This document shows, piece after piece, positions 1 to 64,000 of a stretch of 64,000 nt of DNA. A model generated the notes under the pieces. That model searched no databases. It was not told the DNA's origin and was given only the letters and a program-made list of their open reading frames with translations. The DNA comes from Clavibacter capsici (GTDB taxonomy: Bacteria; Actinomycetota; Actinomycetes; Actinomycetales; Microbacteriaceae). The stretch's first letter is position 1. Each line of letters opens with the position of its first letter. The position numbers and the translations under genes were made by a program. The stretch lies in assembly GCF_001280205.1 (NCBI RefSeq), contig NZ_CP012573.1, positions 2,480,001 through 2,544,000 on the forward strand. The letters are read 5' to 3'.

Positions 1-666
1 GCGATCGCCCGCGCGCTCCGGATGCCCGGCCAGCAGCCCCTCCTCCTCGCGACCGGCTTCTCGATCTGCGGCGCGAGCGCGATCGGCGCGATGGCCGGCG
101 TCACGCGCGCGAAGCCCGCCGACCAGGGCGCCCCCGTCGCGCTCGTCACCCTCTGCGGCACCCTCGCGATCGCCGTGCTGCCGCCGCTCGCCGGCCCGCT
201 CGGCCTCGACGACGTCGCCTTCGGCCACTGGGTGGGCGCGGGCGTCCACGACGTGGGGCAGGTCGTCGCGACCGCCCAGATCGCCGGATCCGCCGCCCTC
301 ACCATCGCGATCGCCGTGAAGCTCACGCGCGTGCTGCTGCTCGCGCCCGTTGTCGCCGTCGCGGGCGTCGTGATGCGCCGCCGCGACGGCCGCGTCGAGG
401 GGGCCGCGCGTCCGCCGATCGTGCCGCTGTTCGTGCTCGGCTTCCTGGCCGCGGTGCTGGTGCGCACGTTCGTGCCGCTCCCGGTCGGCGTGCTCGACGC
501 CGCGCAGGTCGTGCAGACCGCGCTCCTCGCGATCGCGCTCGTGGCGCTCGGATCCGCGGTGCGCCTCCGCGAGCTCGTCGGCCAGGGCGGATCCGCGCTC
601 GCGGCCGGCCTCCTCTCCTGGGCGCTCATCGCCGCCCTGGCGCTCGCGGCCGTGCGCCTGTCCTGA
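1..666 (+). CDS. YeiH/UPF0324-type putative sulfate exporter family membrane protein (5' end outside window)
   Basis: The reading frame is open from the first base, so the start lies upstream; the first internal Met is at base 22. The visible 221 residues are almost wholly hydrophobic, with about six membrane segments. The stretch GFSICGASAIGAMAG near the start is the signature of the YeiH/YadS (UPF0324) family, whose members are inner-membrane proteins with about ten helices, often called putative sulfate exporters; the substrate is not firmly known. The C-terminus is intact and ends in a last membrane helix. It is followed after 20 bases by a convergent gene. Confidence 0.85.
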   Translation, partial: AIARALRMPGQQPLLLATGFSICGASAIGAMAGVTRAKPADQGAPVALVTLCGTLAIAVLPPLAGPLGLDDVAFGHWVGAGVHDVGQVVATAQIAGSAALTIAIAVKLTRVLLLAPVVAVAGVVMRRRDGRVEGAARPPIVPLFVLGFLAAVLVRTFVPLPVGVLDAAQVVQTALLAIALVALGSAVRLRELVGQGGSALAAGLLSWALIAALALAAVRLS

Positions 667-686
667 GCCGCCCCGGCGATCCTCGC

Positions 687-1118
687 TCAGCGCCCCAGCG
701 CGGTCCACCTCCACCAGAGCGCGTGGTGCTCGCCCTCCTCGACGCGGAACCGCCGGCCGCAGACGGCGCACCCGCACTCGTAGGTCACCGGCCACCCGGA
801 GAGGTCGCGACTAAGGACCGTCGCGTGCCCGCGCTCCTCCTCCCTGGCCGGGTCGAAGGCGAGGAGCCTCGGGTAGTCGTCGCACCAGCAGCGCCAGCCG
901 CGGTAGCCCCGCACCTTGCCGAGGGCGTGGTCGAGGGCGTCGCGGTTGGGCCGGATCATCCCGCCGAGCTCGACGTCCGCCGTCGCCCGCCGGATCTCCG
1001 CGAGCGAGGTCCGGAGCTCCTCGAGCAGCGCGGTGTCGCGCGTGCGGATGACCTCCCACGACGCCTGCCAGATGCGGTGCGGATCCGAGGAGAGCAGATC
1101 GTCGAGCGTGTCGGTCAC
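687..1118 (-). CDS. hypothetical protein with CGCAVC cysteine cluster
   Basis: A 143-residue soluble protein I do not recognise. It starts at GTG (1118-1116). The N-terminal half is a charged helical stretch; the C-terminal half contains a Trp/Cys-rich segment (RGWRCWCDD) and then ECGCAVCGRRFRV, a Cys arrangement that could bind a metal ion, though only one CxxC is convincing. It ends in HHALWWRW. Codon use is typical of the neighbours, with G/C third positions, and no good alternative frame exists, so the gene is probably real. No signal peptide or membrane helix. Function unknown. Confidence 0.6.
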   Translation of the reverse strand: MTDTLDDLLSSDPHRIWQASWEVIRTRDTALLEELRTSLAEIRRATADVELGGMIRPNRDALDHALGKVRGYRGWRCWCDDYPRLLAFDPAREEERGHATVLSRDLSGWPVTYECGCAVCGRRFRVEEGEHHALWWRWTALGR

Positions 1119-1243
1119 CCGGCCACCCTAGGGCGCCCCGGGCCACCGCCGACGGGCCCACGAGAGGACCGCGATCCCCGCTCGAGACCTCCTGTTACGC
1201 CCGCACGCCGGACGCCCCGGGAGCACGGGTTAGCGTGAGGACC

Positions 1244-2539
1244 ATGGTCGATCGCGAGTACGGGTTCAGGACGAGGGCGATCCACGCGGGCAACATCCCC
1301 GACGCCACCACGGGTGCGCGCGCCCTCCCCATCTACCAGTCGAGCGCGTTCGTCTTCGACGACACCGCCGACGCCGCCGCGCGCTTCGCGCTCCAGAAGT
1401 ACGGCAACGTCTACTCGCGCCTGTCGAACCCCACGGTCGCGTCGTTCGAGGAGCGCGTCGCGAGCCTCGAGGGCGGCCTCGGCGCGGTCGCCACGGCGAG
1501 CGGGCTGAGCGCGCAGTACATCACCTTCGCGTCGCTCGCGGGCGCCGGCGACCACATCGTCGCCTCCGCGAACCTCTACGGCGGATCCATCACCCAGCTC
1601 GACGTGACCCTCCGCCGCTTCGGCGTGGAGACCACGTTCGTGCAGTCGAGCGACCCGGCCGACTACGCCGCCGCGATCACCGATCGCACCAAGCTCGTCT
1701 TCGCGGAGACGGTCGCGAACCCGTCGGGCGAGATCGCCGACATCGAGGGGCTCGCCGCCGTCGCGCACGCCGCGGGCGTCCCGCTCGTCATCGACTCGAC
1801 CATCGCGACCCCGTACCTCAACCGGCCCATCGAGTGGGGCGCGGACATCGTCATCCACTCGGCCACCAAGTTCCTCGGCGGGCACGGCACGACGCTCGGC
1901 GGCGTGGTCGTCGAGTCGGGCCTCTTCGACTGGGAGAGCGCGCGCTTCCCGCTCCTCGACCAGCCCGTGCCGAGCTACGGCGGCCTCAACTGGACCGGCA
2001 ACTTCGGCGAGTACGCGTTCCTCACGCGGCTCCGCGCCGAGCAGCTCCGCGACATCGGCCCGTCGCTCGCGCCGCACTCCGCGTTCCTCCTCGCGCAGGG
2101 CGTCGAGACGCTCCCGTACCGGATGCAGGCGCACATCGACAACGCGCGGGCCGTCGCCGAGTGGCTGGATCAGGATCCGCGCATCTCCGCGGTCAACTGG
2201 GCCGGCCTCCCCGCGCACCCCCACCACGAGCGGGCGCGCAAGTACCTGCCGACGGGGCCCGGATCCGTGTTCACGTTCGAGGTCGCGGGCGGACGCGCGG
2301 TGGGCCAGCGCTTCATCGAGTCGGTCGAGCTCGCGAGCCACCTCGCCAACATCGGCGACGCGAAGACCCTCGTCATCCACCCGGCCTCCACGACCCACGC
2401 GCAGCTGAGCGAGTCGCAGCTGGTCGACGCGGGCGTGCTGCCCGGCATCGTCCGCATCAGCGTCGGCATCGAGGACGTCGCCGACATCATCCACGACCTG
2501 GACCAGGCGCTGACCGCCGCCACGGAGGGAGCGAAGTGA
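1244..2539 (+). CDS. metY: O-acetylhomoserine sulfhydrylase (PLP-dependent, Cys/Met metabolism family)
   Basis: This 431-residue cytosolic enzyme belongs to the gamma-family PLP transsulfuration enzymes, which make homocysteine from O-acetylhomoserine and sulfide for methionine synthesis. The PLP lysine lies in SATKFLGGHGT (K209), preceded by the substrate/cofactor segments YSRLSNPT and VIDSTIATPYL; VIHPASTTHAQL near the C-terminus is characteristic of O-acetylhomoserine aminocarboxypropyltransferases. Length fits MetY. I prefer ATG 1244 over GTG 1235 because MVDREYGFRTRAIHAGN is the usual N-terminus. It overlaps the next gene by 4 bases (GTGA), so the two are probably translationally coupled. 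Confidence 0.92.
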   Translation: MVDREYGFRTRAIHAGNIPDATTGARALPIYQSSAFVFDDTADAAARFALQKYGNVYSRLSNPTVASFEERVASLEGGLGAVATASGLSAQYITFASLAGAGDHIVASANLYGGSITQLDVTLRRFGVETTFVQSSDPADYAAAITDRTKLVFAETVANPSGEIADIEGLAAVAHAAGVPLVIDSTIATPYLNRPIEWGADIVIHSATKFLGGHGTTLGGVVVESGLFDWESARFPLLDQPVPSYGGLNWTGNFGEYAFLTRLRAEQLRDIGPSLAPHSAFLLAQGVETLPYRMQAHIDNARAVAEWLDQDPRISAVNWAGLPAHPHHERARKYLPTGPGSVFTFEVAGGRAVGQRFIESVELASHLANIGDAKTLVIHPASTTHAQLSESQLVDAGVLPGIVRISVGIEDVADIIHDLDQALTAATEGAK

Positions 2540-3300
2540 GCTTCGACACCGGCGGGGTGCCGCCCGAGCGCACCGGATCCACGCCGCACCCGGCCGCCGA
2601 CGCCGCCGACCTCGCGTCGCTCGACCCCGCCGAGGAGGCCGCCGACCGCGCGGCCGGCGACGCGTCTGGCGCGCAGGCGCACGCCGAGGGCGCGGACGCC
2701 ACCGCGCCCGTCGAGCCCGTCGCGGATCCCGACGCCGACGGCACCCAGACCACCCAGCTCCAGAACGGCCTCACCTGCGCGATCCCGCGCTCCAGCCCGC
2801 TCGCCGCCCTCCTGCGCTCCGAGCGCACGTGGACCGGCCCGAGCGCGAAGGAGCGCCAGGCGATCCTCCGCCGCGCGAAGTCCGTCGCGATCGTGGGCGC
2901 CTCGCCGAACCCCGCCCGGTCCAGCTACTTCGTCGGCACCTACCTCCAGCAGTCGAGCGACTACCGCGTCTACTTCGTGAACCCGAACGCCACCGAGATC
3001 CTCGGGCAGAAGGCGTACCCCGACCTCGCGTCGCTGCCCGAGGTGCCCGACATCGTCGACGTGTTCCGGAAGGCGAGCGACATCCCGTCCGTGGTGGACG
3101 ACGTGGTCGCCGTCGGCGCGCCCGTCATCTGGGTGCAGCTCGGCATCTGGAACCAGGAGGCGGCGGTGGATGCGGAGGCCCGCGGCCTCACGGTGGTCAT
3201 GGACCGATGCGTCAAGGTCGAGCACGCGCGCTTCCACGGCGGCCTGCACCTGCTCGGCTTCGACACGGGCGTCATCAGCTCGCGGAAGGCGACGGCCTAG
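2536..3300 (+). CDS. CoA-binding domain protein (YccU-like)
   Basis: A 254-residue protein. The first 80 or so residues are Ala/Asp/Pro-rich and look disordered. From about residue 110 there is a Rossmann-type CoA-binding domain of the YccU family: KSVAIVGASPNPARSS is the nucleotide-binding loop, followed by VYFVNPN, the hydrophobic PEVPDIVDVFRKAS and APVIWVQLGI. These resemble the succinyl-CoA synthetase alpha N-terminal fold, but there is no ligase domain. The start is GTG 2536, sharing four bases with the metY stop. Coupling to metY suggests a link to sulfur-amino-acid metabolism, but the exact role is unknown. Confidence 0.85.
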   Translation: MSFDTGGVPPERTGSTPHPAADAADLASLDPAEEAADRAAGDASGAQAHAEGADATAPVEPVADPDADGTQTTQLQNGLTCAIPRSSPLAALLRSERTWTGPSAKERQAILRRAKSVAIVGASPNPARSSYFVGTYLQQSSDYRVYFVNPNATEILGQKAYPDLASLPEVPDIVDVFRKASDIPSVVDDVVAVGAPVIWVQLGIWNQEAAVDAEARGLTVVMDRCVKVEHARFHGGLHLLGFDTGVISSRKATA

Positions 3301-3340
3301 CCGGTCCCGCACCCACGCCGCGAGGCGGCGCCCGCCGGGA

Positions 3341-3850
3341 TCACCAGCCGAGCGTGCCCGGCGCCCCCTTGAACGGGCCGACCACGCGCGGCGTGATCCA
3401 GCCGCCGTAGAAGTCGCCCTCCTGCGCCTCGACCTCGATGCCGTCGACGGTGATCCGGTCCATCGCCGAGGGGTACACGGCGATCATGTCGGCCAGCACC
3501 TCGAACCCGCGCGTGGGCGACGGGTACCACCACGCGGACCGCTCGGCCGTGACGGCGCCCGCCGTGAGGGAGAGGTACGACGCCTCGCCCTTGTACTCGC
3601 ACCACGACCGGCCGGCCGCGGAGGAGAGGACGCCGGGAGCGAAGTCGGCCGAGGGGATGTAGTACACCGGCGGGTGGCTGGTCTCGAGCACCCGCACGGC
3701 GGCGCGGGTCTCGGCGACGATCCGGCCGCCGAGCTCGATCACGACGTGCTCGGACGACGGATCCACGCGCGGCGGACGCGGGTAGTCCCACACGGACTCC
3801 TGCCCTTCGCCGGGGATCTCGCGGGGACGACGGGCAGGTGGGATGCGCAT
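3341..3850 (-). CDS. DUF427 domain protein
   Basis: A 169-residue protein of the DUF427 family. Recognisable segments are TSHPPVYYIPSADF, SWCEYKGEASYLS and AWWYPSPTRGFEVLADMIAVYPSAMD, in the order usual for the family. The family adopts a small beta-barrel fold and its function is not established. The frame stays open far upstream, but ATG 3850 (MRIPPARRPRE) is the natural start and the upstream extension has no coding character. It converges on the CoA-binding gene with a 40-base gap. Confidence 0.82.
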   Translation of the reverse strand: MRIPPARRPREIPGEGQESVWDYPRPPRVDPSSEHVVIELGGRIVAETRAAVRVLETSHPPVYYIPSADFAPGVLSSAAGRSWCEYKGEASYLSLTAGAVTAERSAWWYPSPTRGFEVLADMIAVYPSAMDRITVDGIEVEAQEGDFYGGWITPRVVGPFKGAPGTLGW

Positions 3851-4034
3851 GCGCCGACGGTACCGCGGGCGCCTGAGGGCACCGGATGCCGCACCGGATC
3901 GGGCCCGCGGACCCCGTCCCGTAAAGGCGTATCCACTAAACGTTTTTGCACGAATGGTCCTCATGGTGCTTGACTGGGGCACGTCCACCCGCATTCGGGT
4001 GTCACACAGCACGTCATCTTGAGGAGTAACGCAC

Positions 4035-4295
4035 ATGGGCATCATCGGTTTTCTGGTTCTGGGTCTGATCGCCGGAGCGCTCGCCAAGCTGATCCTCCCG
4101 GGCAAGCAGGGTGGCGGAATCATCGTCACGCTGATCCTGGGCGTCGTCGGGGCCTTCCTCGGCGGCTTCATCGGCAGCGCGCTGTTCAACAAGCCGGTCG
4201 ACGGCTTCGACCTCGGCTCGCTCGCGCTCGCCATCGTCGGCGCGATCATCGTCCTGCTGGTCTACGGCGCGATCGTCGGCCGCAAGAAGGCCTAG
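4035..4295 (+). CDS. GlsB/YeaQ/YmgE-family stress response membrane protein
   Basis: An 86-residue, very hydrophobic protein with three predicted membrane helices. It begins MGIIGFLVLGLIAGALAKLILPGKQGGG, the diagnostic Gly-rich start of the transglycosylase-associated (GlsB/YeaQ/YmgE) family, and ends KKA. Members are small inner-membrane proteins often induced by stress; no activity is known. A good ribosome binding site (GAGGAG) precedes ATG 4035, and a TTGACT hexamer at 3970-3975 may be part of a promoter, though no clear -10 follows. A strong hairpin terminates the unit. Confidence 0.88.
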   Translation: MGIIGFLVLGLIAGALAKLILPGKQGGGIIVTLILGVVGAFLGGFIGSALFNKPVDGFDLGSLALAIVGAIIVLLVYGAIVGRKKA

Positions 4296-4311
4296 TCCTT
4301 CCTGCTCCACG

Positions 4312-4354
4312 GAGCCCCCGTCGCCCGGCCCACGCGGTCCGGCGGCGGGGGCTC
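4312..4354 (+). terminator. hairpin terminator after the GlsB-family gene
   Basis: GAGCCCCCGTCGCC pairs with GGCGGCGGGGGCTC with one mismatch across a 15-base loop. It lies 16 bases after the stop codon and ends in CTCTCTG. Confidence 0.7.
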
Positions 4355-4415
4355 TCTGCATGTCGAGCTCCTGATCCCGGCCGGCTCCCCCGAGCGCCGT
4401 GCCTACGATGACCGC

Positions 4416-5075
4416 ATGCCCGACGCCGTCGCCCCGCCCTCCTCCCGCTCCCGCACCGCCGCCGTCCTCGTCGCGGTCGCCCTGCCGCCGCTGGCCCTGG
4501 CCGCCGCCGGGCTCTCGCACCCGAGCTCGCTCACGGACGCGACGGCGATGCACTGGCGCGACCTGCACATCGCGCTCCTCCCGGTGTTCCCGCTGCTCGC
4601 GATCGCGCCGATCCTCCTCACGCGCCGCCACGACCGCCGCCTCGGGATCCTCGCCGTCGTCCTCGGCTTCGTCTACGCCGTCTGCTACCAGGCCCTCGAC
4701 ATCCTCGCCGGCATCGCGGCCGGCGCCCTGAAGCTCGAGGGCGGCCAGGGCGTGACCACCATGTACGCGCTCGCGGACGGGATCGTGGTCGCGGGCGTGT
4801 GGTCGTACGTCGCCGTGACCGTGCTCGCGAGCGCGCTCGTGATCCGGCACGCGGGGCTCCGCGCGCTGCCGGGAGCCGTCATCGCCGTGGTCGCGGCCGT
4901 CTCGTTCGTCGACAGCCACATCTTCTTCCCGCGCGGCGTGATGACCATGCTCGGCCTCGCCGTCGGCTGGACCTGGCTCGCGCTCGCCTCGCACGGTCCG
5001 GCCCGACGCGCCGGCCGCGGATCCGCCGGCTCCCCGCCCGCCGCCGCGGCCGACCGCGCGAGGGCGGCGGCATAG
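4416..5075 (+). CDS. hypothetical multi-pass membrane protein
   Basis: A 219-residue protein with five or six predicted membrane helices (about residues 17-35, 52-68, 76-95, 118-137, 147-165, 170-187). An extracellular-type loop follows the first helix, and the C-terminal tail is Arg/Ala-rich. A charged RRHDRR loop after the second helix suggests inside-facing topology there. I do not recognise the family. It sits 9 bases ahead of sdaA in the same direction and may be co-transcribed. The codon pattern supports a real gene. Confidence 0.65.
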   Translation: MPDAVAPPSSRSRTAAVLVAVALPPLALAAAGLSHPSSLTDATAMHWRDLHIALLPVFPLLAIAPILLTRRHDRRLGILAVVLGFVYAVCYQALDILAGIAAGALKLEGGQGVTTMYALADGIVVAGVWSYVAVTVLASALVIRHAGLRALPGAVIAVVAAVSFVDSHIFFPRGVMTMLGLAVGWTWLALASHGPARRAGRGSAGSPPAAAADRARAAA

Positions 5076-5084
5076 TCTGACGGG

Positions 5085-6452
5085 ATGACAGCGTACGTCT
5101 CGGCACTCGACCTCTTCTCCATCGGGATCGGGCCGTCGAGCTCGCACACCGTCGGCCCCATGCGCGCGGCCCTGCTCTTCGCCGAGGAGTGCCGGGCGTC
5201 GCCCCGGTTCACGGAGATCGCGCGCGTCACCGTGCGGCTCTTCGGCTCGCTGGGCGCGACGGGCCTCGGCCACGGGACGCCCGACGCGGTCGTCGCCGGG
5301 CTCGCGGGCCTCGCGCCCGAGACGTGCGACCCGGACGAGGTGCGCGGCCGCTGGTCCGGGCTCGGCGAGGGCGTGGACGTGCCCCTGGCGGGGATCCACC
5401 CGGTGCGCATGGTGGGCCGCGACCTCACCTTCGAGCCGTTCACCCGGCTCCCCCGGCACCCGAACGCGATGCACCTCGCGGCGCTCGACGCCGACGGCGG
5501 CACTGTGCTCGAGAGCACGTGGTTCTCGGTCGGCGGCGGGTTCGTGCTGCGCGAGGACCAGGCGCCGTCCGCCGTGCTGCCCACCGGGCTCCCGCACTCC
5601 TTCTCCAGCGCCGACGAGCTGATCGCGCTGGCCGAGGCCACCGGCCGCTCCATCGCGGACGTCGCGCGCGACACCGAGGAGTCGATCCACGGATCCCGCC
5701 GCGCGGTCGCCGGCCTCGACGCGATCTGGGACGCCATGGCCGCGTGCGTCTCCTCCGGCCTCGACGGCCAGGGCACGCTGCCGGGCGGCCTCAACGTGCG
5801 ACGGCGGGCGGCGCGGGTCGCCTCGCAGCTCGCGACCATCGACGCGGAGGGCGCGCGCGACACCAGCCACGAGTGGCTGCACGCGTTCGCGCTCGCGGTC
5901 AACGAGGAGAACGCGTCCGGTGGACGGGTCGTGACGGCGCCGACCAACGGCGCGGCCGGCATCATCCCCGCGGTCGGCTCCTACTACCTGCGGTTCGTGC
6001 CGGGCGCCGACCGCGACGGGATCCGCGACTTCCTGCTCACCGCCACCGCGATCGGCTCGCTCGTGAAGGCGAACGCCAGCATCTCGGGCGCGGAGGCCGG
6101 CTGCCAGGGCGAGGTCGGCACGGCGTGCGCGATGGCGGCCGGCGCCCTGTGCGCGGTGCTCGGCGGATCCCCGCGGCAGGTCGAGAACGCCGCCGAGATC
6201 GCGATGGAGCACCACCTCGGCCTCACGTGCGATCCCGTGGGCGGGCTCGTGCAGATCCCGTGCATCGAGCGGAACGCGATCGCCGCCTCCACCGCCGTGA
6301 ACGCCGCGCGCATGGCGCTGCACGGCGACGGCACGCACCTCGTCTCGCTCGACACCGTGATCGAGACCATGCGGCAGACGGGCCTCGACATGTCCACCAA
6401 GTACAAGGAGACGTCCACGGGCGGGCTCGCGGTCAACGTCATCGAGTGCTGA
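5085..6452 (+). CDS. sdaA: L-serine ammonia-lyase (single-chain, iron-sulfur)
   Basis: A 455-residue enzyme that deaminates L-serine to pyruvate and ammonia using a [4Fe-4S] cluster. The N-terminal beta domain starts with [18 protein letters not shown], the family hallmark. The catalytic alpha domain carries the cluster cysteines in [17 protein letters not shown] and [19 protein letters not shown], and the substrate loop [13 protein letters not shown]. Alpha and beta are fused, as usual in actinobacteria and E. coli, and the length is normal. Downstream of a membrane protein gene with a 9-base gap. Confidence 0.95.
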
Positions 6453-6489
6453 GCGCATCCCGCGCGTCCGGACATGTCAGGCTGGGCGC

Positions 6490-6885
6490 ATGGGTGTCCC
6501 CGCGCTGCTGCTCGCCGTCGCGGCGCTGCTCGTCCTCGGCACCACGCAGCTCGCGGCCTGGGGCGCGCTCAAGCGCAACGGCTGGATCGGGATCCGCACC
6601 CGCCCGCTCATGGCGAGCGACGCCGCCTGGCGCGCCGGCCACCGCGCGGCGCTGCCCGCGCTCCGCGGCACCTGCCTGCCCGTCGCGATCGGCGGCGTGA
6701 TCGGGAGCATCGCGGCCGGCGCGGGCATGAACAGCGTCGCCTCCTGGGGGTCGCTGCTGCTCGTGGCGGGGATCGTCTGGGGCACCTTCCGGGCCGGGCG
6801 CGCAGCCAGGGCCGTCACCCGCCGGAGCGAGGCGGGGCCGGGCTCGCCGCGCGGAGGATCAGCGCCGGATCACGCGCGCCAGTAG
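6490..6885 (+). CDS. SdpI-family membrane protein
   Basis: A 131-residue membrane protein with three predicted helices. NGWIGIRTRPLMASDAAWRAGHRAALP is the conserved cytoplasmic loop of the SdpI/YhfL family (GxRT....s..aW..aHr). The Bacillus member gives immunity to the SdpC toxin, but most homologues have no known partner and no toxin gene is visible here. The last 16 bases overlap the 3' end of the convergent gene at 6870-7304. Confidence 0.78.
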   Translation: MGVPALLLAVAALLVLGTTQLAAWGALKRNGWIGIRTRPLMASDAAWRAGHRAALPALRGTCLPVAIGGVIGSIAAGAGMNSVASWGSLLLVAGIVWGTFRAGRAARAVTRRSEAGPGSPRGGSAPDHARQ

Positions 6886-7304
6886 GCGTACTCCGGGTGG
6901 CGCACCGGGTGGAGCAGGTCCTGCGACGAGGTGAACCGGTAGATGGCGTTCTCCGTGAGGCCGTAGCAGGGATCGCCGCTCGACCCGATGCGCACGGCGA
7001 AGTCCTCGCAGCTGATGAGGCGCACGGTGTGCTGCACCGAGGATCCGCGGTAGGCCTCCCCGTAGTGGTCGTACATGTACTCGAGCTTCTGGTCGCACGT
7101 GTACGACCCGTCCTTGTACACCTTCACGAGGAGGCCCGTCCCGATCGACCCGGGCGTCTGCGCGGAGTTCCATGCGGCGCAGACGCGGACGTTCGACTGC
7201 GCCAGGGCGGCGGGCGCGGGCCCGACGGCGAGCGCGGAGAGGGCGAGACCGGCGGCGGCGCACGCGCCGATGCCGAGGCGGGAGAGGGGGGACGGGATGC
7301 GCAT
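6870..7304 (-). CDS. secreted small hypothetical protein
   Basis: A 144-residue protein beginning at ATG 7304 with a clear Sec signal peptide: MRIPSPLSRLGIG, then a hydrophobic stretch, with probable cleavage after the alanines before QSNVRV. The mature part of about 110 residues has four Cys (VCAAW, YTCDQ, ISCEDF, DPCYGL), likely two disulfides, and many aromatic residues. No family was recognised; secreted Cys-paired proteins of this size are common in plant-associated Microbacteriaceae. It overlaps the SdpI-family gene tail to tail by 16 bases. Confidence 0.65.
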   Translation of the reverse strand: MRIPSPLSRLGIGACAAAGLALSALAVGPAPAALAQSNVRVCAAWNSAQTPGSIGTGLLVKVYKDGSYTCDQKLEYMYDHYGEAYRGSSVQHTVRLISCEDFAVRIGSSGDPCYGLTENAIYRFTSSQDLLHPVRHPEYAYWRA

Positions 7305-7434
7305 GCGCGGGTGCTCCTCGCGGTCGGGGACGCTCACGGGATCCCGTGGCGGGAGGAGGCTAACGACTGCGCGCCACCCCGGGAGGGCGCTTCTCCACGG
7401 GCTCCGGGATCCGCGTCCGGCGGCGCGGCGGCCC

Positions 7435-9336
7435 TCAGGGCGCCGGCACCAGCTGCGCGCGGAGCGCCTCCGCCGTCGTGACCGGGAGCCGGCAGACGAA
7501 GCCCGAGCAGAGGTAGGCGGTGGCGGTGGATCCGGCCGTGCGGTCGGCGAGGAGCTCGAAGCCCGCGTCGGCCCAGGCCCGGGCCGCCGTCTCCGTGACG
7601 ACGAGCGCGACGTCGGGCGGGCGGATCCGGCCACGCGCCTCGTCCGCGAGCGGATCGCCCGCCGCGTCGGCCCCGTCGGGCAGCACCACCACGAGCTGGC
7701 GGGCCGCCGCGTCGATCGCGGCCGCCTGCTCGAGCGCGCCCCCGAACGCGATGGGCCGGGTCGCGCCGCCCGCCGCCACCGTCGCGAGCGCGGCGCGGGC
7801 CGCGCGGTCGTACCGCGGATCCGCCGTCAGCTGCCCCAGCACGCGCGCGGCCGACGACGCGGCGGTGAGGCCGGACGGGTACGCGCCCTCGGACGGGTCG
7901 GAGGCGAGGTCGAGGCCGAAGCCGGCGAGCACGGGATCCGCGCCCGTCGGCACCCGGAAGCCCGCGGACCCCGGCTGCGGGTCGGCGTCGGCGGCCGCGA
8001 CCAGCGCGTCCACGATGCCGCGGGCGCGCACCGCGTAGGCGGCCTCGCCCGTCGCGAGCGCGAGCGCGAGCAGCCCGTCGGCGAGCATGCCGTGGTCCTC
8101 GAGCGTCGCGACGGCGGGCGAGACGCGGCCGTCGATGGAGGCGCGCACCAGGGACCCGTCGGCGCGCACGTGCTCCGCGAGCAGCATGTCGGCGGCGTCG
8201 CGGGCGGCCTGGATCCACGCGGGCCGGTCGAACGCGCGCCCCGCCCGGGCGAGCGCGCCGATCGCGAGGCCGTTCCAGCCGGTGAGCACCTTGCCGTCGA
8301 CCGCGGGCGGGTCCTCGGCCGCGCGGCCCGCCGCGTCCAGCGCGTAGTACCCGCCCTCGACGCGCCGACCGGCGACCGTGCTCTCGGAGTCCTGCGCCGA
8401 CGCGAAGCCGCCCGACGGCCGGCGCAGCGTGGTCGTGAGGAACGCGACGATCCCGGCCGCGACGTCCTCGTAGCCCGCGCGCGCGTACGCGTCGAGGAGC
8501 AGGGCGTTGTCGTAGAGCATCCGCTCGTAGTGCGGCTCGGACCAGTCGCGGCGCGTGGAGTAGCGGAAGAAGCCGCCCTCGACCGGGTCGCGGAGGTCGG
8601 ATCGGGCCATCGCGTCGAGGGTGCGGCGCACGAGCGCCCCCGTCGCCGCCGCGCGCTCGGGCGCGAGCACGCCCGCGGCGTGGAGCGTGTCGAGCAGCAG
8701 CACGACGGGTGCGACGGGGAACTTCGGCGCGGATCCGAACCCGCCGTGCTCCGGGTCCTCGAACGCGGCGAGCTCGCCGGCGACCCGGTCGAGGGCCGCG
8801 GCGTCCGGGAGGGGCGAGGCGGCGGATCCGCGCGCCGAGGCCTCGCGGATCGCCGCGCTCAGCTGCCCCGCGCCCTGCTCGACCTGGTCGCGGCGCGTGG
8901 TCCAGGCCTCGGCGACGGCGTCGAGCACCTGCCGGAACGACGGGTGGCCGGCGCGCGGCTCGGGCGGCGAGTACGTGCCCGCGTGGAAGGTGCGGCCCTC
9001 GGGCGTCGTGAACACGTTGAGCGGCCAGCCGAGCTGGTCCGTGAAGGCACCGGCCGCGGTGATGAGCGCCGCGTCCACCTCCGGGTGCTCCTCGCGGTCG
9101 ACCTTGATGGCGACGAACCCGGCGTTCAGGCGCTCCGCGAGCGCCGGATCCGAGAACGTCTCGCGCGCCATGACGTGGCACCAGTGGCAGGTCGCGTAGC
9201 CGACGGAGACGAGCACGGGCACGTCGCGCCGCGCGGCCTCCGCGAACGCCTCGGGACCCCACGGCCGCCAGTCGACCGGGTTGTCCGCGTGGCTCTGGAG
9301 GTACGGGCTGACGGCGTCGGCGAGGCGGTTGGGCAT
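7435..9336 (-). CDS. YyaL-type thioredoxin-domain protein (DUF255, SSP411/spermatogenesis-associated 20 family)
   Basis: A 633-residue cytosolic protein. It begins [23 protein letters not shown], the conserved start of the YyaL/SSP411 family, and continues with a thioredoxin-like domain whose active-site motif is [12 protein letters not shown] (C50, C53). The remaining 500 residues match the (alpha/alpha)6 barrel region of the family ([41 protein letters not shown]). The biochemical activity is not established. Length is normal. A separate unit between a convergent secreted-protein gene and the CorA gene. Confidence 0.9.
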
Positions 9337-9374
9337 GCGTCCACGCTACGCGCGGGGCCTGGGGCGGACGGGCG

Positions 9375-10535
9375 TCAGATCCAGTCGCGCTTGCGGAAGA
9401 TGCCGTAGAGGACGCCGCTCACGCCGAGCATGAGCACGAGGGAGAACGGGTAGCCCCAGTCCCAGTGCAGCTCCGGCATGATGTCGAAGTTCATGCCGTA
9501 CACGCTCGAGACGAGGGTGGGCGCGAACAGGATGGCCGCCCAGCCGGAGATCTTGCGGGTCTCCACGCTCTGCCGGTTGCTCGACTCGCTGAGCTCGCGC
9601 ATCTCCTCGTTCTGCCGCTGCCCGACGAGCGTCGAGTTCACGGTGAGGATGTCGCGCAGCAGCACGCGGAACTCCTCCACGCGCTCGTTGACGACGATGA
9701 CGTGGTCGGCCACGTCGCGCAGCGCCTGCTGCAGCTCCTCGCCGACGCGGTACTTGCCGGATCCCGCCTGCAGCTGCTGGAGCATGCCGGTGAGCGGACG
9801 CACCGCGCGCTGGAAGTCGATGACCTCGCGGGAGAGCTCGTAGATGCGGCGGGACACGGCCGGATCCCCGTCGAAGACCTGGTCCTCGATCTCGTCGATG
9901 TCGTTGGCGAGGCCCGTGACGACGGGCGCGTACCCGTCGACGACCGCGTCGAGGATCGCGTAGAGCACCGACTCGGGGCCGTTGGCGAGGAGCTCGGGGC
10001 GCTCCTGCATGCGCGTGCGGACGGCCGAGAGGTCGGGCGACTCCGCGTGCCGGACGGTGATCACGAAGTTGCGGCCGAGGAACACGTGCAGCTCGCCGAA
10101 CTCCACCTCCTCGCGGTCGTCCACGTAGCGGGCGGCGCGCAGCACGGTGAAGAGGGTGGAGCTGTACCGCTCGGTCTTGGGGCGCTGGTGGGCCTGGATC
10201 GCGTCCTCCACCGCCAGCTCGTGCAGGTCGAACTCCTCGGCGAGCGCCTGCAGCTCCTCGACCGTGGGGCGGTAGAGGCCGATCCACGCCATCGCGTCGG
10301 GCCGCTCGTCGAGCTCGCGGAAGGTGTCGGCGAGCGTGGCGGGCGAGGCGACGCGGCAGCCGTCGACGTAGACGCCGTTGTCGACGAGGCTCGGGCGGCG
10401 CGCGCCCGCCTGCTCCGTCGGATCCTCCCGCTCGTCCCGGGACCGCGACGCGCCGCCCGCATGCCCGCCGCCGAGGGGCGCGACGCCCCGGGAGACCACG
10501 GACTTGAGGCGCGTGCGGATGCGGTGCTGGGGCAT
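9375..10535 (-). CDS. corA: CorA-family magnesium/cobalt transporter
   Basis: A 386-residue protein. A large cytosolic N-terminal domain (VDNGVYVDGCRV, FDLHELAVEDAI, FITVRHAES) is followed by a long stalk helix and two C-terminal membrane helices. The pore signature GMN is present (SVYGMNFDIMPEL), and the protein ends in a basic RKRDWI tail. CorA forms pentameric Mg2+ channels in the inner membrane. I start it at ATG 10535 (MPQHRIRTRLKS); GTG 10544 is a near alternative. Confidence 0.92.
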   Translation of the reverse strand: MPQHRIRTRLKSVVSRGVAPLGGGHAGGASRSRDEREDPTEQAGARRPSLVDNGVYVDGCRVASPATLADTFRELDERPDAMAWIGLYRPTVEELQALAEEFDLHELAVEDAIQAHQRPKTERYSSTLFTVLRAARYVDDREEVEFGELHVFLGRNFVITVRHAESPDLSAVRTRMQERPELLANGPESVLYAILDAVVDGYAPVVTGLANDIDEIEDQVFDGDPAVSRRIYELSREVIDFQRAVRPLTGMLQQLQAGSGKYRVGEELQQALRDVADHVIVVNERVEEFRVLLRDILTVNSTLVGQRQNEEMRELSESSNRQSVETRKISGWAAILFAPTLVSSVYGMNFDIMPELHWDWGYPFSLVLMLGVSGVLYGIFRKRDWI

Positions 10536-10601
10536 GACGGACACCGTACCCGGCGGACGTGACGCGTCGGCGCCCGGGTCGTCCGGTGGGGAGCCGCCCG
10601 G

Positions 10602-11444
10602 TCAGACCACCCGGTCCGGGTGGCTGCCCACGCGCCCCGCGGCCTCGAGCGCGGTGATCCCCGCCATCTCCTCGTCGGTCAGCGCGAAGTCGAAGACGTC
10701 CGCGTTCTCGACCAGCCGCTCGCGCCGCGTGGTCTTGGGGAAGACGATCGTGCCGCGCTGCACGTGCCAGCGGAGCACGACCTGCGCGTCCGTGCGGTCG
10801 TGGGCGCGGGCCGCGGCGCGCACGACGTCCGCGTCCGCGACGGCACCGCGCGCGAGCGGGCTCCACGCCTGCACGGCGATCCCGTGCTCCGCCAGGTACG
10901 AGGTCGTCTCCCGCTGCTGGTGCCGCGGGTGCAGCTCGATCTGGTCGACCGCCGGCGTGGGCAGCCCGGCGGCGGCGAGCGCCTCCAGGTGCGGCACGAG
11001 GAAGTTGGAGACGCCGATCGAGCGCGTCAGGCCCTCGTCGCGGGCCGCGGCGAGCGCCTCCCAGGTCTCGACGTACAGGCCGCGCTCGGCCGCCGGCCAG
11101 TGGATGAGGTGCAGGTCGACCGCGGGAAGGTCCAGCCGGTCGAGGCTGCGGCGGATCGCGTCGCGCGCCCGGTCGCGGCCGTGGTCGTCGTTCCAGACCT
11201 TGGTGGTGACGAACAGCTCGTCGCGCGGGATGCCGGATGCGCGGATCGCCCGCCCGACGCCCTCCTCGTTGCCGTACATGGCCGCGGTGTCGATGTGCCG
11301 GTAGCCGACCTCGAGCGCCTCGGCGACGATCCGCTCGGCGTCGTCGTCCGACACCTTGTAGGTGCCGACGCCGAACTGCGGGATGGGGATCCCGTCGCCC
11401 ATCGGCACCGACGGGATCGGGGTGCGCAGGACGCCGCCGCTCAC
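10602..11444 (-). CDS. aldo/keto reductase (2,5-diketo-gluconate reductase type)
   Basis: A 280-residue NADPH-dependent reductase. The TIM-barrel family motifs are present: PQFGVGTYKV, the catalytic Asp/Tyr segment GYRHIDTAAMYGNEEGVG, LHLIHWP, SIGVSNF, and the cofactor end IVFPKTTRRERLVEN. GTG 11444 is the start because it forms a GTGA overlap with the stop of the upstream ligase gene, so the two are translationally coupled. The physiological carbonyl substrate is unknown. Confidence 0.9.
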   Translation of the reverse strand: MSGGVLRTPIPSVPMGDGIPIPQFGVGTYKVSDDDAERIVAEALEVGYRHIDTAAMYGNEEGVGRAIRASGIPRDELFVTTKVWNDDHGRDRARDAIRRSLDRLDLPAVDLHLIHWPAAERGLYVETWEALAAARDEGLTRSIGVSNFLVPHLEALAAAGLPTPAVDQIELHPRHQQRETTSYLAEHGIAVQAWSPLARGAVADADVVRAAARAHDRTDAQVVLRWHVQRGTIVFPKTTRRERLVENADVFDFALTDEEMAGITALEAAGRVGSHPDRVV

Positions 11445-13033
11445 GCGCCGAACCGCTCGACGAGGGTCCGCTTGAGGACCTTGCCGCTCGGCCCGAGCGG
11501 CAGCGCCTCCACCACCTCGACCCGCCGCGGGTACTTGTACGACGCGATGCGCTCCCGCATGTAGGCGACGACCTCCTCGGGGTCGACCTCGGCGTCCGCC
11601 TTCGCGACGATCGCCGCGACGACCTCCTGCCCGTGCAGCTCGTGGGCGACGCCGAACACGGCGCACTGCGCGACGGCCTCGTGCCGGGCGAGCACCTCCT
11701 CGACCTCGCGCGGGTACACGTTGTAGCCGTTGCGCAGGATCATGTCCTTCGTCCGGTCGACGACGCGGACGAAGCCCTCGTCGTCGATGGTGCCGAGGTC
11801 CCCCGTGCGGAACCAGCCGTCGACGATCGCGCGGGCCGTGTCCTCCGGGCGGTGCAGGTAGCCGTTCATGAGGTTGTGCCCGCGGATCACGATCTCGCCG
11901 AGCACTCCGCGCTCGAGGAGCTCCACGCGGTCCTCGTGCTCGGGGTCGGCTATCTCGATCTGCACGCCCCAGATCGGCTTCCCGACCGTGCCCGGCCGGG
12001 CCTCGACCCCCACGTGGTTGAACGAGGCGACGGGCGAGGTCTCCGTGAGGCCGTAGCCCTCGTGGATCTCGGCGGAGAACGCCTCGCGGAACGCGTCGAT
12101 GACGGCCACCGGGAGCGCGGCCCCGCCCGAGATCGCGTACCGCAGCGGCGGTCGGGCCGCATTCCGGGCGGCGGCTCCGAGCAGCGCGATGTACATGGTC
12201 GGCACGCCCATGAACACCTGCGTCTCGTGCTCGACCATGAGCGCGAGGGCGGCGTCGCCGTCGAAGCGGGGCACCATCACGATGGTCGCGCCCGCGCGGA
12301 ACGACGCGTTCATGGTGCAGGTCTGGCCGAAGGTGTGGAACAGGGGCAGGCAGCCGAGGATCCGGTCGCCCGCGCGCAGGTCGAAGGTGTCGAGCAGGAG
12401 CACGTCGACCTGCATCACGAGCGCGAGGTGGGATCCCTCGGCGCCCTTGGGCTGGCCCGTGGTGCCGGAGGTGTAGAGGATCGTCGCGGTGTCGGACGGC
12501 CGGCGCGGCACGTACGTGCGGATCGGCGTCGCGGCCCGCGCGAGCTCCTCCAGCCGGTCGGGCCCGCCCTCCGAGGCCGCGGGGACGAGCACGCTGATCA
12601 CCGGCACCTCGGCGAGCGCCGCGCCCTTCCCGCCCTGCTCGAGCAGCGGTCCGGCGCACACCAGGAGCGCGGATCCGGAGTCGCGCAGCACGTACGCGAT
12701 CTCCTCCGCCTTGAGCAGCGCGTGCACGGGCACCACGACGCCGCCGAGCGCGAGCACCGCGTAGTAGACGCGCGGGAAGTCGGCGACGTTCGGGATGAGC
12801 ATGGCGACGCGCGTGCCCTCGCCCACCCCGCGGTCGCGGAGCGCGCCGGCGTAGGCGCGCGTCTCGTCCCAGAGCTCGCGGTAGGTGGTGGAGACGTCGC
12901 CGACGACCACGGCCACGCGGTCGGCGTGACGCTCGGCGGACTCAGCGAGGACCGCCGCGACGGAGACCGAGGCGAACCCCGTCCCCGACTCGTCGCGGTC
13001 GTGCTCGGGGAGGAGGGGCGTTTCGGAGGTCAT
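11441..13033 (-). CDS. long-chain fatty-acid-CoA ligase / AMP-dependent synthetase
   Basis: A 530-residue adenylate-forming enzyme. Motifs appear in order: ILYTSGTTGQPKGAEGSH (ATP P-loop), GYGLTETSP, GWFRTGDLGTIDDEGFVRVVDRTKDMI (hinge) and the C-terminal catalytic lysine in LGPSGKVLKRTL. It activates a carboxylic acid, most likely a fatty acid, as acyl-AMP and then acyl-CoA. The open frame extends upstream, but ATG 13033 (MTSETPLLPEHDRDE) fits the family. Divergent from hrpA and coupled to the aldo/keto reductase. Confidence 0.9.
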   Translation of the reverse strand: MTSETPLLPEHDRDESGTGFASVSVAAVLAESAERHADRVAVVVGDVSTTYRELWDETRAYAGALRDRGVGEGTRVAMLIPNVADFPRVYYAVLALGGVVVPVHALLKAEEIAYVLRDSGSALLVCAGPLLEQGGKGAALAEVPVISVLVPAASEGGPDRLEELARAATPIRTYVPRRPSDTATILYTSGTTGQPKGAEGSHLALVMQVDVLLLDTFDLRAGDRILGCLPLFHTFGQTCTMNASFRAGATIVMVPRFDGDAALALMVEHETQVFMGVPTMYIALLGAAARNAARPPLRYAISGGAALPVAVIDAFREAFSAEIHEGYGLTETSPVASFNHVGVEARPGTVGKPIWGVQIEIADPEHEDRVELLERGVLGEIVIRGHNLMNGYLHRPEDTARAIVDGWFRTGDLGTIDDEGFVRVVDRTKDMILRNGYNVYPREVEEVLARHEAVAQCAVFGVAHELHGQEVVAAIVAKADAEVDPEEVVAYMRERIASYKYPRRVEVVEALPLGPSGKVLKRTLVERFGA

Positions 13034-13172
13034 GGGCGGATCCCGTCGGTCGTCGTCGACTCGGGAGGCGGTGCCGCCCGCGCGCCGTGCACTCCGGCGC
13101 TCTGCTCCCGACGATATCCACCGGCACCCCCGCCGGGGAGGCCCGACGGCCCGCGGATAGGATGGAACCAGC

Positions 13173-16100
13173 ATGGAATTCAGCATCGCGTACCCGCCGG
13201 AGCTCCCCGTCAGCCGGATGCGCGACGAGATCGCCGAGGCCATCCGCGACAACCAGGTCGTCATCGTCGCGGGCGCCACCGGCTCCGGCAAGACCACGCA
13301 GCTGCCGAAGATCTGCCTCGAGCTCGGACGCGAGAGCATCGGCCACACCCAGCCCCGGCGGCTCGCCGCGCGCACCATCTCGGAGCGCATCGCGGAGGAG
13401 CTCGGCGGCGAGGTCGGCCAGCTCGTCGGCTACCAGGTGCGCTTCACCGACAAGGTCTCGGCCGACACCCGCATCAAGCTGATGACCGACGGGATCCTGC
13501 TCAACGAGCTGCAGCGCGACCGGCTGCTCCGCAAGTACGACACGATCATCATCGACGAGGCCCACGAGCGCAGCCTCAACATCGACTTCCTGCTCGGCTA
13601 CCTCAAGCAGCTGCTGCCGCGCCGGCCCGACCTCAAGGTCATCATCACGTCGGCCACCATCGACCCGCAGAGCTTCTCGCGGCACTTCGGCGACGCGCCC
13701 ATCGTCGAGGTCTCGGGGCGCACGTACCCGGTGGAGATCCGCTACCGCCCGCTCGTCGCCGAGGCGCCCGCCGCCGGCGACGACGACCTCGCCGACGCCC
13801 CGATGGAACGCCCGGCGGACGACCGCGACTACCTCGAGGGCATCAACGCCGCCCTCGACGAGCTCTCCGCCGAGTCCTCGGGCGACGTGCTCGTGTTCCT
13901 GAGCGGCGAGAACGAGATCCGCGACGCCGAGGACGCGATCCGCAGCCGGAACCTCCCGCACACCGAGGTGCTCCCGCTCTACGGCCGGCTCTCCTCCGCG
14001 GACCAGCACCGCGTCTTCCAGCCGTCGACGCAGGCGGGCGTGCGCCGCCGCATCGTGCTCGCCACCAACGTCGCCGAGACGAGCCTCACGGTGCCCGGGA
14101 TCAAGTACGTCATCGACGCCGGCACCGCGCGCATCTCCCGGTACTCCGTGCGCTCCAAGGTGCAGCGCCTCCCCATCGAGGCCGTGTCGCAGGCGTCGGC
14201 CAACCAGCGCTCGGGCCGCTCCGGCCGCACGAGCGACGGCATCGCGATCCGCCTCTACTCGGAGGAGGACTTCCTCCGCCGACCCGAGTTCACCGAGCCG
14301 GAGATCCTCCGCACCAACCTCGCGGCCGTGATCCTGCAGATGGTGTCGCTCGGCCTCGGCGACATCGCGGCGTTCCCGTTCCTCCAGCCGCCGGACTCGC
14401 GCGGCATCAAGGACGGCGTGGACCTCCTCACCGAGCTCGGCGCGGTCGTCCGCTCCCCCGACGGCACCCCGGCGCTCACCAAGGTGGGCCGCGACCTGTC
14501 GCGCCTGCCGATCGACCCGCGGTTCGCGCGCATGGTCGTCGAGTCGCGCAAGCACGGCGTGAGCCGCGAGGTCATGATCATCGTGGCCGGCCTCACCATC
14601 CAGGACGTGCGCGAGCGCCCGCTCGAGAAGCGCCCGCAGGCCGACCAGCAGCACGCGCGGTTCGTGGATCCGTCGAGCGACTTCATCACGCTCCTCAACC
14701 TCTGGAACCACCTCGAGGAGAAGGAGGCCGAGCTCTCCTCGAGCGCGTTCCGCCGCATGTGCAAGGCCGAGTTCCTCAACTACGTGCGGGTGCGCGAGTG
14801 GAAGGACGTCCTCCGGCAGCTGCGCCAGCTCGCCCGCCCGCTCGACCTCCAGATGAACGACCCCAAGGCCGATCCGGACGGGATCCACAAGTCGCTGCTC
14901 GCGGGACTCCTCTCCCACATCGGCCTCAAGGACGCGCAGAAGAAGGACTACGTCGGCGCGCGCCAGGCCCGGTTCGTGGTGTTCCCCGGATCCGCGCTCG
15001 CGAAGAAGCAGCCCGACGCGATCATGAGCGCCGAGCTCGTGGAGACCAGCCGCCTGTTCGCGCGCACCAACGCGGCCATCGACCCGGCGTGGGCCGAGCC
15101 CATCGCGGGCTCCCTGGTGAAGCGCACGCACAGCGAGCCGCACTGGGAGAAGAAGCAGGGCGCGACCGTGGCGTGGGAGCGCGTGACGCTGTACGGCGTC
15201 CCGATCGTGCTCAAGCGCCGCGTGCAGTTCTCCCGCATCGACCCGGCGTACGCGCGCGAGCTCTTCATCCGGCACGCGCTCGTCGAGGGCGACTGGGAGT
15301 CGCAGCAGGCGTTCGACCGCGCCAACCGGAGGCTCCGCGAGGAGCTCGCCGAGGTGGAGGAGCGCACGCGCCGCCGCGACATCCTCAACGACGACGAGGC
15401 CGTCTTCGAGTTCTACGACCGGCGGATCCCGCGCGACGTCGCCTCCACGCGCGCCTTCGAGGGCTGGTGGAAGAAGGCCCGGCAGGAGACGCCCGACCTC
15501 CTCACCATGACCGCCGAGGAGCTCCTCGCCGAGGACGCGGTCGACGTCGACGAGGCCGCGTTCCCGCCCACCTGGCAGCAGGGCGACCAGCGCCTCTCGC
15601 TCACCTACCGCTTCGAGCCGGGCGCGCCCGACGACGGCGTGACCGTGCAGGTGCCGCTCGCGCTCCTCGCGCGCCTCAGCCCCGCCGGGTTCGACTGGCA
15701 GGTGCCGGGCATGCGGCGCGACCTCGTGACCGCGATGATCAAGGCCCTTCCGAAGGCGCTGCGCAAGAACGTGGTGCCGGCCGCCGACTGGGCCGACCGA
15801 CTCCTCGAGGGGCTGCCCGAGCCGGATCCGCAGCACCCCGTGGCCTTCACCACCACCATCGCGGGCCTCATCATGCGCAAGGCGCACGTGCGCGTCGCCG
15901 ACGACGACTTCGACCTCGACCGGATCCCCGCGCACCTGCGCATGGCGTTCCGCGTGGTCGACGAGCGCGGCCGCGAGGTCGCCGCCGGCCGCGACCTCAC
16001 CGAGCTGCAGGCGCGCCTGTCCAGCCGCGCCCGCGACAGCGTCGCCCGGGCCACCGCGCGGCCGGTCGAGCGCGTCGCCGGGGCCAAGGGATCCGCGACC

Positions 16101-16988
16101 CGCGGCATGGAGCGCACGGGCCTCACCACGTGGGACCTCGACGAGCTGCCCCGCTTCGTCGACACCGCGCAGGGCGGCACGGGCGACAGCCGGCACGTCA
16201 TCCGCGCGTACCCGGCGCTCGTCGACGAGGGATCCACGGTCGCGATCCGCCTCATGGCCACCGCCGAGGACCAGGCGCGTGCGATGCCCGGCGGCGTGCG
16301 GCGCCTGCTCGTCCTCGCCATCGCGAACCCCTCGGCCTACGTGAAGCAGCACCTCACGAGCCAGGAGAAGCTGATGCTCGCGACGAGCCCGTACCCGAAC
16401 GTGCAGGCGCTCTTCGACGACTGCCTGCTCGCCTGCATCGACCAGGTGCTCGAGCGCGTGGCCCCGGGCGGCGCGATCTACTCGAAGGAGCTGTTCGAGA
16501 CCGCGCGCGACCGGGTCTCCGGCGTCGTCATGGACTCGATGTTCGACACGGTGGCGCTCGTCAACCGCGTGCTCACGGGCGCGCGCGACGCCGAGAAGGC
16601 GATCAAGCAGGCGACGAGCATGCAGCTGATCGGCGCGCTCACCGACGCGCGTGAGCAGCTCGCGGGCCTCGTGCACCCGGGCTTCGTCTCCGCCACCGGG
16701 CTCGCGCGGCTCCAGCGCCTGCCCGCCTACCTCTCGGGCCTCACGCACCGCGTGCAGCGCCTCCCCGACCAGCCCGCCCGCGACCGCGCGTGGATGACCG
16801 AGGTGCAGAAGGCGACCGACCTCTACCGCGAGGCCGGCGGCGTCATCCCGTCCGCGCCGCACGCGCCCGAGTCGCTCGTGCACGCCCGGTGGATGCTCGA
16901 GGAGCTGCGCCTCAGCCTCTTCGCCCAGCACCTGCCGACGGCCGAGCCGGTGTCGCTGCAGCGGATCCGGAAGGTGCTCGCGGGCTGA
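13173..16988 (+). CDS. hrpA: ATP-dependent RNA helicase HrpA
   Basis: A 1271-residue DEAH-box helicase. Walker A is GATGSGKTTQLPK near residue 35, the DEAH box follows in IIIDEAHERSLN, and motif III is TSATID. The helicase C domain ends in QRSGRSGRTSDG. After it come the HA2/winged-helix region, an OB fold and the long C-terminal DUF3418 region typical of full-length HrpA (about 1300 residues). It probably remodels mRNA or stalled ribosomes. Starts at ATG 13173 with only a weak ribosome binding site; divergent from the acyl-CoA ligase. Confidence 0.95.
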   Translation: MEFSIAYPPELPVSRMRDEIAEAIRDNQVVIVAGATGSGKTTQLPKICLELGRESIGHTQPRRLAARTISERIAEELGGEVGQLVGYQVRFTDKVSADTRIKLMTDGILLNELQRDRLLRKYDTIIIDEAHERSLNIDFLLGYLKQLLPRRPDLKVIITSATIDPQSFSRHFGDAPIVEVSGRTYPVEIRYRPLVAEAPAAGDDDLADAPMERPADDRDYLEGINAALDELSAESSGDVLVFLSGENEIRDAEDAIRSRNLPHTEVLPLYGRLSSADQHRVFQPSTQAGVRRRIVLATNVAETSLTVPGIKYVIDAGTARISRYSVRSKVQRLPIEAVSQASANQRSGRSGRTSDGIAIRLYSEEDFLRRPEFTEPEILRTNLAAVILQMVSLGLGDIAAFPFLQPPDSRGIKDGVDLLTELGAVVRSPDGTPALTKVGRDLSRLPIDPRFARMVVESRKHGVSREVMIIVAGLTIQDVRERPLEKRPQADQQHARFVDPSSDFITLLNLWNHLEEKEAELSSSAFRRMCKAEFLNYVRVREWKDVLRQLRQLARPLDLQMNDPKADPDGIHKSLLAGLLSHIGLKDAQKKDYVGARQARFVVFPGSALAKKQPDAIMSAELVETSRLFARTNAAIDPAWAEPIAGSLVKRTHSEPHWEKKQGATVAWERVTLYGVPIVLKRRVQFSRIDPAYARELFIRHALVEGDWESQQAFDRANRRLREELAEVEERTRRRDILNDDEAVFEFYDRRIPRDVASTRAFEGWWKKARQETPDLLTMTAEELLAEDAVDVDEAAFPPTWQQGDQRLSLTYRFEPGAPDDGVTVQVPLALLARLSPAGFDWQVPGMRRDLVTAMIKALPKALRKNVVPAADWADRLLEGLPEPDPQHPVAFTTTIAGLIMRKAHVRVADDDFDLDRIPAHLRMAFRVVDERGREVAAGRDLTELQARLSSRARDSVARATARPVERVAGAKGSATRGMERTGLTTWDLDELPRFVDTAQGGTGDSRHVIRAYPALVDEGSTVAIRLMATAEDQARAMPGGVRRLLVLAIANPSAYVKQHLTSQEKLMLATSPYPNVQALFDDCLLACIDQVLERVAPGGAIYSKELFETARDRVSGVVMDSMFDTVALVNRVLTGARDAEKAIKQATSMQLIGALTDAREQLAGLVHPGFVSATGLARLQRLPAYLSGLTHRVQRLPDQPARDRAWMTEVQKATDLYREAGGVIPSAPHAPESLVHARWMLEELRLSLFAQHLPTAEPVSLQRIRKVLAG

Positions 16989-17120
16989 GGCGGCGGCACG
17001 GGCGGTGCCCAGGTCGCGTCCCGCGAGGCGCGTAGGCTCGTCGTGTCGCGCACGACCGGCCAGGTCGCCCTGCGCGACGCGCGGATCGGGGGATCCGCCG
17101 GAGGAGCACAGGGGGACCGC

Positions 17121-18287
17121 ATGGACACCGAGCTCCGCGAGCGCCAGCGCCTCGAGTCGCTCGAGTCGCTGCACGTGTTCGGCACGGCGCCGGAGACGCG
17201 CTTCGACCGCATCACGATGATGATCGCCGAGTTCTACCGCGTGCCCATCGCGGCGGTCGGCATCGTCGGCGCCGACGCCATCTGGATGAAGTCGAGCGTC
17301 GGCCTGCCCAGCCCGCGCTGGTCGCGCGACGGCACGTTCACCGAGGCGGCCCTCGCCGCGGACGGCATGCTCGTCGTCGAGGACGCGCTGGTGGATCCGC
17401 GGCTCGCCTCCTCCCCCAGCGCCACGGGCGCGCTCGGCATCCGCTTCTACGCGGCGCAGCACCTGCACGCACCCGACGGCAACGTGATCGGCGTCTTCTT
17501 CGTCGCCGACACCGTGCCGCGCTCCTTCGGCCAGGCCGACCGCGCGCGCCTCGCCCTCATCGGCGACTTCTTCGCGGAGGAGATCGCGCGCGAGACCGAC
17601 AGCCAGCGCGCCGCGGACGTCGCCCGGGCGCTCTCGCCGCAGCCGGCCCCGCACCTCGAGGGCTACGAGATCGCGGGCACGAGCATCCCCGCGCAGACGG
17701 TGGGCGGCGACGTGCACGACTGGTTCCTCGAGGGCGGCGACCTCCGGCTCACGCTCGCCGACGTGATGGGCAAGGGCGTCGGCGCCGCGATCCTCGCCGC
17801 GGGCGTCCGCGCGACCATCCGCATGGCGTCCCGCACGCACGGGGTCCGCTCGACGATGGTCCGCACCGCCACCGCGCTCGTCGACGACCTGGCGTCCGCG
17901 GGGTCGTTCAGCACGCTCTTCCACGCCCGGCTCGAGATCGCGACCGGCATCCTCACCTACGTCGACGCCGGGCACGGCCTCACCCTCGTGATCCGCGCCG
18001 ACGGCAGCACCGTGCGCCTGCGCGGCCGCCACCTCCCGCTGGGGCTGGAGGCGCCGGACGCGTGGCAGGAGGAGTCGGTGCGGCTGGACCCCGGCGACAC
18101 GCTCCTGATCTTCAGCGACGGCCTCCTCGACTTCTTCGACGACGAGGAGGCGACGCACGCCTACCTCGCGAACGCCCTGGCCCGGCACCGCACGCCGCAG
18201 CGCTTCCTCGACGCCCTCATCGGCGTCACGCCCGCGAACAAGGCGGACGACTGCACGATCGTCGCCGTGCAGCGCCGGCCCGTCTGA
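17121..18287 (+). CDS. GAF-domain PP2C (SpoIIE/RsbU-type) serine/threonine phosphatase
   Basis: A 388-residue cytosolic protein. An N-terminal GAF sensor domain (about 10-155) is followed by a PP2C/SpoIIE phosphatase domain (about 175-388). Its metal-binding motifs are present: VGGDVHDWF, TLADVMGKGVGAAI, DAGHGLTLVI, LLIFSDGLLDFFD and KADDCTIVAV. Such proteins usually dephosphorylate anti-sigma factor antagonists in partner-switching stress pathways; no such partner is nearby. Chosen start ATG 17121 has a strong purine-rich ribosome binding site (GGAGGAG). It abuts the convergent rhodanese with no gap. Confidence 0.88.
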   Translation: MDTELRERQRLESLESLHVFGTAPETRFDRITMMIAEFYRVPIAAVGIVGADAIWMKSSVGLPSPRWSRDGTFTEAALAADGMLVVEDALVDPRLASSPSATGALGIRFYAAQHLHAPDGNVIGVFFVADTVPRSFGQADRARLALIGDFFAEEIARETDSQRAADVARALSPQPAPHLEGYEIAGTSIPAQTVGGDVHDWFLEGGDLRLTLADVMGKGVGAAILAAGVRATIRMASRTHGVRSTMVRTATALVDDLASAGSFSTLFHARLEIATGILTYVDAGHGLTLVIRADGSTVRLRGRHLPLGLEAPDAWQEESVRLDPGDTLLIFSDGLLDFFDDEEATHAYLANALARHRTPQRFLDALIGVTPANKADDCTIVAVQRRPV

Positions 18288-19136
18288 TCAGCGGTCGCCG
18301 TCCGGGGCCTCGCCCGTCGCGACGGGCAGCTCGGGCCGGTTCGACCAGGCGGACCAGGATCCCGGGTACAGCGCGGCGTCGATCCCCGCGATCGAGAGCG
18401 CCGCGACCTCGAGGGCGGCGCTGACGCCCGACCCGCAGTAGACCGCGACCTCGCCCACGTCGGGCACCCCCAGCGCCTGGTACCGAGCGCGCAGCTCCGC
18501 GGCCGGACGGAAGGTGCCGTCGGAGGAGAGGCCGTCCGTGGAGGGCGCGCTGCGGGCGCCCGGGATGTGGCCGGCGCGCGGATCCCACGGCTCGACCTCG
18601 CCGCGGTACCGCTCGCCTGCGCGGGCGTCGAGCAGCACGCCGTCGCGCGCGACCCGGGCGGCGCCGGCCTCGTCCAGCACGGCGAGGAGGCCGGAGGTCA
18701 GCGTCACGTCGCCGGGCGCCGGCACCACCGGGCCGGTCTCGAGCGGCAGGCCGGCCGCGGTCCAGGCCGGCAGCGCGCCGTCGAGGATCCGCACGTCGGC
18801 GATGCCCGCGTCGCGCAGCACCCACCAGGCCCGCGCCGCCGCGAGGCTGCCGCCGCCGTCGTAGGCGACGACCGCGTCGCCCTCCCGCACGCCCCAGCAG
18901 CGGGCGGCCTCCTGCAGCGCCGCGGGATCGGGCAGCGGGTGCCGGCCCTCCTCCGGTGCGCCGTGCCGCGAGAGCTCGGCGTCGAGATCCACGTAGACGG
19001 CGCCCGGGATGTGCCCCGCCTCGTGCAGCGGACCGCCGGGCGGACCCCCGAGCGACCAGCGCACGTCGAGGACGCGGACGTCGTCACGGGTGCGGAGGGC
19101 GTGGTCGAGCTCGGTCGGCGTGATGAGGATCTCCAT
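18288..19136 (-). CDS. sulfurtransferase with two rhodanese domains
   Basis: A 282-residue protein with tandem rhodanese domains. The N-terminal domain is inactive-type (VRVLDVRWSLGG; GHIPGAVYVDLD); the C-terminal one carries the catalytic cysteine in VAVYCGSGVSA. A CGSGVS loop is closer to 3-mercaptopyruvate sulfurtransferases than to thiosulfate sulfurtransferases (CRxGxR type). The length fits the family. It presumably transfers sulfane sulfur in the cytosol. Confidence 0.88.
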   Translation of the reverse strand: MEILITPTELDHALRTRDDVRVLDVRWSLGGPPGGPLHEAGHIPGAVYVDLDAELSRHGAPEEGRHPLPDPAALQEAARCWGVREGDAVVAYDGGGSLAAARAWWVLRDAGIADVRILDGALPAWTAAGLPLETGPVVPAPGDVTLTSGLLAVLDEAGAARVARDGVLLDARAGERYRGEVEPWDPRAGHIPGARSAPSTDGLSSDGTFRPAAELRARYQALGVPDVGEVAVYCGSGVSAALEVAALSIAGIDAALYPGSWSAWSNRPELPVATGEAPDGDR

Positions 19137-19175
19137 CGCCCCATGCTCGCAGGGCGCCCGGGCCGAGCGTCGCCC

Positions 19176-19712
19176 TCAGCCCAGCGGCTTCTCGAAGCAG
19201 ATCGAGTTCGTGACCGGGATGTACGGCGGGTACACGTCGATCGGCAGCCAGCCCGCAGTCTCGTAGAGCCGCACGGCGTCGGGCTGCCGGTCGCCCGTCT
19301 GCAGGATCAGCCGGCGCGCGCCGCGCTCCCGGCCGACCCGCTCGAGCTCCGCCATGAGCACGCGCGCGAGGCCCGTGCCGCGGTGCGCCGGATCCACGAC
19401 GACCTTCTTCAGCTCCAGCTCGCCGCGCAGCCGTCGGATGACGCCGTGCGCGGCCGCCTCCCGGTCGTCGCCCTCCGGCACGAGCAGCACGACGGCCTCC
19501 ACGTCGGCCGGGTCGAGCGCGAACGCGACGGCGGCCTTCGCGGGCCAGTCGGGGTCGTCCGCGTGACGGCCCTCGTACCGCTCGTCCATCTCGTCCTCCA
19601 TGGCGCGGCGGATCCGGGCGCCGCGCGGGTCGTCCCACCCCACGACCTCGGTGCGGTAGGCGCGCCCGTCGCGTGCGACGTGACGGGTGGCGGAGTCGTG
19701 CTGGTCGTCCAT
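19176..19712 (-). CDS. GNAT-family N-acetyltransferase
   Basis: A 178-residue acetyltransferase. The acetyl-CoA-binding motif A is VVVDPAHRGTGLARVLMAEL (Q/RxxGxG/A pattern), followed by the beta-alpha element RRLILQTGDRQPDAVRLYETAGW. The N-terminal 60 residues (MDDQHDSATRHVARDGRAYR) are charged. ATG 19712 is chosen because the upstream extension to 19943 runs through the nrdB terminator hairpin. The substrate is unknown. Confidence 0.85.
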   Translation of the reverse strand: MDDQHDSATRHVARDGRAYRTEVVGWDDPRGARIRRAMEDEMDERYEGRHADDPDWPAKAAVAFALDPADVEAVVLLVPEGDDREAAAHGVIRRLRGELELKKVVVDPAHRGTGLARVLMAELERVGRERGARRLILQTGDRQPDAVRLYETAGWLPIDVYPPYIPVTNSICFEKPLG

Positions 19713-19751
19713 GGGCCCTCTCGGTGCTGGCGATGCTGCGGGTGACGGCAT

Positions 19752-19800
19752 GACGACGCCCGCACCGGCATCCGGGTGGATGCGCGGCGCGGGCGTCGTC
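19752..19800 (-). terminator. hairpin terminator downstream of nrdB
   Basis: GACGACGCCCGC and GCGGGCGTCGTC form a perfect 12-bp stem around a 25-base loop, 41 bases beyond the nrdB stop codon. Confidence 0.6.
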
Positions 19801-19840
19801 GACGGTGCGGTGCGGCGGTCTCCCGCAACGGCGGCCGGTG

Positions 19841-20836
19841 CTACTTGGCGCCGACCGTGGCGGACGCGTTCGACTCGTACGACGTGTTGGTCGACTCGAA
19901 GAAGTTGACGAGCTGGAGCGTGTCGTTCGCCGTCGCCATCCACTTCGCCGGGTTGGAGACCTTGTACTCGGCCTCGAAGCCGAGCTCCTCGAGGCGGCGG
20001 TCGGCCAGGTACTTCACGTACTGGTTGATGTAGTTCGCGTTGAGGCCGAGGATGCCGTTCGGCAGGAGGTCCTTGTTGTACTGCTCCTCCATCTCGACGG
20101 CGTCGAGGATCATCTGCTTGATCTCGGCGGCGAACTCCTCCGTCTGCAGGTCAGGGTTCTCCTCGAGCACCGTGAGGATCAGGTTGATGCCGAACTTGAG
20201 GTGCAGCGACTCGTCGCGCACGATCCAGTCCATGAGCGAGCCGAAGTTGCGCAGCAGGTTCCGCTGGCGGAACGAGAGCGACACCATGAAGCCCGAGTAG
20301 AACCAGATGCCCTCGAGGATCACGTTGTACGCGACGAGGTTCCGGACGAAGTCCTTCTTGCCCTCGGTGGTGGTGATGTCGAGGGTCTGCTCGGTCATCC
20401 GCTTGATGAACTTGACCTCGAACTCCTCCTTGCGCGCCATCGACGGGATGTCGACGTGGGAGTTGTACGCGGCCTCGCGGTCGATCGGGAACGTCTCCAG
20501 GACGTACTCGAACGACATGCAGTGGTTCGCCTCCTCCCACATCTGCTTCGCCAGGTAGAGGTGGCACTCCGGGGCGTTGATGTAGGGGTAGACGCCGAAC
20601 GCGAGCGCCTTGTTCACGAGGAGCTCGTTCGGGTTGAAGTAGCTCATGAGGAACGTGATCGCGTGGCGCTCCTCGTCCGTCATCTTCTTGAAGTCCGCGA
20701 TGTCCTCGCCGAGCTGGATCTCGTTGGGGAACCACGTGTTGGCGACGGCCTGGTCGTACAGGTCCATGGCCCACTGGTAGTTGACGGGCTTGAGGAGGAG
20801 GCCCTCCTGGATTCCCGTGCCGAGGATCTTCGACAT
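19841..20836 (-). CDS. nrdB: ribonucleotide reductase beta subunit, class Ic-like (no radical Tyr)
   Basis: A 331-residue R2 subunit that supplies the oxidising equivalent for ribonucleotide reduction. The dimetal ligands can be assigned as E71, E102, H105, E175, E209 and H212. Two features differ from class Ia/Ib: the first ligand is Glu rather than Asp, and the residue four after H105, where the radical Tyr should be, is F109 (WEEANHCMSFEY). The ligand spacing equals that I recall for the Chlamydia trachomatis class Ic protein (E89, E120, H123, F127, E193, E227, H230), which uses a Mn(IV)/Fe(III) cofactor. A C-terminal Tyr (NTSYES) is available for radical transfer. It lies 93 bases after the short tail ORF. 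Confidence 0.93.
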   Translation of the reverse strand: MSKILGTGIQEGLLLKPVNYQWAMDLYDQAVANTWFPNEIQLGEDIADFKKMTDEERHAITFLMSYFNPNELLVNKALAFGVYPYINAPECHLYLAKQMWEEANHCMSFEYVLETFPIDREAAYNSHVDIPSMARKEEFEVKFIKRMTEQTLDITTTEGKKDFVRNLVAYNVILEGIWFYSGFMVSLSFRQRNLLRNFGSLMDWIVRDESLHLKFGINLILTVLEENPDLQTEEFAAEIKQMILDAVEMEEQYNKDLLPNGILGLNANYINQYVKYLADRRLEELGFEAEYKVSNPAKWMATANDTLQLVNFFESTNTSYESNASATVGAK

Positions 20837-20885
20837 TGGTGTCTCTTCTTCCGATTCGCTTCTAGCTCGTGGTTCGTGTGGGGAC

Positions 20886-20913
20886 GGGCCGCGCCGCGCT
20901 GGCTGCGCGGCCC
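20886..20913 (-). other. intercistronic hairpin between the nrdA tail ORF and nrdB
   Basis: GGGCCGCGC and GCGCGGCCC form a 9-bp perfect stem with a 10-base loop in the 93-base gap before nrdB. No T-run follows on the transcribed strand, so it may be a processing or attenuation element rather than a full terminator. Confidence 0.4.
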
Positions 20914-20929
20914 GCTGCGGCGGTCCTGC

Positions 20930-21007
20930 CTACTGGCAGGAGTCGCACTGGAGCTCGTCCATGGGGTCCATGGGGACGACGTAGTCGCCGAACGTGTCGT
21001 CGTTCAT
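20930..21007 (-). CDS. 25-residue peptide carrying the CxxC tail expected at the NrdA C-terminus
   Basis: A 26-codon ORF starting at ATG 21007, one base overlapping the nrdA stop (TGATG). It begins MNDDTFGDYVVPMDPMDE and ends LQCDSCQ. A C-terminal Cys-x-x-Cys on an acidic flexible tail is what class I NrdA proteins use to re-reduce their active-site disulfide, and NrdA here has no cysteine in its own tail. The ATG has a near-ideal Shine-Dalgarno (GGGAGG, 9-base spacing) inside the nrdA coding sequence. It could be a separate protein acting in trans, the result of a -1 frameshift fusing it to NrdA, or a base-call error splitting one gene. Confidence 0.7.
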   Translation of the reverse strand: MNDDTFGDYVVPMDPMDELQCDSCQ

Positions 21008-23511
21008 CAGCGTGCACCTCCCACTCCGCCGAAGCCGAAGCCCTTGCGGGGCGCGGGAGCGGCCTCGGGCGCCGGGGCGTCCGCGGTCGCGGTGGATGCG
21101 GGGGCCGCCGACGCGGGGACGGCCGCGGGAGCGCCGCCGCCGAATCCGCCGAAGCCCTTGCGCTTGGTGCCGTCGGCGTCCTGGGACTTGTCGACCTTCA
21201 CGGTCGACTGCTCGGCCGTGTGGCGCGGCTTCATGTGCAGGTAGTACGTGGTCTTGACCCCGCGCTCCCAGCCGGCGAAGTAGATGTCCATCATGTCGCC
21301 GAGGTCGCGCGTCTCGAGGTACATGTTGCGGCTGATGGCCTGGTCGATCCACTTCTGCGCACGCGCGGCGACCTCGAGGAACGCGTACGGCGAGAGCTGG
21401 AAGCTCGTGCGGTACGTGGCCTTGACCGAGTCCGGGATGGCGGCGATGTTCTGGATGTCGCCCTGGCTGCGGAGGATGCTCTCCCGCACGGTCTCCCAGA
21501 GGCCGAGCTCCTGCAGGTCCTTCACCAGGTTCCGGTTGACCTCGAGGAACTTGCCCGAGGAGGTGGAGCGGCTGAAGATCTGCGAGAACTGCGGGTCGAG
21601 GCCGGGGGTGGTGCCGGCGACGAGGCCGATGGACGCGGTGGGCGCGATCGCCATGAGCGTCGCGTTGCGCATCCCGCCCTTGACCTTGGCGCGGAGCGCG
21701 TCCCAGTCGAGGCGCGTGGTGCGGTTGACCTTGACGGGCACGCCGCGGTCGGCCTCCATGAGCGCGATCGAGTCGAGCGGCACGAGGCCCTCCGACCAGC
21801 GGGATCCCTCGAAGTTCGGGTACGCGCCGCGCTCCTTCGCCAGGTCCGCCGACTCGTCGATGGCCGCGTAGGAGACGTGCTCCATGATCTCGTCGATCAG
21901 GTCGTACGACTCCTCGGACTCGTACGAGTACCCGAGCTTCTCCACGACGTCGGTGAAGCCCATGACGCCGAGGCCCACCGCGCGGTTCTGCTGGTTGGAG
22001 AAGTCCGCCTCCTTCACGCTGGAGCGCGTGATGTCGATGAGGTTGTCGAGCTGGCGCACCGCGAGGCGCGCGCTCTGCTCGATCTTCGCGAAGTCGATCT
22101 TGCCGTCGGAGAAGTGCTGCGACAGGTTGATGGACGCCAGGTTGCAGACGGAGACGTTGTCCTCGTCCTGCGGCAGCGTGATCTCGGTGCAGAGGTTCGA
22201 GAGGTGGATCGTGCCCGTGTTGTTGTTGAGGGCGCGGTTGTTGATCGTGTCCTTCCAGGTCAGCCACGGGTGGCTGGTGGTCTGGAGCGAGATGAGGATC
22301 GACTTGAACTGCTCCCGCGCCTTGATGCGCTTGAACATGCGGATCCGCCCGGCCTCGGCCTCGCCCACGTAGAACGCGTAGCGCTCCGAGAACGCCTTGC
22401 CGTACAGCTCGTTGAGGTCGGAGACCTCCAGCGGGTCGAAGAGGAACCAGTCCTCGTCGTCCTGGACGCGCTTCATGAACTCGTCGCTGATCCACACGGC
22501 CGTGTTGGCGGTGCGGGTGCGGCGGTACGGGTCGCCCGAGTTCTGGCGGAGGTCGAGGAACTCGGGGAAGTCGAGGTGCCAGTTCTCCATGTAGAAGCAC
22601 AGGGCGCCGAACTTCTTGCCGCCGCGGCTGACGGCGCGGAGCACCGAGTCGATGGTGTGCATGAACGGGATCGGGCCCGTGGAGGTGGTGTTGTTCGAGC
22701 GGATGGGCGAGCCCTGCGCGCGCAGCTTGGAGACGGAGAGGCCGATGCCGCCCGTGCCCTTCGTGAGCCACATGACGTCGCGCGTGGTCTTCGCGATGTG
22801 CTCGATGTCGTCCTGCATCTCCATGACGAAGCAGTTCGCGAGCTGCGGGTAGATGGTTCCCGCGTTGACGAGGGTGGAGCCGGCCGCGAGGTACTCGAGC
22901 TTCGACATCTTCTCGTAGAAGGCGATGGCCGTCTCGGTGGGGTTCTGCTCGTTGAGCGCGAGGCCCATCGCGATGCGCATCCAGAAGTACTGGGGCACCT
23001 CGAGGGCGTCGCCGTTGCGGCCCTTGATGCCGTAGCGGTTGTTCAGCGTGACGACGCCGATGTACTTCAGCAGCTCGTCGTGCGCCGGCTCGAGGGCCTG
23101 GGCGAGGCGCTCCAGGTCGAACAGCTGCACGAGGCGGGAGTCGAGGAGCATCTCGTCGACGCCGCGCTGGATGTTGCGGGCGAAGTGCTCCGCGTGGAGG
23201 CGCTTGAGCTCCTCGGGCGACGAGTAGTCGCCGAGGACGCGCTTGTAGATGGTCTTGAGGAGGAGGCGCGCGGCGACGGTGTCGAACGCCGGGTCGTCCT
23301 TCACGTTCTGGAGCGCGACCTGGATGACGGCCTCATCCAGCTGCTGCGTGGTGATCCCGTCGAAGAGGGTGATCTCCAGCTCGGACGCGATCTGCGTGAC
23401 CCAGCCGATGTTCTCGTCGAGGCCCTGCGTGGCGTCCTCGATGGCCAGGTTGATGCGGTTCGCGTCGTACGGCTCCCGCGTGCCGTCGCGCTTCACTACG
23501 GTGATGGACAC
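21007..23511 (-). CDS. nrdA: ribonucleotide reductase alpha subunit, class I, lacking its C-terminal Cys pair
   Basis: An 834-residue catalytic subunit converting NDPs to dNDPs. An N-terminal ATP-cone (about 1-90, VVKRDGTREPYDANRI) allows allosteric activity control. The active-site residues are present: C227 (LANCF), N439/C441/E443 (SNLCTE), C456 (VCNLAS) and the Tyr pair Y756-Y757 (TTYYLHM). After residue 780 the protein becomes an Ala/Pro/Gly linker with a repeated KGFGGFGGG / RKGFGFGGVGG element and stops without the usual cysteine pair. The start is GTG 23511 with AGGAG ahead of it. First gene of the operon nrdA - tail ORF - nrdB. Confidence 0.95.
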   Translation of the reverse strand: MSITVVKRDGTREPYDANRINLAIEDATQGLDENIGWVTQIASELEITLFDGITTQQLDEAVIQVALQNVKDDPAFDTVAARLLLKTIYKRVLGDYSSPEELKRLHAEHFARNIQRGVDEMLLDSRLVQLFDLERLAQALEPAHDELLKYIGVVTLNNRYGIKGRNGDALEVPQYFWMRIAMGLALNEQNPTETAIAFYEKMSKLEYLAAGSTLVNAGTIYPQLANCFVMEMQDDIEHIAKTTRDVMWLTKGTGGIGLSVSKLRAQGSPIRSNNTTSTGPIPFMHTIDSVLRAVSRGGKKFGALCFYMENWHLDFPEFLDLRQNSGDPYRRTRTANTAVWISDEFMKRVQDDEDWFLFDPLEVSDLNELYGKAFSERYAFYVGEAEAGRIRMFKRIKAREQFKSILISLQTTSHPWLTWKDTINNRALNNNTGTIHLSNLCTEITLPQDEDNVSVCNLASINLSQHFSDGKIDFAKIEQSARLAVRQLDNLIDITRSSVKEADFSNQQNRAVGLGVMGFTDVVEKLGYSYESEESYDLIDEIMEHVSYAAIDESADLAKERGAYPNFEGSRWSEGLVPLDSIALMEADRGVPVKVNRTTRLDWDALRAKVKGGMRNATLMAIAPTASIGLVAGTTPGLDPQFSQIFSRSTSSGKFLEVNRNLVKDLQELGLWETVRESILRSQGDIQNIAAIPDSVKATYRTSFQLSPYAFLEVAARAQKWIDQAISRNMYLETRDLGDMMDIYFAGWERGVKTTYYLHMKPRHTAEQSTVKVDKSQDADGTKRKGFGGFGGGAPAAVPASAAPASTATADAPAPEAAPAPRKGFGFGGVGGAR
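21017..21022 (-). promoter_or_regulatory. ribosome binding site for the NrdA-tail ORF
   Basis: GGGAGG within the last codons of nrdA, nine bases before ATG 21007. Its quality argues that the short ORF is translated on its own. Confidence 0.6.
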
Positions 23512-23689
23512 TCTGCTCCTCGTCGTCTTCGTCGTCCGCGCTGATCGGCGGCGGACTGTCCCGGGGTCGGCGGGGACGCGGTGCGGGACGTACCCGCCGC
23601 GCCCTGCGCCTCACCAGGGGAAATGCTCGGCAGGCCCCTCCGCGCCCGCTCCGTGGAGCCGGGACGACCGGGGGCCGCTGCCGTCTTCA

Positions 23690-23705
23690 TCACTATATAT
23701 GCGGG
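23690..23705. promoter_or_regulatory. NrdR box 1
   Basis: TCACTATATATGCGGG resembles the NrdR consensus (acaCTATATATagtgt) in 10 of its first 11 positions. It overlaps the putative nrdA -10 element. NrdR is the ATP/dATP-sensing repressor of ribonucleotide reductase genes; its own gene is not in this window. Confidence 0.7.
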
Positions 23706-23722
23706 CCCCCGGCCAGGACCAA
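23694..23722 (-). promoter_or_regulatory. putative nrdA promoter
   Basis: Reading the minus strand, TTGGTC (23722-23717) is followed after 17 bases by TATATA (23699-23694). The -35 is a partial match and the -10 is good. Transcription would begin near 23687, giving a leader of about 175 bases ahead of GTG 23511. Confidence 0.5.
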
Positions 23723-23737
23723 CCCCATATGTAGTGG
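23722..23737. promoter_or_regulatory. NrdR box 2
   Basis: ACCCCATATGTAGTGG matches 12 of 16 consensus positions. It starts 32 bases from box 1, three helical turns, the spacing typical of paired NrdR boxes. Confidence 0.7.
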
Positions 23738-23753
23738 GCGTGTCGTCCACAGG

Positions 23754-23762
23754 TGTGGACAA
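23754..23762 (-). promoter_or_regulatory. DnaA box
   Basis: TGTGGACAA, the exact complement of the actinobacterial DnaA box TTGTCCACA. A one-mismatch copy (TCGTCCACA) lies at 23743-23751. Confidence 0.6.
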
Positions 23763-23772
23763 CTCGGCGGAC

Positions 23773-23781
23773 TTGTCCACA
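23773..23781 (+). promoter_or_regulatory. DnaA box
   Basis: TTGTCCACA, a perfect match to the high-GC DnaA box, inverted relative to the box at 23754 with 10 bases between them. It lies in the 363-base region shared by nrdA and the divergent MFS gene. Confidence 0.6.
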
Positions 23782-23874
23782 GGTTCCACAGGCTACGGAG
23801 CGCCGCCGACATCGCTGTCCGGTGGCGCCCGCGGCTGCGGGAGGAGGCCCGCCGGCCGGTAGGATCTGACCCTC

Positions 23875-25086
23875 GTGAGCACGTATGGAAGCCTCCTCAA
23901 GACCCGCGGCGTGGGCCGGATCATCACCGCCCAGCTCGTCGCGCGCTTCCCGGGCGGCATGCTCTCGCTGGCGTTCCTCATGCACGTCGAGCGGATCCAC
24001 GAGTCGTACGGCGCCGCCGGCCTCGTGCTCGCGGCGACCAGCATCGGCCAGGCCGTCGCCGGCCCCCTCACCAGCAGGTGGATGGGCGTGTGGGGCATGA
24101 GGCCGGTCCTCATCCTCACCTCGGCCGTGTGCACGGTGGCCGTGGTCGCCGTCGCGCTCGGCGACGCGAGCACCTCGGTCCCCGTGTTCATGGCGCTCGG
24201 CCTCCTCGCCGGGCTCGCCAACCCGCCCGTGCAGCCGGCCGTCCGCACCATCTACCCCAAGATGGTCAACTCGAAGCAGCTGACGCCCCTGTTCTCGCTC
24301 GACGCGTCGGCGCAGGAGATCATCTGGGTGCTCGGTCCCGTCATCGCGACCTTCCTCGCGATCCAGGTGGACACGAGCGCCGGGATCCTCGTCGCCGCGG
24401 CCTTCCTCGTCGGCGGCGGCGCGTGGTTCATCTCCTCCCCCGAGCTCGGCCGGGTGCGCATCCCCCGCAGCAAGCGCCGCTTCGGCGTGGTGCTCGGCCG
24501 CCCGCCGGTGCTGCTCAGCACGATCGTCGGCTTCCTGCTCATCGCCGCGTGCTCCGCGATCGAGGCGGGCGTCGTCGCGGTGTACGGCCACGGCGGACCG
24601 GAGGCCGGCTTCGTCCTCGCGATCTTCGCGGTCGGCTCGCTCATCGGCGGCCTCGCGCTCGGCCACATCCCCATCAGCCCGTGGGCCATGGCCCGGCGCA
24701 TGACGATCATCCTGGTCGGCACGGCCCTGGCCGCGGTCTGGATGCAGTTCGCCTGGCTCTCCGTCTTCCTCTTCCTCGCGGGCGTCGGCATCGCGCCGGC
24801 CCTCGCCGTGCTCTTCGCGGTCGTCTCGTCGTCGGTGCGCTTCAGCGACACGGCGGAGGCGTACGGGTGGGTCGGCACCGGCCAGCTGATCGGGGCGGCG
24901 CTCGGCTCCGCCGCGGCGGGCTTCGTCATCGACGCGCAGGGGGCGCAGGGCGCGTTCGTTGTCGCGGCCGCGCTGCTCGCGGCGGGCGCGGCCATCGCCG
25001 CCGCCTTCCACCGCCACAGCCCCGACCTCCGGGGTCGCGACGCGGGCCCGATGCCGGACACGGAGCCCGTCGCCATCGTCACCTGA
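23875..25086 (+). CDS. MFS transporter
   Basis: A 403-residue integral membrane protein with about 12 hydrophobic segments and no large soluble domain. The loop between helices 2 and 3 (SRWMGVWGMRPVLI) corresponds to the MFS signature region, and the halves show the usual 6+6 arrangement around a basic central loop (IPRSKRRFG). The start is GTG 23875. Substrate cannot be inferred. It is divergent from nrdA, so its promoter may share the NrdR/DnaA region. A short C-terminal hydrophilic tail ends VAIVT. Confidence 0.85.
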   Translation: MSTYGSLLKTRGVGRIITAQLVARFPGGMLSLAFLMHVERIHESYGAAGLVLAATSIGQAVAGPLTSRWMGVWGMRPVLILTSAVCTVAVVAVALGDASTSVPVFMALGLLAGLANPPVQPAVRTIYPKMVNSKQLTPLFSLDASAQEIIWVLGPVIATFLAIQVDTSAGILVAAAFLVGGGAWFISSPELGRVRIPRSKRRFGVVLGRPPVLLSTIVGFLLIAACSAIEAGVVAVYGHGGPEAGFVLAIFAVGSLIGGLALGHIPISPWAMARRMTIILVGTALAAVWMQFAWLSVFLFLAGVGIAPALAVLFAVVSSSVRFSDTAEAYGWVGTGQLIGAALGSAAAGFVIDAQGAQGAFVVAAALLAAGAAIAAAFHRHSPDLRGRDAGPMPDTEPVAIVT

Positions 25087-25185
25087 CCCCGTCGCCGACG
25101 GGAGCCGCGCAGATCCGCCGGCGCCGCGCCCCAGAGTCTCCGCCCCCGCGGAAAAACGGACGCCCGCCCTGGATAGTGTGAGGGC

Positions 25186-25659
25186 ATGACCTCTCAGCAG
25201 ACCCCTCTGACCACGCGCCGGCTGCGGGCCGGGATCGCCGGACTGGGGCTCGTCCTCGGCCTCGCGCTCGCCGGATGCAGCTCGCCCGCCGCCGATGACG
25301 CCGCGACCCCCACGCCCTCCGCCTCCGCGTCTGCTTCCGCCGAGGCCGCGACCCCCACGCCCGAGGCGAGCGCGGACGCCGGCTCCGGCGACGCCGCCGC
25401 CCCCGGATCCCGCGAGGCCATCGCCTCGAAGACCCGCGACATCGCCTGCGGCCTCAAGGACAAGTCCACGCTGGAGGAGTCCGACGTCCAGGCGTTCCGC
25501 GACCTCGGCACCGAGATCAGCGCGTCGACCGAGACCGGCGCGGCCTCGGCCGGCCAGCAGATCACGGCCCTCGCCGACCAGATCGCGCCCGGCGTCGGCC
25601 AGCCGATCAGCGACGAGCTGAAGACGCAGATGTCGACCGCCTGCGACCAGCTGCAGTAG
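25186..25659 (+). CDS. hypothetical lipoprotein
   Basis: A 157-residue secreted protein. A signal peptide with basic start (TTRRLRAG) runs into the lipobox LALAGC, so the mature protein should be lipid-anchored at the Cys near residue 30. An Ala/Thr/Pro/Ser-rich linker (about 31-80) is followed by an 75-residue helical domain with two Cys (IACGLKD, STACDQLQ) that could pair. I do not recognise the domain. Its mRNA ends at a strong hairpin. Confidence 0.75.
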   Translation: MTSQQTPLTTRRLRAGIAGLGLVLGLALAGCSSPAADDAATPTPSASASASAEAATPTPEASADAGSGDAAAPGSREAIASKTRDIACGLKDKSTLEESDVQAFRDLGTEISASTETGAASAGQQITALADQIAPGVGQPISDELKTQMSTACDQLQ

Positions 25660-25673
25660 CGCATCCGCACGGA

Positions 25674-25710
25674 CGACGGCCCCGGTCAGCATCGCTGACC
25701 GGGGCCGTCG
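25674..25710. terminator. bidirectional hairpin terminator
   Basis: GACGGCCCCGGTCAGC and GCTGACCGGGGCCGTC form a perfect 16-bp stem with the three-base loop ATC. It lies between the convergent lipoprotein and aldo/keto reductase genes. Confidence 0.85.
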
Positions 25711-25725
25711 CACGTCCCGGCGGGA

Positions 25726-26718
25726 CTACCAGCGCGGGTGGACCGCGGCGCGGAAGTACCGGTCGTAGACGTCCGCGACCTGGCGCTCGAAGACCTCGCC
25801 GAGCGCGGGAGCGTCGCCGGCGCGCGCGTTCGCCTGGGCCTGCTCCGCGTTGCGGGCACCCGGGATCACCGTGGAGACGCCCTCACGCTGCACGATCCAC
25901 GCGAGCGCGACCTGCGCGGGCGTGAGGTCGGGTGCGGCCTCGTGCGCGGCGGCCGCGAACTCGCGGGCCGCGGCCACGCCGTCGTCGTAGTCGACGCCCG
26001 AGAACGTCTCCCCCACGTCGAACGCCGCGCCCTGGCGGTTGAAGTTCCGGTGGTCGGTCTCGGCGAAGGTCGTCTCCGCGGAGTAGCGGCCGCTGAGGAG
26101 GCCCGAGGCGAGCGGCACGCGGGCGATGATCCCGACGCCCGCCTCGACGGCGGCCGGCAGCACGCGGTCGAGCGGCTTGAGGCGGAACGCGTTGAGGATG
26201 ATCTGCACGCTCGCGACGCCGGGGCGCGCGATGGCGAGGAGGGCCTCGTCGGTCGTCTCGACGCTGACGCCGTACGACGCGATGGCCCCGTCGGCGACGA
26301 GCTCGTCGAGGGCGTCGTACACGCGGTCGCTCGAGAAGACGGGCGTGGGCGGGCAGTGCAGCTGCACGAGGTCGAGCGTCTCGACGCCGAGGTTCCGGCG
26401 CGAGCGGTCGGTCCACTCGCGGAAGCGGTCGAGGGTGAAGTTCGCGGGGTCCTGCGCGTCGCGGCGGCCCATCTTGGTCGCGACCGTGACGCCCGAGTCC
26501 GGGTGCGCGCGGAGCCAGGATCCGATGATCGTCTCGCTGCGACCGTCGCCGTAGACGTCGGCCGTGTCGAAGAACGTGATGCCCGCGTCGGCCGCGGCGT
26601 CGAGCACGGCGAGCGCGTCGTCCTCGGCGACGTCACCCCAGTCCCCGCCGAGCTGCCAGGTCCCGAGTCCGATGACCGAGACGTTCCGATGGGTCCTGCC
26701 GAGGCTTCTCTGCTCCAT
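25726..26718 (-). CDS. aldo/keto reductase
   Basis: A 330-residue reductase of the larger, potassium-channel-beta-like AKR branch. Motifs: GLGTWQLGGDWG, FFDTADVYGDGRSETIIG (catalytic Asp and Tyr), VATKMGRRD, DLVQLHCPP, SYGVSVE and the C-terminal cofactor segment GVSTVIPGARNAEQAQAN. Starts at ATG 26718. Only distantly similar to the reductase at 10602-11444. Substrate unknown. Confidence 0.9.
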   Translation of the reverse strand: MEQRSLGRTHRNVSVIGLGTWQLGGDWGDVAEDDALAVLDAAADAGITFFDTADVYGDGRSETIIGSWLRAHPDSGVTVATKMGRRDAQDPANFTLDRFREWTDRSRRNLGVETLDLVQLHCPPTPVFSSDRVYDALDELVADGAIASYGVSVETTDEALLAIARPGVASVQIILNAFRLKPLDRVLPAAVEAGVGIIARVPLASGLLSGRYSAETTFAETDHRNFNRQGAAFDVGETFSGVDYDDGVAAAREFAAAAHEAAPDLTPAQVALAWIVQREGVSTVIPGARNAEQAQANARAGDAPALGEVFERQVADVYDRYFRAAVHPRW

Positions 26719-26872
26719 GGGTCGAGCCTACGCGCGGGCCGACCCCGAGCCGGGCGCGGGCGGTCGCGCGATCCATGGCCGACGCTCGTGCTCGTCATGG
26801 GGTGCTCATAGGGAGGGGCGGTGTGATCTTCCCATCGCCCCCACCGGGCCACCCGAGACACGAAGGACCGTC

Positions 26873-28435
26873 ATGAACGAGACACCGCAGGAGCCGACCG
26901 GACGCCCGGACGAGGCCCCGGCCGGCGACGCCGGCACGACCACCCCCGCACCGTCCGCCGACGCGACGCCCGCCGCCGCTCCCACTGACGCGACGCCCGC
27001 CGCCGCCAGCGCGACGCCCGCCGACGCGACCCCCACCGCCGCCGTGCCTCCCGCCGCGCCCGCGGCCTGGGCCGCCCCGACCGGTCCCGCCGTCGGCGGA
27101 CCCGCGGCCCCGACGGCCGCCTACGCCACCGCATCGCCGTCGGTCGGTCACGGCGCTCCCGCCGGGTCCCCGTGGCCCGCCCCGGCGACCGACGCCTTCG
27201 GCCGCCCCCTCCCTGTCGACGCGGCGGGGAACCCCGTCCCGCCGAAGCGCATGCGCCGCGGCCTCCGCACCGGCCTCATCGCGGGCGCGTCCGCCCTCGC
27301 CCTCCTCCTCTCCTTCGGCAGCGGCACGGCGGTGGGCTTCATGGCCGACCTCGGGCGCTCGTCGTCCTCCGCCGGCGACACGCGGATCCAGGACCCGGGC
27401 TCGTTCACGCCGGGCCAGGGCTTCGGACGCGGCCAGGGGACGCTGCCCGGGCAGGGACGCGGCGACGGCGCGGGAACCGGATCCGGTTCCGGCAGGCAGT
27501 CCGGCACGGGCACGTCGGTCACCTCACCCGAGGCCTCGGAGGCGCAGATGTCGGGCGTCGTCACCATCGACTCGGCCCTCACCTACGAGAACGCGGCCGG
27601 GGCGGGCACGGGCATCATCCTGTCGTCCGACGGCACGATCCTCACCAACAACCACGTCGTCAGCGGTGCGACGAGCATCCGCGTCACGGTCGAGTCGACG
27701 GGCAAGGCCTACGTCGGCAAGGTCGTCGGCACCGACGCCACGAACGACGTCGCCGTGCTGAAGCTCGAGGGCGCGTCCGGCCTCACGCCGGCGAAGCTCG
27801 ACACCGACGGCGCGCAGGTCGGCGAGGCCGTCACGGGCGTCGGCAACGCCGGCGGCACGGGCACGCTCACCGCGGCGACCGGCCAGGTCACCGCGCTCGG
27901 CCAGACCATCACCACCCAGGCCGAGGGCACGGCCGCGGGCGAGACGCTCACCGACCTCATCCAGACGGACGCGCCCATCGTCTCCGGCGACTCCGGCGGG
28001 CCCCTGGTGGACGCCGAGAACGAGGTCGTCGGCATCGACACGGCCGCCTCCTCCGGGTCGGCCCAGGTCGCGGGCTTCGCGATCCCGATCGACAAGGCCA
28101 TGGGCATCGCGAAGCAGATCGAGAGCGGCGTCGAGTCCGGCACCGTGAAGATCGGCTACCCCGCCTTCCTCGGCGTGCTGCTCGCGAACGGCGCGGGCTC
28201 CGTCGCCGGTGCGCCCGTCCAGGGCGTGGTCGACGGGTCCGGCGCGGCGAAGGCCGGCCTCACGCAGGGCGACGTCGTGACCTCGGTCGACGGCAAGGCC
28301 GTCGCGTCGGGGTCCGAGCTCAGCGCCGCCATCTCCGGCCACAAGCCGGGCGAGTCGGTGGAGCTCGGCTGGACCACCGCGGCCGGCGCTAAGAGGACCG
28401 GCACCGTGACCCTCACCGAGGGCCCCGTCAGCTGA
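26873..28435 (+). CDS. membrane-anchored HtrA/DegP-type serine protease with PDZ domain
   Basis: A 520-residue protein. A 125-residue Pro/Ala/Thr-rich cytosolic N-terminus leads to basic residues (KRMRRGLRTG), one membrane helix (about 133-157) and a Gly-rich linker. The trypsin-like domain has its catalytic triad at H261 (NNHVV), D292 (TNDVAVL) and S374 (GDSGGPLVD). A C-terminal PDZ domain (about 425-515) includes AGLTQGDVVTSVDGKAV. Such proteases degrade or refold misfolded envelope proteins. ATG 26873 follows AAGGA. Confidence 0.92.
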   Translation: MNETPQEPTGRPDEAPAGDAGTTTPAPSADATPAAAPTDATPAAASATPADATPTAAVPPAAPAAWAAPTGPAVGGPAAPTAAYATASPSVGHGAPAGSPWPAPATDAFGRPLPVDAAGNPVPPKRMRRGLRTGLIAGASALALLLSFGSGTAVGFMADLGRSSSSAGDTRIQDPGSFTPGQGFGRGQGTLPGQGRGDGAGTGSGSGRQSGTGTSVTSPEASEAQMSGVVTIDSALTYENAAGAGTGIILSSDGTILTNNHVVSGATSIRVTVESTGKAYVGKVVGTDATNDVAVLKLEGASGLTPAKLDTDGAQVGEAVTGVGNAGGTGTLTAATGQVTALGQTITTQAEGTAAGETLTDLIQTDAPIVSGDSGGPLVDAENEVVGIDTAASSGSAQVAGFAIPIDKAMGIAKQIESGVESGTVKIGYPAFLGVLLANGAGSVAGAPVQGVVDGSGAAKAGLTQGDVVTSVDGKAVASGSELSAAISGHKPGESVELGWTTAAGAKRTGTVTLTEGPVS

Positions 28436-28446
28436 TCCGCTCCCCC

Positions 28447-28491
28447 ACGACGACGGCCCGCCCTGCATCGCGCAGGGCGGGCCGTCGTCGT
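28447..28491. terminator. bidirectional hairpin terminator
   Basis: ACGACGACGGCCCGCCCTGC at 28447-28466 pairs perfectly over 20 bp with 28472-28491, with a five-base loop. It separates the convergent protease and arabinofuranosidase genes. Confidence 0.88.
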
Positions 28492-28498
28492 GCGCGCG

Positions 28499-30037
28499 TC
28501 AGCTGCGGGTCACGTCCAGCACCACGACCGCCCAGGACAGCGCCGGGAGCGTGAGCGTGAGGCGCCCGCCCTCGGCGTGCACCCCCTCGAGCGGCACGAG
28601 GCCGACCTGTTCGCCCGACTCGAGCGTGTTGCTCGAGAAGCGGTCGCCGCCCTCGGGGACCCGCAGGACCTCGGCCCGCAGGATCCGCCCGGCGTCGAGC
28701 CCGCGGAGCGCCACCTCGGTCGCGGCCTCCTCCTCGAGCCCGCGGTTGGCGAGGAAGAGGGACACCGTGCCCGCCTCGTCGTCCCAGGTCGCGCTGACGT
28801 CCACCACGTCGGCGGTGCCGAAGCGGTCGTTGTCGTAGCGGTCGCTGTCCACCTCGATCCGCAGGATGCGGCCCGTCGCGAGCTGCGCCATGCGCGCGAA
28901 CGGCCAGAAGATCGACTGGCGCCAGGCCGGGCCGCCCTCCTCGCTGCGGATCGGCGCGATCACGTTCACGAGCTGCGCCTGGTTGGCGATCTTCACCCGG
29001 TCGCCGTGCCGCAGCAGCGAGTTGAGGAGCGTGCCGACCACGACCGCGTCGGTCACGCTGTACTCGTCCTCGATGACCCGCGGGTGCTCGCGCCAGCCCG
29101 CCTTCTCGATGCGGTGCGGCTGGTCCTCGCCGTCGAGCCCGCGCTGGTACCAGACGTTCCACTCGTCGAACGAGAGGTCGATCCGCTTCCGGTTCTTCAG
29201 GCGCGCGCCGGTCGCGTCCGCCGTCGCGACCACCGACTCGATGAAGAAGTCCATGTCGACGGCGCTCGCCAGGAAGCTCCGCACGTCGCCCTCGTGCTCC
29301 TGGTAGTAGGCGTGCAGCGAGACGTAGTCGACGACGTCGTAGGTGTGGCCGAGCACGGTCTGCTCCCACTGCCCGAACGTGGGCATGCCCGAGTTGGAGC
29401 TGCCGCACGCGACCAGCTCGATGCTCGGATCCACCAGCCGCATGGCCTTCCCGGCCTCCTGGGCGAGGCGGCCGTACTCGTCGGCCGTCTTGTGCCCGAT
29501 CTGCCACGGCCCGTCCATCTCGTTGCCGAGGCACCAGAGCTTGATGTCGAAGGGCTCCTCGGCGCCGTTGGCACGGCGCATGTCGGAGTACCTCGATCCG
29601 CCGGGGTGGTTCGCGTACTCGACGAGCGCGCGCGCCGCGTCGACGCCGCGCGTGCCGAGGTTGATGGCCTCCATGACCTCGACGCCCGCGGCCTTCGACC
29701 AGCCCATGAACTCGTGCAGGCCGAACGCGTTGGTCTCGACGGTGTGCCAGGCGCCGTCGAGGCGGCGGGGCCGGTCCTCGACGGGGCCGACGCCGTCCTC
29801 CCAGTCGTAGCCGGAGACGAAGTTGCCGCCGGGGTAGCGGACGACCGTGGCGCCGAGCTCCTTCGTCAGGTCGAGCACGTCCTGCCGGTAGCCCTCGGGC
29901 GTCGCGGTGGGGTGGCCGGGCTCGTAGATGCCGGTGTAGACGCACCGGCCCATGTGCTCGACGAACGAGCCGAAGAGCCGGCGCGGCACGTCGCCGATGG
30001 TGAAGTCGCGGTCGATGGTGATGCGGGCACGGGTCAT
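28499..30037 (-). CDS. alpha-L-arabinofuranosidase, GH51
   Basis: A 512-residue cytosolic glycosidase releasing arabinose from arabino-oligosaccharides. FGSFVEHMGRCVYTGIYEP and VVRYPGGNFVSGYDWEDG are GH51 signatures. The acid/base is E173 (WCLGNEMDGPW) and the nucleophile E292 (SFDEWNVWY). There is no signal peptide, consistent with hydrolysis after import. It is the last gene of the SBP-permease-permease-GH51 unit controlled by the LacI-type regulator upstream, which identifies arabinosides as the likely transported substrates. Confidence 0.95.
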   Translation of the reverse strand: MTRARITIDRDFTIGDVPRRLFGSFVEHMGRCVYTGIYEPGHPTATPEGYRQDVLDLTKELGATVVRYPGGNFVSGYDWEDGVGPVEDRPRRLDGAWHTVETNAFGLHEFMGWSKAAGVEVMEAINLGTRGVDAARALVEYANHPGGSRYSDMRRANGAEEPFDIKLWCLGNEMDGPWQIGHKTADEYGRLAQEAGKAMRLVDPSIELVACGSSNSGMPTFGQWEQTVLGHTYDVVDYVSLHAYYQEHEGDVRSFLASAVDMDFFIESVVATADATGARLKNRKRIDLSFDEWNVWYQRGLDGEDQPHRIEKAGWREHPRVIEDEYSVTDAVVVGTLLNSLLRHGDRVKIANQAQLVNVIAPIRSEEGGPAWRQSIFWPFARMAQLATGRILRIEVDSDRYDNDRFGTADVVDVSATWDDEAGTVSLFLANRGLEEEAATEVALRGLDAGRILRAEVLRVPEGGDRFSSNTLESGEQVGLVPLEGVHAEGGRLTLTLPALSWAVVVLDVTRS

Positions 30038-30116
30038 GGGGCGTCCTCCTGGACGTCGGGCCCGGGCGCGTGCGTCCCGGGCGGGGTGGGTCGGTCGGTC
30101 GGGGCTGCGGGGCGGA

Positions 30117-31037
30117 TCACTGGCCGCCGAACCCGGTGGTCGAGATGCCCTTGATGATCTGGCGCTGGAAGAAGAGGAACACCAGGATCAGCGGCAGCGC
30201 GGCGAGCACGGCCGAGGCCATGTTCTGCGCGTACTGGATCCCGTAGGCGTTCTTCACCGTCTGCAGCCCGACCGGCAGGGTCATGAGCGAGGAGTCGTTC
30301 GTGGCGATGAAGGGCCAGAGGAAGTTGTTCCAGGCGCCGATGAAGACGAAGATCGCGACCGCCGAGAGGATGGGGCGGGACAGCGGCATCACGATCTGCA
30401 GGAACACGCGCACGCGCCCGGCGCCGTCGACGCGCGCCGCGTCCTCGAGCTCGACGGGGATCTGGTCGAAGAACGCCTTCAGGATGAAGACCATCGCGGG
30501 CTGCACGATCTGCGGCAGGATCACGGCCCAGAGGGTGTCCACCAGGTCAAACGCCAGCATCTGGTGGAAGAGCGGGACGATGAGGATCTGCGGCGGGATG
30601 ATGATCGACGCCACGATCGCCCCCATCAGCAGCTTCCGGCCGCGGAAGTCGATGCGGCTGAGCGCGTATCCGGCGAGCGCCGAGAACACGACCGCCACGA
30701 CCGTGATCACCGTGCTGGTGAGCAGGCTGTTCCACGTCCACAGCGGGATCGTGCCGCCGTTGAGCACGGAGGCGTAGGCGTCGAGCGTGAACCCGCCCGC
30801 CGGGAAGACGGTCACCGGGAACGCCGCGGCGTCGGTCTCCGACTTGAAGGACGTGAGCACCGCCCAGAGGAACGGCAGCAGCCACGCGGCCGCGAGGACG
30901 ATGAGGATCACGAGCGCGGCGATGCGCGACGGCTGGAACCTCGGCGTGCCCGTGCGTCCCTGGCGGGCGGCGACGCTGGTCGCGGGCTTCCGGGCGAGCG
31001 TGCCGGAGGAGAAGGCGGGACGGGTGGCGGTGGTCAT
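30117..31037 (-). CDS. carbohydrate ABC transporter permease (MalG type)
   Basis: A 306-residue inner-membrane permease with six predicted helices after a basic cytosolic N-terminus. The EAA loop that contacts the ATPase is ELEDAARVDGAGRVRVFLQI. ATG 31037 overlaps the stop of the upstream permease by four bases (ATGA), so the two are coupled. No ATPase is encoded in the cluster; such actinobacterial importers commonly share a MsiK-type ATPase encoded elsewhere. Confidence 0.92.
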   Translation of the reverse strand: MTTATRPAFSSGTLARKPATSVAARQGRTGTPRFQPSRIAALVILIVLAAAWLLPFLWAVLTSFKSETDAAAFPVTVFPAGGFTLDAYASVLNGGTIPLWTWNSLLTSTVITVVAVVFSALAGYALSRIDFRGRKLLMGAIVASIIIPPQILIVPLFHQMLAFDLVDTLWAVILPQIVQPAMVFILKAFFDQIPVELEDAARVDGAGRVRVFLQIVMPLSRPILSAVAIFVFIGAWNNFLWPFIATNDSSLMTLPVGLQTVKNAYGIQYAQNMASAVLAALPLILVFLFFQRQIIKGISTTGFGGQ

Positions 31038-31912
31038 GACTTCCTCCGGGTGGCCGTGATCTGGATGACCGAGATGACCACGATCAGCGCGAAGAAGATG
31101 TACGAGATGGCGGCCGAGTAGCCGAAGCGGAAGCCGGTGAACCCGGTCTCGAAGACGTACTGCACGACCGGCCGGGTCGATCCTCCGGGGCCGCCCGCGG
31201 TCATCTGGTAGATCTGGTCGAACACCTTGAGCGACGCGAGCACCTGCAGGATCGCGAGGAGCGCGGTCGTCGGGGCGAGCTGCGGGATCGTGATGGAGAA
31301 CAGCTGCCGCCACCTGCCGGCGCCGTCGAGGGCCGCCGCCTCGTACTGCTGGTCGGGGATGTTCTGCAGCGCCGCGAGGTAGATGAGGAAGTTGAAGCCG
31401 ACCGTCCACCACACCGTGGTGATCACGACGCTCGTCATGGCCAGGTTCGAGTCCTGCAGCCACGCGGGCTGCGGGAGGCCGACGGCGCCGGCGATCGCGT
31501 TCACGACGCCGAGCTGCGGGTTGTACATCCAGAGCCAGAACAGCGAGACGACGGTGGATGCGAGCAGGAACGGCAGGAAGAACGCCAGCCGCCAGAGCCA
31601 CTGGCCGGGGAGGCCGAGGTTCACGAGGAGCGCGAGCACGAGGCCCACGACGAGCAGCGGGACGGTGCTCGCGATCGTGAACACCACGGTGTTGCCGAGC
31701 GAGCGCCACATCTGGCTGTCGCCGAACGCCTCGACGTAGTTGGCGAACCCGATGAGCTGGCCGTTGGCGCCCGTGAGGCTCTGCCCGGTGAGGCTCTGGT
31801 AGAAGCCGTAGAGCACCGGCCAGACCAGGAACACCAGGAAGGTGATGAGGAACGGGGCGATGAAGAGCATGCCCTGGGCCTGCTCCTTGGCGCGTGCCCG
31901 CGGGCGTCCCAC
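31034..31912 (-). CDS. carbohydrate ABC transporter permease (MalF type); start uncertain
   Basis: A 292-residue permease with six helices (MLFIAPFLITFLVFLVWPVLYG is the first) and the EAA loop YEAAALDGAGRWRQLFSITI. The start is unclear. GTG 31912 is the first in-frame start and lacks a good ribosome binding site. A strong AAGGAG lies farther upstream, ahead of a GTG whose frame (VTTAAPPTPVAPAAG) looks like a plausible permease N-terminus but is not in frame with the rest. A small indel near 31900-31915 would explain this. ATG at about 31870 is another possible start. Confidence 0.88.
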   Translation of the reverse strand: MGRPRARAKEQAQGMLFIAPFLITFLVFLVWPVLYGFYQSLTGQSLTGANGQLIGFANYVEAFGDSQMWRSLGNTVVFTIASTVPLLVVGLVLALLVNLGLPGQWLWRLAFFLPFLLASTVVSLFWLWMYNPQLGVVNAIAGAVGLPQPAWLQDSNLAMTSVVITTVWWTVGFNFLIYLAALQNIPDQQYEAAALDGAGRWRQLFSITIPQLAPTTALLAILQVLASLKVFDQIYQMTAGGPGGSTRPVVQYVFETGFTGFRFGYSAAISYIFFALIVVISVIQITATRRKS

Positions 31913-32039
31913 GGCGGGCCGCGGGCCGGGGACCCGGCCGCGGGCGCGACCGGGGTGGGTGGTGCTGCTGTCGTCACGAGTGGACTCCTTCGTCGTTTCG
32001 CTGGGAAGAGGGTGCGGTGCCGCCCGCGGGCGGCCGCCG

Positions 32040-33389
32040 CTACAGGGGGTTGGGCTTGGCGAGCAGCGCGTCGATCTGCGCGATGAACGCGTCGAGGCCG
32101 GCCTCCGCGTCCTGGCGCCCGAGGAAGACGTTCTGCATGTTCTCGGCGAAGTACGTCTGGAAGTCCGAGCCGGATCCGGTGAAGTAGGCGACCGGGTCGT
32201 ACTCGATCTGCGCGGCCGCGTTCGCGTAGTGCGCCTGCGGCAGCAGCTCCGCGTACTCGGGGCTCTCGATGATCGGCTTGTACGCGGGGATGTGCCCGGC
32301 TCCCGCCCACTGCAGCGAGTTCTTCAGGAGGTCGGCCACGAACTCGTAGCTCTTCCGGCGCTTCTCGGGATCCGGCGAGCTCTGGTGGGGCAGCACGAAC
32401 GCGTGCGAGTCGGCGAAGGACGCGGGCGTGCCGTACAGCGTCGGGATCGGCATGGCGTCGAAGGGCAGCTCGGCCTTCTGGAACGTGGGCAGCTCCCACA
32501 CCCCGGTGAAGATCGCGCCGCTCTTGCCGCCGGCGAACTCGGCGATGGACGTGCCGGCGTCGCCGCTCGGTGTGGCGATGGTGCCGTCGAGGAGCGTGCG
32601 GATGAACTCGAGGGCCGTCAGCGCCTTCTCGCGGTCGTAGACGACCTGGCCGCCCGTGGGCAGCTCCATGTCGCCGCCCATCTGCTTGTAGAGCGTGTAG
32701 AACAGGCGCCACATCTGCGTGCCATCGCCGAGGTAGCCGTAGCTGAGGCCATGCACCCCGGTGACCTGCTGCATCGCCCGCATCGCGTCGGCGAACTGCT
32801 CCGGCGAGTCGATCGGCGCGAGCTGGCCGTCGTCGCCGAGGAGCCCGGCCTGGCCCGCGACGTCCGTGTTGTACATCATCACGAACGGGTGGCTGTCGAG
32901 CGCGATCGAGTAGAGCTTGCCGTCGACGACGCCCTTGTCCCAGACGCGCGGCTCGAAGTCGTCCTGCGCGATGCCGAGCCCGGCGAGCTCGTCGAGGTCC
33001 CACGGGTCGAGCAGGCCGCCGGGCGCGAAGCCCGGGACGCGCGCCGCGTGCATGACGGCGACGTCGGGAGCCCGCCCGCCGACCGACGCCATGGCGAGCT
33101 TCGTGTAGTACGGCTGGCCCCAGGCGAGGACGGTGGCGGTGACGTCGAACCCGTCGCCCGTCTCCTCCGCCTCCTTGACCATCTCCGTCATCCGGATGCC
33201 GTCGCCGCCGGACAGCAGGTGCCAGTACTTCAGGTCGACGATGCCGCCGGCCGCCGCCGCCCGGGGCGCGCAGCCGGAGAGACCCCCGACGAGGAACGCG
33301 CCGCCCAGGGCAGCCGCGCCGCCCATGAGGACCTGGCGCCTCGACCATGCCGAGGGACGTCCCCCGGCCTTTCCCTTGACAGGTTCCAT
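32040..33389 (-). CDS. sugar ABC transporter solute-binding lipoprotein
   Basis: A 449-residue extracellular binding protein. The N-terminus has a twin-arginine-like SRRQVLMGGAAALGG and a lipobox ending LSGC, so it is exported and lipid-anchored. The mature part follows the family-1 solute-binding fold (VDLKYWHLLSGGDG, APDVAVMHAARVPGF, GKLYSIALDSHPFVMMYN). ATG 33389 has AAGGAG ahead of it. It is the first gene of the arabinoside operon, directly downstream of the palindromic operator. Confidence 0.92.
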   Translation of the reverse strand: MEPVKGKAGGRPSAWSRRQVLMGGAAALGGAFLVGGLSGCAPRAAAAGGIVDLKYWHLLSGGDGIRMTEMVKEAEETGDGFDVTATVLAWGQPYYTKLAMASVGGRAPDVAVMHAARVPGFAPGGLLDPWDLDELAGLGIAQDDFEPRVWDKGVVDGKLYSIALDSHPFVMMYNTDVAGQAGLLGDDGQLAPIDSPEQFADAMRAMQQVTGVHGLSYGYLGDGTQMWRLFYTLYKQMGGDMELPTGGQVVYDREKALTALEFIRTLLDGTIATPSGDAGTSIAEFAGGKSGAIFTGVWELPTFQKAELPFDAMPIPTLYGTPASFADSHAFVLPHQSSPDPEKRRKSYEFVADLLKNSLQWAGAGHIPAYKPIIESPEYAELLPQAHYANAAAQIEYDPVAYFTGSGSDFQTYFAENMQNVFLGRQDAEAGLDAFIAQIDALLAKPNPL

Positions 33390-33415
33390 TGACCACTCCT
33401 TCGTGATGCGATGAT

Positions 33416-33433
33416 CATTACATCGTTGTAATG
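33416..33433. promoter_or_regulatory. LacI-family operator
   Basis: CATTACATCGTTGTAATG is an 18-bp palindrome (16 of 18 positions symmetrical) with the central CG that LacI/GalR proteins kink. It lies 27 bases before the solute-binding protein gene, between a possible -35 (TTGCGC) and -10 (TAATGA) on the minus strand, so binding would block transcription. Confidence 0.75.
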
Positions 33434-33491
33434 CGAGCGCAACGTTTCGTGCGGAGGATCTCGCCGACGTTCGCGGAGGGGCCGTCGCGGG

Positions 33492-34493
33492 TCAGGCGGG
33501 AGCGCGCGTGCTGCCCCGGACGACGATGCGGTGCGGGATCACCAGCTGCACGGGCGGCCCCTCGCGCTCCTCGATCCGCCGCACGAGCTGCCCCACGGCC
33601 GCCTCGGCGTAGGCGCGGAGGTCGAAGTGGACGGTGGTGAGCGTCGGGATCGAGAAGCGGGCCTGGTCCACGTCGTCGAAACCCGCGACCTGCACGTCCT
33701 CGGGAACGCGGACGCCGTGGTCGGCGAGCGCGCGCAGCACGCCGAACGCGAGGCCGTCGGTGAAGCAGAACAGCGCGTCGGGCACGGGGTTGCCGTCGGC
33801 CAGCCAGGCGTCGACGGCCTCGGCGCCCGAGGCGCTGTTCCACCCCGTCCGGTCGATCTCGATGGGCGCCTCGCCCGCCTCCTCCATCGCGCGCCGGTAG
33901 CCGATGCGGCGGAGGTCGCCGGCGGCGGACTCCTCGCGCGTGGCCGTGCCGACCGCGGCGATGCGGCGGGCGCCCGTGCCGAGGAGGAAGCGCGTCATGT
34001 CGTAGGCGGCCTCGACGCTGTCGACGCCCACCCGGTCGGCGATCTCCTGCTCCACCTCGCCGATGACCACGACCGGCGGCAGCGACTCGGCGCGCACGAT
34101 CGCGCTCTGCGACAGCAGGACGGGGTTGAGGATCAGTCCGTCGACGAGGTGCTCGCGCGCCCGCGACATGAGGTCGCGCTCGCGGTCGGGGCGCGATCCG
34201 GTCTCCTCCATCTGGATGCTGTAGCCGGCCTCGTGGGCGACCTCCACGAGGTGGTGCGCGAGCTCGGCCGAGTAGGCCGTGCCGAGGTCGGGCAGGGCGA
34301 CGGCGATCACGCCCGTGCGGCCGTTGCGGAGACCGCGCGCCGAGAGGTTGGGCACGTAGTCGAGCTCGGCGACGGCCCGCTCGACGCGCTCGCGGGTGGC
34401 GGGGCTCACGGTGACGCGGCCGGTGATCACGTTGGACACCGTCTTCGGGGAGACGCCGGCGCGCGCGGCGACGTCCTTCACTGTCGCGCGCAT
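33492..34493 (-). CDS. LacI-family transcriptional regulator
   Basis: A 333-residue repressor. The helix-turn-helix is TVKDVAARAGVSPKTVSNVITGR, with the hinge helix NLSARGLRNGRTG, followed by a periplasmic-binding-protein-like sensor domain (IAVALPDLGTAYSAELAHHLVEVA, QVAGFDDVDQARFSIPTLTTVHFD). It lies upstream of and in the same direction as the transporter/GH51 genes, and probably represses them from the operator at 33416 until an arabinose-derived inducer binds. Confidence 0.93.
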   Translation of the reverse strand: MRATVKDVAARAGVSPKTVSNVITGRVTVSPATRERVERAVAELDYVPNLSARGLRNGRTGVIAVALPDLGTAYSAELAHHLVEVAHEAGYSIQMEETGSRPDRERDLMSRAREHLVDGLILNPVLLSQSAIVRAESLPPVVVIGEVEQEIADRVGVDSVEAAYDMTRFLLGTGARRIAAVGTATREESAAGDLRRIGYRRAMEEAGEAPIEIDRTGWNSASGAEAVDAWLADGNPVPDALFCFTDGLAFGVLRALADHGVRVPEDVQVAGFDDVDQARFSIPTLTTVHFDLRAYAEAAVGQLVRRIEEREGPPVQLVIPHRIVVRGSTRAPA

Positions 34494-34611
34494 GGTCCTC
34501 CCCGAGCCGGCCGTCGGCGGGACATGCCGCGGGCGGTGTCCCCGAATCTAATGCACACGCATTCCCTCACCTGCCGAGGCGATGCCCGGGAGCGCCGGGC
34601 ACACTGCACGC

Positions 34612-35034
34612 ATGATCTCCACCGCGCACGCCACGACCCTCCTGGAGCTCGGCCTCGAGTGGAGCCTCGAGCCCGGCGACCGGTTCCGGATCCGGGGCCA
34701 GGGCTTCGAGTCGGACGTCTTCACCATCAGCGAGCTCACCATCGAGGCGCACGAGCACGCGACCGGCACCGTGCTCGGCTTCAACGGCACGACCGAGTGG
34801 GCGCTCGACTCCGTCGCGCTCGAGGACAGCCTGTGGCTGCCGCGCGAGGACCAGCTGCGGGCGCTGCTCGGCGGCGCGTTCCGGTCGCTGCGGCGCGAGA
34901 TCGGCGGGGCCGAGGACGGCGCGCACGTGGTGCTCGTCGTGATCGACGGCGAGGAGGTCGAGCACCGGGACCTCGAGGCCGAGGAGGCCTACGCGAAGGC
35001 GCTCATCGCGGTGATGGAGGCAGCGGACGCGTAG
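34612..35034 (+). CDS. conserved hypothetical protein
   Basis: A 140-residue soluble acidic protein starting MISTAHATTLLELGLEWSLEPGDRF. It appears to be alpha/beta, with HVVLVVIDGEEVEH near the C-terminus. Close relatives in Microbacteriaceae are, as far as I recall, sometimes labelled pilus assembly protein CpaE, but no CpaE ATPase motif is present here, so that label should not be trusted. ATG 34612 is preferred over ATG 34582. It is divergent from the LacI gene. Confidence 0.65.
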   Translation: MISTAHATTLLELGLEWSLEPGDRFRIRGQGFESDVFTISELTIEAHEHATGTVLGFNGTTEWALDSVALEDSLWLPREDQLRALLGGAFRSLRREIGGAEDGAHVVLVVIDGEEVEHRDLEAEEAYAKALIAVMEAADA

Positions 35035-35050
35035 TCCGCCGCCGAAGGGC

Positions 35051-35446
35051 TCAGGCTCGCGCGCGCCGACGGACGACGAGCGCGGAGATCGCGCGCCAGC
35101 CGAGCATCAGGATCCCCAGGATGATCGCGGTCGTGATGACGAACGGGATCACCACGCCCTCGCCGCTGAGCGCGCGGAGCACCATCCCGACGACCACCGT
35201 GACGCCCCACACGATGAGGCCCACGGGCACGACGCGCGACGGGCTGCGCCAGGCCCGGGCGACGATCCAGCCGACGAGGCCGCCCGCGAGGAACGGCCAC
35301 GCGATGCCGAGCACACCCGACGGCGCGAGGTCCTCGCCGTGGCTCGCGCGCCCGATGAGGACGAAGACGACGACGAGCGCGGCGTCGAGCACTGCGGCGC
35401 GGACGATCTCGGGGCGGGCGGCGGGGCGGGCGGGTCGGCGGGTCAC
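35051..35446 (-). CDS. DUF3054 membrane protein
   Basis: A 131-residue membrane protein with four predicted helices. ALVVVFVLIGRASHGEDL and AWPFLAGGLVGWIVARAWRSP are typical of the DUF3054 family, found mainly in actinobacteria, with no known function. A basic N-terminus (TRRPARPAARPE) and C-terminus (VVRRRARA) suggest both ends are cytosolic. It lies 9 bases downstream of the methyltransferase gene. Confidence 0.82.
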   Translation of the reverse strand: MTRRPARPAARPEIVRAAVLDAALVVVFVLIGRASHGEDLAPSGVLGIAWPFLAGGLVGWIVARAWRSPSRVVPVGLIVWGVTVVVGMVLRALSGEGVVIPFVITTAIILGILMLGWRAISALVVRRRARA

Positions 35447-35455
35447 CCCGCGATC

Positions 35456-37075
35456 CTAGGCGTCGCGTCCTGGGCGATCGGCGGGCGCGTCCCCGTCCGC
35501 CGCGGACGGCAGGAGCAGGAACCCGTCGGCGACGAGCGCGCGGATCCTCGGGAGGAGCTCGGCGCGCAGGGCGGCCGCGTCGACCGCGGTCAGCTGGGCC
35601 ACCGCGTCGACGATCGCGCCGACGGCCAGCTCGCCGTCGCACGCCCCGACGAGCGCCGCGAGCCCCGTGTCGAGCGGGACCTCGCGGCCGAAGCCGGCGC
35701 CCTGGCGCAGCGTCATGACCGTCGGATCCTCGGCGCCCGGCCAGTAGTGCCGCTCCTCCGTGACGTCGCCCGCCACGACCAGCGCCGTCGCGGCGAGGGC
35801 GTCGTCGTCGAGGGTCGCGAGCGCGTCGTGCGCGGCGAGCGACGCGGCCAGGTGGTCGCCGAGCCCGGTCGGGTTGTGGCCGAGGCCGCCGTGCAGCCGC
35901 TCGAGGCGGCGGAGCGCGGGCCCGCCCGCGGACGGGCGGCGCAGGGTGAGGTAGCCGAAGCCGACGGCGTCCACCCCGCGCGCGGCGAAGTCGTCGAGCC
36001 AGGCCTCGACGAGGGCCTCCGACTCGGGGGTGCCGGCACGGGTGCCGCCGTCGCGGATCCACGTCTCGGCGTAGAGCGCCGCGTCCTGCACCTCGCGCTC
36101 GACGACCCAGGCGTCGAGGCCGGATCCCGTGCGCTCCGCGGCCCGGTCGAGCCAGCCCGCGACACGCTCGAGGCCGGGCTCCCCCGCGCGGTGCTCCCAG
36201 TTGCCGAGGAGCTGCGCGACGCCGCCCGGCGTCAGGTGGTCGACGAGGTCCGCGACGACGCCCTCCACGAGAGCGTCGCCCACCAGCCCGGCGTCGCGGT
36301 ACTCGTAGGCGGGCACGCCCTCGGCCCGCGGGGTGATGACGAAGGGCGGGTTGGAGACGATGTGGTCGAAGCGCTCCCCCGCGACCGGCTCGAACAGGCT
36401 GCCGAGGCGGAGCTCGATGGTCGTGATCCCGTTGAGCGCGGCGTTGAGCGCGGCGAACGCCAGGGCGCGCGCGGAGATGTCGGTGGCGACCACGCGGTCG
36501 GCGTGGCGGGAGGCGTGCAGCGCCTGGATCCCGCAGCCGGTCCCCAGGTCGAGCGCAGTGGCGACGGGGGTGGAGATCATGAGGCCGCTGAGGGTGGCGG
36601 ACGCGCCGCCGACGCCGAGCACGTGGTCCTCGTCGAGCGCGCCGCCGGTGGCGAGCTCGCCGAGGTCGGAGGCGATCCACCACTCCCCGACGCCGTGCGC
36701 GTCGATGAAGCCGTACGGGCGGAGGTCGACGGCCGGGCGCACGCGGTCGCCGTCGAGCTCGACCAGCCCGAGGCGGACGGCGCCGTCGAGGCCGAGCGAC
36801 GGCAGCGCGGCCGTCAGGTCGGCCACGTCGACGGGGTCGCCGAGCACGAAGAGGGCCGCGAGGGCGGCGGATGCGGGGAGGCCGTCCGCGGTGCGCGCGT
36901 CGGCGACGGCACGGCGCGCGGGGATCCGGTCGCCGCGGTGCAGCGCCTGCCCGGCCGCGTCGCCCCAGACGTCGAGCGCCGACGCGAGCGTGAAGGGCGC
37001 CGCCTCGAGGTCGGCGCGGAGGGCGCGCACCTCCGGGGTCGCGATGGTCACGGACGGGATCGCGGGGCGGGGCAC
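35456..37075 (-). CDS. class I SAM-dependent methyltransferase (NPPF type)
   Basis: A 539-residue protein. An N-terminal helical domain (about 1-140) is followed by a Rossmann methyltransferase domain: LDLGTGCGIQALHASRHADRV is the SAM loop, ATDISARAL the acidic ribose-binding strand, and HIVSNPPFVI the NPPF motif of N6-adenine, N2-guanine or glutamine methyltransferases. The C-terminal 230 residues contain a second, uncharacterised region. The target (rRNA, DNA or protein) is not evident. Starts at GTG 37075. Confidence 0.85.
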   Translation of the reverse strand: MPRPAIPSVTIATPEVRALRADLEAAPFTLASALDVWGDAAGQALHRGDRIPARRAVADARTADGLPASAALAALFVLGDPVDVADLTAALPSLGLDGAVRLGLVELDGDRVRPAVDLRPYGFIDAHGVGEWWIASDLGELATGGALDEDHVLGVGGASATLSGLMISTPVATALDLGTGCGIQALHASRHADRVVATDISARALAFAALNAALNGITTIELRLGSLFEPVAGERFDHIVSNPPFVITPRAEGVPAYEYRDAGLVGDALVEGVVADLVDHLTPGGVAQLLGNWEHRAGEPGLERVAGWLDRAAERTGSGLDAWVVEREVQDAALYAETWIRDGGTRAGTPESEALVEAWLDDFAARGVDAVGFGYLTLRRPSAGGPALRRLERLHGGLGHNPTGLGDHLAASLAAHDALATLDDDALAATALVVAGDVTEERHYWPGAEDPTVMTLRQGAGFGREVPLDTGLAALVGACDGELAVGAIVDAVAQLTAVDAAALRAELLPRIRALVADGFLLLPSAADGDAPADRPGRDA

Positions 37076-37150
37076 TGGTCGATCTTAACGAGCGGAGGCG
37101 CCGGCCGCCGGGCGGGAGCCCGGCGACCGGCGCCGTGGATGCGGGAGGGG

Positions 37151-38749
37151 TCAGCGGCTCGTCACGGTGAGCTGCGGGGAGGACGGGGCCGGCCCGCCCG
37201 CCGCCTGCAGGCCGACGTGCACGGTCTGGCCGGCCGACAGCGCACCGGCCCAGTCGGCGCCCGTGCAGGTCACGGTGCCGGAGGCGACGCCGCAGCGCAT
37301 GCCCCAGCTGTTCCCCACGGAGGTCGTGCCGGGGCTCGCCCACGACACGGTCCATCCGGCGACCGCGGACTCCGCGGTGACGTCGAGGTCGGCCACGTAG
37401 CCGGACGACCAGGATCCGCCGGGCTGCCAGGTCGCCGTCACGGCGCCCTTCGTGGACGGCTGCGGCTGGGGCTGCGGCTGCGAACCGGAGCCCGATCCCG
37501 ATCCGGAGCCCGATCCCGATCCGGAGCCGGAACCGGAACCCGAGCCCGAGCCGGACGACGGGCTCGGGTGCAGGATCGGCGCCATCGCGTCGAGCTTCGC
37601 CTGCTCCGGCGTGACCCAGTCGCTCTGCACGAGCCCGCCGGTGTCGCCGCTGTCGGGGTTGAAGGCCCAGAACGACGAGCTGATACCCGTGGTCTGCAGG
37701 TACGACACCAGGGTCGACAGCCACTGCTTGTCGCTGGTGGTCTCGAGCTTGGTGCCGAACTCGCCGAGCAGCACGGGGGCGAGGTCCTTCTTCGCGAGGT
37801 AGCCCCAGGCGGCGTCCCAGACGCCCGGGAGGTTGCGCGGGTAGTCGGGCGAGCTGAACCACGACTGCCCGTAGATGCTCGCGGGGTAGTCGTGCGGGGA
37901 GTAGACGACGCGGTCCGGCACGGTGAGCTCGACGGGCTTCTCACCCGCGGCGCCCAGCGCCCCGCCCCACCACGTGCCGGAGCCGTCGGGCTCCTTGTCG
38001 GTCCCCTCGACGATGACGAGCAGCTTCGGGTTCACGGACAGCACCGCGTCGCCGCCGCGCTCGGCGGCGAGCCGCCAGTCGGTGGACGGATCCCCGGTGC
38101 CCCACGACGCCGTGCCGTGCGGCTCGTTGTGCAGGTCGACGCCGATGACCGTCGGGTCGTCCTCGTAGCGGTCGGCGAGCATCTTCCAGTCGGAGATCCA
38201 CTGCGACTCGGGGAGGTCCGACGAGTACCAGAGCTCGGACTGCCCGCTCACGGTGGGGCGGTGCTGGTCGAGGAACACGTTGAGGCCGTTGTCCTTCGCG
38301 GAGGCGATGACGCGGTCCATGAGCTGCAGCGGCGAGAGGCCCCGGAGGTCCGGGTTCGCGTTCAGCCAGTCGGCGGTGCTCGAGGCGTGGAGGCACTCGT
38401 TCGCGTACGGCAGGCGCACCGTGGTGAAGCCCATGTCGTGCAGGTGCTTCATGCCGCTGTCGAGCGTGATCTTGTCGAGCCCGTGGAGGACGCAGCCCGA
38501 CGACTCGAGCCCGAACCACGCGGCGCCGCGGATCGTGTACGGGGAACCCGAGGAGTCGACGATCTTCCCGCCGTCCGTGTGGAGCCATCCGGAGGCGGTG
38601 GACGCGGCGGTCGTCGTCGCGGCGGTGCGAGCCGACGTGGAGCCCGGATCAGCTGCGGAGGCCGAGGCAGCTGACGCTCCCGCCGTCGCGATGGCGACCG
38701 GGAGGAGCAATCCGAGCAGTGCGGAGGTGAGGCCTCTTCGTGTCTTCAT
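37151..38749 (-). CDS. celB: secreted endo-beta-1,4-glucanase, GH5 with CBM2 (CelB-like)
   Basis: A 532-residue secreted cellulase. A signal peptide (about 1-32) is followed by a GH5 domain (about 55-395) with acid/base E209 (DLHNEPHG) and nucleophile E330 (LLGEFGTK). A linker of repeated Ser-Gly and then Gln-Pro (about 398-435) leads to a CBM2 cellulose-binding domain (about 436-532: ATWQPGGSWSSGY, NSWGMRCG, VHVGLQAAG). Clavibacter michiganensis has a plasmid-borne CelA with an added expansin domain and a chromosomal CelB without it; this protein has no expansin domain, hence the name. Likely acts on plant cell walls. Confidence 0.9.
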   Translation of the reverse strand: MKTRRGLTSALLGLLLPVAIATAGASAASASAADPGSTSARTAATTTAASTASGWLHTDGGKIVDSSGSPYTIRGAAWFGLESSGCVLHGLDKITLDSGMKHLHDMGFTTVRLPYANECLHASSTADWLNANPDLRGLSPLQLMDRVIASAKDNGLNVFLDQHRPTVSGQSELWYSSDLPESQWISDWKMLADRYEDDPTVIGVDLHNEPHGTASWGTGDPSTDWRLAAERGGDAVLSVNPKLLVIVEGTDKEPDGSGTWWGGALGAAGEKPVELTVPDRVVYSPHDYPASIYGQSWFSSPDYPRNLPGVWDAAWGYLAKKDLAPVLLGEFGTKLETTSDKQWLSTLVSYLQTTGISSSFWAFNPDSGDTGGLVQSDWVTPEQAKLDAMAPILHPSPSSGSGSGSGSGSGSGSGSGSGSGSGSQPQPQPQPSTKGAVTATWQPGGSWSSGYVADLDVTAESAVAGWTVSWASPGTTSVGNSWGMRCGVASGTVTCTGADWAGALSAGQTVHVGLQAAGGPAPSSPQLTVTSR

Positions 38750-38831
38750 GGCGGAAGACTAGGAGCATCGGAGGATCCGGGCGATGACCCCTCACAGGAC
38801 GTGAGCGTGAACAGGAGGTAGCCCGCACAAG

Positions 38832-38855
38832 CAAAAACCCCGCCGAAGCGGGGTT
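38832..38855 (-). terminator. terminator downstream of tRNA-Ala
   Basis: On the minus strand, AACCCCGC-TTCG-GCGGGGTT followed by TTTG: an 8-bp stem capped by a UUCG tetraloop with a short T-run. Confidence 0.85.
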
Positions 38856-38859
38856 CTTG

Positions 38860-38932
38860 TGGACCTAAGGAGATTCGAACTCCTGACCTCCTCGATGCGA
38901 ACGAGGCGCGCTACCAACTGCGCCATAGGCCC
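38860..38932 (-). tRNA. tRNA-Ala (anticodon CGC)
   Basis: A 73-base cloverleaf. Acceptor arm GGGCCTA/TAGGTCC has one G-T pair, the D arm is GCGC...GCGC, the anticodon stem CCTCG/CGAGG encloses TTCGCAT (anticodon CGC, reading GCG), and the T arm contains TTCGAAT. Discriminator A; CCA is not encoded. Confidence 0.95.
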
Positions 38933-39000
38933 TGATGACTCCACGAGACTACCACGTCGCGGGGAGTCCTCCGGACCGCGAGGTCCGGACGGGGATCCGG

Positions 39001-39966
39001 TCAGCCGACCGCCCGGCGACGGCGCAGCACCTCGTCGAGGTCGCCCATGCCGGGCTCCGCGTCGTCGACGATGCCCATGCGCGAGAAGCGGCTGACCGGA
39101 GTGGCGCGCGCGGCGGGCGCGACCGGGGCGGCGGATGCGGCCGGCGCGGCCTCCTCCTCGGCGGCCAGGCGCGCGACCTCGGGCTCGAGGTGCGCACGGT
39201 GGAGCGTCTCCTCGGACGCGGCGGCGGCGCGGCGCATCTCCTCGACGGGCGACAGCGGCGTGCGCGGCGGACTGCCGGCGCCGGGACGCGGCCCGGGCGC
39301 CTGCGACCGGGAGAGGTAGAGCGGCTTCGGCACGGGCACGGGCGTCCACGACTCGCCCTCCTCGCGCGGGGCGACGGGCGCGGCGGGCTGCTCGGCGGAC
39401 TCGTGGAAGTCGGTGAAGCCGGTCTGGGGGCGCGGCCGGGCCTCGGGCGCCTGGTGGCGGCGGGCCGCGGCGATCTGCGACATGCGCTGCAGGAGCGCGA
39501 GCGAGCCCATCGTGGCGAGCGAGGAGATCACGAGCAGGGTCCACGCACCGGCGGCGGCGACCTGCGTGATCCCGGCGATCACGCCCACGAGGGCGAGCGC
39601 GAGGACGACGGTGGCGGTCAGCCGGGTGCGGCGGAGGCGCGTGGCGGCGGAGGGCGACGTTGCGGACACGGGGGCCACTTTCGGTAGGGCGCGCTGGGCG
39701 GCGGCATCTCGCGCTCGCGCGGCGGCTTCGGCTTCTTCGGCGGCCCGGCGGAGGGCGCGCTGCTGCTCGACGACGCTGCGGGCGTTGGTCTCGGCGCGCA
39801 CCGCGTCGGGGACCTCGGCCGTCTCGGCCAGGATCCGCAGGGTCTGCTGGAGGCGCACGGCGTTGCGCTCGGTCGCCATGTACTGGCGCCGGTGCAGCCA
39901 CGTGGGCAGGAGGTAGGCGAGCCAGAGCACCGCGGAGAGCGCGATGATGATGCCGCCGGATTGCAT
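39001..39966 (-). CDS. conserved hypothetical membrane protein
   Basis: A 321-residue protein. One N-terminal helix (IIIALSAVLWLAYLLPTWL) is followed by a charged, coiled-coil-prone stretch (about 30-95), two adjacent membrane helices (about 115-155) and a long Pro/Ala-rich cytosolic tail ending DEVLRRRRAVG. The start QSGGIIIALSAVLWLAYLLPTWLHRRQY looks conserved in related actinobacteria, but I know no function. It sits just upstream of tRNA-Ala in the same direction. Confidence 0.72.
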   Translation of the reverse strand: MQSGGIIIALSAVLWLAYLLPTWLHRRQYMATERNAVRLQQTLRILAETAEVPDAVRAETNARSVVEQQRALRRAAEEAEAAARARDAAAQRALPKVAPVSATSPSAATRLRRTRLTATVVLALALVGVIAGITQVAAAGAWTLLVISSLATMGSLALLQRMSQIAAARRHQAPEARPRPQTGFTDFHESAEQPAAPVAPREEGESWTPVPVPKPLYLSRSQAPGPRPGAGSPPRTPLSPVEEMRRAAAASEETLHRAHLEPEVARLAAEEEAAPAASAAPVAPAARATPVSRFSRMGIVDDAEPGMGDLDEVLRRRRAVG

Positions 39967-40052
39967 GTCCCGAGGCTAGGAGGTCCGACGGGTGCGGCGC
40001 GGGAAGCGCGCCGCGTGTCCATGGCCGGACCGGCGCATCCGCAGGTGGTCGG

Positions 40053-40721
40053 TCAGATCCGGCGCTGCACGGCGAGCGGCGACGCGGCCGCCTCGACGTC
40101 GGCGTCCGGGACGCGCGACCACTCGGGATCCACGCCGCCCTCCTTCCAGCGCGCGAGCACGCTGGTGGAGAGCTCCTCGACCACGAGGCCGAAGCAGAAG
40201 TGGTCGCGCCAGTCGCCGTTGATGTGGATGTAGCGACGGCGGAGCCCCTCGTACCGGAAGCCGAGCTTCTGCACGACGCGGAGGCTGGGCGCGTTCTCCG
40301 GCCGGATGCAGATCTCCATCCGGTGCAGCCCGAGGGTCGTGAAGCAGTAGTCCGTCGCGAGGGCGACGGCCGTGGGCGTCACGCTGCGACCCGCGAACTC
40401 CTGGCCCACCCAGTAGCCGATGGTCGCGCTCGAGAGCGAGCCGTAGGCGATGGACGAGACGTTGAGCTGGCCGGCGAACTCGTCGTCGTAGTCGATGACC
40501 AGCGGCACGCCGAGGCCGGCGCGGGCGTTGGCCTGCAGCGACCGGATGCTCGCGCGGGTGTCGAACGCCATCGGCGCGTAGGGGCTGGTGGCCTCCCACT
40601 TGCGGAGCCACGAGCGGTTGTCGAGCAGCGAGCGCTCGAGGGCCCGCGAGTCGCGGAGCCGGATGGGCCGGACGGAGATGCGCCCGTCCCGCATGGTGGG
40701 TACGGTCTGCGGCACGTCCAT
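40053..40721 (-). CDS. GNAT acetyltransferase (RimJ/RimL type)
   Basis: A 222-residue acetyltransferase. RPIRLRDSRALERSLLDN is the RimJ-like start, IGYWVGQEFAGRSVTPTAVALA the acetyl-CoA loop and HRMEICIRPENAPSLRVVQKLGFRYEGLRRRYIHINGDWRDH the conserved C-terminal block. Relatives acetylate ribosomal-protein N-termini. It lies 57 bases after galU in the same direction, an arrangement common in Micrococcales. Confidence 0.9.
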   Translation of the reverse strand: MDVPQTVPTMRDGRISVRPIRLRDSRALERSLLDNRSWLRKWEATSPYAPMAFDTRASIRSLQANARAGLGVPLVIDYDDEFAGQLNVSSIAYGSLSSATIGYWVGQEFAGRSVTPTAVALATDYCFTTLGLHRMEICIRPENAPSLRVVQKLGFRYEGLRRRYIHINGDWRDHFCFGLVVEELSTSVLARWKEGGVDPEWSRVPDADVEAAASPLAVQRRI

Positions 40722-40778
40722 GAGCCTAGGCCTCCGCGGCCGCGGTGGCGCGACCGCGCACCGCGCCGCGGATCCGGA

Positions 40779-41693
40779 TCAGCGCTCGAGCGTCTTGACG
40801 AACTCGGGCAGCCACTCGCGCAGGCCCTCGCCGAGGTCCTCGTGGTCGACGCCGAGCTGGACGATGGCCTTCAGGTAGTCGAGCCGGTCGCCCGTGTCGT
40901 AGCGGCGTCCGCGGAAGACGACGCCGTAGACGCCGCCGGTCCACTCGGGCGCGGCGGCCATCTTCTCGAGCGCGTCGGTGAGCTGGATCTCGCCGCCCTT
41001 GCCGGGCTCCGTCTTGTGCAGCACGTCGAAGACCTCGGGGCGCAGGACGTAGCGGCCGATGATCGCGAGGTTGGAGGGCGCGGTGCCCGCGGCGGGCTTC
41101 TCGACCATGCCGGTGATGCGCACGACGTCGTCGTCGTCCGTCTCCTCGACCGTGGCGACGCCGTAGAGGTGCGTCTGCGAGGGGTCCACCTCGAGAAGCG
41201 CGACGACGGAGCAGCCGCGCTGGAGCTGGACCTCGATCATGCGGGAGAGGAGCACGTCGCGCTTGTCGATGATGTCGTCGCCGAGGAGCACGGCGAACGG
41301 CTCGCGGCCCACGTGCATCTCGGCGCGGAGCACCGCGTGGCCGAGGCCCTTGGGGTCGCCCTGCCGGACGTAGTGCATGTCGGCGAGGTCGGTGGACTCG
41401 TTGACCTTGCGGAGCTTGGCGTCGTCGCCCTTGAGCTGGAGGGTGGCCTCGAGCTCGGCGTTGCGGTCGAAGTGGTTCTCGAGGGCGGTCTTGTTGCGGC
41501 CCGTGATCATGAGGACGTCGTGCAGTCCCGCGCCCACGGCCTCCTCCACGACGTACTGGATGGCCGGGCGGTCGACGACCGGCAGCATCTCCTTCGGCAT
41601 CGCCTTCGTCGCGGGCAGGAATCGTGTTCCGAGTCCCGCGGCGGGGATGACGGCCTTCGTGATGTGGGTGACCATGCGATCGAGCGTAGCCAT
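40779..41693 (-). CDS. galU: UTP-glucose-1-phosphate uridylyltransferase
   Basis: A 304-residue enzyme making UDP-glucose for cell-envelope polysaccharides. The nucleotide-binding start VTHITKAVIPAAGLGTRFLPATKAMPKEMLPVVDRPAIQYVVEEA is nearly invariant, and FAVLLGDDIID and GMVEKP are also typical. I start it at ATG 41693, which has AGG ahead of it; ATG 41675 is possible. Only 22 bases separate it from the divergent cyclo-ligase start, so the promoters must lie partly inside the opposite genes. Confidence 0.95.
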   Translation of the reverse strand: MATLDRMVTHITKAVIPAAGLGTRFLPATKAMPKEMLPVVDRPAIQYVVEEAVGAGLHDVLMITGRNKTALENHFDRNAELEATLQLKGDDAKLRKVNESTDLADMHYVRQGDPKGLGHAVLRAEMHVGREPFAVLLGDDIIDKRDVLLSRMIEVQLQRGCSVVALLEVDPSQTHLYGVATVEETDDDDVVRITGMVEKPAAGTAPSNLAIIGRYVLRPEVFDVLHKTEPGKGGEIQLTDALEKMAAAPEWTGGVYGVVFRGRRYDTGDRLDYLKAIVQLGVDHEDLGEGLREWLPEFVKTLER

Positions 41694-41715
41694 AAAAGCT
41701 ACCTAGACTCGACCC

Positions 41716-42291
41716 ATGCCGAGCGATGTCCCCACTGAGAAGAGGGCCCTGCGCGCCCAGCTGCGGGAGCGTCGTCGCCAGATGACGTCGACCGAGCGCG
41801 ACGAGTCGGCCCACGGGCTCACCAGCCGGCTGACGGAGCTCGTGGCGAACCACGACGCCCGCCGGGTGGCCTGCTACCTCTCCACCGTCGACGAGCCGAC
41901 CACGCGTCCGTTCCTGCAGTGGCTGCACGCGGACGGCCGCCAGGTGCTCCTGCCGGTGTCCCGGAACGACGGCCTGCTCGACTGGGTCGTGAGCGACGGC
42001 ACCGAGACCGAGGGCCTGTTCGGGCTGCCCGAGCCGGTCGGCGAGCTGCTCGGGCCCATCGCCATCAACGACGTCGACCTGATCCTCGTGCCGGCCGCCG
42101 CGGTCGACCAGGGCGGGATGCGCATGGGCTGGGGTCGCGGCTACTTCGACAAGACCCTCGGATCGATGGAGGCCTGCCCCCCGGTCTACGCTGTGGTGTT
42201 CGACGCCGAGTTCGTCGACGAGCTCCCGCGGGAGAAGCACGACATGCCGGTCGACGGCATCGTGACCCCGACCCTCATCCACTCCTTCTAG
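41716..42291 (+). CDS. 5-formyltetrahydrofolate cyclo-ligase
   Basis: A 191-residue enzyme converting 5-formyl-THF to 5,10-methenyl-THF with ATP. It starts EKRALRAQLRERRRQM, contains GLFGLPEP and the key VPAAAVDQGGMRMGWGRGYFDKTL (ATP/folate site), and ends HDMPVDGIVTPTLIH, all as in the YgfA family. First gene of a short unit with the FmdB and MscL genes (gaps 6 and 28 bases). Confidence 0.94.
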   Translation: MPSDVPTEKRALRAQLRERRRQMTSTERDESAHGLTSRLTELVANHDARRVACYLSTVDEPTTRPFLQWLHADGRQVLLPVSRNDGLLDWVVSDGTETEGLFGLPEPVGELLGPIAINDVDLILVPAAAVDQGGMRMGWGRGYFDKTLGSMEACPPVYAVVFDAEFVDELPREKHDMPVDGIVTPTLIHSF

Positions 42292-42297
42292 GGACCC

Positions 42298-42708
42298 ATG
42301 CCCACGTACTCCTACCGCTGCACGGTGTGCGGCAACGCCTTCGACATCGTCCAGGCGTTCACCGACGACTCCCTCACCGAGTGCCCCGTCTGCGGCGGCA
42401 AGCTCCGCAAGCTCTTCGCCGCGGTCGGCGTGAGCTTCACCGGCAGCGGCTTCTACCGGAACGACTCACGCACCGAGGACGCGGCCAAGCGGTCGCGGTC
42501 CTCCTCGTCCGGGTCGTCGTCGGCGAAGTCGGGCGACTCGTCCTCGTCCTCCGACTCCTCGTCGTCCTCGTCTTCGTCCTCCGGATCGTCGGACTCGTCC
42601 GGATCGTCCGGATCCGGGACGATCGGGCAGGGCTCCGGTACCGTGACCCCCAGCACCCCGTCCGGTCCCGCGTCCTCGGGCTCCGGCTCGTCCTCGCCGT
42701 CCACCTGA
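42298..42708 (+). CDS. FmdB-family zinc ribbon protein with long Ser-rich tail
   Basis: A 136-residue protein. The first 60 residues form the FmdB zinc ribbon: MPTYSYRCTVCGNAFDI...ECPVCGGKLRKLF, with zinc ligands C8, C11, C29 and C32, followed by FTGSGFYRNDSR, the family's usual end. The remaining 75 residues are almost all Ser, Gly, Asp, Thr and Pro, likely disordered and encoded by repeated TCG/TCC/TCT-type triplets. The family's role is unproven; its place beside folate and MscL genes is conserved in actinobacteria. Confidence 0.9.
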   Translation: MPTYSYRCTVCGNAFDIVQAFTDDSLTECPVCGGKLRKLFAAVGVSFTGSGFYRNDSRTEDAAKRSRSSSSGSSSAKSGDSSSSSDSSSSSSSSSGSSDSSGSSGSGTIGQGSGTVTPSTPSGPASSGSGSSSPST

Positions 42709-42736
42709 TCGGACGGCCCGCCAGACAGGAGCACCC

Positions 42737-43219
42737 GTGAAGGGCTTCAAGGAGTTCATCCTCCGCGGCAACGTGATCGACCTGGCCGTGGCCGTCGTGA
42801 TCGGCGCCGCGTTCACCGCGATCGTGACGGCGATCGTCACGTCGGTCTTCAACCCGCTGATCGCGGCGCTGTTCAACGCCTCGACGCTCAACGACGCGTT
42901 CAAGGTCGAGATCCCGACAGCGTCCGGGGCGACCTCGACGCTCCTGTTCGGCGCCGTCCTCGCCGCGATCATCAACTTCCTCATCGTGGCCGCGGTCGTG
43001 TACTTCGCGCTCGTGCTCCCGGTGAACCACCTCAAGAAGGTCGCGTTCGCGAAGCAGAAGGCCGAGGAGGACGCGACGCCGAAGGACGTGCCGCCGACCG
43101 AGGCGGAGCTGCTCATCGAGATCCGCGACCTGCTCGCCGGGCGTCCGTCGCCCGAGGGCGCGCACACGATCCCGTCGTCCTCCGGCCAGCACGTGGCCGA
43201 GCCCGGGAAGCCCGCCTAG
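42737..43219 (+). CDS. mscL: large-conductance mechanosensitive channel
   Basis: A 160-residue MscL. KGFKEFILRGNVIDLAVAVVIGAAFTAIV is the classic amphipathic N-helix and first membrane helix; the second is TLLFGAVLAAIINFLIVAAVVYFALV. The cytosolic helix KKVAFAKQKAEEDA and IEIRDLL follow. It opens under membrane tension to release solutes on osmotic downshock. The start is GTG 42737 with AGGAG. The C-terminal tail is slightly longer than usual. Confidence 0.95.
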   Translation: MKGFKEFILRGNVIDLAVAVVIGAAFTAIVTAIVTSVFNPLIAALFNASTLNDAFKVEIPTASGATSTLLFGAVLAAIINFLIVAAVVYFALVLPVNHLKKVAFAKQKAEEDATPKDVPPTEAELLIEIRDLLAGRPSPEGAHTIPSSSGQHVAEPGKPA

Positions 43220-43236
43220 CGCGGATCCGCACGACC

Positions 43237-43299
43237 CGACCGCCTCCGGCGTCGACCCGTCAGCCCCAGTGGGGCGGGCGGTCGAGCCGGAGGCGGTCG
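43237..43299. terminator. large nested hairpin, probable bidirectional terminator
   Basis: CGACCGCCTCCGGC-G-TCGACC pairs with GGTCGA-GCCGGAGGCGGTCG over 20 bp with one bulge, enclosing a smaller GCCCC-AGT-GGGGC hairpin. Its right half lies inside the last 40 bases of the convergent small gene. Confidence 0.65.
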
Positions 43300-43508
43300 T
43301 CGTTCGCGTCGGAGGCGGCGGGCGCGTCGCCCCAGCCCTGCGGGGCGTCCTCGGCGGCGCGCACCGCGGGCGCGCGGGCGGCGGCCTGCGGCGTGGGGTC
43401 GGATCCGGGGACGGGAGCCGTCGACGCACGCCGCGACCGGCGGGCCGGGCGGCCTTCCCCCGCAGCGTCGGCCGCCGAGTCGGCGTCCGTCGCGTCGCGC
43501 TCCGGCAT
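43260..43508 (-). CDS. small hypothetical protein coupled to the helicase-like gene
   Basis: An 82-residue acidic/Ala-rich protein beginning MPERDATDADSAADAAGE and ending in a distinct DDRLRLDRPPHWG. Its ATG shares a base with the stop of the large upstream gene (TGATG), so translation is coupled. The N-terminal 60 residues look disordered; only the C-terminal block looks constrained. No family recognised. Confidence 0.6.
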   Translation of the reverse strand: MPERDATDADSAADAAGEGRPARRSRRASTAPVPGSDPTPQAAARAPAVRAAEDAPQGWGDAPAASDANDDRLRLDRPPHWG

Positions 43509-46500
43509 CAGTCCGCCCGGTGCGCGCCGGCCTGCACCTGCACGGGCGCGGTCACGGGGTGCGCGTCCGAGATCGCGCCGAGGGCGGTGGCGATGCGGCG
43601 GGCGACGGCGTCCGGATCCGCGAACAGCTCGAAGGAGTGCACGCGGAGGTAGTGCCAGCCGAGGCGCTTGAGCATCTCCGGGCGGAGGCGCAGGGACTCG
43701 CGGAGGCTCGTCTGGTTGACGACCGGGTCCGTCTCGATCGCGATGGCCCGGCCGCCGTAGGACGCCACGAGGCCGAGCTTGTCGCGGTGCCCGAGGGCGG
43801 GCGCGAGGCCGAGGCCCTCGAGGCGGCGGGCGAGGTCGACGAGCATGGCGTCGCCGTCGTCCGGGATCGGGTCCTCCTTGAAGCGGGCCTCCGCCTCGGA
43901 GAGGATCTGGGCGAGCGCGACGATGCCGTGCTTCATCCGGTCCTGGTCGATGTCGGAGGGCTGGAAGCAGGAGACGACCACCATCGAGCGACGGGCGCGC
44001 GTCATGGCGACGGCGAGCAGGCGCTCCCCGCCGGGCGCCGCGAGGGCGCCGAAGTTCGACAGCACGCGGCCGTGCGGGGTGCGGCCGTAGCCGACCGAGA
44101 AGATCACCCGGTCGCGGCTCTGCGCGACGCACTGCTCGAGGGTCGCCACCATGAACGGCTCGGCGCGGTCGCCGATGAAGAACTCGGTGACGTCGCTGCG
44201 CTTGGCGGCCGCGTGGAGCACGGCCTGCTGCACCCGCACGGCGTGACGGGCGCTCGCGGTGATGACCATGAGGGACTCGCGCGGGCGGTGGCTCGCGTGG
44301 TCGAGGACGAGCTCCACCACGCGGATCACCTCGGCGTCGACGCTCTCGACGGCGCCGGTGTCCTCGTCGGGCATGCCGTGGCCGTCGGCGACGAAGTCGA
44401 GCGACAGGCTGCCGTGGCCGAGGAACGTGCCCGCCCACGGGAGGGACTGGATCCGGCCGCCGTAGAAGCGGCGGTTGACGAGCTCGGCCAGGTCCTCGCC
44501 GCCCGCGCGGTAGCTGCGCGTGAGGGAGAGGGTGGGCAGCAGCTCGCCGAGGCGCGCGAGCGCGGAGTCGGCGTGGCGCTCCTCGAGCGTGGAGTCGTCG
44601 TCCGCGAGCTGGGGCGTCGAGCGCTCCGACTGCGGGACCACCGCGATGGTGAACGGCGACGGCGTCTGCGTGACGGGATCCCCGAAGACGACGGTCTGCT
44701 TGCCGCGTCGGATGCCGCCGAGGGCCTCCGCGAGCGTCATCGCGCCGGCGTCCACGAGGAAGACGGCGTCGAACGGCATCTCGTCGGTGATCGCGGGGAC
44801 CTCGTACGGCGAGGCGAGCCACACCGGCGCGATGGTGCGCGAGAGGTGGGGCGCGGAGTGGTGGAGGGCCCCGGCGTCGACGGGGGCGGATCCGCCGAGC
44901 AGCTGGCGCAGGTGGTGCGCCTCCTCGGGCCAGTCGACCACGCCGATCTTCCACGTCTCCGCGAGCTGCCACGCGAGCAGGCCGGCGCTGGCCGTGGCGT
45001 GCGCCTCGTCGACGAGGCGGAAGTCGGACTCCAGGCGGTCGAGCACGCTCGTGTTCGCGTTGAGGAGCGCCTTGTCGCCCGCGAGCATCTGCTCGAGCAC
45101 CGACTGCCACCACGCGAGCTCGAGCTCGGCGGCGACGGACTCCTGCGGCACGTGCCGGTCGGAGAGGTCGCGGAGCAGCGGATCCAGGTCGAGCCGGCGC
45201 AGCTCCGCCAGCAGGGAGGTGCGCTCCTGGAGGTTCTGCAGCACCTCGCTGTCCTCGGCGAGCTGGGCGACCTTCTCGCGCAGCTCGTCGACGGGCAGCT
45301 CGGCGAGCGGCGTCGGACGCGTGAGCATGCTCAGCGGCTCGTCGAGCACCTTGAGGTCGGCGGCGACCTCCTGGTAGCGCACGTGCACGTCGGAGATCCC
45401 GCGCGGGACCTCGGGGGTCGAGCCGACCGCCACGTAGCGCTGCCACAGGATCCGCTGCTTCTGGATGGCCTTGAGGCTCTCGTGCATGTCGGAGATGTGG
45501 ACGCCCGGGCGCACGTACTCGCGCGCGAGCTTGCGGAGGCGACGGCGCGTGATGCTCGTCATCTCCGGGGCGTCGCGGCGGGAGCCGGTGGCCGCGATGA
45601 TCTCGCTGAGCGACCGGTCGAACACCACCGGCTGGAACTTGTCGAGCGTCTCGCGCACGTCGAGGAGGAGGCGGAGGTACACGCCGAGCTCGTCGATCGA
45701 CCGGTAGGCGCGCATGCGCGTCTGGCCGATCAGCTCGTCCGCGCGCTCGAGGAGGCGCGGCAGGCCGTCGGCGGACAGCGACTTCGCGAGGTCGTGCGCG
45801 TGCGTCGCGGCGGCGCTCGTGGAGAACGTGGCGCCGTACCAGGGCGAGTCGCCCGGGCCGTAGCGGAACTCGCCGAGGCTCGCGGCCTTGACGAGGGAGG
45901 CGGCGGCGCTGGCACGGTCGTGCGCGATGGCCTTCACGGCGTCGCGCGTGAGGCGCGCGGTGGTCGCCGGCGGATCGGGCAGGAGGGCGAGGCGGGAGAG
46001 CTCGCCGAGCGCGTCGAGCACCGAGACGCCGAGGTCCCTGTCGGGACGGCCGAGCGCGAAGCGGTAGTCGAGCAGCACGTGACGGAGGCGGACGAGCGCG
46101 TCGTCGACCTCCGCGGTCTGGGCCGGCTTCGCCTTCTCGTTGCGGACGATGGACTGCACGACGTCGCGCTTCAGCGACTTCGGCGCGACCGCGAGGCCCG
46201 GCAGGCCCACGTCGGCGAGGCGCTGGCCGATGCCCTTGAGCGAGGAGGCGCGGGGGCTCACCACGAGCACGCGCTTGTTCTGCGCGACGAGGCAGCCGAT
46301 GGAGTTGACGATGGTCTGCGTGCCACCGGTGCCGGGCAGCGTGGTCACCACGAGCGAGTTGCCCGCGTTGATCTGCGCGATGACGTACTCCTGCTCGGGG
46401 TCCGCGTCGAGCAGCAGGGTGTCGGTGACGGGCGGGCGCTGGTCCTGCGGGATCGGATCCACGGGCGCGTACGCCTCGCCCACGCCCCACTTGGCGGTGG

Positions 46501-47233
46501 GGTTGCCGGCGATGGCGTCGATGACGAGGTGCTCGAGGTGCTCGGCATCCTCGGCGAGCGCCCGGCCCACCTCCGCGAAGGAGGAGACGACGAGGCGCGG
46601 CTGCACGGCGAACGCGGGCAGGTGCGAGGTGAGGCCGCGGAGGCGGTCGATGACGGGCTGCGGCTTGAACGCGCCGTTCTGCACGGCGAGCGCGACGAAC
46701 GACTCGGCGTCGAGCGTGATCTGGAACTGCTCCTCGAGGGCGCGCGCGAGCGCCGGGTTGAGGAACGGCTGGCCCTTGAGGCGCACCTCGTAGTCGCTGC
46801 CGTGGCGGCGGATCGCGAGCGGGCGCAGCAGCACGGGCGCGCGGAACTGCTCGTCGGCGAAGCGCCACTCCGCGAGGCCGATGGCCAGGTGGATCGACTC
46901 GATGCCGCGGGCCGAGACCAGCTCGATGCCCTTCTGGGTGATGCGGTTCGCGGCCTTGCGGGCGCTGCGGAGCGCGAGCTCGTCGCGGATGAGGGACGAC
47001 AGCAGCGTCGTCTTGCCCGTGATGAACTGCGCGAGGCCGCCCGGGTGCGTGGTGCTCAGCTCGATGCGGGAGCCCGGTGCGTCCACGAAGTGGAGGAGAG
47101 GAGAGGTGCCGCCGATGCCGGCCAGCTGCTCGCGCCACTCGCGCCAGCGGGGCTCGGCCACGTTGCCGCTCCCGAGCTGCACGTCGCCGACGCGGAGGTC
47201 GTGGGGGCTGGTGCTGTTGTGGGAAGCATTCAC
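43508..47233 (-). CDS. large SF1-helicase-like protein with REase_MTES_1575-type C-terminus; degenerate ATPase motifs
   Basis: A 1241-residue protein. The middle (about 285-345) and about 800-1110 resemble SF1 helicase domains of the DUF4011 kind. Walker A reads TTLPGTGGTQT, with Gly304 where Lys is required; Walker B near residue 820 reads FLVDAGAM where VDEA is expected; FGDPVTQ (motif III) and LAVAMTRARRSMVVV (motif VI) survive. The last 90 residues (ASYGGRAIAIETDPV...RLRPEMLKRLGWHYLRVHSFELF) look like the Vsr-type nuclease fold found after such helicases. GTG 47233 follows TTGAGGA. It may be a nucleic-acid-binding defence or repair factor; ATPase activity is doubtful. Confidence 0.85.
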   Translation of the reverse strand: MNASHNSTSPHDLRVGDVQLGSGNVAEPRWREWREQLAGIGGTSPLLHFVDAPGSRIELSTTHPGGLAQFITGKTTLLSSLIRDELALRSARKAANRITQKGIELVSARGIESIHLAIGLAEWRFADEQFRAPVLLRPLAIRRHGSDYEVRLKGQPFLNPALARALEEQFQITLDAESFVALAVQNGAFKPQPVIDRLRGLTSHLPAFAVQPRLVVSSFAEVGRALAEDAEHLEHLVIDAIAGNPTAKWGVGEAYAPVDPIPQDQRPPVTDTLLLDADPEQEYVIAQINAGNSLVVTTLPGTGGTQTIVNSIGCLVAQNKRVLVVSPRASSLKGIGQRLADVGLPGLAVAPKSLKRDVVQSIVRNEKAKPAQTAEVDDALVRLRHVLLDYRFALGRPDRDLGVSVLDALGELSRLALLPDPPATTARLTRDAVKAIAHDRASAAASLVKAASLGEFRYGPGDSPWYGATFSTSAAATHAHDLAKSLSADGLPRLLERADELIGQTRMRAYRSIDELGVYLRLLLDVRETLDKFQPVVFDRSLSEIIAATGSRRDAPEMTSITRRRLRKLAREYVRPGVHISDMHESLKAIQKQRILWQRYVAVGSTPEVPRGISDVHVRYQEVAADLKVLDEPLSMLTRPTPLAELPVDELREKVAQLAEDSEVLQNLQERTSLLAELRRLDLDPLLRDLSDRHVPQESVAAELELAWWQSVLEQMLAGDKALLNANTSVLDRLESDFRLVDEAHATASAGLLAWQLAETWKIGVVDWPEEAHHLRQLLGGSAPVDAGALHHSAPHLSRTIAPVWLASPYEVPAITDEMPFDAVFLVDAGAMTLAEALGGIRRGKQTVVFGDPVTQTPSPFTIAVVPQSERSTPQLADDDSTLEERHADSALARLGELLPTLSLTRSYRAGGEDLAELVNRRFYGGRIQSLPWAGTFLGHGSLSLDFVADGHGMPDEDTGAVESVDAEVIRVVELVLDHASHRPRESLMVITASARHAVRVQQAVLHAAAKRSDVTEFFIGDRAEPFMVATLEQCVAQSRDRVIFSVGYGRTPHGRVLSNFGALAAPGGERLLAVAMTRARRSMVVVSCFQPSDIDQDRMKHGIVALAQILSEAEARFKEDPIPDDGDAMLVDLARRLEGLGLAPALGHRDKLGLVASYGGRAIAIETDPVVNQTSLRESLRLRPEMLKRLGWHYLRVHSFELFADPDAVARRIATALGAISDAHPVTAPVQVQAGAHRAD

Positions 47234-47468
47234 GTGGGGGTCCTCAAGAGGCTCGGCGGCGAACCCGGAGAGCAGGTCGTCGTCGTCGTCGGATCGTTCA
47301 TTGGCACGCCACACCCGGCAACAGTACGACGCGGCGGGTGGGGAAACCGGCAGGCGGGGCGGCGCGGGGGTGGATCCGGGGGGCTCGGCGGACAGCCGCC
47401 CCCGCTCGCGTCGCCGCGCGATCGGGCCGCGGCCGGCCGGGCTCCCCTCCGCTACCATGGGCCGGTCA

Positions 47469-47540
47469 GCCTCTGTAGCTCAATGGAAGAGCAGTTCCGT
47501 CCTAAGGAAAGGGTTGGGGGTTCGAGTCCCTCCAGGGGCA
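47469..47540 (+). tRNA. tRNA-Arg (anticodon CCT)
   Basis: A 72-base cloverleaf. Acceptor GCCTCTG pairs with CAGGGGC, the D arm is GCTC...GAGC, and the anticodon loop GTCCTAA gives anticodon CCT for the AGG codon. The T loop is TTCGAGT. Discriminator A, no encoded CCA. It marks the left edge of the disturbed segment 47.5-50.8 kb; tRNA-Arg(CCT) genes are frequent integration sites, but no repeated 3' end was found in this window. Confidence 0.93.
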
Positions 47541-47593
47541 CCCTCATGATCGCGTGATCGCGACGACCCGCATCCCCGACGCACGTGGCGCGG

Positions 47594-48068
47594 CTAGCCC
47601 CGAATCGACCTCGTCGCCCGGCCCCCCGATGCGGAGACGGTGTCCGACACGAGCGCGTGACGGAATCGCGTCCACGACTCCGCATCATGGAGCCCGAGGC
47701 GCGGGCCGTGCTCTCCTCGGAACCAGACCACGTTCCGCGTGAGCTCGTCGAGGTTCCATCCGATGAAGCTGGACGCCCGCCGCCGGTGGGACCGCGAATG
47801 GCAGGAGAGCGTGGTGTCCGCCCGCTCGAGGGCCCAGAGGATCACGAAGTAGGCACGCGTCGCGGACACGGCCCCGGGACGTGCCATCGTCCTGGGAATG
47901 GCGGAAGGCGCCCATCGCATCACGAGCGGCCGCCACCTCCCCCGTCGTCGGATCCGCGTGCACCGCGGCGAGCACGGCTCGCCTGCTCCGTCGCGCCTCG
48001 GCGACCGTGTGCACGAAGCCGATCACGGTCGCGAGAGAGGCCGCCGCCGCGGTGACGGCGACGGCCAC
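47594..48068 (-). pseudogene. frameshifted hypothetical gene
   Basis: Two overlapping frames each look coding over part of the length. The first (from GTG 48068) gives a membrane helix and MAVAVTAAAASLATVIGF...GAFRHSQDDG; from about 47885 the coding signal moves to another frame reading VSATRAYFVILWALERADTT...WTRFRHALVSDTVSASGG to the stop at 47594. Joined, they would make one protein of about 155 residues with an N-terminal membrane anchor. The shift may be a real mutation or a base-call error. Function unknown. Confidence 0.6.
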
Positions 48069-48125
48069 GGCGACGAGGAGCGTCCCAGGCGCCCTCGATG
48101 CCCTAGCTCCCCTCCGCGCGTCGTG

Positions 48126-49238
48126 TCATGCGCCGACGGGCTCCCCCGCGTGGACGCGTATCGCCTCGCGGATCGCGTCCGCGTGCGCGTAGATCTCGTC
48201 GAGCGAGCCGATCGGGTGCCGCGTCTCGACCTTGTGCGCGTCGAAGAGGCCGAGGTACTTCTGCTTCTTGCCGTTGAAGTGCAGGCGCGCGATGGGCTTG
48301 CGGTTGTTGTCGTCGAGGAGGATCGCCAGATACGACTTCGCGTCGCGGTGCACCACGCGCTGCGGCTTCACCTCGCTGCAGGCGATGGCCTTGACGATCT
48401 GGTAGCCCTCGAGCTCCTCGAGCGTGGTCTCGATCTCCGTGTCGCGGTCGAGGTCGGCCTCCACGACCTCCTCACTGGTGATCGCGTCGGCCGACGGCGC
48501 GGCGGGCGCCGAGGGGAACGCGGGCGCGCCGAGCGCGGTCTTCAGCCGGTCGTTCACCTGCTCGTTCAGGTACTGCTTCGACGCCTTGCCGACGAGCGTC
48601 GTGAACTGCTCGCGCACCTTCTCCGTGAACGAACCGTCGTACACGCGACGGGTGAGGAGCTTCACCCATTCCGTGCTCGGCTCGCGGAACTCCGCGGCGA
48701 TCGCGCGCTTCAGCGCACCGACGTACTTGAGCTCGCCGGCGGCGCTGATGATCGAGTCGAGGTCGAACACGTCCTTGGTGAGCTTCATCAGCTCGGGCAG
48801 CAGGGTCTCGTCGATGTCGGCGAGGTCGAGCACCAGGAAGGGCTTCTCGTCCATGCGGTTCGGCGCGTCGAGGTCCGTGTAGAAGTGATAGGTCTCGCCG
48901 TTGGTGAGCACCGCGATGCGCGCGTTCGTCACGGCGAAGTAGCGGAACAGCTGCGAGGCGTGCTCGATCTTGAGCGGCTCCGTCGACTTCTTGCACTCGA
49001 TGAGGATCTGCACCTCGCCGTCGCGCATGATCGCGTAGTCGATCTTCTCGCCCTTCTTGAGGCCGAGGTCCGCCGTGAACTCGGGGACCACCTCGAGGGG
49101 GTTGAACACGTCGTACCCGAGGATCGTGGAGATGAACGGCATGATGAACGCGTTCTTCGTCGCCTCCTCCGTCTGGATGGCCTCGCGCTGGTTGCGGACC
49201 TTCAGGGCCAGGGCGGCCAGTCGTTCGGCGAATTCCAC
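48126..49238 (-). CDS. solitary type I restriction R-subunit N-terminal-like nuclease protein
   Basis: A 370-residue protein of the HSDR_N-like group. It starts VEFAERLAALALKVRNQREAIQTEEATKNAFIMPFI and has a PD-(D/E)xK core: D in KIDYAIM, then QILIECKKS (E-x-K). No helicase motor follows, and no hsdM or hsdS gene lies nearby, so it is not a complete restriction enzyme. The C-terminal third (YLAILLDDNNRKPIARLHFNGKKQKYLGLF) is typical of stand-alone members of this group. GTG 49238 follows GGGAG. May be a defence or DNA-processing nuclease. Confidence 0.82.
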   Translation of the reverse strand: MEFAERLAALALKVRNQREAIQTEEATKNAFIMPFISTILGYDVFNPLEVVPEFTADLGLKKGEKIDYAIMRDGEVQILIECKKSTEPLKIEHASQLFRYFAVTNARIAVLTNGETYHFYTDLDAPNRMDEKPFLVLDLADIDETLLPELMKLTKDVFDLDSIISAAGELKYVGALKRAIAAEFREPSTEWVKLLTRRVYDGSFTEKVREQFTTLVGKASKQYLNEQVNDRLKTALGAPAFPSAPAAPSADAITSEEVVEADLDRDTEIETTLEELEGYQIVKAIACSEVKPQRVVHRDAKSYLAILLDDNNRKPIARLHFNGKKQKYLGLFDAHKVETRHPIGSLDEIYAHADAIREAIRVHAGEPVGA

Positions 49239-49370
49239 GGGGACTCCCTCGTCTCGGTGATCCCGACGATACGGACGTCGATGCGTGCTCATGGAGATAC
49301 GCGTGCCCCCATTTCGGGCCGCAGCGGGCGGTGGGACAGGACCGGATCTGAAGCCCGCGGCCAGCCTCCG

Positions 49371-49964
49371 CTACTCCTCCCCTCCCGCCTCCCGCCGCTT
49401 CCGCTCGATCGCGTCGCGGTACTTCTGCATGCTCCGTTCCGCCGCACGCCGGCGGATCTCCTCCACGTCGGGCGCGAAGGTCTCGCGGGTCATGTCCTTC
49501 AGCTCGGCGTACTTCCGGTCGAACTCGTCCTGCGTCATGCCCGGCTCCCACGGGCGGCCGATGGCGATCCCGACCGCGGACGCCAGCCCCCATGCGGCTC
49601 CCACCGCCGTGCCCATCAGGAGCGATCCGGTCATGATCCAGCCCAGTGCCACCACCCCGACCAGCGCGACCAGCGGGGGCACGAGCGCGAAGTCCCAGCC
49701 GCCCGGCGACGAGAGCTTCCGGCGCCGGGCGAAGGGATCCTCGACCAGGACCTCGATCAGCGCGCCGATGCCGACGGCCACGGCCACGAGCGCCACCAGG
49801 TCGGCCGCTCCCCGGGACGGGACGGCGGGAAGGAGGGTCGCGAGCCACAGGAGCACCAGCACGACCGGCGCCTTGACCAGCCCGAGGACGAGATGTCCCA
49901 TCAGGGGTGCCCACAGGCCAGGCGGCTCCCACGAGTCGGGGTTGCGCGGTCGCACGTCGTCCAT
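49371..49964 (-). CDS. hypothetical membrane protein
   Basis: A 197-residue protein with four predicted membrane helices between about residues 20 and 140 and a charged C-terminal cytosolic tail (RKYAELKDMTRETFAPDVEEIRRRAAERSMQKYRDAIERKRRE) that should form a long helix. ATG 49964 (MDDVRPRNPDSW) is preferred over the upstream start. Family not recognised. Confidence 0.65.
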   Translation of the reverse strand: MDDVRPRNPDSWEPPGLWAPLMGHLVLGLVKAPVVLVLLWLATLLPAVPSRGAADLVALVAVAVGIGALIEVLVEDPFARRRKLSSPGGWDFALVPPLVALVGVVALGWIMTGSLLMGTAVGAAWGLASAVGIAIGRPWEPGMTQDEFDRKYAELKDMTRETFAPDVEEIRRRAAERSMQKYRDAIERKRREAGGEE

Positions 49965-50124
49965 GAGGATCCCGATGCTCGCAGGCGGGGAGCGGACACG
50001 CGCGCGCTCTCCCCCAGCGCCCTGCACCGCTCACCTCCCCCGACGGGGCACTCTGCACATGGCGCCCTCCTCGGACGGATCCCTACTCTGTGGCAACCCG
50101 TCGCCACACCCGAGGAGACTCCCC

Positions 50125-50293
50125 ATGGCATCCACCGCACCCGACGACTACGCGCTCGCGCGGGTCCCGCAGGAGGCGCGCTACCACTGGTTCCCGATCG
50201 CGACCCAGCGCGTCGGCCAGCTGTCCGCGCTGAGCGCCTTCGTCGTCGCCGCCACGCTCGGATTCAGCATGTCGTTCTGGCATGCCTTCTGGG
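50125..50293 (+). pseudogene. 5' remnant of a purine/cytosine permease gene
   Basis: ATG 50125, with GAGGAGA ahead of it, opens DDYALARVPQEARYHWFPIATQRVGQLSALSAFVVAATLGFSMSFWHAFWA, which reads as the first 56 or so residues of a cytosine-permease-type (NCS1) transporter. After that the similarity stops and the frame runs into unrelated, Arg/Pro-rich sequence. The rest of the transporter (about 400 residues) is missing. Confidence 0.65.
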
Positions 50294-50792
50294 CGTGCCC
50301 ACGGCCCAGGAGGCGGCCCGCGCGGTCCGCCGGGCCCAGCAGCGCTGAGACGACGATCTGCCGAGCGCGGTCGGCGTCGGACGCGTGCACCACGGCCCGG
50401 CGGGCATCGCCCGCTCCCTCACGGAGGCCGCCGACGCCGCGCGCCTCGCCGCCTCCCGACCGCAGTCCGGCCGCTTCCTCCACGTCGACCGCCTGGGCCT
50501 CGCGCAGCTGCTCCTCGCCTGGACCCGGACGGACACCTTCCAGCCGGCCGCGCTCGAGCTGCTCGCGCCGCTGCGGCGGCAGACCGCGGGCGACCTCCTC
50601 GCCACCCTCGCGACCTACCTCGACGCCGAGTCGTCGGTCGCCGAGACGGCGTCGATCCTCGCGGTGCACCGCAACACGGTGGCGGAGCGGATCCAGCGCG
50701 TGCAGCGCATCCTCCAGGTCGACCTCGCGGACGCCGAGACCCGCCTGGCCCTGCACCTCGCCTGCCGGACGGTGCTGGCGGCGGAGGGCTAG
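50294..50792 (+). pseudogene. 3' remnant of a PucR/CdaR-family regulator gene
   Basis: In one frame, PTAQEAARAVRRAQQR, then an in-frame TGA at 50346-50348, then DDDLPSAVGVGRVHHGPAGIARSLTEAADAARLA and on to a C-terminal helix-turn-helix (SSVAETASILAVHRNTVAERIQRVQRIL). This is the C-terminal third of a PucR-type regulator. The N-terminal two thirds are absent. The 135-residue C-terminal piece could still be translated from GTG 50385 but has no clear ribosome binding site. Confidence 0.65.
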
Positions 50793-50947
50793 GCCGCCCT
50801 CCTGTGGACGCTCGCCCGCCCCGCCCAGCCGCCGCGCCTACCGTCGTCCACACCGCCTGATCGCCGCACGCGCGGCCCGACGCACCCCGGCCCGACGCAG
50901 GTGCGCCGCGGCGGTTCCGATCCGACTCGCACGAGAGGCCTGCCCCC

Positions 50948-51730
50948 ATGACCGACACCACCCGCACGATCCCCTGGGACGGAACGCTCGACCCGCGCGC
51001 CGCCGCCGCGATCGAGGCGCCCGGCGGCCTCGTCGTCGCCGCCACCAAGGTCGGCTACATCCTCATGACCACGGACGGCGCCGGCCTCGAGCGCAAGTTC
51101 GACGCGAAGCAGCGCAACCGCGACAAGCCGGGCGTGGTGCTCTGCACGAGCATCGAGCAGCTGACGCAGCTCGCGGTGCTGAACGACGAGATCCTCGCCT
51201 TCTACCAGGAGCACTGGGACGCCGACGTGCTGCTCGGCTGCATCCTCCCGTGGCGCGAGGACGCGAAGCACCTCCTCCCCGACGAGACCGCGGCGCAGCT
51301 CGCCCTGGACCGCCGAGGCACGAGCTGCTTCGTGATCCGCTTCGGCCGCCCCGCCGAGCAGCTCGCCGAGCACCTGTGGGCGAACGGGCGCCTCGCGTTC
51401 GCGAGCTCCGCGAACCCCTCCGGCCAGGGCAACCGCGGCCGCGTCGAGGGCATCGGCGAGCGCATCGAGCAGCAGGCCGACGTCATCGTGGCGGCCGACG
51501 ACTACGTCGCCTCCATCCAGCCGGGCCTCGACGAGACGAGCCGGCACGAGCAGGGCGTCATGGTCTCCATGGTCGACGCGTCCGGCGGGCTCGTCCCCGA
51601 GCAGCGCGGCGAGCGATCGGTCACCCCGAGCCCCACGCTCATCCGCCGCGGCCTCGCGGTCGACTCCATCATGTCGGCGCTCGCGCGGTCCTTCCCGTCG
51701 TGGGACTACCGCCACGGCCAGTACTACTGA
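50948..51730 (+). CDS. Sua5/YrdC/YciO-family protein
   Basis: A 260-residue protein with the YrdC fold: TKVGYILMTTDGAGLERKFDAKQRNRDKPG provides the basic nucleotide-binding surface, and AFASSANPSGQGNRG is the conserved ATP/threonine loop. Family members make threonylcarbamoyl-adenylate for tRNA t6A, but the short N-terminus and divergent PG/KxR region place it nearer the YciO-like paralogues of unknown role. A GC-rich terminator follows. Confidence 0.78.
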   Translation: MTDTTRTIPWDGTLDPRAAAAIEAPGGLVVAATKVGYILMTTDGAGLERKFDAKQRNRDKPGVVLCTSIEQLTQLAVLNDEILAFYQEHWDADVLLGCILPWREDAKHLLPDETAAQLALDRRGTSCFVIRFGRPAEQLAEHLWANGRLAFASSANPSGQGNRGRVEGIGERIEQQADVIVAADDYVASIQPGLDETSRHEQGVMVSMVDASGGLVPEQRGERSVTPSPTLIRRGLAVDSIMSALARSFPSWDYRHGQYY

Positions 51731-51754
51731 TCCGTCCGGCGCATCGGCCGGGGA

Positions 51755-51787
51755 GGGCCCGCGGAGCATCGCTCCGCGGGCCCTCTC
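51755..51787 (+). terminator. hairpin terminator
   Basis: GAGGGCCCGCGGAGC and GCTCCGCGGGCCCTC pair perfectly over 15 bp with a three-base loop ATC, followed by TCG. Confidence 0.8.
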
Positions 51788-52092
51788 GTGCATCCGGCGG
51801 CGGATCCCGCACGCCGCGCCTTGTTTCCACATACGGGGGAATTACCGGGCATTCACGCGCCTTATGCCGCGCGCGCCTCGAGCGGAAGTCCCGGAAAGGC
51901 GATCGGCATCACCTGCCTTGGCGCGGGAATGCGCCCTGACCGGCTGACGCGCGGTATCCGCCGGGCCCCACCGACGTCGATTCCCGCGATTTCCGGGTGC
52001 GATTCTCGCAAGATGTCGGAATTGGGTCGTCGAACGGGTATCGTGGCATCGTCGCATCATCTGATGCACCCCCTGCAATGAGAGGAACAGAC
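51788..52092 (+). other. lsr2 upstream region, relatively A/T-rich
   Basis: No convincing gene in these 305 bases. The stretch from about 51820 contains A/T-rich patches (TTGTTTCCACATACGG, GGGGAATTACCGGG, GATTTCCGG, GGAATTGGG) unusual for this genome, and ends in AGAGGAA, the lsr2 ribosome binding site. Such patches could be Lsr2 binding sites used for autoregulation. Confidence 0.4.
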
Positions 52093-52443
52093 GTGGCTCG
52101 CAAGGTTGTCACCACGCTCGTCGACGACATCGACGGCGTCGTCATCGAAGAGGGAAAGGGCGAGACCGTCCCGTTCGCGCTCGACGGCGTGAATTACGAG
52201 ATCGATCTGAGCGACGCCAACGCCGCGAAGCTGCGCGAGGCGCTGGACACCTACGTCGACCGCGCCCGCCGCGTCGGCCGCGCGTCCACCGGCCGTTCGT
52301 CCGGCACGCGCCGCTCCTCGTCGAGCGCCCCCAAGGAGGACCTCGGCGCCGCCCGCGAGTGGCTCCGCGAGCACGGCCACAAGGTCTCCGAGCGTGGCCG
52401 CATCTCGGCCGACCTGCTCGAGGAGTACCGCGCCAACAAGTAG
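52093..52443 (+). CDS. lsr2: Lsr2 nucleoid-associated protein
   Basis: A 116-residue H-NS-like DNA-bridging protein that silences A/T-rich genes in actinobacteria. The N-terminal dimerisation domain is ARKVVTTLVDDIDGVV...VPFALDGVNYEIDLSDANAAKLREAL; a basic Ser/Arg linker follows; the C-terminal DNA-binding domain contains AAREWLREHGHKVSERGRISADLLEEY, with the RGR minor-groove hook. GTG 52093 has AGAGGAA ahead of it. Confidence 0.95.
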   Translation: MARKVVTTLVDDIDGVVIEEGKGETVPFALDGVNYEIDLSDANAAKLREALDTYVDRARRVGRASTGRSSGTRRSSSSAPKEDLGAAREWLREHGHKVSERGRISADLLEEYRANK

Positions 52444-52474
52444 GCGACACGACGCGCGCACGACGCGCAACACC

Positions 52475-52514
52475 ACGAAGAGGGCCGATCCGCCACAGGA
52501 TCGGCCCTCTTCGT
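52475..52514 (+). terminator. lsr2 terminator
   Basis: ACGAAGAGGGCCGATCC and GGATCGGCCCTCTTCGT form a perfect 17-bp stem around GCCACA. Confidence 0.88.
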
Positions 52515-52662
52515 CGTCCGGCGGGGACCCCGTAAGGAATTCCCTTGTGCCGGAATGCCGGGGCGCGAGGAGCGCGGCGCGCCGCGCGTCACGCCGCCGT
52601 CACACCCGCGTCGCGGGTCCGTCGCGATGCCGCGAGCAGTCTGGCCGGGAAGAAGGAGCACC

Positions 52663-54015
52663 GTGCCGAAACACCTCGCATCACCCGGGACCGCAATTCC
52701 CGCCCGCCGTCCCCGCCGCCCGATCCGCGGGCGGTTCCTCGCCTCCGCGGGTGCCGCGCTCATCGCGCTCGTCGCCGTGGTCGGCATGACCGGTCAGATC
52801 CAGTCCGCGTCCGCCGCCGTATCCCCGACCACCACGACGCAGTGCGACGACACCCCGAACGGCGGCGGCGACCAGGTCGAATGCGACGTGACGGTCGTCA
52901 ACGAATTGAACGTCGCGACGCAGACCGGGTCCTCGACGGTCACCACCCGGGTGTGCGCGGGCGCCGCAGGAGCGGCCCCCCTCTGCACCACGACCGTCTC
53001 GCAGCGCGACGGCATCATCATCACCGCGGTCGACCAGTGCAACGGCGTCGCGAACGGCGGCGGCAGCAATGTGATCTGCACCGTGGACATCACCAACAAC
53101 ATCGTCGGCGAGAGCACCACGACGCCCGCCACGGTGAACCAGTGCATCGGCTCCGCGACCGACGGCGCGGCAGGCGGCACGGCCTGCTCGCCCGTCTCCA
53201 ACACGACGGGCGCCGACGTCACCCAGTGCAACGGCTCCGGCAACGGCGGGGGCGCCGCGGGTCGCGTGACCTGCACGGTCCCGACGTCCACCGTCACCTC
53301 CGCGCTCCTCGTCACGGTCAACCAGTGCAACGGCTCCGGCAACGGCGGCGGCGCGACGGTCACCTGCAGCACGGACATCAGCAACTTCGTCACCGCGGTG
53401 GCGGAGCCGACGGCGACGCCCACGGCCGAGCCGACCGCGACCCCCACGGCGACGCCCACCGTGACGCCCACCGTGACGCCCACGGTGACTCCCACGACCG
53501 AGCCGACCGCGCCCGTGCCCACCCCCACGGCCCCGACGCCCACGCCCACGGCTCCGACGCCGACACCGACGCCCACGGCTCCGACGCCGACGCCCACAGC
53601 CCCCACGCCCACGCCGACGGCCCCGACGCCCACCGCGACGGCTCCGGTCCCGACGCCGACCGCGCCGACGCCCACGCCCACGGCTCCGATCCCGACCCCC
53701 ACGGTCCCCACGCCGACGGCCACCGCGCCGACGCCGACGCCGACCGCGCCGACGCCCACCGCGACCGCCCCGACGCCCACGCCGTCGGTCGGCACGCCGA
53801 CCCCGACCGCCGGCACGCCCACGCCGAGCGCCGGGACGCCCACGCCCTCGCGCACTCCCGTGACGCCCGTCGTCCCGGGCGGCACCACGCCGGGCGGCTC
53901 CCTCCCGGTCACCGGATACGACCCGACGCCCACGATCGGCTGGGGCCTCGCCGCCCTGGTCCTCGGTGCGCTGGGACTCGGGATCCACGCCCGTCGCAGG
54001 TCCGCCCAGCGGTAG
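52663..54015 (+). CDS. LPVTG cell-wall-anchored surface protein with Cys-repeat head and Thr-Pro stalk
   Basis: A 450-residue protein. A basic leader and hydrophobic signal (about 25-50) precede a head domain (50-247) holding five related units of the type QCNGSGNGGGATVTC, each with two Cys. Residues 248-405 are a stalk of repeated Thr-Pro (TPTPTAPT). The C-terminus has LPVTG (414-418), a membrane helix and RRRSAQR, a sortase signal. GTG 52663 follows AGAAGGAG. It resembles adhesin-like wall proteins; ligand unknown. No sortase gene is in the window. Confidence 0.88.
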   Translation: MPKHLASPGTAIPARRPRRPIRGRFLASAGAALIALVAVVGMTGQIQSASAAVSPTTTTQCDDTPNGGGDQVECDVTVVNELNVATQTGSSTVTTRVCAGAAGAAPLCTTTVSQRDGIIITAVDQCNGVANGGGSNVICTVDITNNIVGESTTTPATVNQCIGSATDGAAGGTACSPVSNTTGADVTQCNGSGNGGGAAGRVTCTVPTSTVTSALLVTVNQCNGSGNGGGATVTCSTDISNFVTAVAEPTATPTAEPTATPTATPTVTPTVTPTVTPTTEPTAPVPTPTAPTPTPTAPTPTPTPTAPTPTPTAPTPTPTAPTPTATAPVPTPTAPTPTPTAPIPTPTVPTPTATAPTPTPTAPTPTATAPTPTPSVGTPTPTAGTPTPSAGTPTPSRTPVTPVVPGGTTPGGSLPVTGYDPTPTIGWGLAALVLGALGLGIHARRRSAQR

Positions 54016-54033
54016 CCACCCCGCTCCACCCCT

Positions 54034-54071
54034 GACGGATCCCCCACCGGCCGGCCGGTCGGGGATCCGTC
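54034..54071 (+). terminator. hairpin terminator after the surface protein
   Basis: GACGGATCCCC and GGGGATCCGTC pair perfectly over 11 bp; the loop (54045-54060) is itself CCGG-rich. Confidence 0.75.
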
Positions 54072-54247
54072 GCGCGTGGCCCCAAAAGCACCCCCATGGT
54101 GGGCTTTCGGCGGCGAGCGGATACGGTGTGGCGACGGAGGTGCCGGATGCATCAGCAGGCGCACGGCACGACCTCCCGTCCCGCGCGCCACGCGACCGCT
54201 CCCGTCGCCTCCCGCGCGCGCCGGTCGCGCTCCCCCGGAGGACCCGC

Positions 54248-55021
54248 GTGATCCAGGTCGACGTGCTCGGCGGCTTCCGCATCGCCGGCCTCGGGACCGA
54301 TCCGGCATCCGCCTCGCCCGGCCGCGATCCCGGCGGTGCCGCCCTCTCGGACGGCACCCGGCGCCTCATCGCCGCGCTCGCCATCCGCACCCGCCCCGCC
54401 GATCGCGGCACGCTCGCGTCCCAGCTCTGGCCCGACGCGCTCGACGGCCGGGCGCAGTCCAGCCTCCGATCGGCCATCGCCCGCCTCGGCGACGGCGGCC
54501 GAGAGATCGTCGACAGCGCCTCCAGCGGGCTCATGCTGCACGAGGCCGTCGCGGTGGACCTGCGGACGGCCCGCGCCACCGCGGCCCGTCTGCTCGACCA
54601 GAGGAGGTCGGAGCCGGACGACGCGGACATCGCGCCGGACGCCGTCGAGCTCTTCAGCCAGAACCTCCTGCCCGACTGGTTCGACGCCTGGCTGGAGCCC
54701 GCGGCCGAGGAGTGGCGCCACCTGCGGGTCAACGCGCTCGAGGCCCAGTCCGAGGCGCTCCTCCTCCGCGGGCGCCTGCACGAGGCGGCGTCGGCCGCCC
54801 GCCGCGCGATCGACGTGGATCCCCTCCGCGAGACCGCCCAGCGTCGCCTCATCGCCGTGCACGTGGCCGCCGGGAACCAGTCGGACGCCCTGCGCGCCTA
54901 CGCCATGTACCGCACGCGCCTCGACCGCGAGGTGGGCCTGGAGCCGACCGCGCTGCTCACCGACCTCGTGTCCGGCCTCCGGCCCCGCCCCGGCTCCCCC
55001 ACCGGGCGCGCCAGGAGCTGA
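54248..55021 (+). CDS. SARP/BTAD-domain transcriptional regulator
   Basis: A 257-residue regulator. An OmpR-like winged helix at the N-terminus (IQVDVLGGFRIAG...RRLIAALAIR...LASQLWPDALDGRAQSSLRSAIARL) is followed by a bacterial transcriptional activator (BTAD) domain of TPR-like helices (about 95-250, ending LRAYAMYRTRLDREVGLEPTALLTDLV). No ATPase or sensor domain, so it is a minimal SARP. GTG 54248 follows GGAGGA. It may control the adjacent surface-protein gene; no biosynthetic cluster is present. Confidence 0.85.
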   Translation: MIQVDVLGGFRIAGLGTDPASASPGRDPGGAALSDGTRRLIAALAIRTRPADRGTLASQLWPDALDGRAQSSLRSAIARLGDGGREIVDSASSGLMLHEAVAVDLRTARATAARLLDQRRSEPDDADIAPDAVELFSQNLLPDWFDAWLEPAAEEWRHLRVNALEAQSEALLLRGRLHEAASAARRAIDVDPLRETAQRRLIAVHVAAGNQSDALRAYAMYRTRLDREVGLEPTALLTDLVSGLRPRPGSPTGRARS

Positions 55022-55067
55022 CGGCGGGGCGTCGGCCCGCCCCGTCCGACGCGCCGGCACGCCCGCG

Positions 55068-57140
55068 TCAGGCGTCCATGCGCACGCCCGCGAGCCGCTC
55101 CCACAGGAACGCGTGGATCAGCGACTGCAGCCGCGCCGTCGCCGGGTTGTCCGCGGATCCGCCGTGACCGCCGGCCGTGTTCTCGAAGTACCAGGCGTCC
55201 TCGACGCCGGTCTCGTGCAGCAGCGCGACCATCTTCCGCGCCTGCACCGGGCCCACCCGGTCGTCGCTCGTGGCCGCGTAGACGAGCGTCGGCGGGTACG
55301 CGACCCCCGCGCGGACGTTGTGGTACGGCGAGAAGGTCCGGATGAAGTCCCAGTCCGACGGCACGTCCGGATCCCCGTACTCCGCGATCCACGACGCCCC
55401 CGCCGACAGCCGCGTGTACCGCCGCATGTCGAGCAGCGGCACGCCGCAGACCACGGCGCCGAAGAGCTCCGGGTAGGTCGTGAGCATGTTGCCGACCAGC
55501 AGGCCGCCGTTGCTGCGGCCCTCGCAGCCGAGGCGGGCGGGCACCGTCACGCCCCGCGTCACGAGGTCGCGCGCGACGGCGGCGAAGTCCTCGTACGCCC
55601 GGTGCCGGTCCTGACGCAGCGCCGCCCGGTGCCACGCCGGTCCGTACTCGCCGCCGCCGCGGATGTTGGCGAGCACGTACACGCCGCCGCGCGCCAGCCA
55701 GCCGCGCCCCCGGACGCCGCTGTACGAGGGGAGCAGGCTGTTCTCGAAGCCGCCGTAGCCCGAGAGCAGCGTCGGCGCGGATCCGTCGAGCGGCAGGTCG
55801 CGCGGCCCCACCTGGAAGTAGGGCACGCGCGTGCCGTCGTCGGAGACGGCGAAGTGCTGCTGGACCTCGAGCCCCCGGGCGTCGAAGGACGCCGGCTGCT
55901 CCTTGACGGGCCGCGGCGCGCCCTCCCCCACGGTCCCGTGCAGGAGCGTCGGCGGCGTGAGGAACCCGGTCACCGCGAGCCAGTACTCGTCGGTCTCGCG
56001 GTCGGTCGCGACGACGGTGACGGACGCGAGCGGCGTGCCCACGCGCACGTCCTCCTCGTGCCACCCGGCGGGGCCGGCGGCGGTGGGCGGCGTGAGCACG
56101 CGGATCCGGCTGGCCACGTCCTCGAGCAGCGTCAGCACCAGGTGCCCCGCCGTCCACGTCCAGTCCTCGAGGCTGCGCGACGAGGTCGGCGCGAACAGCA
56201 CGGCGAGCTCACGCGATCCGGCGAGGAAGTCGTCGAGCCGCGCCGCCAGCAGCGAGCCGCCCGCGTGCACGACGCCGCCGATCTCCGTGTCGGTGCGCGG
56301 GCGCAGCACGAGCCACTCGCGGTGCAGGTCGACGTCCACGTCCTCCGGCACCTCGATGGGAACCGTGCCCGCGTCCGTCAGCAGGAGCGTGCGCGACGTG
56401 AAGAAGTCGGGCACCTCGCGCACGACGTCGCGCTCGAAGCCGGGCGTCGGGTCGTGCGTGACGTGGACGAGCATGTCCGTCGCGGCGACGGCGTGCACCT
56501 CGGGTGCGTCCGCCAGCGCCTGGCCGCGGCTCCAGCGCCGCGCGGTCCGCGCGTACGAGCTCTCGGTGAGGCTGCCCGGTCCGAAGTCGGTGCCCACGAA
56601 CACCGTGTCGCGGTCGATCCACGACACCATGGTCTTCGCGACCGGCACCTCGAAGCCGCCCTCGACGAAGCGGCCGGTGCCGAGGTCGAGCTCGCGGACC
56701 GCCACCGCGTCGCCGCCGTCGGGCGAGAGCGACACGAGCGCCCGGTCGCGCTCGGGCGACAGCAGCTGCGCGCGCGAGAACTGCCACGGGATCCCCTCGG
56801 CCGCCCCCAGCGCGTCGAGGTCGAGCAGCACCTCCCATTCCGGCGCGGGCGCCTCGTACTCGTCGAGGGTCGTCCGGCGCCACAGGCCCTGCACGTGCTC
56901 GGCGTCGCGCCAGAGGTTGTAGAGGTGCTCGCCGTGCCGCGTCACGTACGGGATCCGCTCGTCCGACTCCAGCACCTCGAGCAGCTCGTGCGTGAGCCCG
57001 GCGCGCGACCCCTCCGGCGAGCGCCCCAGCGTCCGCTCGTTCTGCGACCGCACCCACGCGAGGGCGCGGTCGCCGTGGATCTCCTCCAGCCAGAGGAACG
57101 GGTCGTCGGGGGTCGAGGTGTCGCGAGCGTCGTCGGTCAT
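55068..57140 (-). CDS. prolyl oligopeptidase family serine peptidase (S9A)
   Basis: A 690-residue peptidase. The N-terminus DDPFLWLEEIHGDRALAWVRSQN is the S9A start; a seven-bladed propeller region follows, then the alpha/beta hydrolase domain: LLSGYGGFENSLLPSY, ANIRGGGEYGPAWH, the nucleophile Ser in GCEGRSNGGLLVGNM, the Asp in YAATSDDRVGP and the His in NTAGGHGG. No signal peptide, so it probably cleaves short proline-containing peptides in the cytosol. Confidence 0.94.
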   Translation of the reverse strand: MTDDARDTSTPDDPFLWLEEIHGDRALAWVRSQNERTLGRSPEGSRAGLTHELLEVLESDERIPYVTRHGEHLYNLWRDAEHVQGLWRRTTLDEYEAPAPEWEVLLDLDALGAAEGIPWQFSRAQLLSPERDRALVSLSPDGGDAVAVRELDLGTGRFVEGGFEVPVAKTMVSWIDRDTVFVGTDFGPGSLTESSYARTARRWSRGQALADAPEVHAVAATDMLVHVTHDPTPGFERDVVREVPDFFTSRTLLLTDAGTVPIEVPEDVDVDLHREWLVLRPRTDTEIGGVVHAGGSLLAARLDDFLAGSRELAVLFAPTSSRSLEDWTWTAGHLVLTLLEDVASRIRVLTPPTAAGPAGWHEEDVRVGTPLASVTVVATDRETDEYWLAVTGFLTPPTLLHGTVGEGAPRPVKEQPASFDARGLEVQQHFAVSDDGTRVPYFQVGPRDLPLDGSAPTLLSGYGGFENSLLPSYSGVRGRGWLARGGVYVLANIRGGGEYGPAWHRAALRQDRHRAYEDFAAVARDLVTRGVTVPARLGCEGRSNGGLLVGNMLTTYPELFGAVVCGVPLLDMRRYTRLSAGASWIAEYGDPDVPSDWDFIRTFSPYHNVRAGVAYPPTLVYAATSDDRVGPVQARKMVALLHETGVEDAWYFENTAGGHGGSADNPATARLQSLIHAFLWERLAGVRMDA

Positions 57141-57197
57141 CCCCTCAGCCTAGGGAGGGTCCGTCGCCGCCTGGCCGCCAGCGGGGAGGCAGGACGG

Positions 57198-57695
57198 TCA
57201 GGCGGCGGGCGCGAGGAACTCGTCCCAGCCCGGTGCGGGCCGCTCCATCCCGCTGACGACCCAGCCGCTGCCCTGCGGAGCCCGCGGCGACGTGCGGAGC
57301 GTCCACCCCATCTCCTCGGGCGTGCGGTCGCTCTTGCGGTTGTTGCACGACAGGCAGCAGGCCACGAGGTTCTCCCACGTGTCCTTCCCACCGCGCGACC
57401 GCGGGAGCACGTGGTCGATGGTCGTCGCGTTCCGTGCGCAGTACGCGCACCGGCCCCCGTCCCGCCGGAGGACGCCGCGGCGCGAGACCGGCACCCGGCG
57501 CGCGTGCGGGATCCGCACGTACCGCGTGAGGAGGATCACGGACGGACGCCCCCAGGCACCGCCGCTCCCGAGGATCGGGTGCTCCTCGTCCTGGGCGAGC
57601 ATGGTGGCCTTGCCGCTCAGCACGAGCACCAGGGCCCGCTTGAACGACACGACGGCGAGCGGCTCGAAGCCCGCGTTGAGTACCAGTGTGCGCAC
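57198..57695 (-). CDS. HNH endonuclease
   Basis: A 165-residue protein beginning MRTLVLNAGFEPLAVVSFKRALVLVLSGKA, a start conserved in actinobacterial HNH proteins. The HNH domain is CAYCARNATTIDHVLPRSRGGKDTWENLVACCLSCNNRKSDRTP: structural zinc at C83, C86, C114 and C117, and catalytic H95 and N109. GTG 57695 has GAGAGGGA ahead of it. The target is unknown; this is a stand-alone chromosomal gene rather than part of a phage or intron. Confidence 0.9.
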   Translation of the reverse strand: MRTLVLNAGFEPLAVVSFKRALVLVLSGKATMLAQDEEHPILGSGGAWGRPSVILLTRYVRIPHARRVPVSRRGVLRRDGGRCAYCARNATTIDHVLPRSRGGKDTWENLVACCLSCNNRKSDRTPEEMGWTLRTSPRAPQGSGWVVSGMERPAPGWDEFLAPAA

Positions 57696-57798
57696 GACAT
57701 CCCTCTCAGACCGGCCTGGACGGCTTCCAGGCATCCGAACGAGTCGTCCCCGCCCCCGGGAACACGCGAAGGCACCGCCGAGGGAACGGCGATGCCTT

Positions 57799-57912
57799 CT
57801 AGGAGAGCGGGTGACCGCTCGGGTGGACCAGGTGGATGCCCACCCGGGGATGGTGCCGATGGCCGTGCCGCACGTGCGCATCCATGGTGCGGATGTCGCG
57901 TGCGGTGGTCAT
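57799..57912 (-). CDS. possible 37-residue His-rich small protein
   Basis: ATG 57912, preceded by GGAG at 5-6 bases, opens a 38-codon ORF beginning MTTARDIRTMDAHVRHGH with eight His in 37 residues, ending HPSGHPLS. It could bind metal. The length is short enough to occur by chance in this GC-rich sequence, so it is tentative. Confidence 0.3.
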   Translation of the reverse strand: MTTARDIRTMDAHVRHGHRHHPRVGIHLVHPSGHPLS

Positions 57913-58055
57913 GGGGGCTCCCGGGCGGGTCGAGGGACGTCTCACCGCACAGGGTAGCCCAGCGACCCCGGTTTGTCCCGGGGGATGAGCGAGGGCCGGC
58001 GGCGCATCCGAGGATGCGTGCCGCCGGCCCGTCGCGGGTCGTGCAGGTGCCCGTG

Positions 58056-58997
58056 TCAGCCGAGGAGGCGGACGAAGTGCACGTTGGTGCTCCAGATCGG
58101 GCGCTCCTTGACGTGGTCGCCGGGCTTCGGCGCGTCGATGAAGATGCCGTTGCCGGTGTAGATGCCGTCGTGGCTGAAGTCGTTCCACACCACGATGTCG
58201 CCGGGGCGCGCGTCCTCGCGGGAGACGACGGTGCCGGCGTTGTGCTGCGCGCGCACCGAGTGCGGCAGGTTGAGGCCGAACTGGGCGAAGACGTACTTGA
58301 CGAGGCCCGAGCAGTCGAAGCCGGCGGGGGTCTCGCCGCCGAAGACGTAGGGGACGCCGAGGTACTGCCGCGCGACGGCGGAGACGCCGCTGGCGGAGGT
58401 GCCCTGGTAGATCGGGTTCTGCGCGAGCTGGTCGGCGGATTCGCCCGTGTAGCTCGTGGCCGAGGACGCGAGCTGCGTGCGGCGCTGCTCGGCGAGCGCG
58501 GCCCGCGCGGCGGCGGCCTTCTGCGCGCTGAGCTCGGCGACGGAGGTGGCCGTGAAGCCCTCCTCCTCGACCGGGGCGGACGACGCGTTGTCGGCCGTGA
58601 CGACCTGCGCGTTCGCGGCCGAGTAGTCCTGGAGCGAGACGCCCTCGGCGCTCGTGGTGTGCTCGAGCTGCGAGCCCGCCGCGTAGGCGGGGATGGCCAT
58701 GACGCCCACGAGGCCGGTGACGAAGGTCATGACGACCGCGTTGGCGGCCTTCGTGCGGCGCGAGCGGCCGACGGGGGCCGGGGTCAGGCGAGGAGCGGGG
58801 GCCTGGAGCGTGCGGGTCGCGGAGTCGCGACGGGGGCGGAAGGCCGCGGCGCTCTCGGCGGCGCGGAGCTCGCGACGAGTGGGCAGGCGATCCATCCCGG
58901 GTGCGGGCGGTCGGGTCGGGTCGGACGGGTTCCCGACGGAACCGCTGATGTCACCATGGGCCAAGTTGTCAACCTCCTGCGTCTCGACGCCGGACAT
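58056..58997 (-). CDS. secreted NlpC/P60 (C40) peptidoglycan peptidase
   Basis: A 313-residue protein. A basic N-terminal region (1-85, including RRTKAANAVV) leads to a signal/anchor helix (about 86-107), a helical linker rich in Ala/Gln (about 150-180) and a C-terminal NlpC/P60 domain with Cys229 (GFDCSGLVKYVF), His276 (FSHDGIYTG) and a third polar residue near H295. It cleaves stem peptides during wall remodelling. ATG 58997 follows GGAGGG; the upstream open frame has no coding character. Confidence 0.9.
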   Translation of the reverse strand: MSGVETQEVDNLAHGDISGSVGNPSDPTRPPAPGMDRLPTRRELRAAESAAAFRPRRDSATRTLQAPAPRLTPAPVGRSRRTKAANAVVMTFVTGLVGVMAIPAYAAGSQLEHTTSAEGVSLQDYSAANAQVVTADNASSAPVEEEGFTATSVAELSAQKAAAARAALAEQRRTQLASSATSYTGESADQLAQNPIYQGTSASGVSAVARQYLGVPYVFGGETPAGFDCSGLVKYVFAQFGLNLPHSVRAQHNAGTVVSREDARPGDIVVWNDFSHDGIYTGNGIFIDAPKPGDHVKERPIWSTNVHFVRLLG

Positions 58998-61224
<2,227 letters not shown>

Positions 61225-61242
61225 CGCCCCCCCCCCGGAGAC

Positions 61243-61282
61243 GACGACGGCGGCGGTCCCCTCGGGGGCCGCCGCCGTCGTC
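61243..61282. terminator. bidirectional hairpin terminator
   Basis: GACGACGGCGGCGG and CCGCCGCCGTCGTC form a 14-bp perfect stem with further CCC/GGG pairing in the loop. A run of ten C at 61227-61236 lies just ahead of it. Confidence 0.82.
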
Positions 61283-61296
61283 ATGCGGTGCGCGGG

Positions 61297-61890
61297 TCAG
61301 CGATCGGCGCCGTCGAAGCTCGTGTCGTCGTCGTCGTCGTCGTCATCGTCGTCGTCGTCCTCGGACGGCGCGGCCTCGAAGTCGACGCCGTCGAGGACGT
61401 CGTCCGCGTCCTCCGCGGGGTCGTCCTCGTCGTCATCGTCGTCGTCGTGGTCGGACTCCGCCGCGATCCGCTCCGCCTCCTGATCGGCCTCGATGCCGGC
61501 CAGCCGATCGGACCAGGGCAGCCACTCCGGCGAGAGCAGGGCGCCCTCGCCCGGCATGAGCTCGGCCTCGAGCACGGTCGGGGCGGCGTCGTCGACACGG
61601 GCCAGCGTCACCGTCCAGAACCAGCCGGGGTAGCCCGCCATGGTGTTCGCGAACAGGAGCGACAGCAGGCGGTCGCCCTCCACGATCGACCCGGCGGGCT
61701 CGCCGACCGTGTCGGCCGGCGTGATCTCGAGCAGCGCCGCGCGCGCCAGGTCCACGGCCGCGAGCAGCTCGATATCGGGGACGGCGGGCTCGACATCGGC
61801 GGTCGCGTCCGGAGCGGTCGCGTCGTCCACGGTCGTCGGCTCCGCGCCGCTCCCGTCCGTCGTCGTCACGTCGTCATCGTGATCAGGCAT
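61297..61890 (-). CDS. DUF3027 domain protein with acidic tails
   Basis: A 197-residue very acidic protein. The conserved core (about 40-130) contains AAVDLARAALLEITPADTVGE, MAGYPGWFWTVTLARVD and LMPGEGALLSPEWLPWSDRL, which is the DUF3027 signature. The N-terminus is Asp/Thr-rich and the C-terminus has runs of Asp (a 12-Asp run) encoded by GAC/GAT repeats. Function unknown. Its start overlaps the end of the cold-shock gene by 8 bases, and this order is common in Micrococcales. Confidence 0.88.
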   Translation of the reverse strand: MPDHDDDVTTTDGSGAEPTTVDDATAPDATADVEPAVPDIELLAAVDLARAALLEITPADTVGEPAGSIVEGDRLLSLLFANTMAGYPGWFWTVTLARVDDAAPTVLEAELMPGEGALLSPEWLPWSDRLAGIEADQEAERIAAESDHDDDDDDEDDPAEDADDVLDGVDFEAAPSEDDDDDDDDDDDDTSFDGADR

Positions 61891-62266
61891 CGAGCTCCTC
61901 CGCGACCCGGCGCAGCAGCGCCGCGATCTTCCGGCTGTGGGCGTCGTCCGGGTACCGGCCGCGCTTGAGGTTGGCGCCGATCCCGTCGAGCACCTTCACG
62001 AGGTCCTCGACGATGACGGCCATGTCGTCGGCGGGCTTGCGGGACATGCGGACGAGGGAAGGCGGGGCGTCGAGGATCCGCGCCGAGAGCGCCTGTGCGC
62101 CGCGCTTCCCGTCGGCGATGCCGAACTCGAGCCGGGTGCCGGCCTTCACGCCGGCGACGCCCGAGGGCAGGGCCGACGCGTGCAGGAAGACCTCCTGGCC
62201 GTCGTCCGAGCTGATGAACCCGAACCCCTTGTCCTCGTCGTAGAACTTCACCTTGCCGGTGGGCAT
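61883..62266 (-). CDS. cold-shock domain protein with C-terminal extension
   Basis: A 127-residue protein. The cold-shock domain (1-66) has both RNA-binding motifs, KGFGFI and VFLHAS. Unlike ordinary 67-residue Csp proteins it carries a helical extension (DMAVIVEDLVKVLDGIGANLKRGRYPDDAHSRKIAALLRRVAEEL), seen in a separate actinobacterial subgroup. ATG 62266. It overlaps the DUF3027 gene by 8 bases, suggesting coupled translation. Confidence 0.92.
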   Translation of the reverse strand: MPTGKVKFYDEDKGFGFISSDDGQEVFLHASALPSGVAGVKAGTRLEFGIADGKRGAQALSARILDAPPSLVRMSRKPADDMAVIVEDLVKVLDGIGANLKRGRYPDDAHSRKIAALLRRVAEELDA

Positions 62267-62424
62267 GCGATCCTCTTCCCTCGCCCCGGGAGGGGCTCGA
62301 TGTGCTGGTGGGCGGTCCAGTCTATTCGCCGGGACCCCGCGCGCCCGGGGGCGGCGTCGTGGGCCGTCGCGCCGGACGTCCCGTGCGACGCGCCCGGGCG
62401 CGTGCCACGGCGTAGTCTGGGCGG

Positions 62425-62694
62425 ATGGCATCCGAGACCGCACCGAGCGAGGGACGGGCCGAGCGCATCCTCGCGTACATGCTCGCCGGGATCCTGCTGG
62501 TCGCCGTGCTGAGCATCCTCGCGATCCTGCTGGCGCCCCTCGTCGCGGTCGACGCGTCGCAGTACAGCACCCCGCTCTGGCAGGTCATCCTGCTCCTCCC
62601 GGCCGTCGGCATCCCGATCGCCGCGCTCCTCTTCATCGCGATCCTGGTCATCAGCGTCCGTCGCCGTCGCCGCATGGACGGCACGTCCCGCTAG
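62425..62694 (+). CDS. small hypothetical membrane protein
   Basis: An 89-residue protein with two predicted membrane helices (about 15-38 and 52-77), a short external loop (VDASQYSTPLW) and a basic end (RRRRRMDGTSR). It starts at ATG 62425 and lies 10 bases ahead of the helicase-associated gene, with which it is probably co-transcribed. Function unknown. Confidence 0.7.
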   Translation: MASETAPSEGRAERILAYMLAGILLVAVLSILAILLAPLVAVDASQYSTPLWQVILLLPAVGIPIAALLFIAILVISVRRRRRMDGTSR

Positions 62695-62704
62695 CGGGAC
62701 GACC

Positions 62705-64000
62705 ATGACCGACGCCATCGTGCTCGCGTCCCGCCTGCGCGCACTGGACGACGGGTCGCTCGCCGCCCTCGTGCGCGACCGCGGCGTCGACGCCGCCCGG
62801 GTGGCCGACCTGTTCGACCTGGCGGACGCCGTCCTCGCAGCGGATGCGGTGGCCCGGGCCCTCGAGCAGCTCGACCGCACGGCCCTGGCCGTGCTCGCCG
62901 TCGCCGCGGCGGAGGGCGCCACGGTGGGCCGGATCCCGCTCGAGGCCGTCCGCGACGCCGTCGCCCGCCGGTCGGGCGAGGATCCGCGCGACCCGGACGA
63001 GCTCGCCGACGCCGCAGCGCGGGCGGCGGCCACGCTGCTCGCCGACCTCGACGCGGGCGGGATCACCACGCACCCCGAGGTCGCCACCGCCCTGGCGACA
63101 TGGCCCGCGGACGGGCGGCCCGGGACCGACGAGCTCGCCCGCCTGGATCCCCCGCTCCCCTCGCCGCCGTGCCCCGCGTCGACCCGGACGAGGTCGACGG
63201 GCGCGCGGGCGAGAGCGCCTTCCGCTCCGTGGTCGCCGTCGCCGCCCTCCTCGACGAGCTCGCACGGGAGCCCGCCCGCGAGCTGAGCCGCGGCGGCATG
63301 TCCCTCCCCGACGCACGCCGACTCGCGGCCGCGCTCGGCGCCGACCTCGACGACGTGCCGGTCGTCCTCGCCATCGCCGCCCGCGCCGGCCTCGTCGCGC
63401 AGGCCGGCCGCACGTGGTCCGTCGCGGCCGGGGCCGCCGCCTGGTCCGCACGTCCGACAGCCGAACGCTGGGAGGCGCTGGCCGCCTCGTGGCTGGACGC
63501 GCTCGCGCCCGCCACCCGCGGGATCCTCGCCGAGCGCGCCGACGCCTCCTGGGGCGCCGGCCTCCTCGAGGGCGTCCTCTGGCGCTTCCCCGGCGGATCC
63601 ACGTGGATCGGCGAGCGCGTGACCCTCTTCACACGGGACGCGGGCCTCCTCGGCATCACCACGGGCGACGTCCCGAGCTCCGCCGGCCGCGCGCTCCTCA
63701 CCGTCGGCGCCGACGCGGCGGCCGCCGCCCTCGCGCCGCACCTCCCGGCCGAGGTCGACCGGGTCTACCTCCAGCACGACCTGTCGGTCGTCTCGCCCGG
63801 CCCGCTGGATCCCGCCGTCGAGTCGCGCCTCCTCGCCGTCGCGGACCCCGAGGGCCGGGGCCTCGCCGCGAGCTACCGCATCTCGGCCGCATCCGTCTCG
63901 CGCGCCCTCGCGGCGGGCCACACGGTCGACGGCATCCGCTCCTTCCTCGCCGGCATCTCGCTGACGGGCGTCCCACAGCCGCTCGACTACCTGCTCACGG
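62705..64000 (+). CDS. helicase-associated domain protein (XPB-neighbour type), frameshifted and cut by window end
   Basis: The frame from ATG 62705 codes for LRALDDGSLAALVRDRGVD and a helical region, then loses coding character at about 63150. The continuing protein is in another frame: PLAAVPRVDPDEVDGRAGESAFRSVVAVAALLDELAREPARELSRGG and onward to the window edge. A single missing C in the CCCCC run at 63149-63153 would rejoin them. The sequence matches the helicase-associated (Helicase_C_3) proteins that in Micrococcales stand just before an XPB-type helicase gene. Either a real frameshift or a homopolymer error. Confidence 0.75.

What the first reader, a model, noticed from the sequence alone, without database searches (positions are those of the whole stretch)
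20930..21022. NrdA's redox-active CxxC tail encoded as a separate 25-residue ORF
NrdA has all its active-site residues (C227, N439, C441, E443, C456, Y756-Y757) but no cysteine in its last 80 residues. Immediately after it, with a TGATG overlap, is a 26-codon ORF that starts with ATG and ends LQCDSCQ, which has the form of the missing C-terminal shuttle. This ORF has its own strong Shine-Dalgarno (GGGAGG, 9-base spacing). If translated independently, a peptide acting in trans would recycle the enzyme's active-site disulfide, an arrangement I do not know to be described. A programmed -1 frameshift producing a minority of tailed NrdA is a second possibility.
Basis: partly seen in the sequence, partly recalled or inferred. 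Interest (0 to 1): 0.85.

Follow-up and report, generated by a model that had tools for sequence, protein, structure and literature searches.

The report
RNR redox tail as separate peptide
In one family of bacteria the short cysteine tail that recharges the DNA-building-block enzyme ribonucleotide reductase has become a separate protein of about 25 residues with its own gene, and phages and plasmids carry that little gene too.

Summary
In this Clavibacter window NrdA (21007-23511, minus strand) has cysteines only at 227, 305, 441 and 456. A 25-residue ORF (20930-21007) ending CDSCQ follows it.

It is not a frameshift or sequencing error. 106 of 109 readable Microbacteriaceae nrdA loci carry the separate peptide, in all three frames and at varying distances. 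In the other three its gene lies elsewhere in the genome. Relatives outside the family have the homologous tail fused to NrdA...CPVDPxERLQCESCQ. The split NrdAs form one clade, 99/100.

All 70 genomes with this NrdA encode the peptide, against 3 of 80 others. In 67 of the 70 an unlinked copy was listed, and each of these 67 has exactly one copy with the same paired NrdR-like boxes as nrdA. Clavibacter has three copies and one RNR barrel gene. 263 viral stretches and 18 plasmid records also match; 0 of 44 viral records searched encode an RNR barrel.

Best reading: a trans-acting dithiol shuttle that re-reduces NrdA. The chemistry is untested. Closest precedent: split class II NrdJab (PMC4520616).

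The parts
21007..23511 (-). nrdA, catalytic subunit of class I ribonucleotide reductase, 834 aa, without C-terminal cysteines
   Evidence: NCBIfam NF005101 1731 bits (cut-off 988); Pfam ATP-cone, lgN and lgC domains; active-site residues and cysteine positions
20930..21007 (-). separate tail peptide ORF, 25 aa, MNDDTFGDYVVPMDPMDELQCDSCQ, overlapping the nrdA stop as TGATG
   Evidence: conserved family
21017..21022 (-). Shine-Dalgarno-like GGGAGG, 9 bases before the peptide ATG
   Evidence: read directly from the sequence
19841..20836 (-). nrdB, radical-generating subunit, 331 aa
   Evidence: NCBIfam NF007186 408.8 bits (cut-off 237); Pfam PF00268
23722..23737 (-). NrdR-box-like site 1 upstream of nrdA
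   Evidence: position; paired element seen upstream of nrdA across the family; model
23690..23705 (-). NrdR-box-like site 2, 16 bp from site 1
   Evidence: position; strict pattern of this box in 102 of 108 nrdA upstream regions

Best explanation
The ORF encodes a real, separately translated 25-residue protein: the detached redox tail of this NrdA. After each turnover the active-site cysteine pair (C227 and C456 here, by analogy with E. coli C225/C462, recalled) is a disulfide. The CDSC pair of the free peptide enters the active site, reduces that disulfide, leaves oxidised, and is re-reduced by thioredoxin or a NrdH/glutaredoxin-like protein. The conserved Y-x-VPxDPMDxL segment is probably the part that docks on NrdA. 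Shown by sequence: separate gene, homology to the fused tail, selection on the peptide, co-occurrence with tail-less NrdA, a second unlinked copy under the same NrdR-like promoter boxes, and plasmid and phage copies. Inferred: translation, binding to NrdA, and the thiol-disulfide exchange.
For: Homology: peptides align without internal gaps to fused tails of relatives; fused tails in 20 of 20 order-level relatives of 68-75% identity and in 17 of 17 readable class-level relatives of 71-75% identity, two more running off their contigs. One origin: 29 split rows form one clade, 99/100. Trans action: in 3 loci (L037, L058, L061) no peptide follows nrdA but one lies elsewhere, on another contig in two of them. 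Co-occurrence: 70 of 70 genomes with this NrdA against 3 of 80 others. Co-regulation: of 70 such genomes 67 have a listed unlinked copy, and all 67 have exactly one copy scoring at least 20 on a promoter model trained only on nrdA; best of 175 shuffles 6.2, best of 106 linked-peptide upstreams -1.4. nrdR is present. One gene with the RNR barrel domain in this genome.
Against: No direct proof of translation, binding or electron transfer. A free 25-mer loses the tether, so affinity or concentration must make up for it; unmeasured. One NrdA outside the family (L323, G635) also lacks tail cysteines and no peptide was detected there, so tail loss without a peptide may occur. 24 of 92 scored unlinked entries (one place counted twice) lack the boxes, and so do the 69 viral upstreams. 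In some phages the ORF sits beside lysis genes, which a DNA-precursor role does not explain. G113 has the peptide, with boxes (38.9), but no NrdA hit (genome 77% complete, 6% contaminated); G133 and G141 have weak, unresolved hits. About half of the 106 linked ORFs have only a weak Shine-Dalgarno match (4 bases in 45, none in 9).
Confidence: 0.88

Rival explanations
1. Programmed -1 frameshifting or bypassing makes some NrdA with the tail attached.
For: In this window and in most relatives the peptide start lies at or just before the end of the nrdA stop (offset -1 or +2 in 80 of 106).
Against: The peptide is in each of the three frames relative to nrdA (89, 12, 5) and starts up to 61 bases after the stop. 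A start codon was found for all 106. Copies unlinked to nrdA were listed in 67 of 70 NrdA genomes and are the only copy found in some.
Confidence: 0.02
2. Sequencing error or a recently broken nrdA in this strain.
For: None beyond the short distance between the two frames.
Against: Same arrangement in all nine Clavibacter loci fetched and an equivalent one in 106 of 109 family loci; purifying selection on the peptide.
Confidence: 0.01
3. The peptide binds NrdA or NrdB as an assembly factor, inhibitor or allosteric regulator and its cysteines bind metal or act as a switch rather than shuttling electrons.
For: The segment before the cysteines is nearly as conserved as the cysteines. Match number varies from 1 to 6 per genome at E 0.1 or less and viral records carry it without an RNR barrel, which would also suit a regulator.
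Against: It is homologous to the tail that does this chemistry in fused enzymes (chemistry from PMC5704485 passages), the family NrdAs without a tail are one clade, and the C-x-S-C-Q end is invariant in 78 peptides.
Confidence: 0.08
4. The linked peptide is a leader or coupling ORF whose translation opens the nrdB start.
For: It lies between nrdA and nrdB and overlaps the nrdA stop.
Against: Its protein sequence, not only its position, is conserved (pN/pS 0.24); the same kind of protein is encoded away from nrdA, with its own promoter boxes.
Confidence: 0.01

Closest known systems
Split class II RNR NrdJa-NrdJb of Pseudomonas aeruginosa (PMC4520616, PMC5704485 and PMC9669993; passages read of each)
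   Same: Catalytic part and redox-cysteine part of an RNR are separate polypeptides; the smaller one mediates disulfide exchange and is needed in vivo. [quoted passage not shown]
   Different: There it is a B12-dependent class II enzyme and the smaller part is a 229-residue protein with a zinc-finger domain, in the same operon. Here it is a class I enzyme, the linked peptides are 21-57 residues, a further copy lies away from the operon, and phages and plasmids carry it.
Fused C-terminal CxxC tail of class I NrdA
   Same: Homology without internal gaps to the tail of the nearest relatives, ending C[DE]SCQ.
   Different: Not attached to NrdA; the cysteine before P-x-D-P in the fused tails is V, rarely I, in the family's free peptides, and two places before it stands Y, rarely F.
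Split NrdA of Aeromonas phage Aeh1 (PMC2988022, passages read)
   Same: A NrdA made from two polypeptides that is fully functional.
   Different: [quoted passage not shown] it is not a detached redox tail and not a bacterial family-wide state.
RNR with glutaredoxin fused to NrdB, Facklamia ignava (PMC6187632, search listing with start of abstract only)
   Same: Rearrangement of the RNR reductant module.
   Different: There the outside reductant is fused on; here the inner shuttle is cut off.

Membership tests
Class I RNR catalytic subunit (NrdA, NCBIfam NF005101) | barrel, N-terminal and ATP-cone domains and catalytic residues | tested here: met
Class I RNR catalytic subunit (NrdA, NCBIfam NF005101) | redox cysteine pair at the C-terminus of the same chain | tested here: not met
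   no cysteine after residue 456 of 834; none in the last 80 residues in 109 of 109 readable family loci
Split RNR of the NrdJab type | catalytic part and redox-cysteine part encoded by separate genes | tested here: met
Split RNR of the NrdJab type | class II, B12-dependent enzyme | tested here: not met
   class I NrdA with adjacent nrdB
Split RNR of the NrdJab type | redox part is a large domain with a zinc finger | tested here: not met
   25 aa; no Pfam family above its cut-off, no NCBIfam family at E 0.001
Split RNR of the NrdJab type | redox part carries out disulfide exchange and is essential in vivo | not testable with these tools
   needs enzyme assays and gene removal
Programmed frameshift gene | fixed relative frame with the two frames adjacent | tested here: not met
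   three frames, mechanical start offsets -5 to +61, unlinked copies
NrdR regulon (unlinked tail gene) | pair of NrdR boxes about three helix turns apart upstream | tested here: met
   one boxed unlinked copy in each of 67 genomes; spacing 35-36 on the model, equal to a 16-17 bp spacer; PMC12051234 passages give 15-17 bp as best. Box letters compared with a consensus from memory.
NrdR regulon (unlinked tail gene) | NrdR binds and represses | not testable with these tools
   nrdR gene present in the window's genome

The most novel reading that the evidence does not exclude
RNR in these Microbacteriaceae runs on a diffusible redox peptide of about 25 residues, so that enzyme output depends on peptide dose. 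The cell sets that dose through NrdR with a second gene, and phages and plasmids raise it by bringing their own copy: a minimal auxiliary metabolic gene that boosts the host's enzyme without encoding one. Some mobile elements even attach the tail to glutaredoxin-like or unrelated small proteins.
Probability: 0.5. Interest if true: 0.95.

Novelty: new variant of a known kind. Interest (0 to 1): 0.9.

Why it matters
The C-terminal cysteine tail of class I RNR is described as a flexible part of the catalytic chain. Here the only RNR barrel gene found in the genome encodes an enzyme without it, and the tail is a free peptide. That makes tail binding, exchange and recharging directly measurable by titration, which the fused enzyme does not allow. 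It is, as far as the searches here show, a split class I RNR in bacteria not yet in print, a very small conserved redox protein, and a gene overlooked by annotation (unannotated in three of four named phages, named as NrdB on one plasmid). If phages and plasmids use it to raise host dNTP supply, it is a new and very small kind of auxiliary metabolic gene.

Tried and rejected
Frameshift and sequencing error were rejected on the family data. Pfam and NCBIfam gave no family for the peptide; the two weak Pfam hits (DUF5816 E 0.042, a zinc-finger model E 0.75) are below cut-off. Named phages with a NrdA (3161 records, all under 60% identity) were not followed. A phylum-wide peptide search over 396 genomes gave three hits outside the own genome: one inside a 909-codon NrdA frame (G419) and two partial matches inside longer frames that read by eye like a succinate dehydrogenase iron-sulfur protein, set aside as chance. 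G635 was checked as a possible second tail-less lineage: no peptide found, while four members of its genus have matches inside frames of about 900 codons; left unexplained. The weak hits in G133 and G141 were not resolved. In one search I had sorted unlinked copies into two groups, which could bias the count of boxes; one search repeats it on the unlinked places listed (that list is cut, so weaker matches are missing). One search has one entry without a regex hit (L391), one place counted twice (L179/L393), and L388 may be a linked copy on a broken contig.

The claim that this is not in print rests on searches of an open-access PubMed Central library; subscription papers and preprint servers were not covered.

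Full report
WHAT IS THERE. The window lies in a genome whose nearest named loci are Clavibacter (G000:C1:2480001-2544000). On the minus strand run nrdA (23511-21007), a 25-residue ORF (21007-20930) and nrdB (20836-19841). The small ORF begins in the nrdA stop codon (TGATG), has GGGAGG nine bases upstream, and ends in CDSCQ.

IS IT CONSERVED. One scan of genome contigs kept the best 80 of 478 confirmed relatives, and a family search over 150 genomes gave 29 further loci beside the own one. Of these 110 nrdA loci one runs off its contig. In the 109 others NrdA has no cysteine in its last 80 residues, and 106 have a separate small ORF after nrdA. Some loci of the two sources come from the same genome; there are 78 distinct peptides. 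Start offsets from the nrdA stop run from -5 to +61 and the frame relative to nrdA is 2 in 89, 0 in 12 and 1 in 5. Start choice was mechanical: 77 ATG, 28 GTG, 1 TTG. By the same script the Shine-Dalgarno match is 4 bases in 45, 5 in 33, 6-8 in 19 and none in 9, so the strong site of Clavibacter is not typical. The end reads [ED]-Y-x-V-P-x-D-P-M-D-x-L-Q-C-[DE]-S-C-Q in most; V, P, D, P, M, C, S, C and Q are invariant in 78 peptides. pN/pS over 17 codons is 0.24, against 0.20 for a 17-codon NrdA core control. All nine Clavibacter copies are identical in DNA, so selection cannot be measured inside the genus.

THREE TELLING EXCEPTIONS. L037 (Naasia lichenicola), L058 (a Homoserinimonas MAG) and L061 (a Cryobacterium MAG) have no peptide between nrdA and nrdB. 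Each genome has one elsewhere: for L058 on the same contig but about 200 kb away or more, for the other two on a different contig. No frameshift can join such parts.

A SECOND GENE. A peptide profile over the same 150 family genomes matched 73 at E 0.1 or less. The 70 genomes with this type of NrdA (73% identity or more, a few partial at contig ends) are all among them, against 3 of the 80 others (Fisher 9e-40, which ignores shared ancestry). Of the three, G113 is a strong hit in an incomplete, contaminated genome and carries the promoter boxes too, so its nrdA may simply be missing; G133 and G141 are weak. The 70 genomes hold 167 matches: 1 in 6 genomes, 2 in 42, 3 in 17, 4 in 1, 5 in 2, 6 in 2 (not every match was inspected). 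The usual second copy is unlinked, about 26-28 aa, of the form MDxxxxDTVGGYAVPVDPMDLLQCDSCQ. Clavibacter has three matches: the one in the window, one at G000:C1 starting at 2874887 on the minus strand, and one at C3:127898 on a 145.5 kb contig. It has one gene with the RNR barrel domain (class III NrdD was not searched for separately).

SHARED PROMOTER. Upstream of nrdA lies a paired element: the strict second-box pattern is in 102 of 108 upstream regions. A two-block model from 84 nonredundant nrdA promoters (the three exceptions left out) was applied to the peptide genes. In one search, 35 of 35 copies that I had grouped as chromosomal unlinked genes score 26.0-44.7 with the spacing of nrdA, while 15 that I had grouped as mobile-type, 69 viral and 106 linked upstreams have none; the best of 175 dinucleotide shuffles is 6.2. 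That grouping was made after seeing the sequences, so one search scored the unlinked places listed. Of 92 entries (one place twice) 68 score at least 20, none lies between 10 and 20, and 24 are below 10. By genome the result is sharp: 67 of the 70 NrdA genomes have a listed unlinked place, and each of the 67 has exactly one boxed copy. The three others (G012, G104, G118) had no unlinked place in the cut list. In the window the two 16-mers lie at 23722-23737 and 23690-23705, 16 bp apart. That geometry fits paired NrdR boxes: PMC12051234 passages give 15-17 bp as optimal and PMC9110341 passages about three helix turns. The box letters I compared with a consensus from memory. The genome has nrdR. 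So one unlinked tail gene per genome appears to be regulated with RNR.

WHERE IT CAME FROM. In the same order, 20 of 20 relatives of 68-75% identity (L111-L130) end in fused tails such as ACPVDPMERLQCESCQ, and nine at about 41% (L131-L139) in CEACQ. In the class sample 17 of 17 readable relatives of 71-75% identity are fused; two ran off their contigs. The peptides align to these tails with no internal gap; the first cysteine of CPxDP is V in the family's free forms, rarely I. In the order sample, hits outside the own genome lie inside long NrdA-type frames except G141, a family member with a weak hit. In a tree of 53 NrdA proteins (28 of the 109 split loci plus L184, 18 fused, 5 outgroup, 1 tail-less) the 29 split rows form one clade, 99/100. 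L323 (G635), tail-less with no peptide found, is a long branch and unexplained.

MOBILE COPIES. In IMG/VR 312 stretches matched the pattern and 263 were confirmed; the best 80 were fetched, and all 80 end in a C-x-x-C peptide. Within the stretches held, up to 4 kb on each side, 0 of 80 have a nrdA hit and 1 has nrdB. Of 44 records searched whole (the 40 fetched contigs of at least 15 kb and four named phages) 0 have an RNR barrel; contigs may be fragments, the four named phages are described as complete genomes. The named phages are Clavibacter phages CMP1 and CN1A, Pontimonas phage phiPsal1 and Pseudanabaena phage Pan2; in the first three the ORF is not annotated. Eighteen plasmid records match at E 10 or less: 14 Clavibacter, 3 Leifsonia, 1 Gryllotalpicola. 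On a Leifsonia plasmid the product is named 'ribonucleotide-diphosphate reductase subunit beta', though the CDS is 102 bases long. Some copies end longer proteins: two glutaredoxin-like ones (L144, L190; Pfam Glutaredoxin E 0.009 and 0.14, below cut-off) and four without any family above its cut-off. Whether each extra copy is on a mobile element was not tested; some lie on long contigs.

MECHANISM. In class I RNRs a C-terminal cysteine pair on a flexible tail is believed to re-reduce the active site and is itself reduced by thioredoxin or glutaredoxin (PMC5704485, passages). The simplest reading is that this pair now arrives on a free peptide. What is shown: a separate, selected gene, homologous to that tail, kept wherever this NrdA was found in the family sample, and at unlinked loci under RNR-like promoters. 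What is inferred: translation, docking through YxVPxDPMDxL, and the exchange itself. A regulator role is the main rival, about 0.08.

NOVELTY. [quoted passage not shown] The Aeh1 phage split (PMC2988022, passages) is of another kind. PMC9669993 and PMC9531940 (passages only) do not mention this case in what I read. Searches showed no report of a free class I tail peptide. I rate it a new variant of a known kind (split RNR), at the far end of that scale.

Noticed in passing
L141, L142, L143: The unlinked tail gene lies next to two short genes (about 130-160 aa) that look by eye like a MaoC-type dehydratase pair; not scanned with Pfam.
   Followed up: partly
L296 4001-4066, L299 4001-4057, L198, L250: In some phages the tail ORF follows lysis genes: just after the annotated holin in phiPsal1 and CMP1 and after endolysin-family genes in L198 and L250 (7 neighbour proteins scanned: 2 endolysin, 1 endonuclease VII, 1 helicase, 2 unknown, 1 no hit). 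No explanation.
   Followed up: partly
L345 1527-3845 (plasmid pCM2): The plasmid copy lies between an ArdC-like gene and a single-stranded DNA-binding protein gene, as might suit DNA synthesis after plasmid entry.
   Followed up: no
L144 1252-1557 and L190: Glutaredoxin-like proteins that by eye lack the usual CxxC site but carry the RNR tail at their C-terminus.
   Followed up: partly
L298 4002-4085 (Pseudanabaena phage Pan2): Free peptide ending FACPNDPADLVSCESCQ, which keeps the extra cysteine of the fused tails; its true host deserves a check.
   Followed up: no
L300 4983-5084: A 102-base CDS carrying the tail peptide is named ribonucleotide-diphosphate reductase subunit beta in the record, probably a spread misannotation.
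   Followed up: no
L323 (G635): A NrdA of 64% identity outside the family with no cysteine in its last 80 residues, no nrdB found in the stretch held and no free peptide detected.
   Followed up: partly
L178, L190, L194; in part L179, L187: Several extra copies share an upstream segment of the form ccggtattccacg ... ccg(a/g)aaggca, possibly a common promoter or repeat.
   Followed up: no
L268 2919-4054: A virus-classified contig with nrdB (81% identity to the window's) directly followed by the tail peptide; no RNR barrel in the whole record.
   Followed up: partly
L177 7542-8600: Near the third tail copy on contig C3 lies a 352-aa ORF that looks by eye like a secreted trypsin-like serine protease; not scanned.
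   Followed up: no
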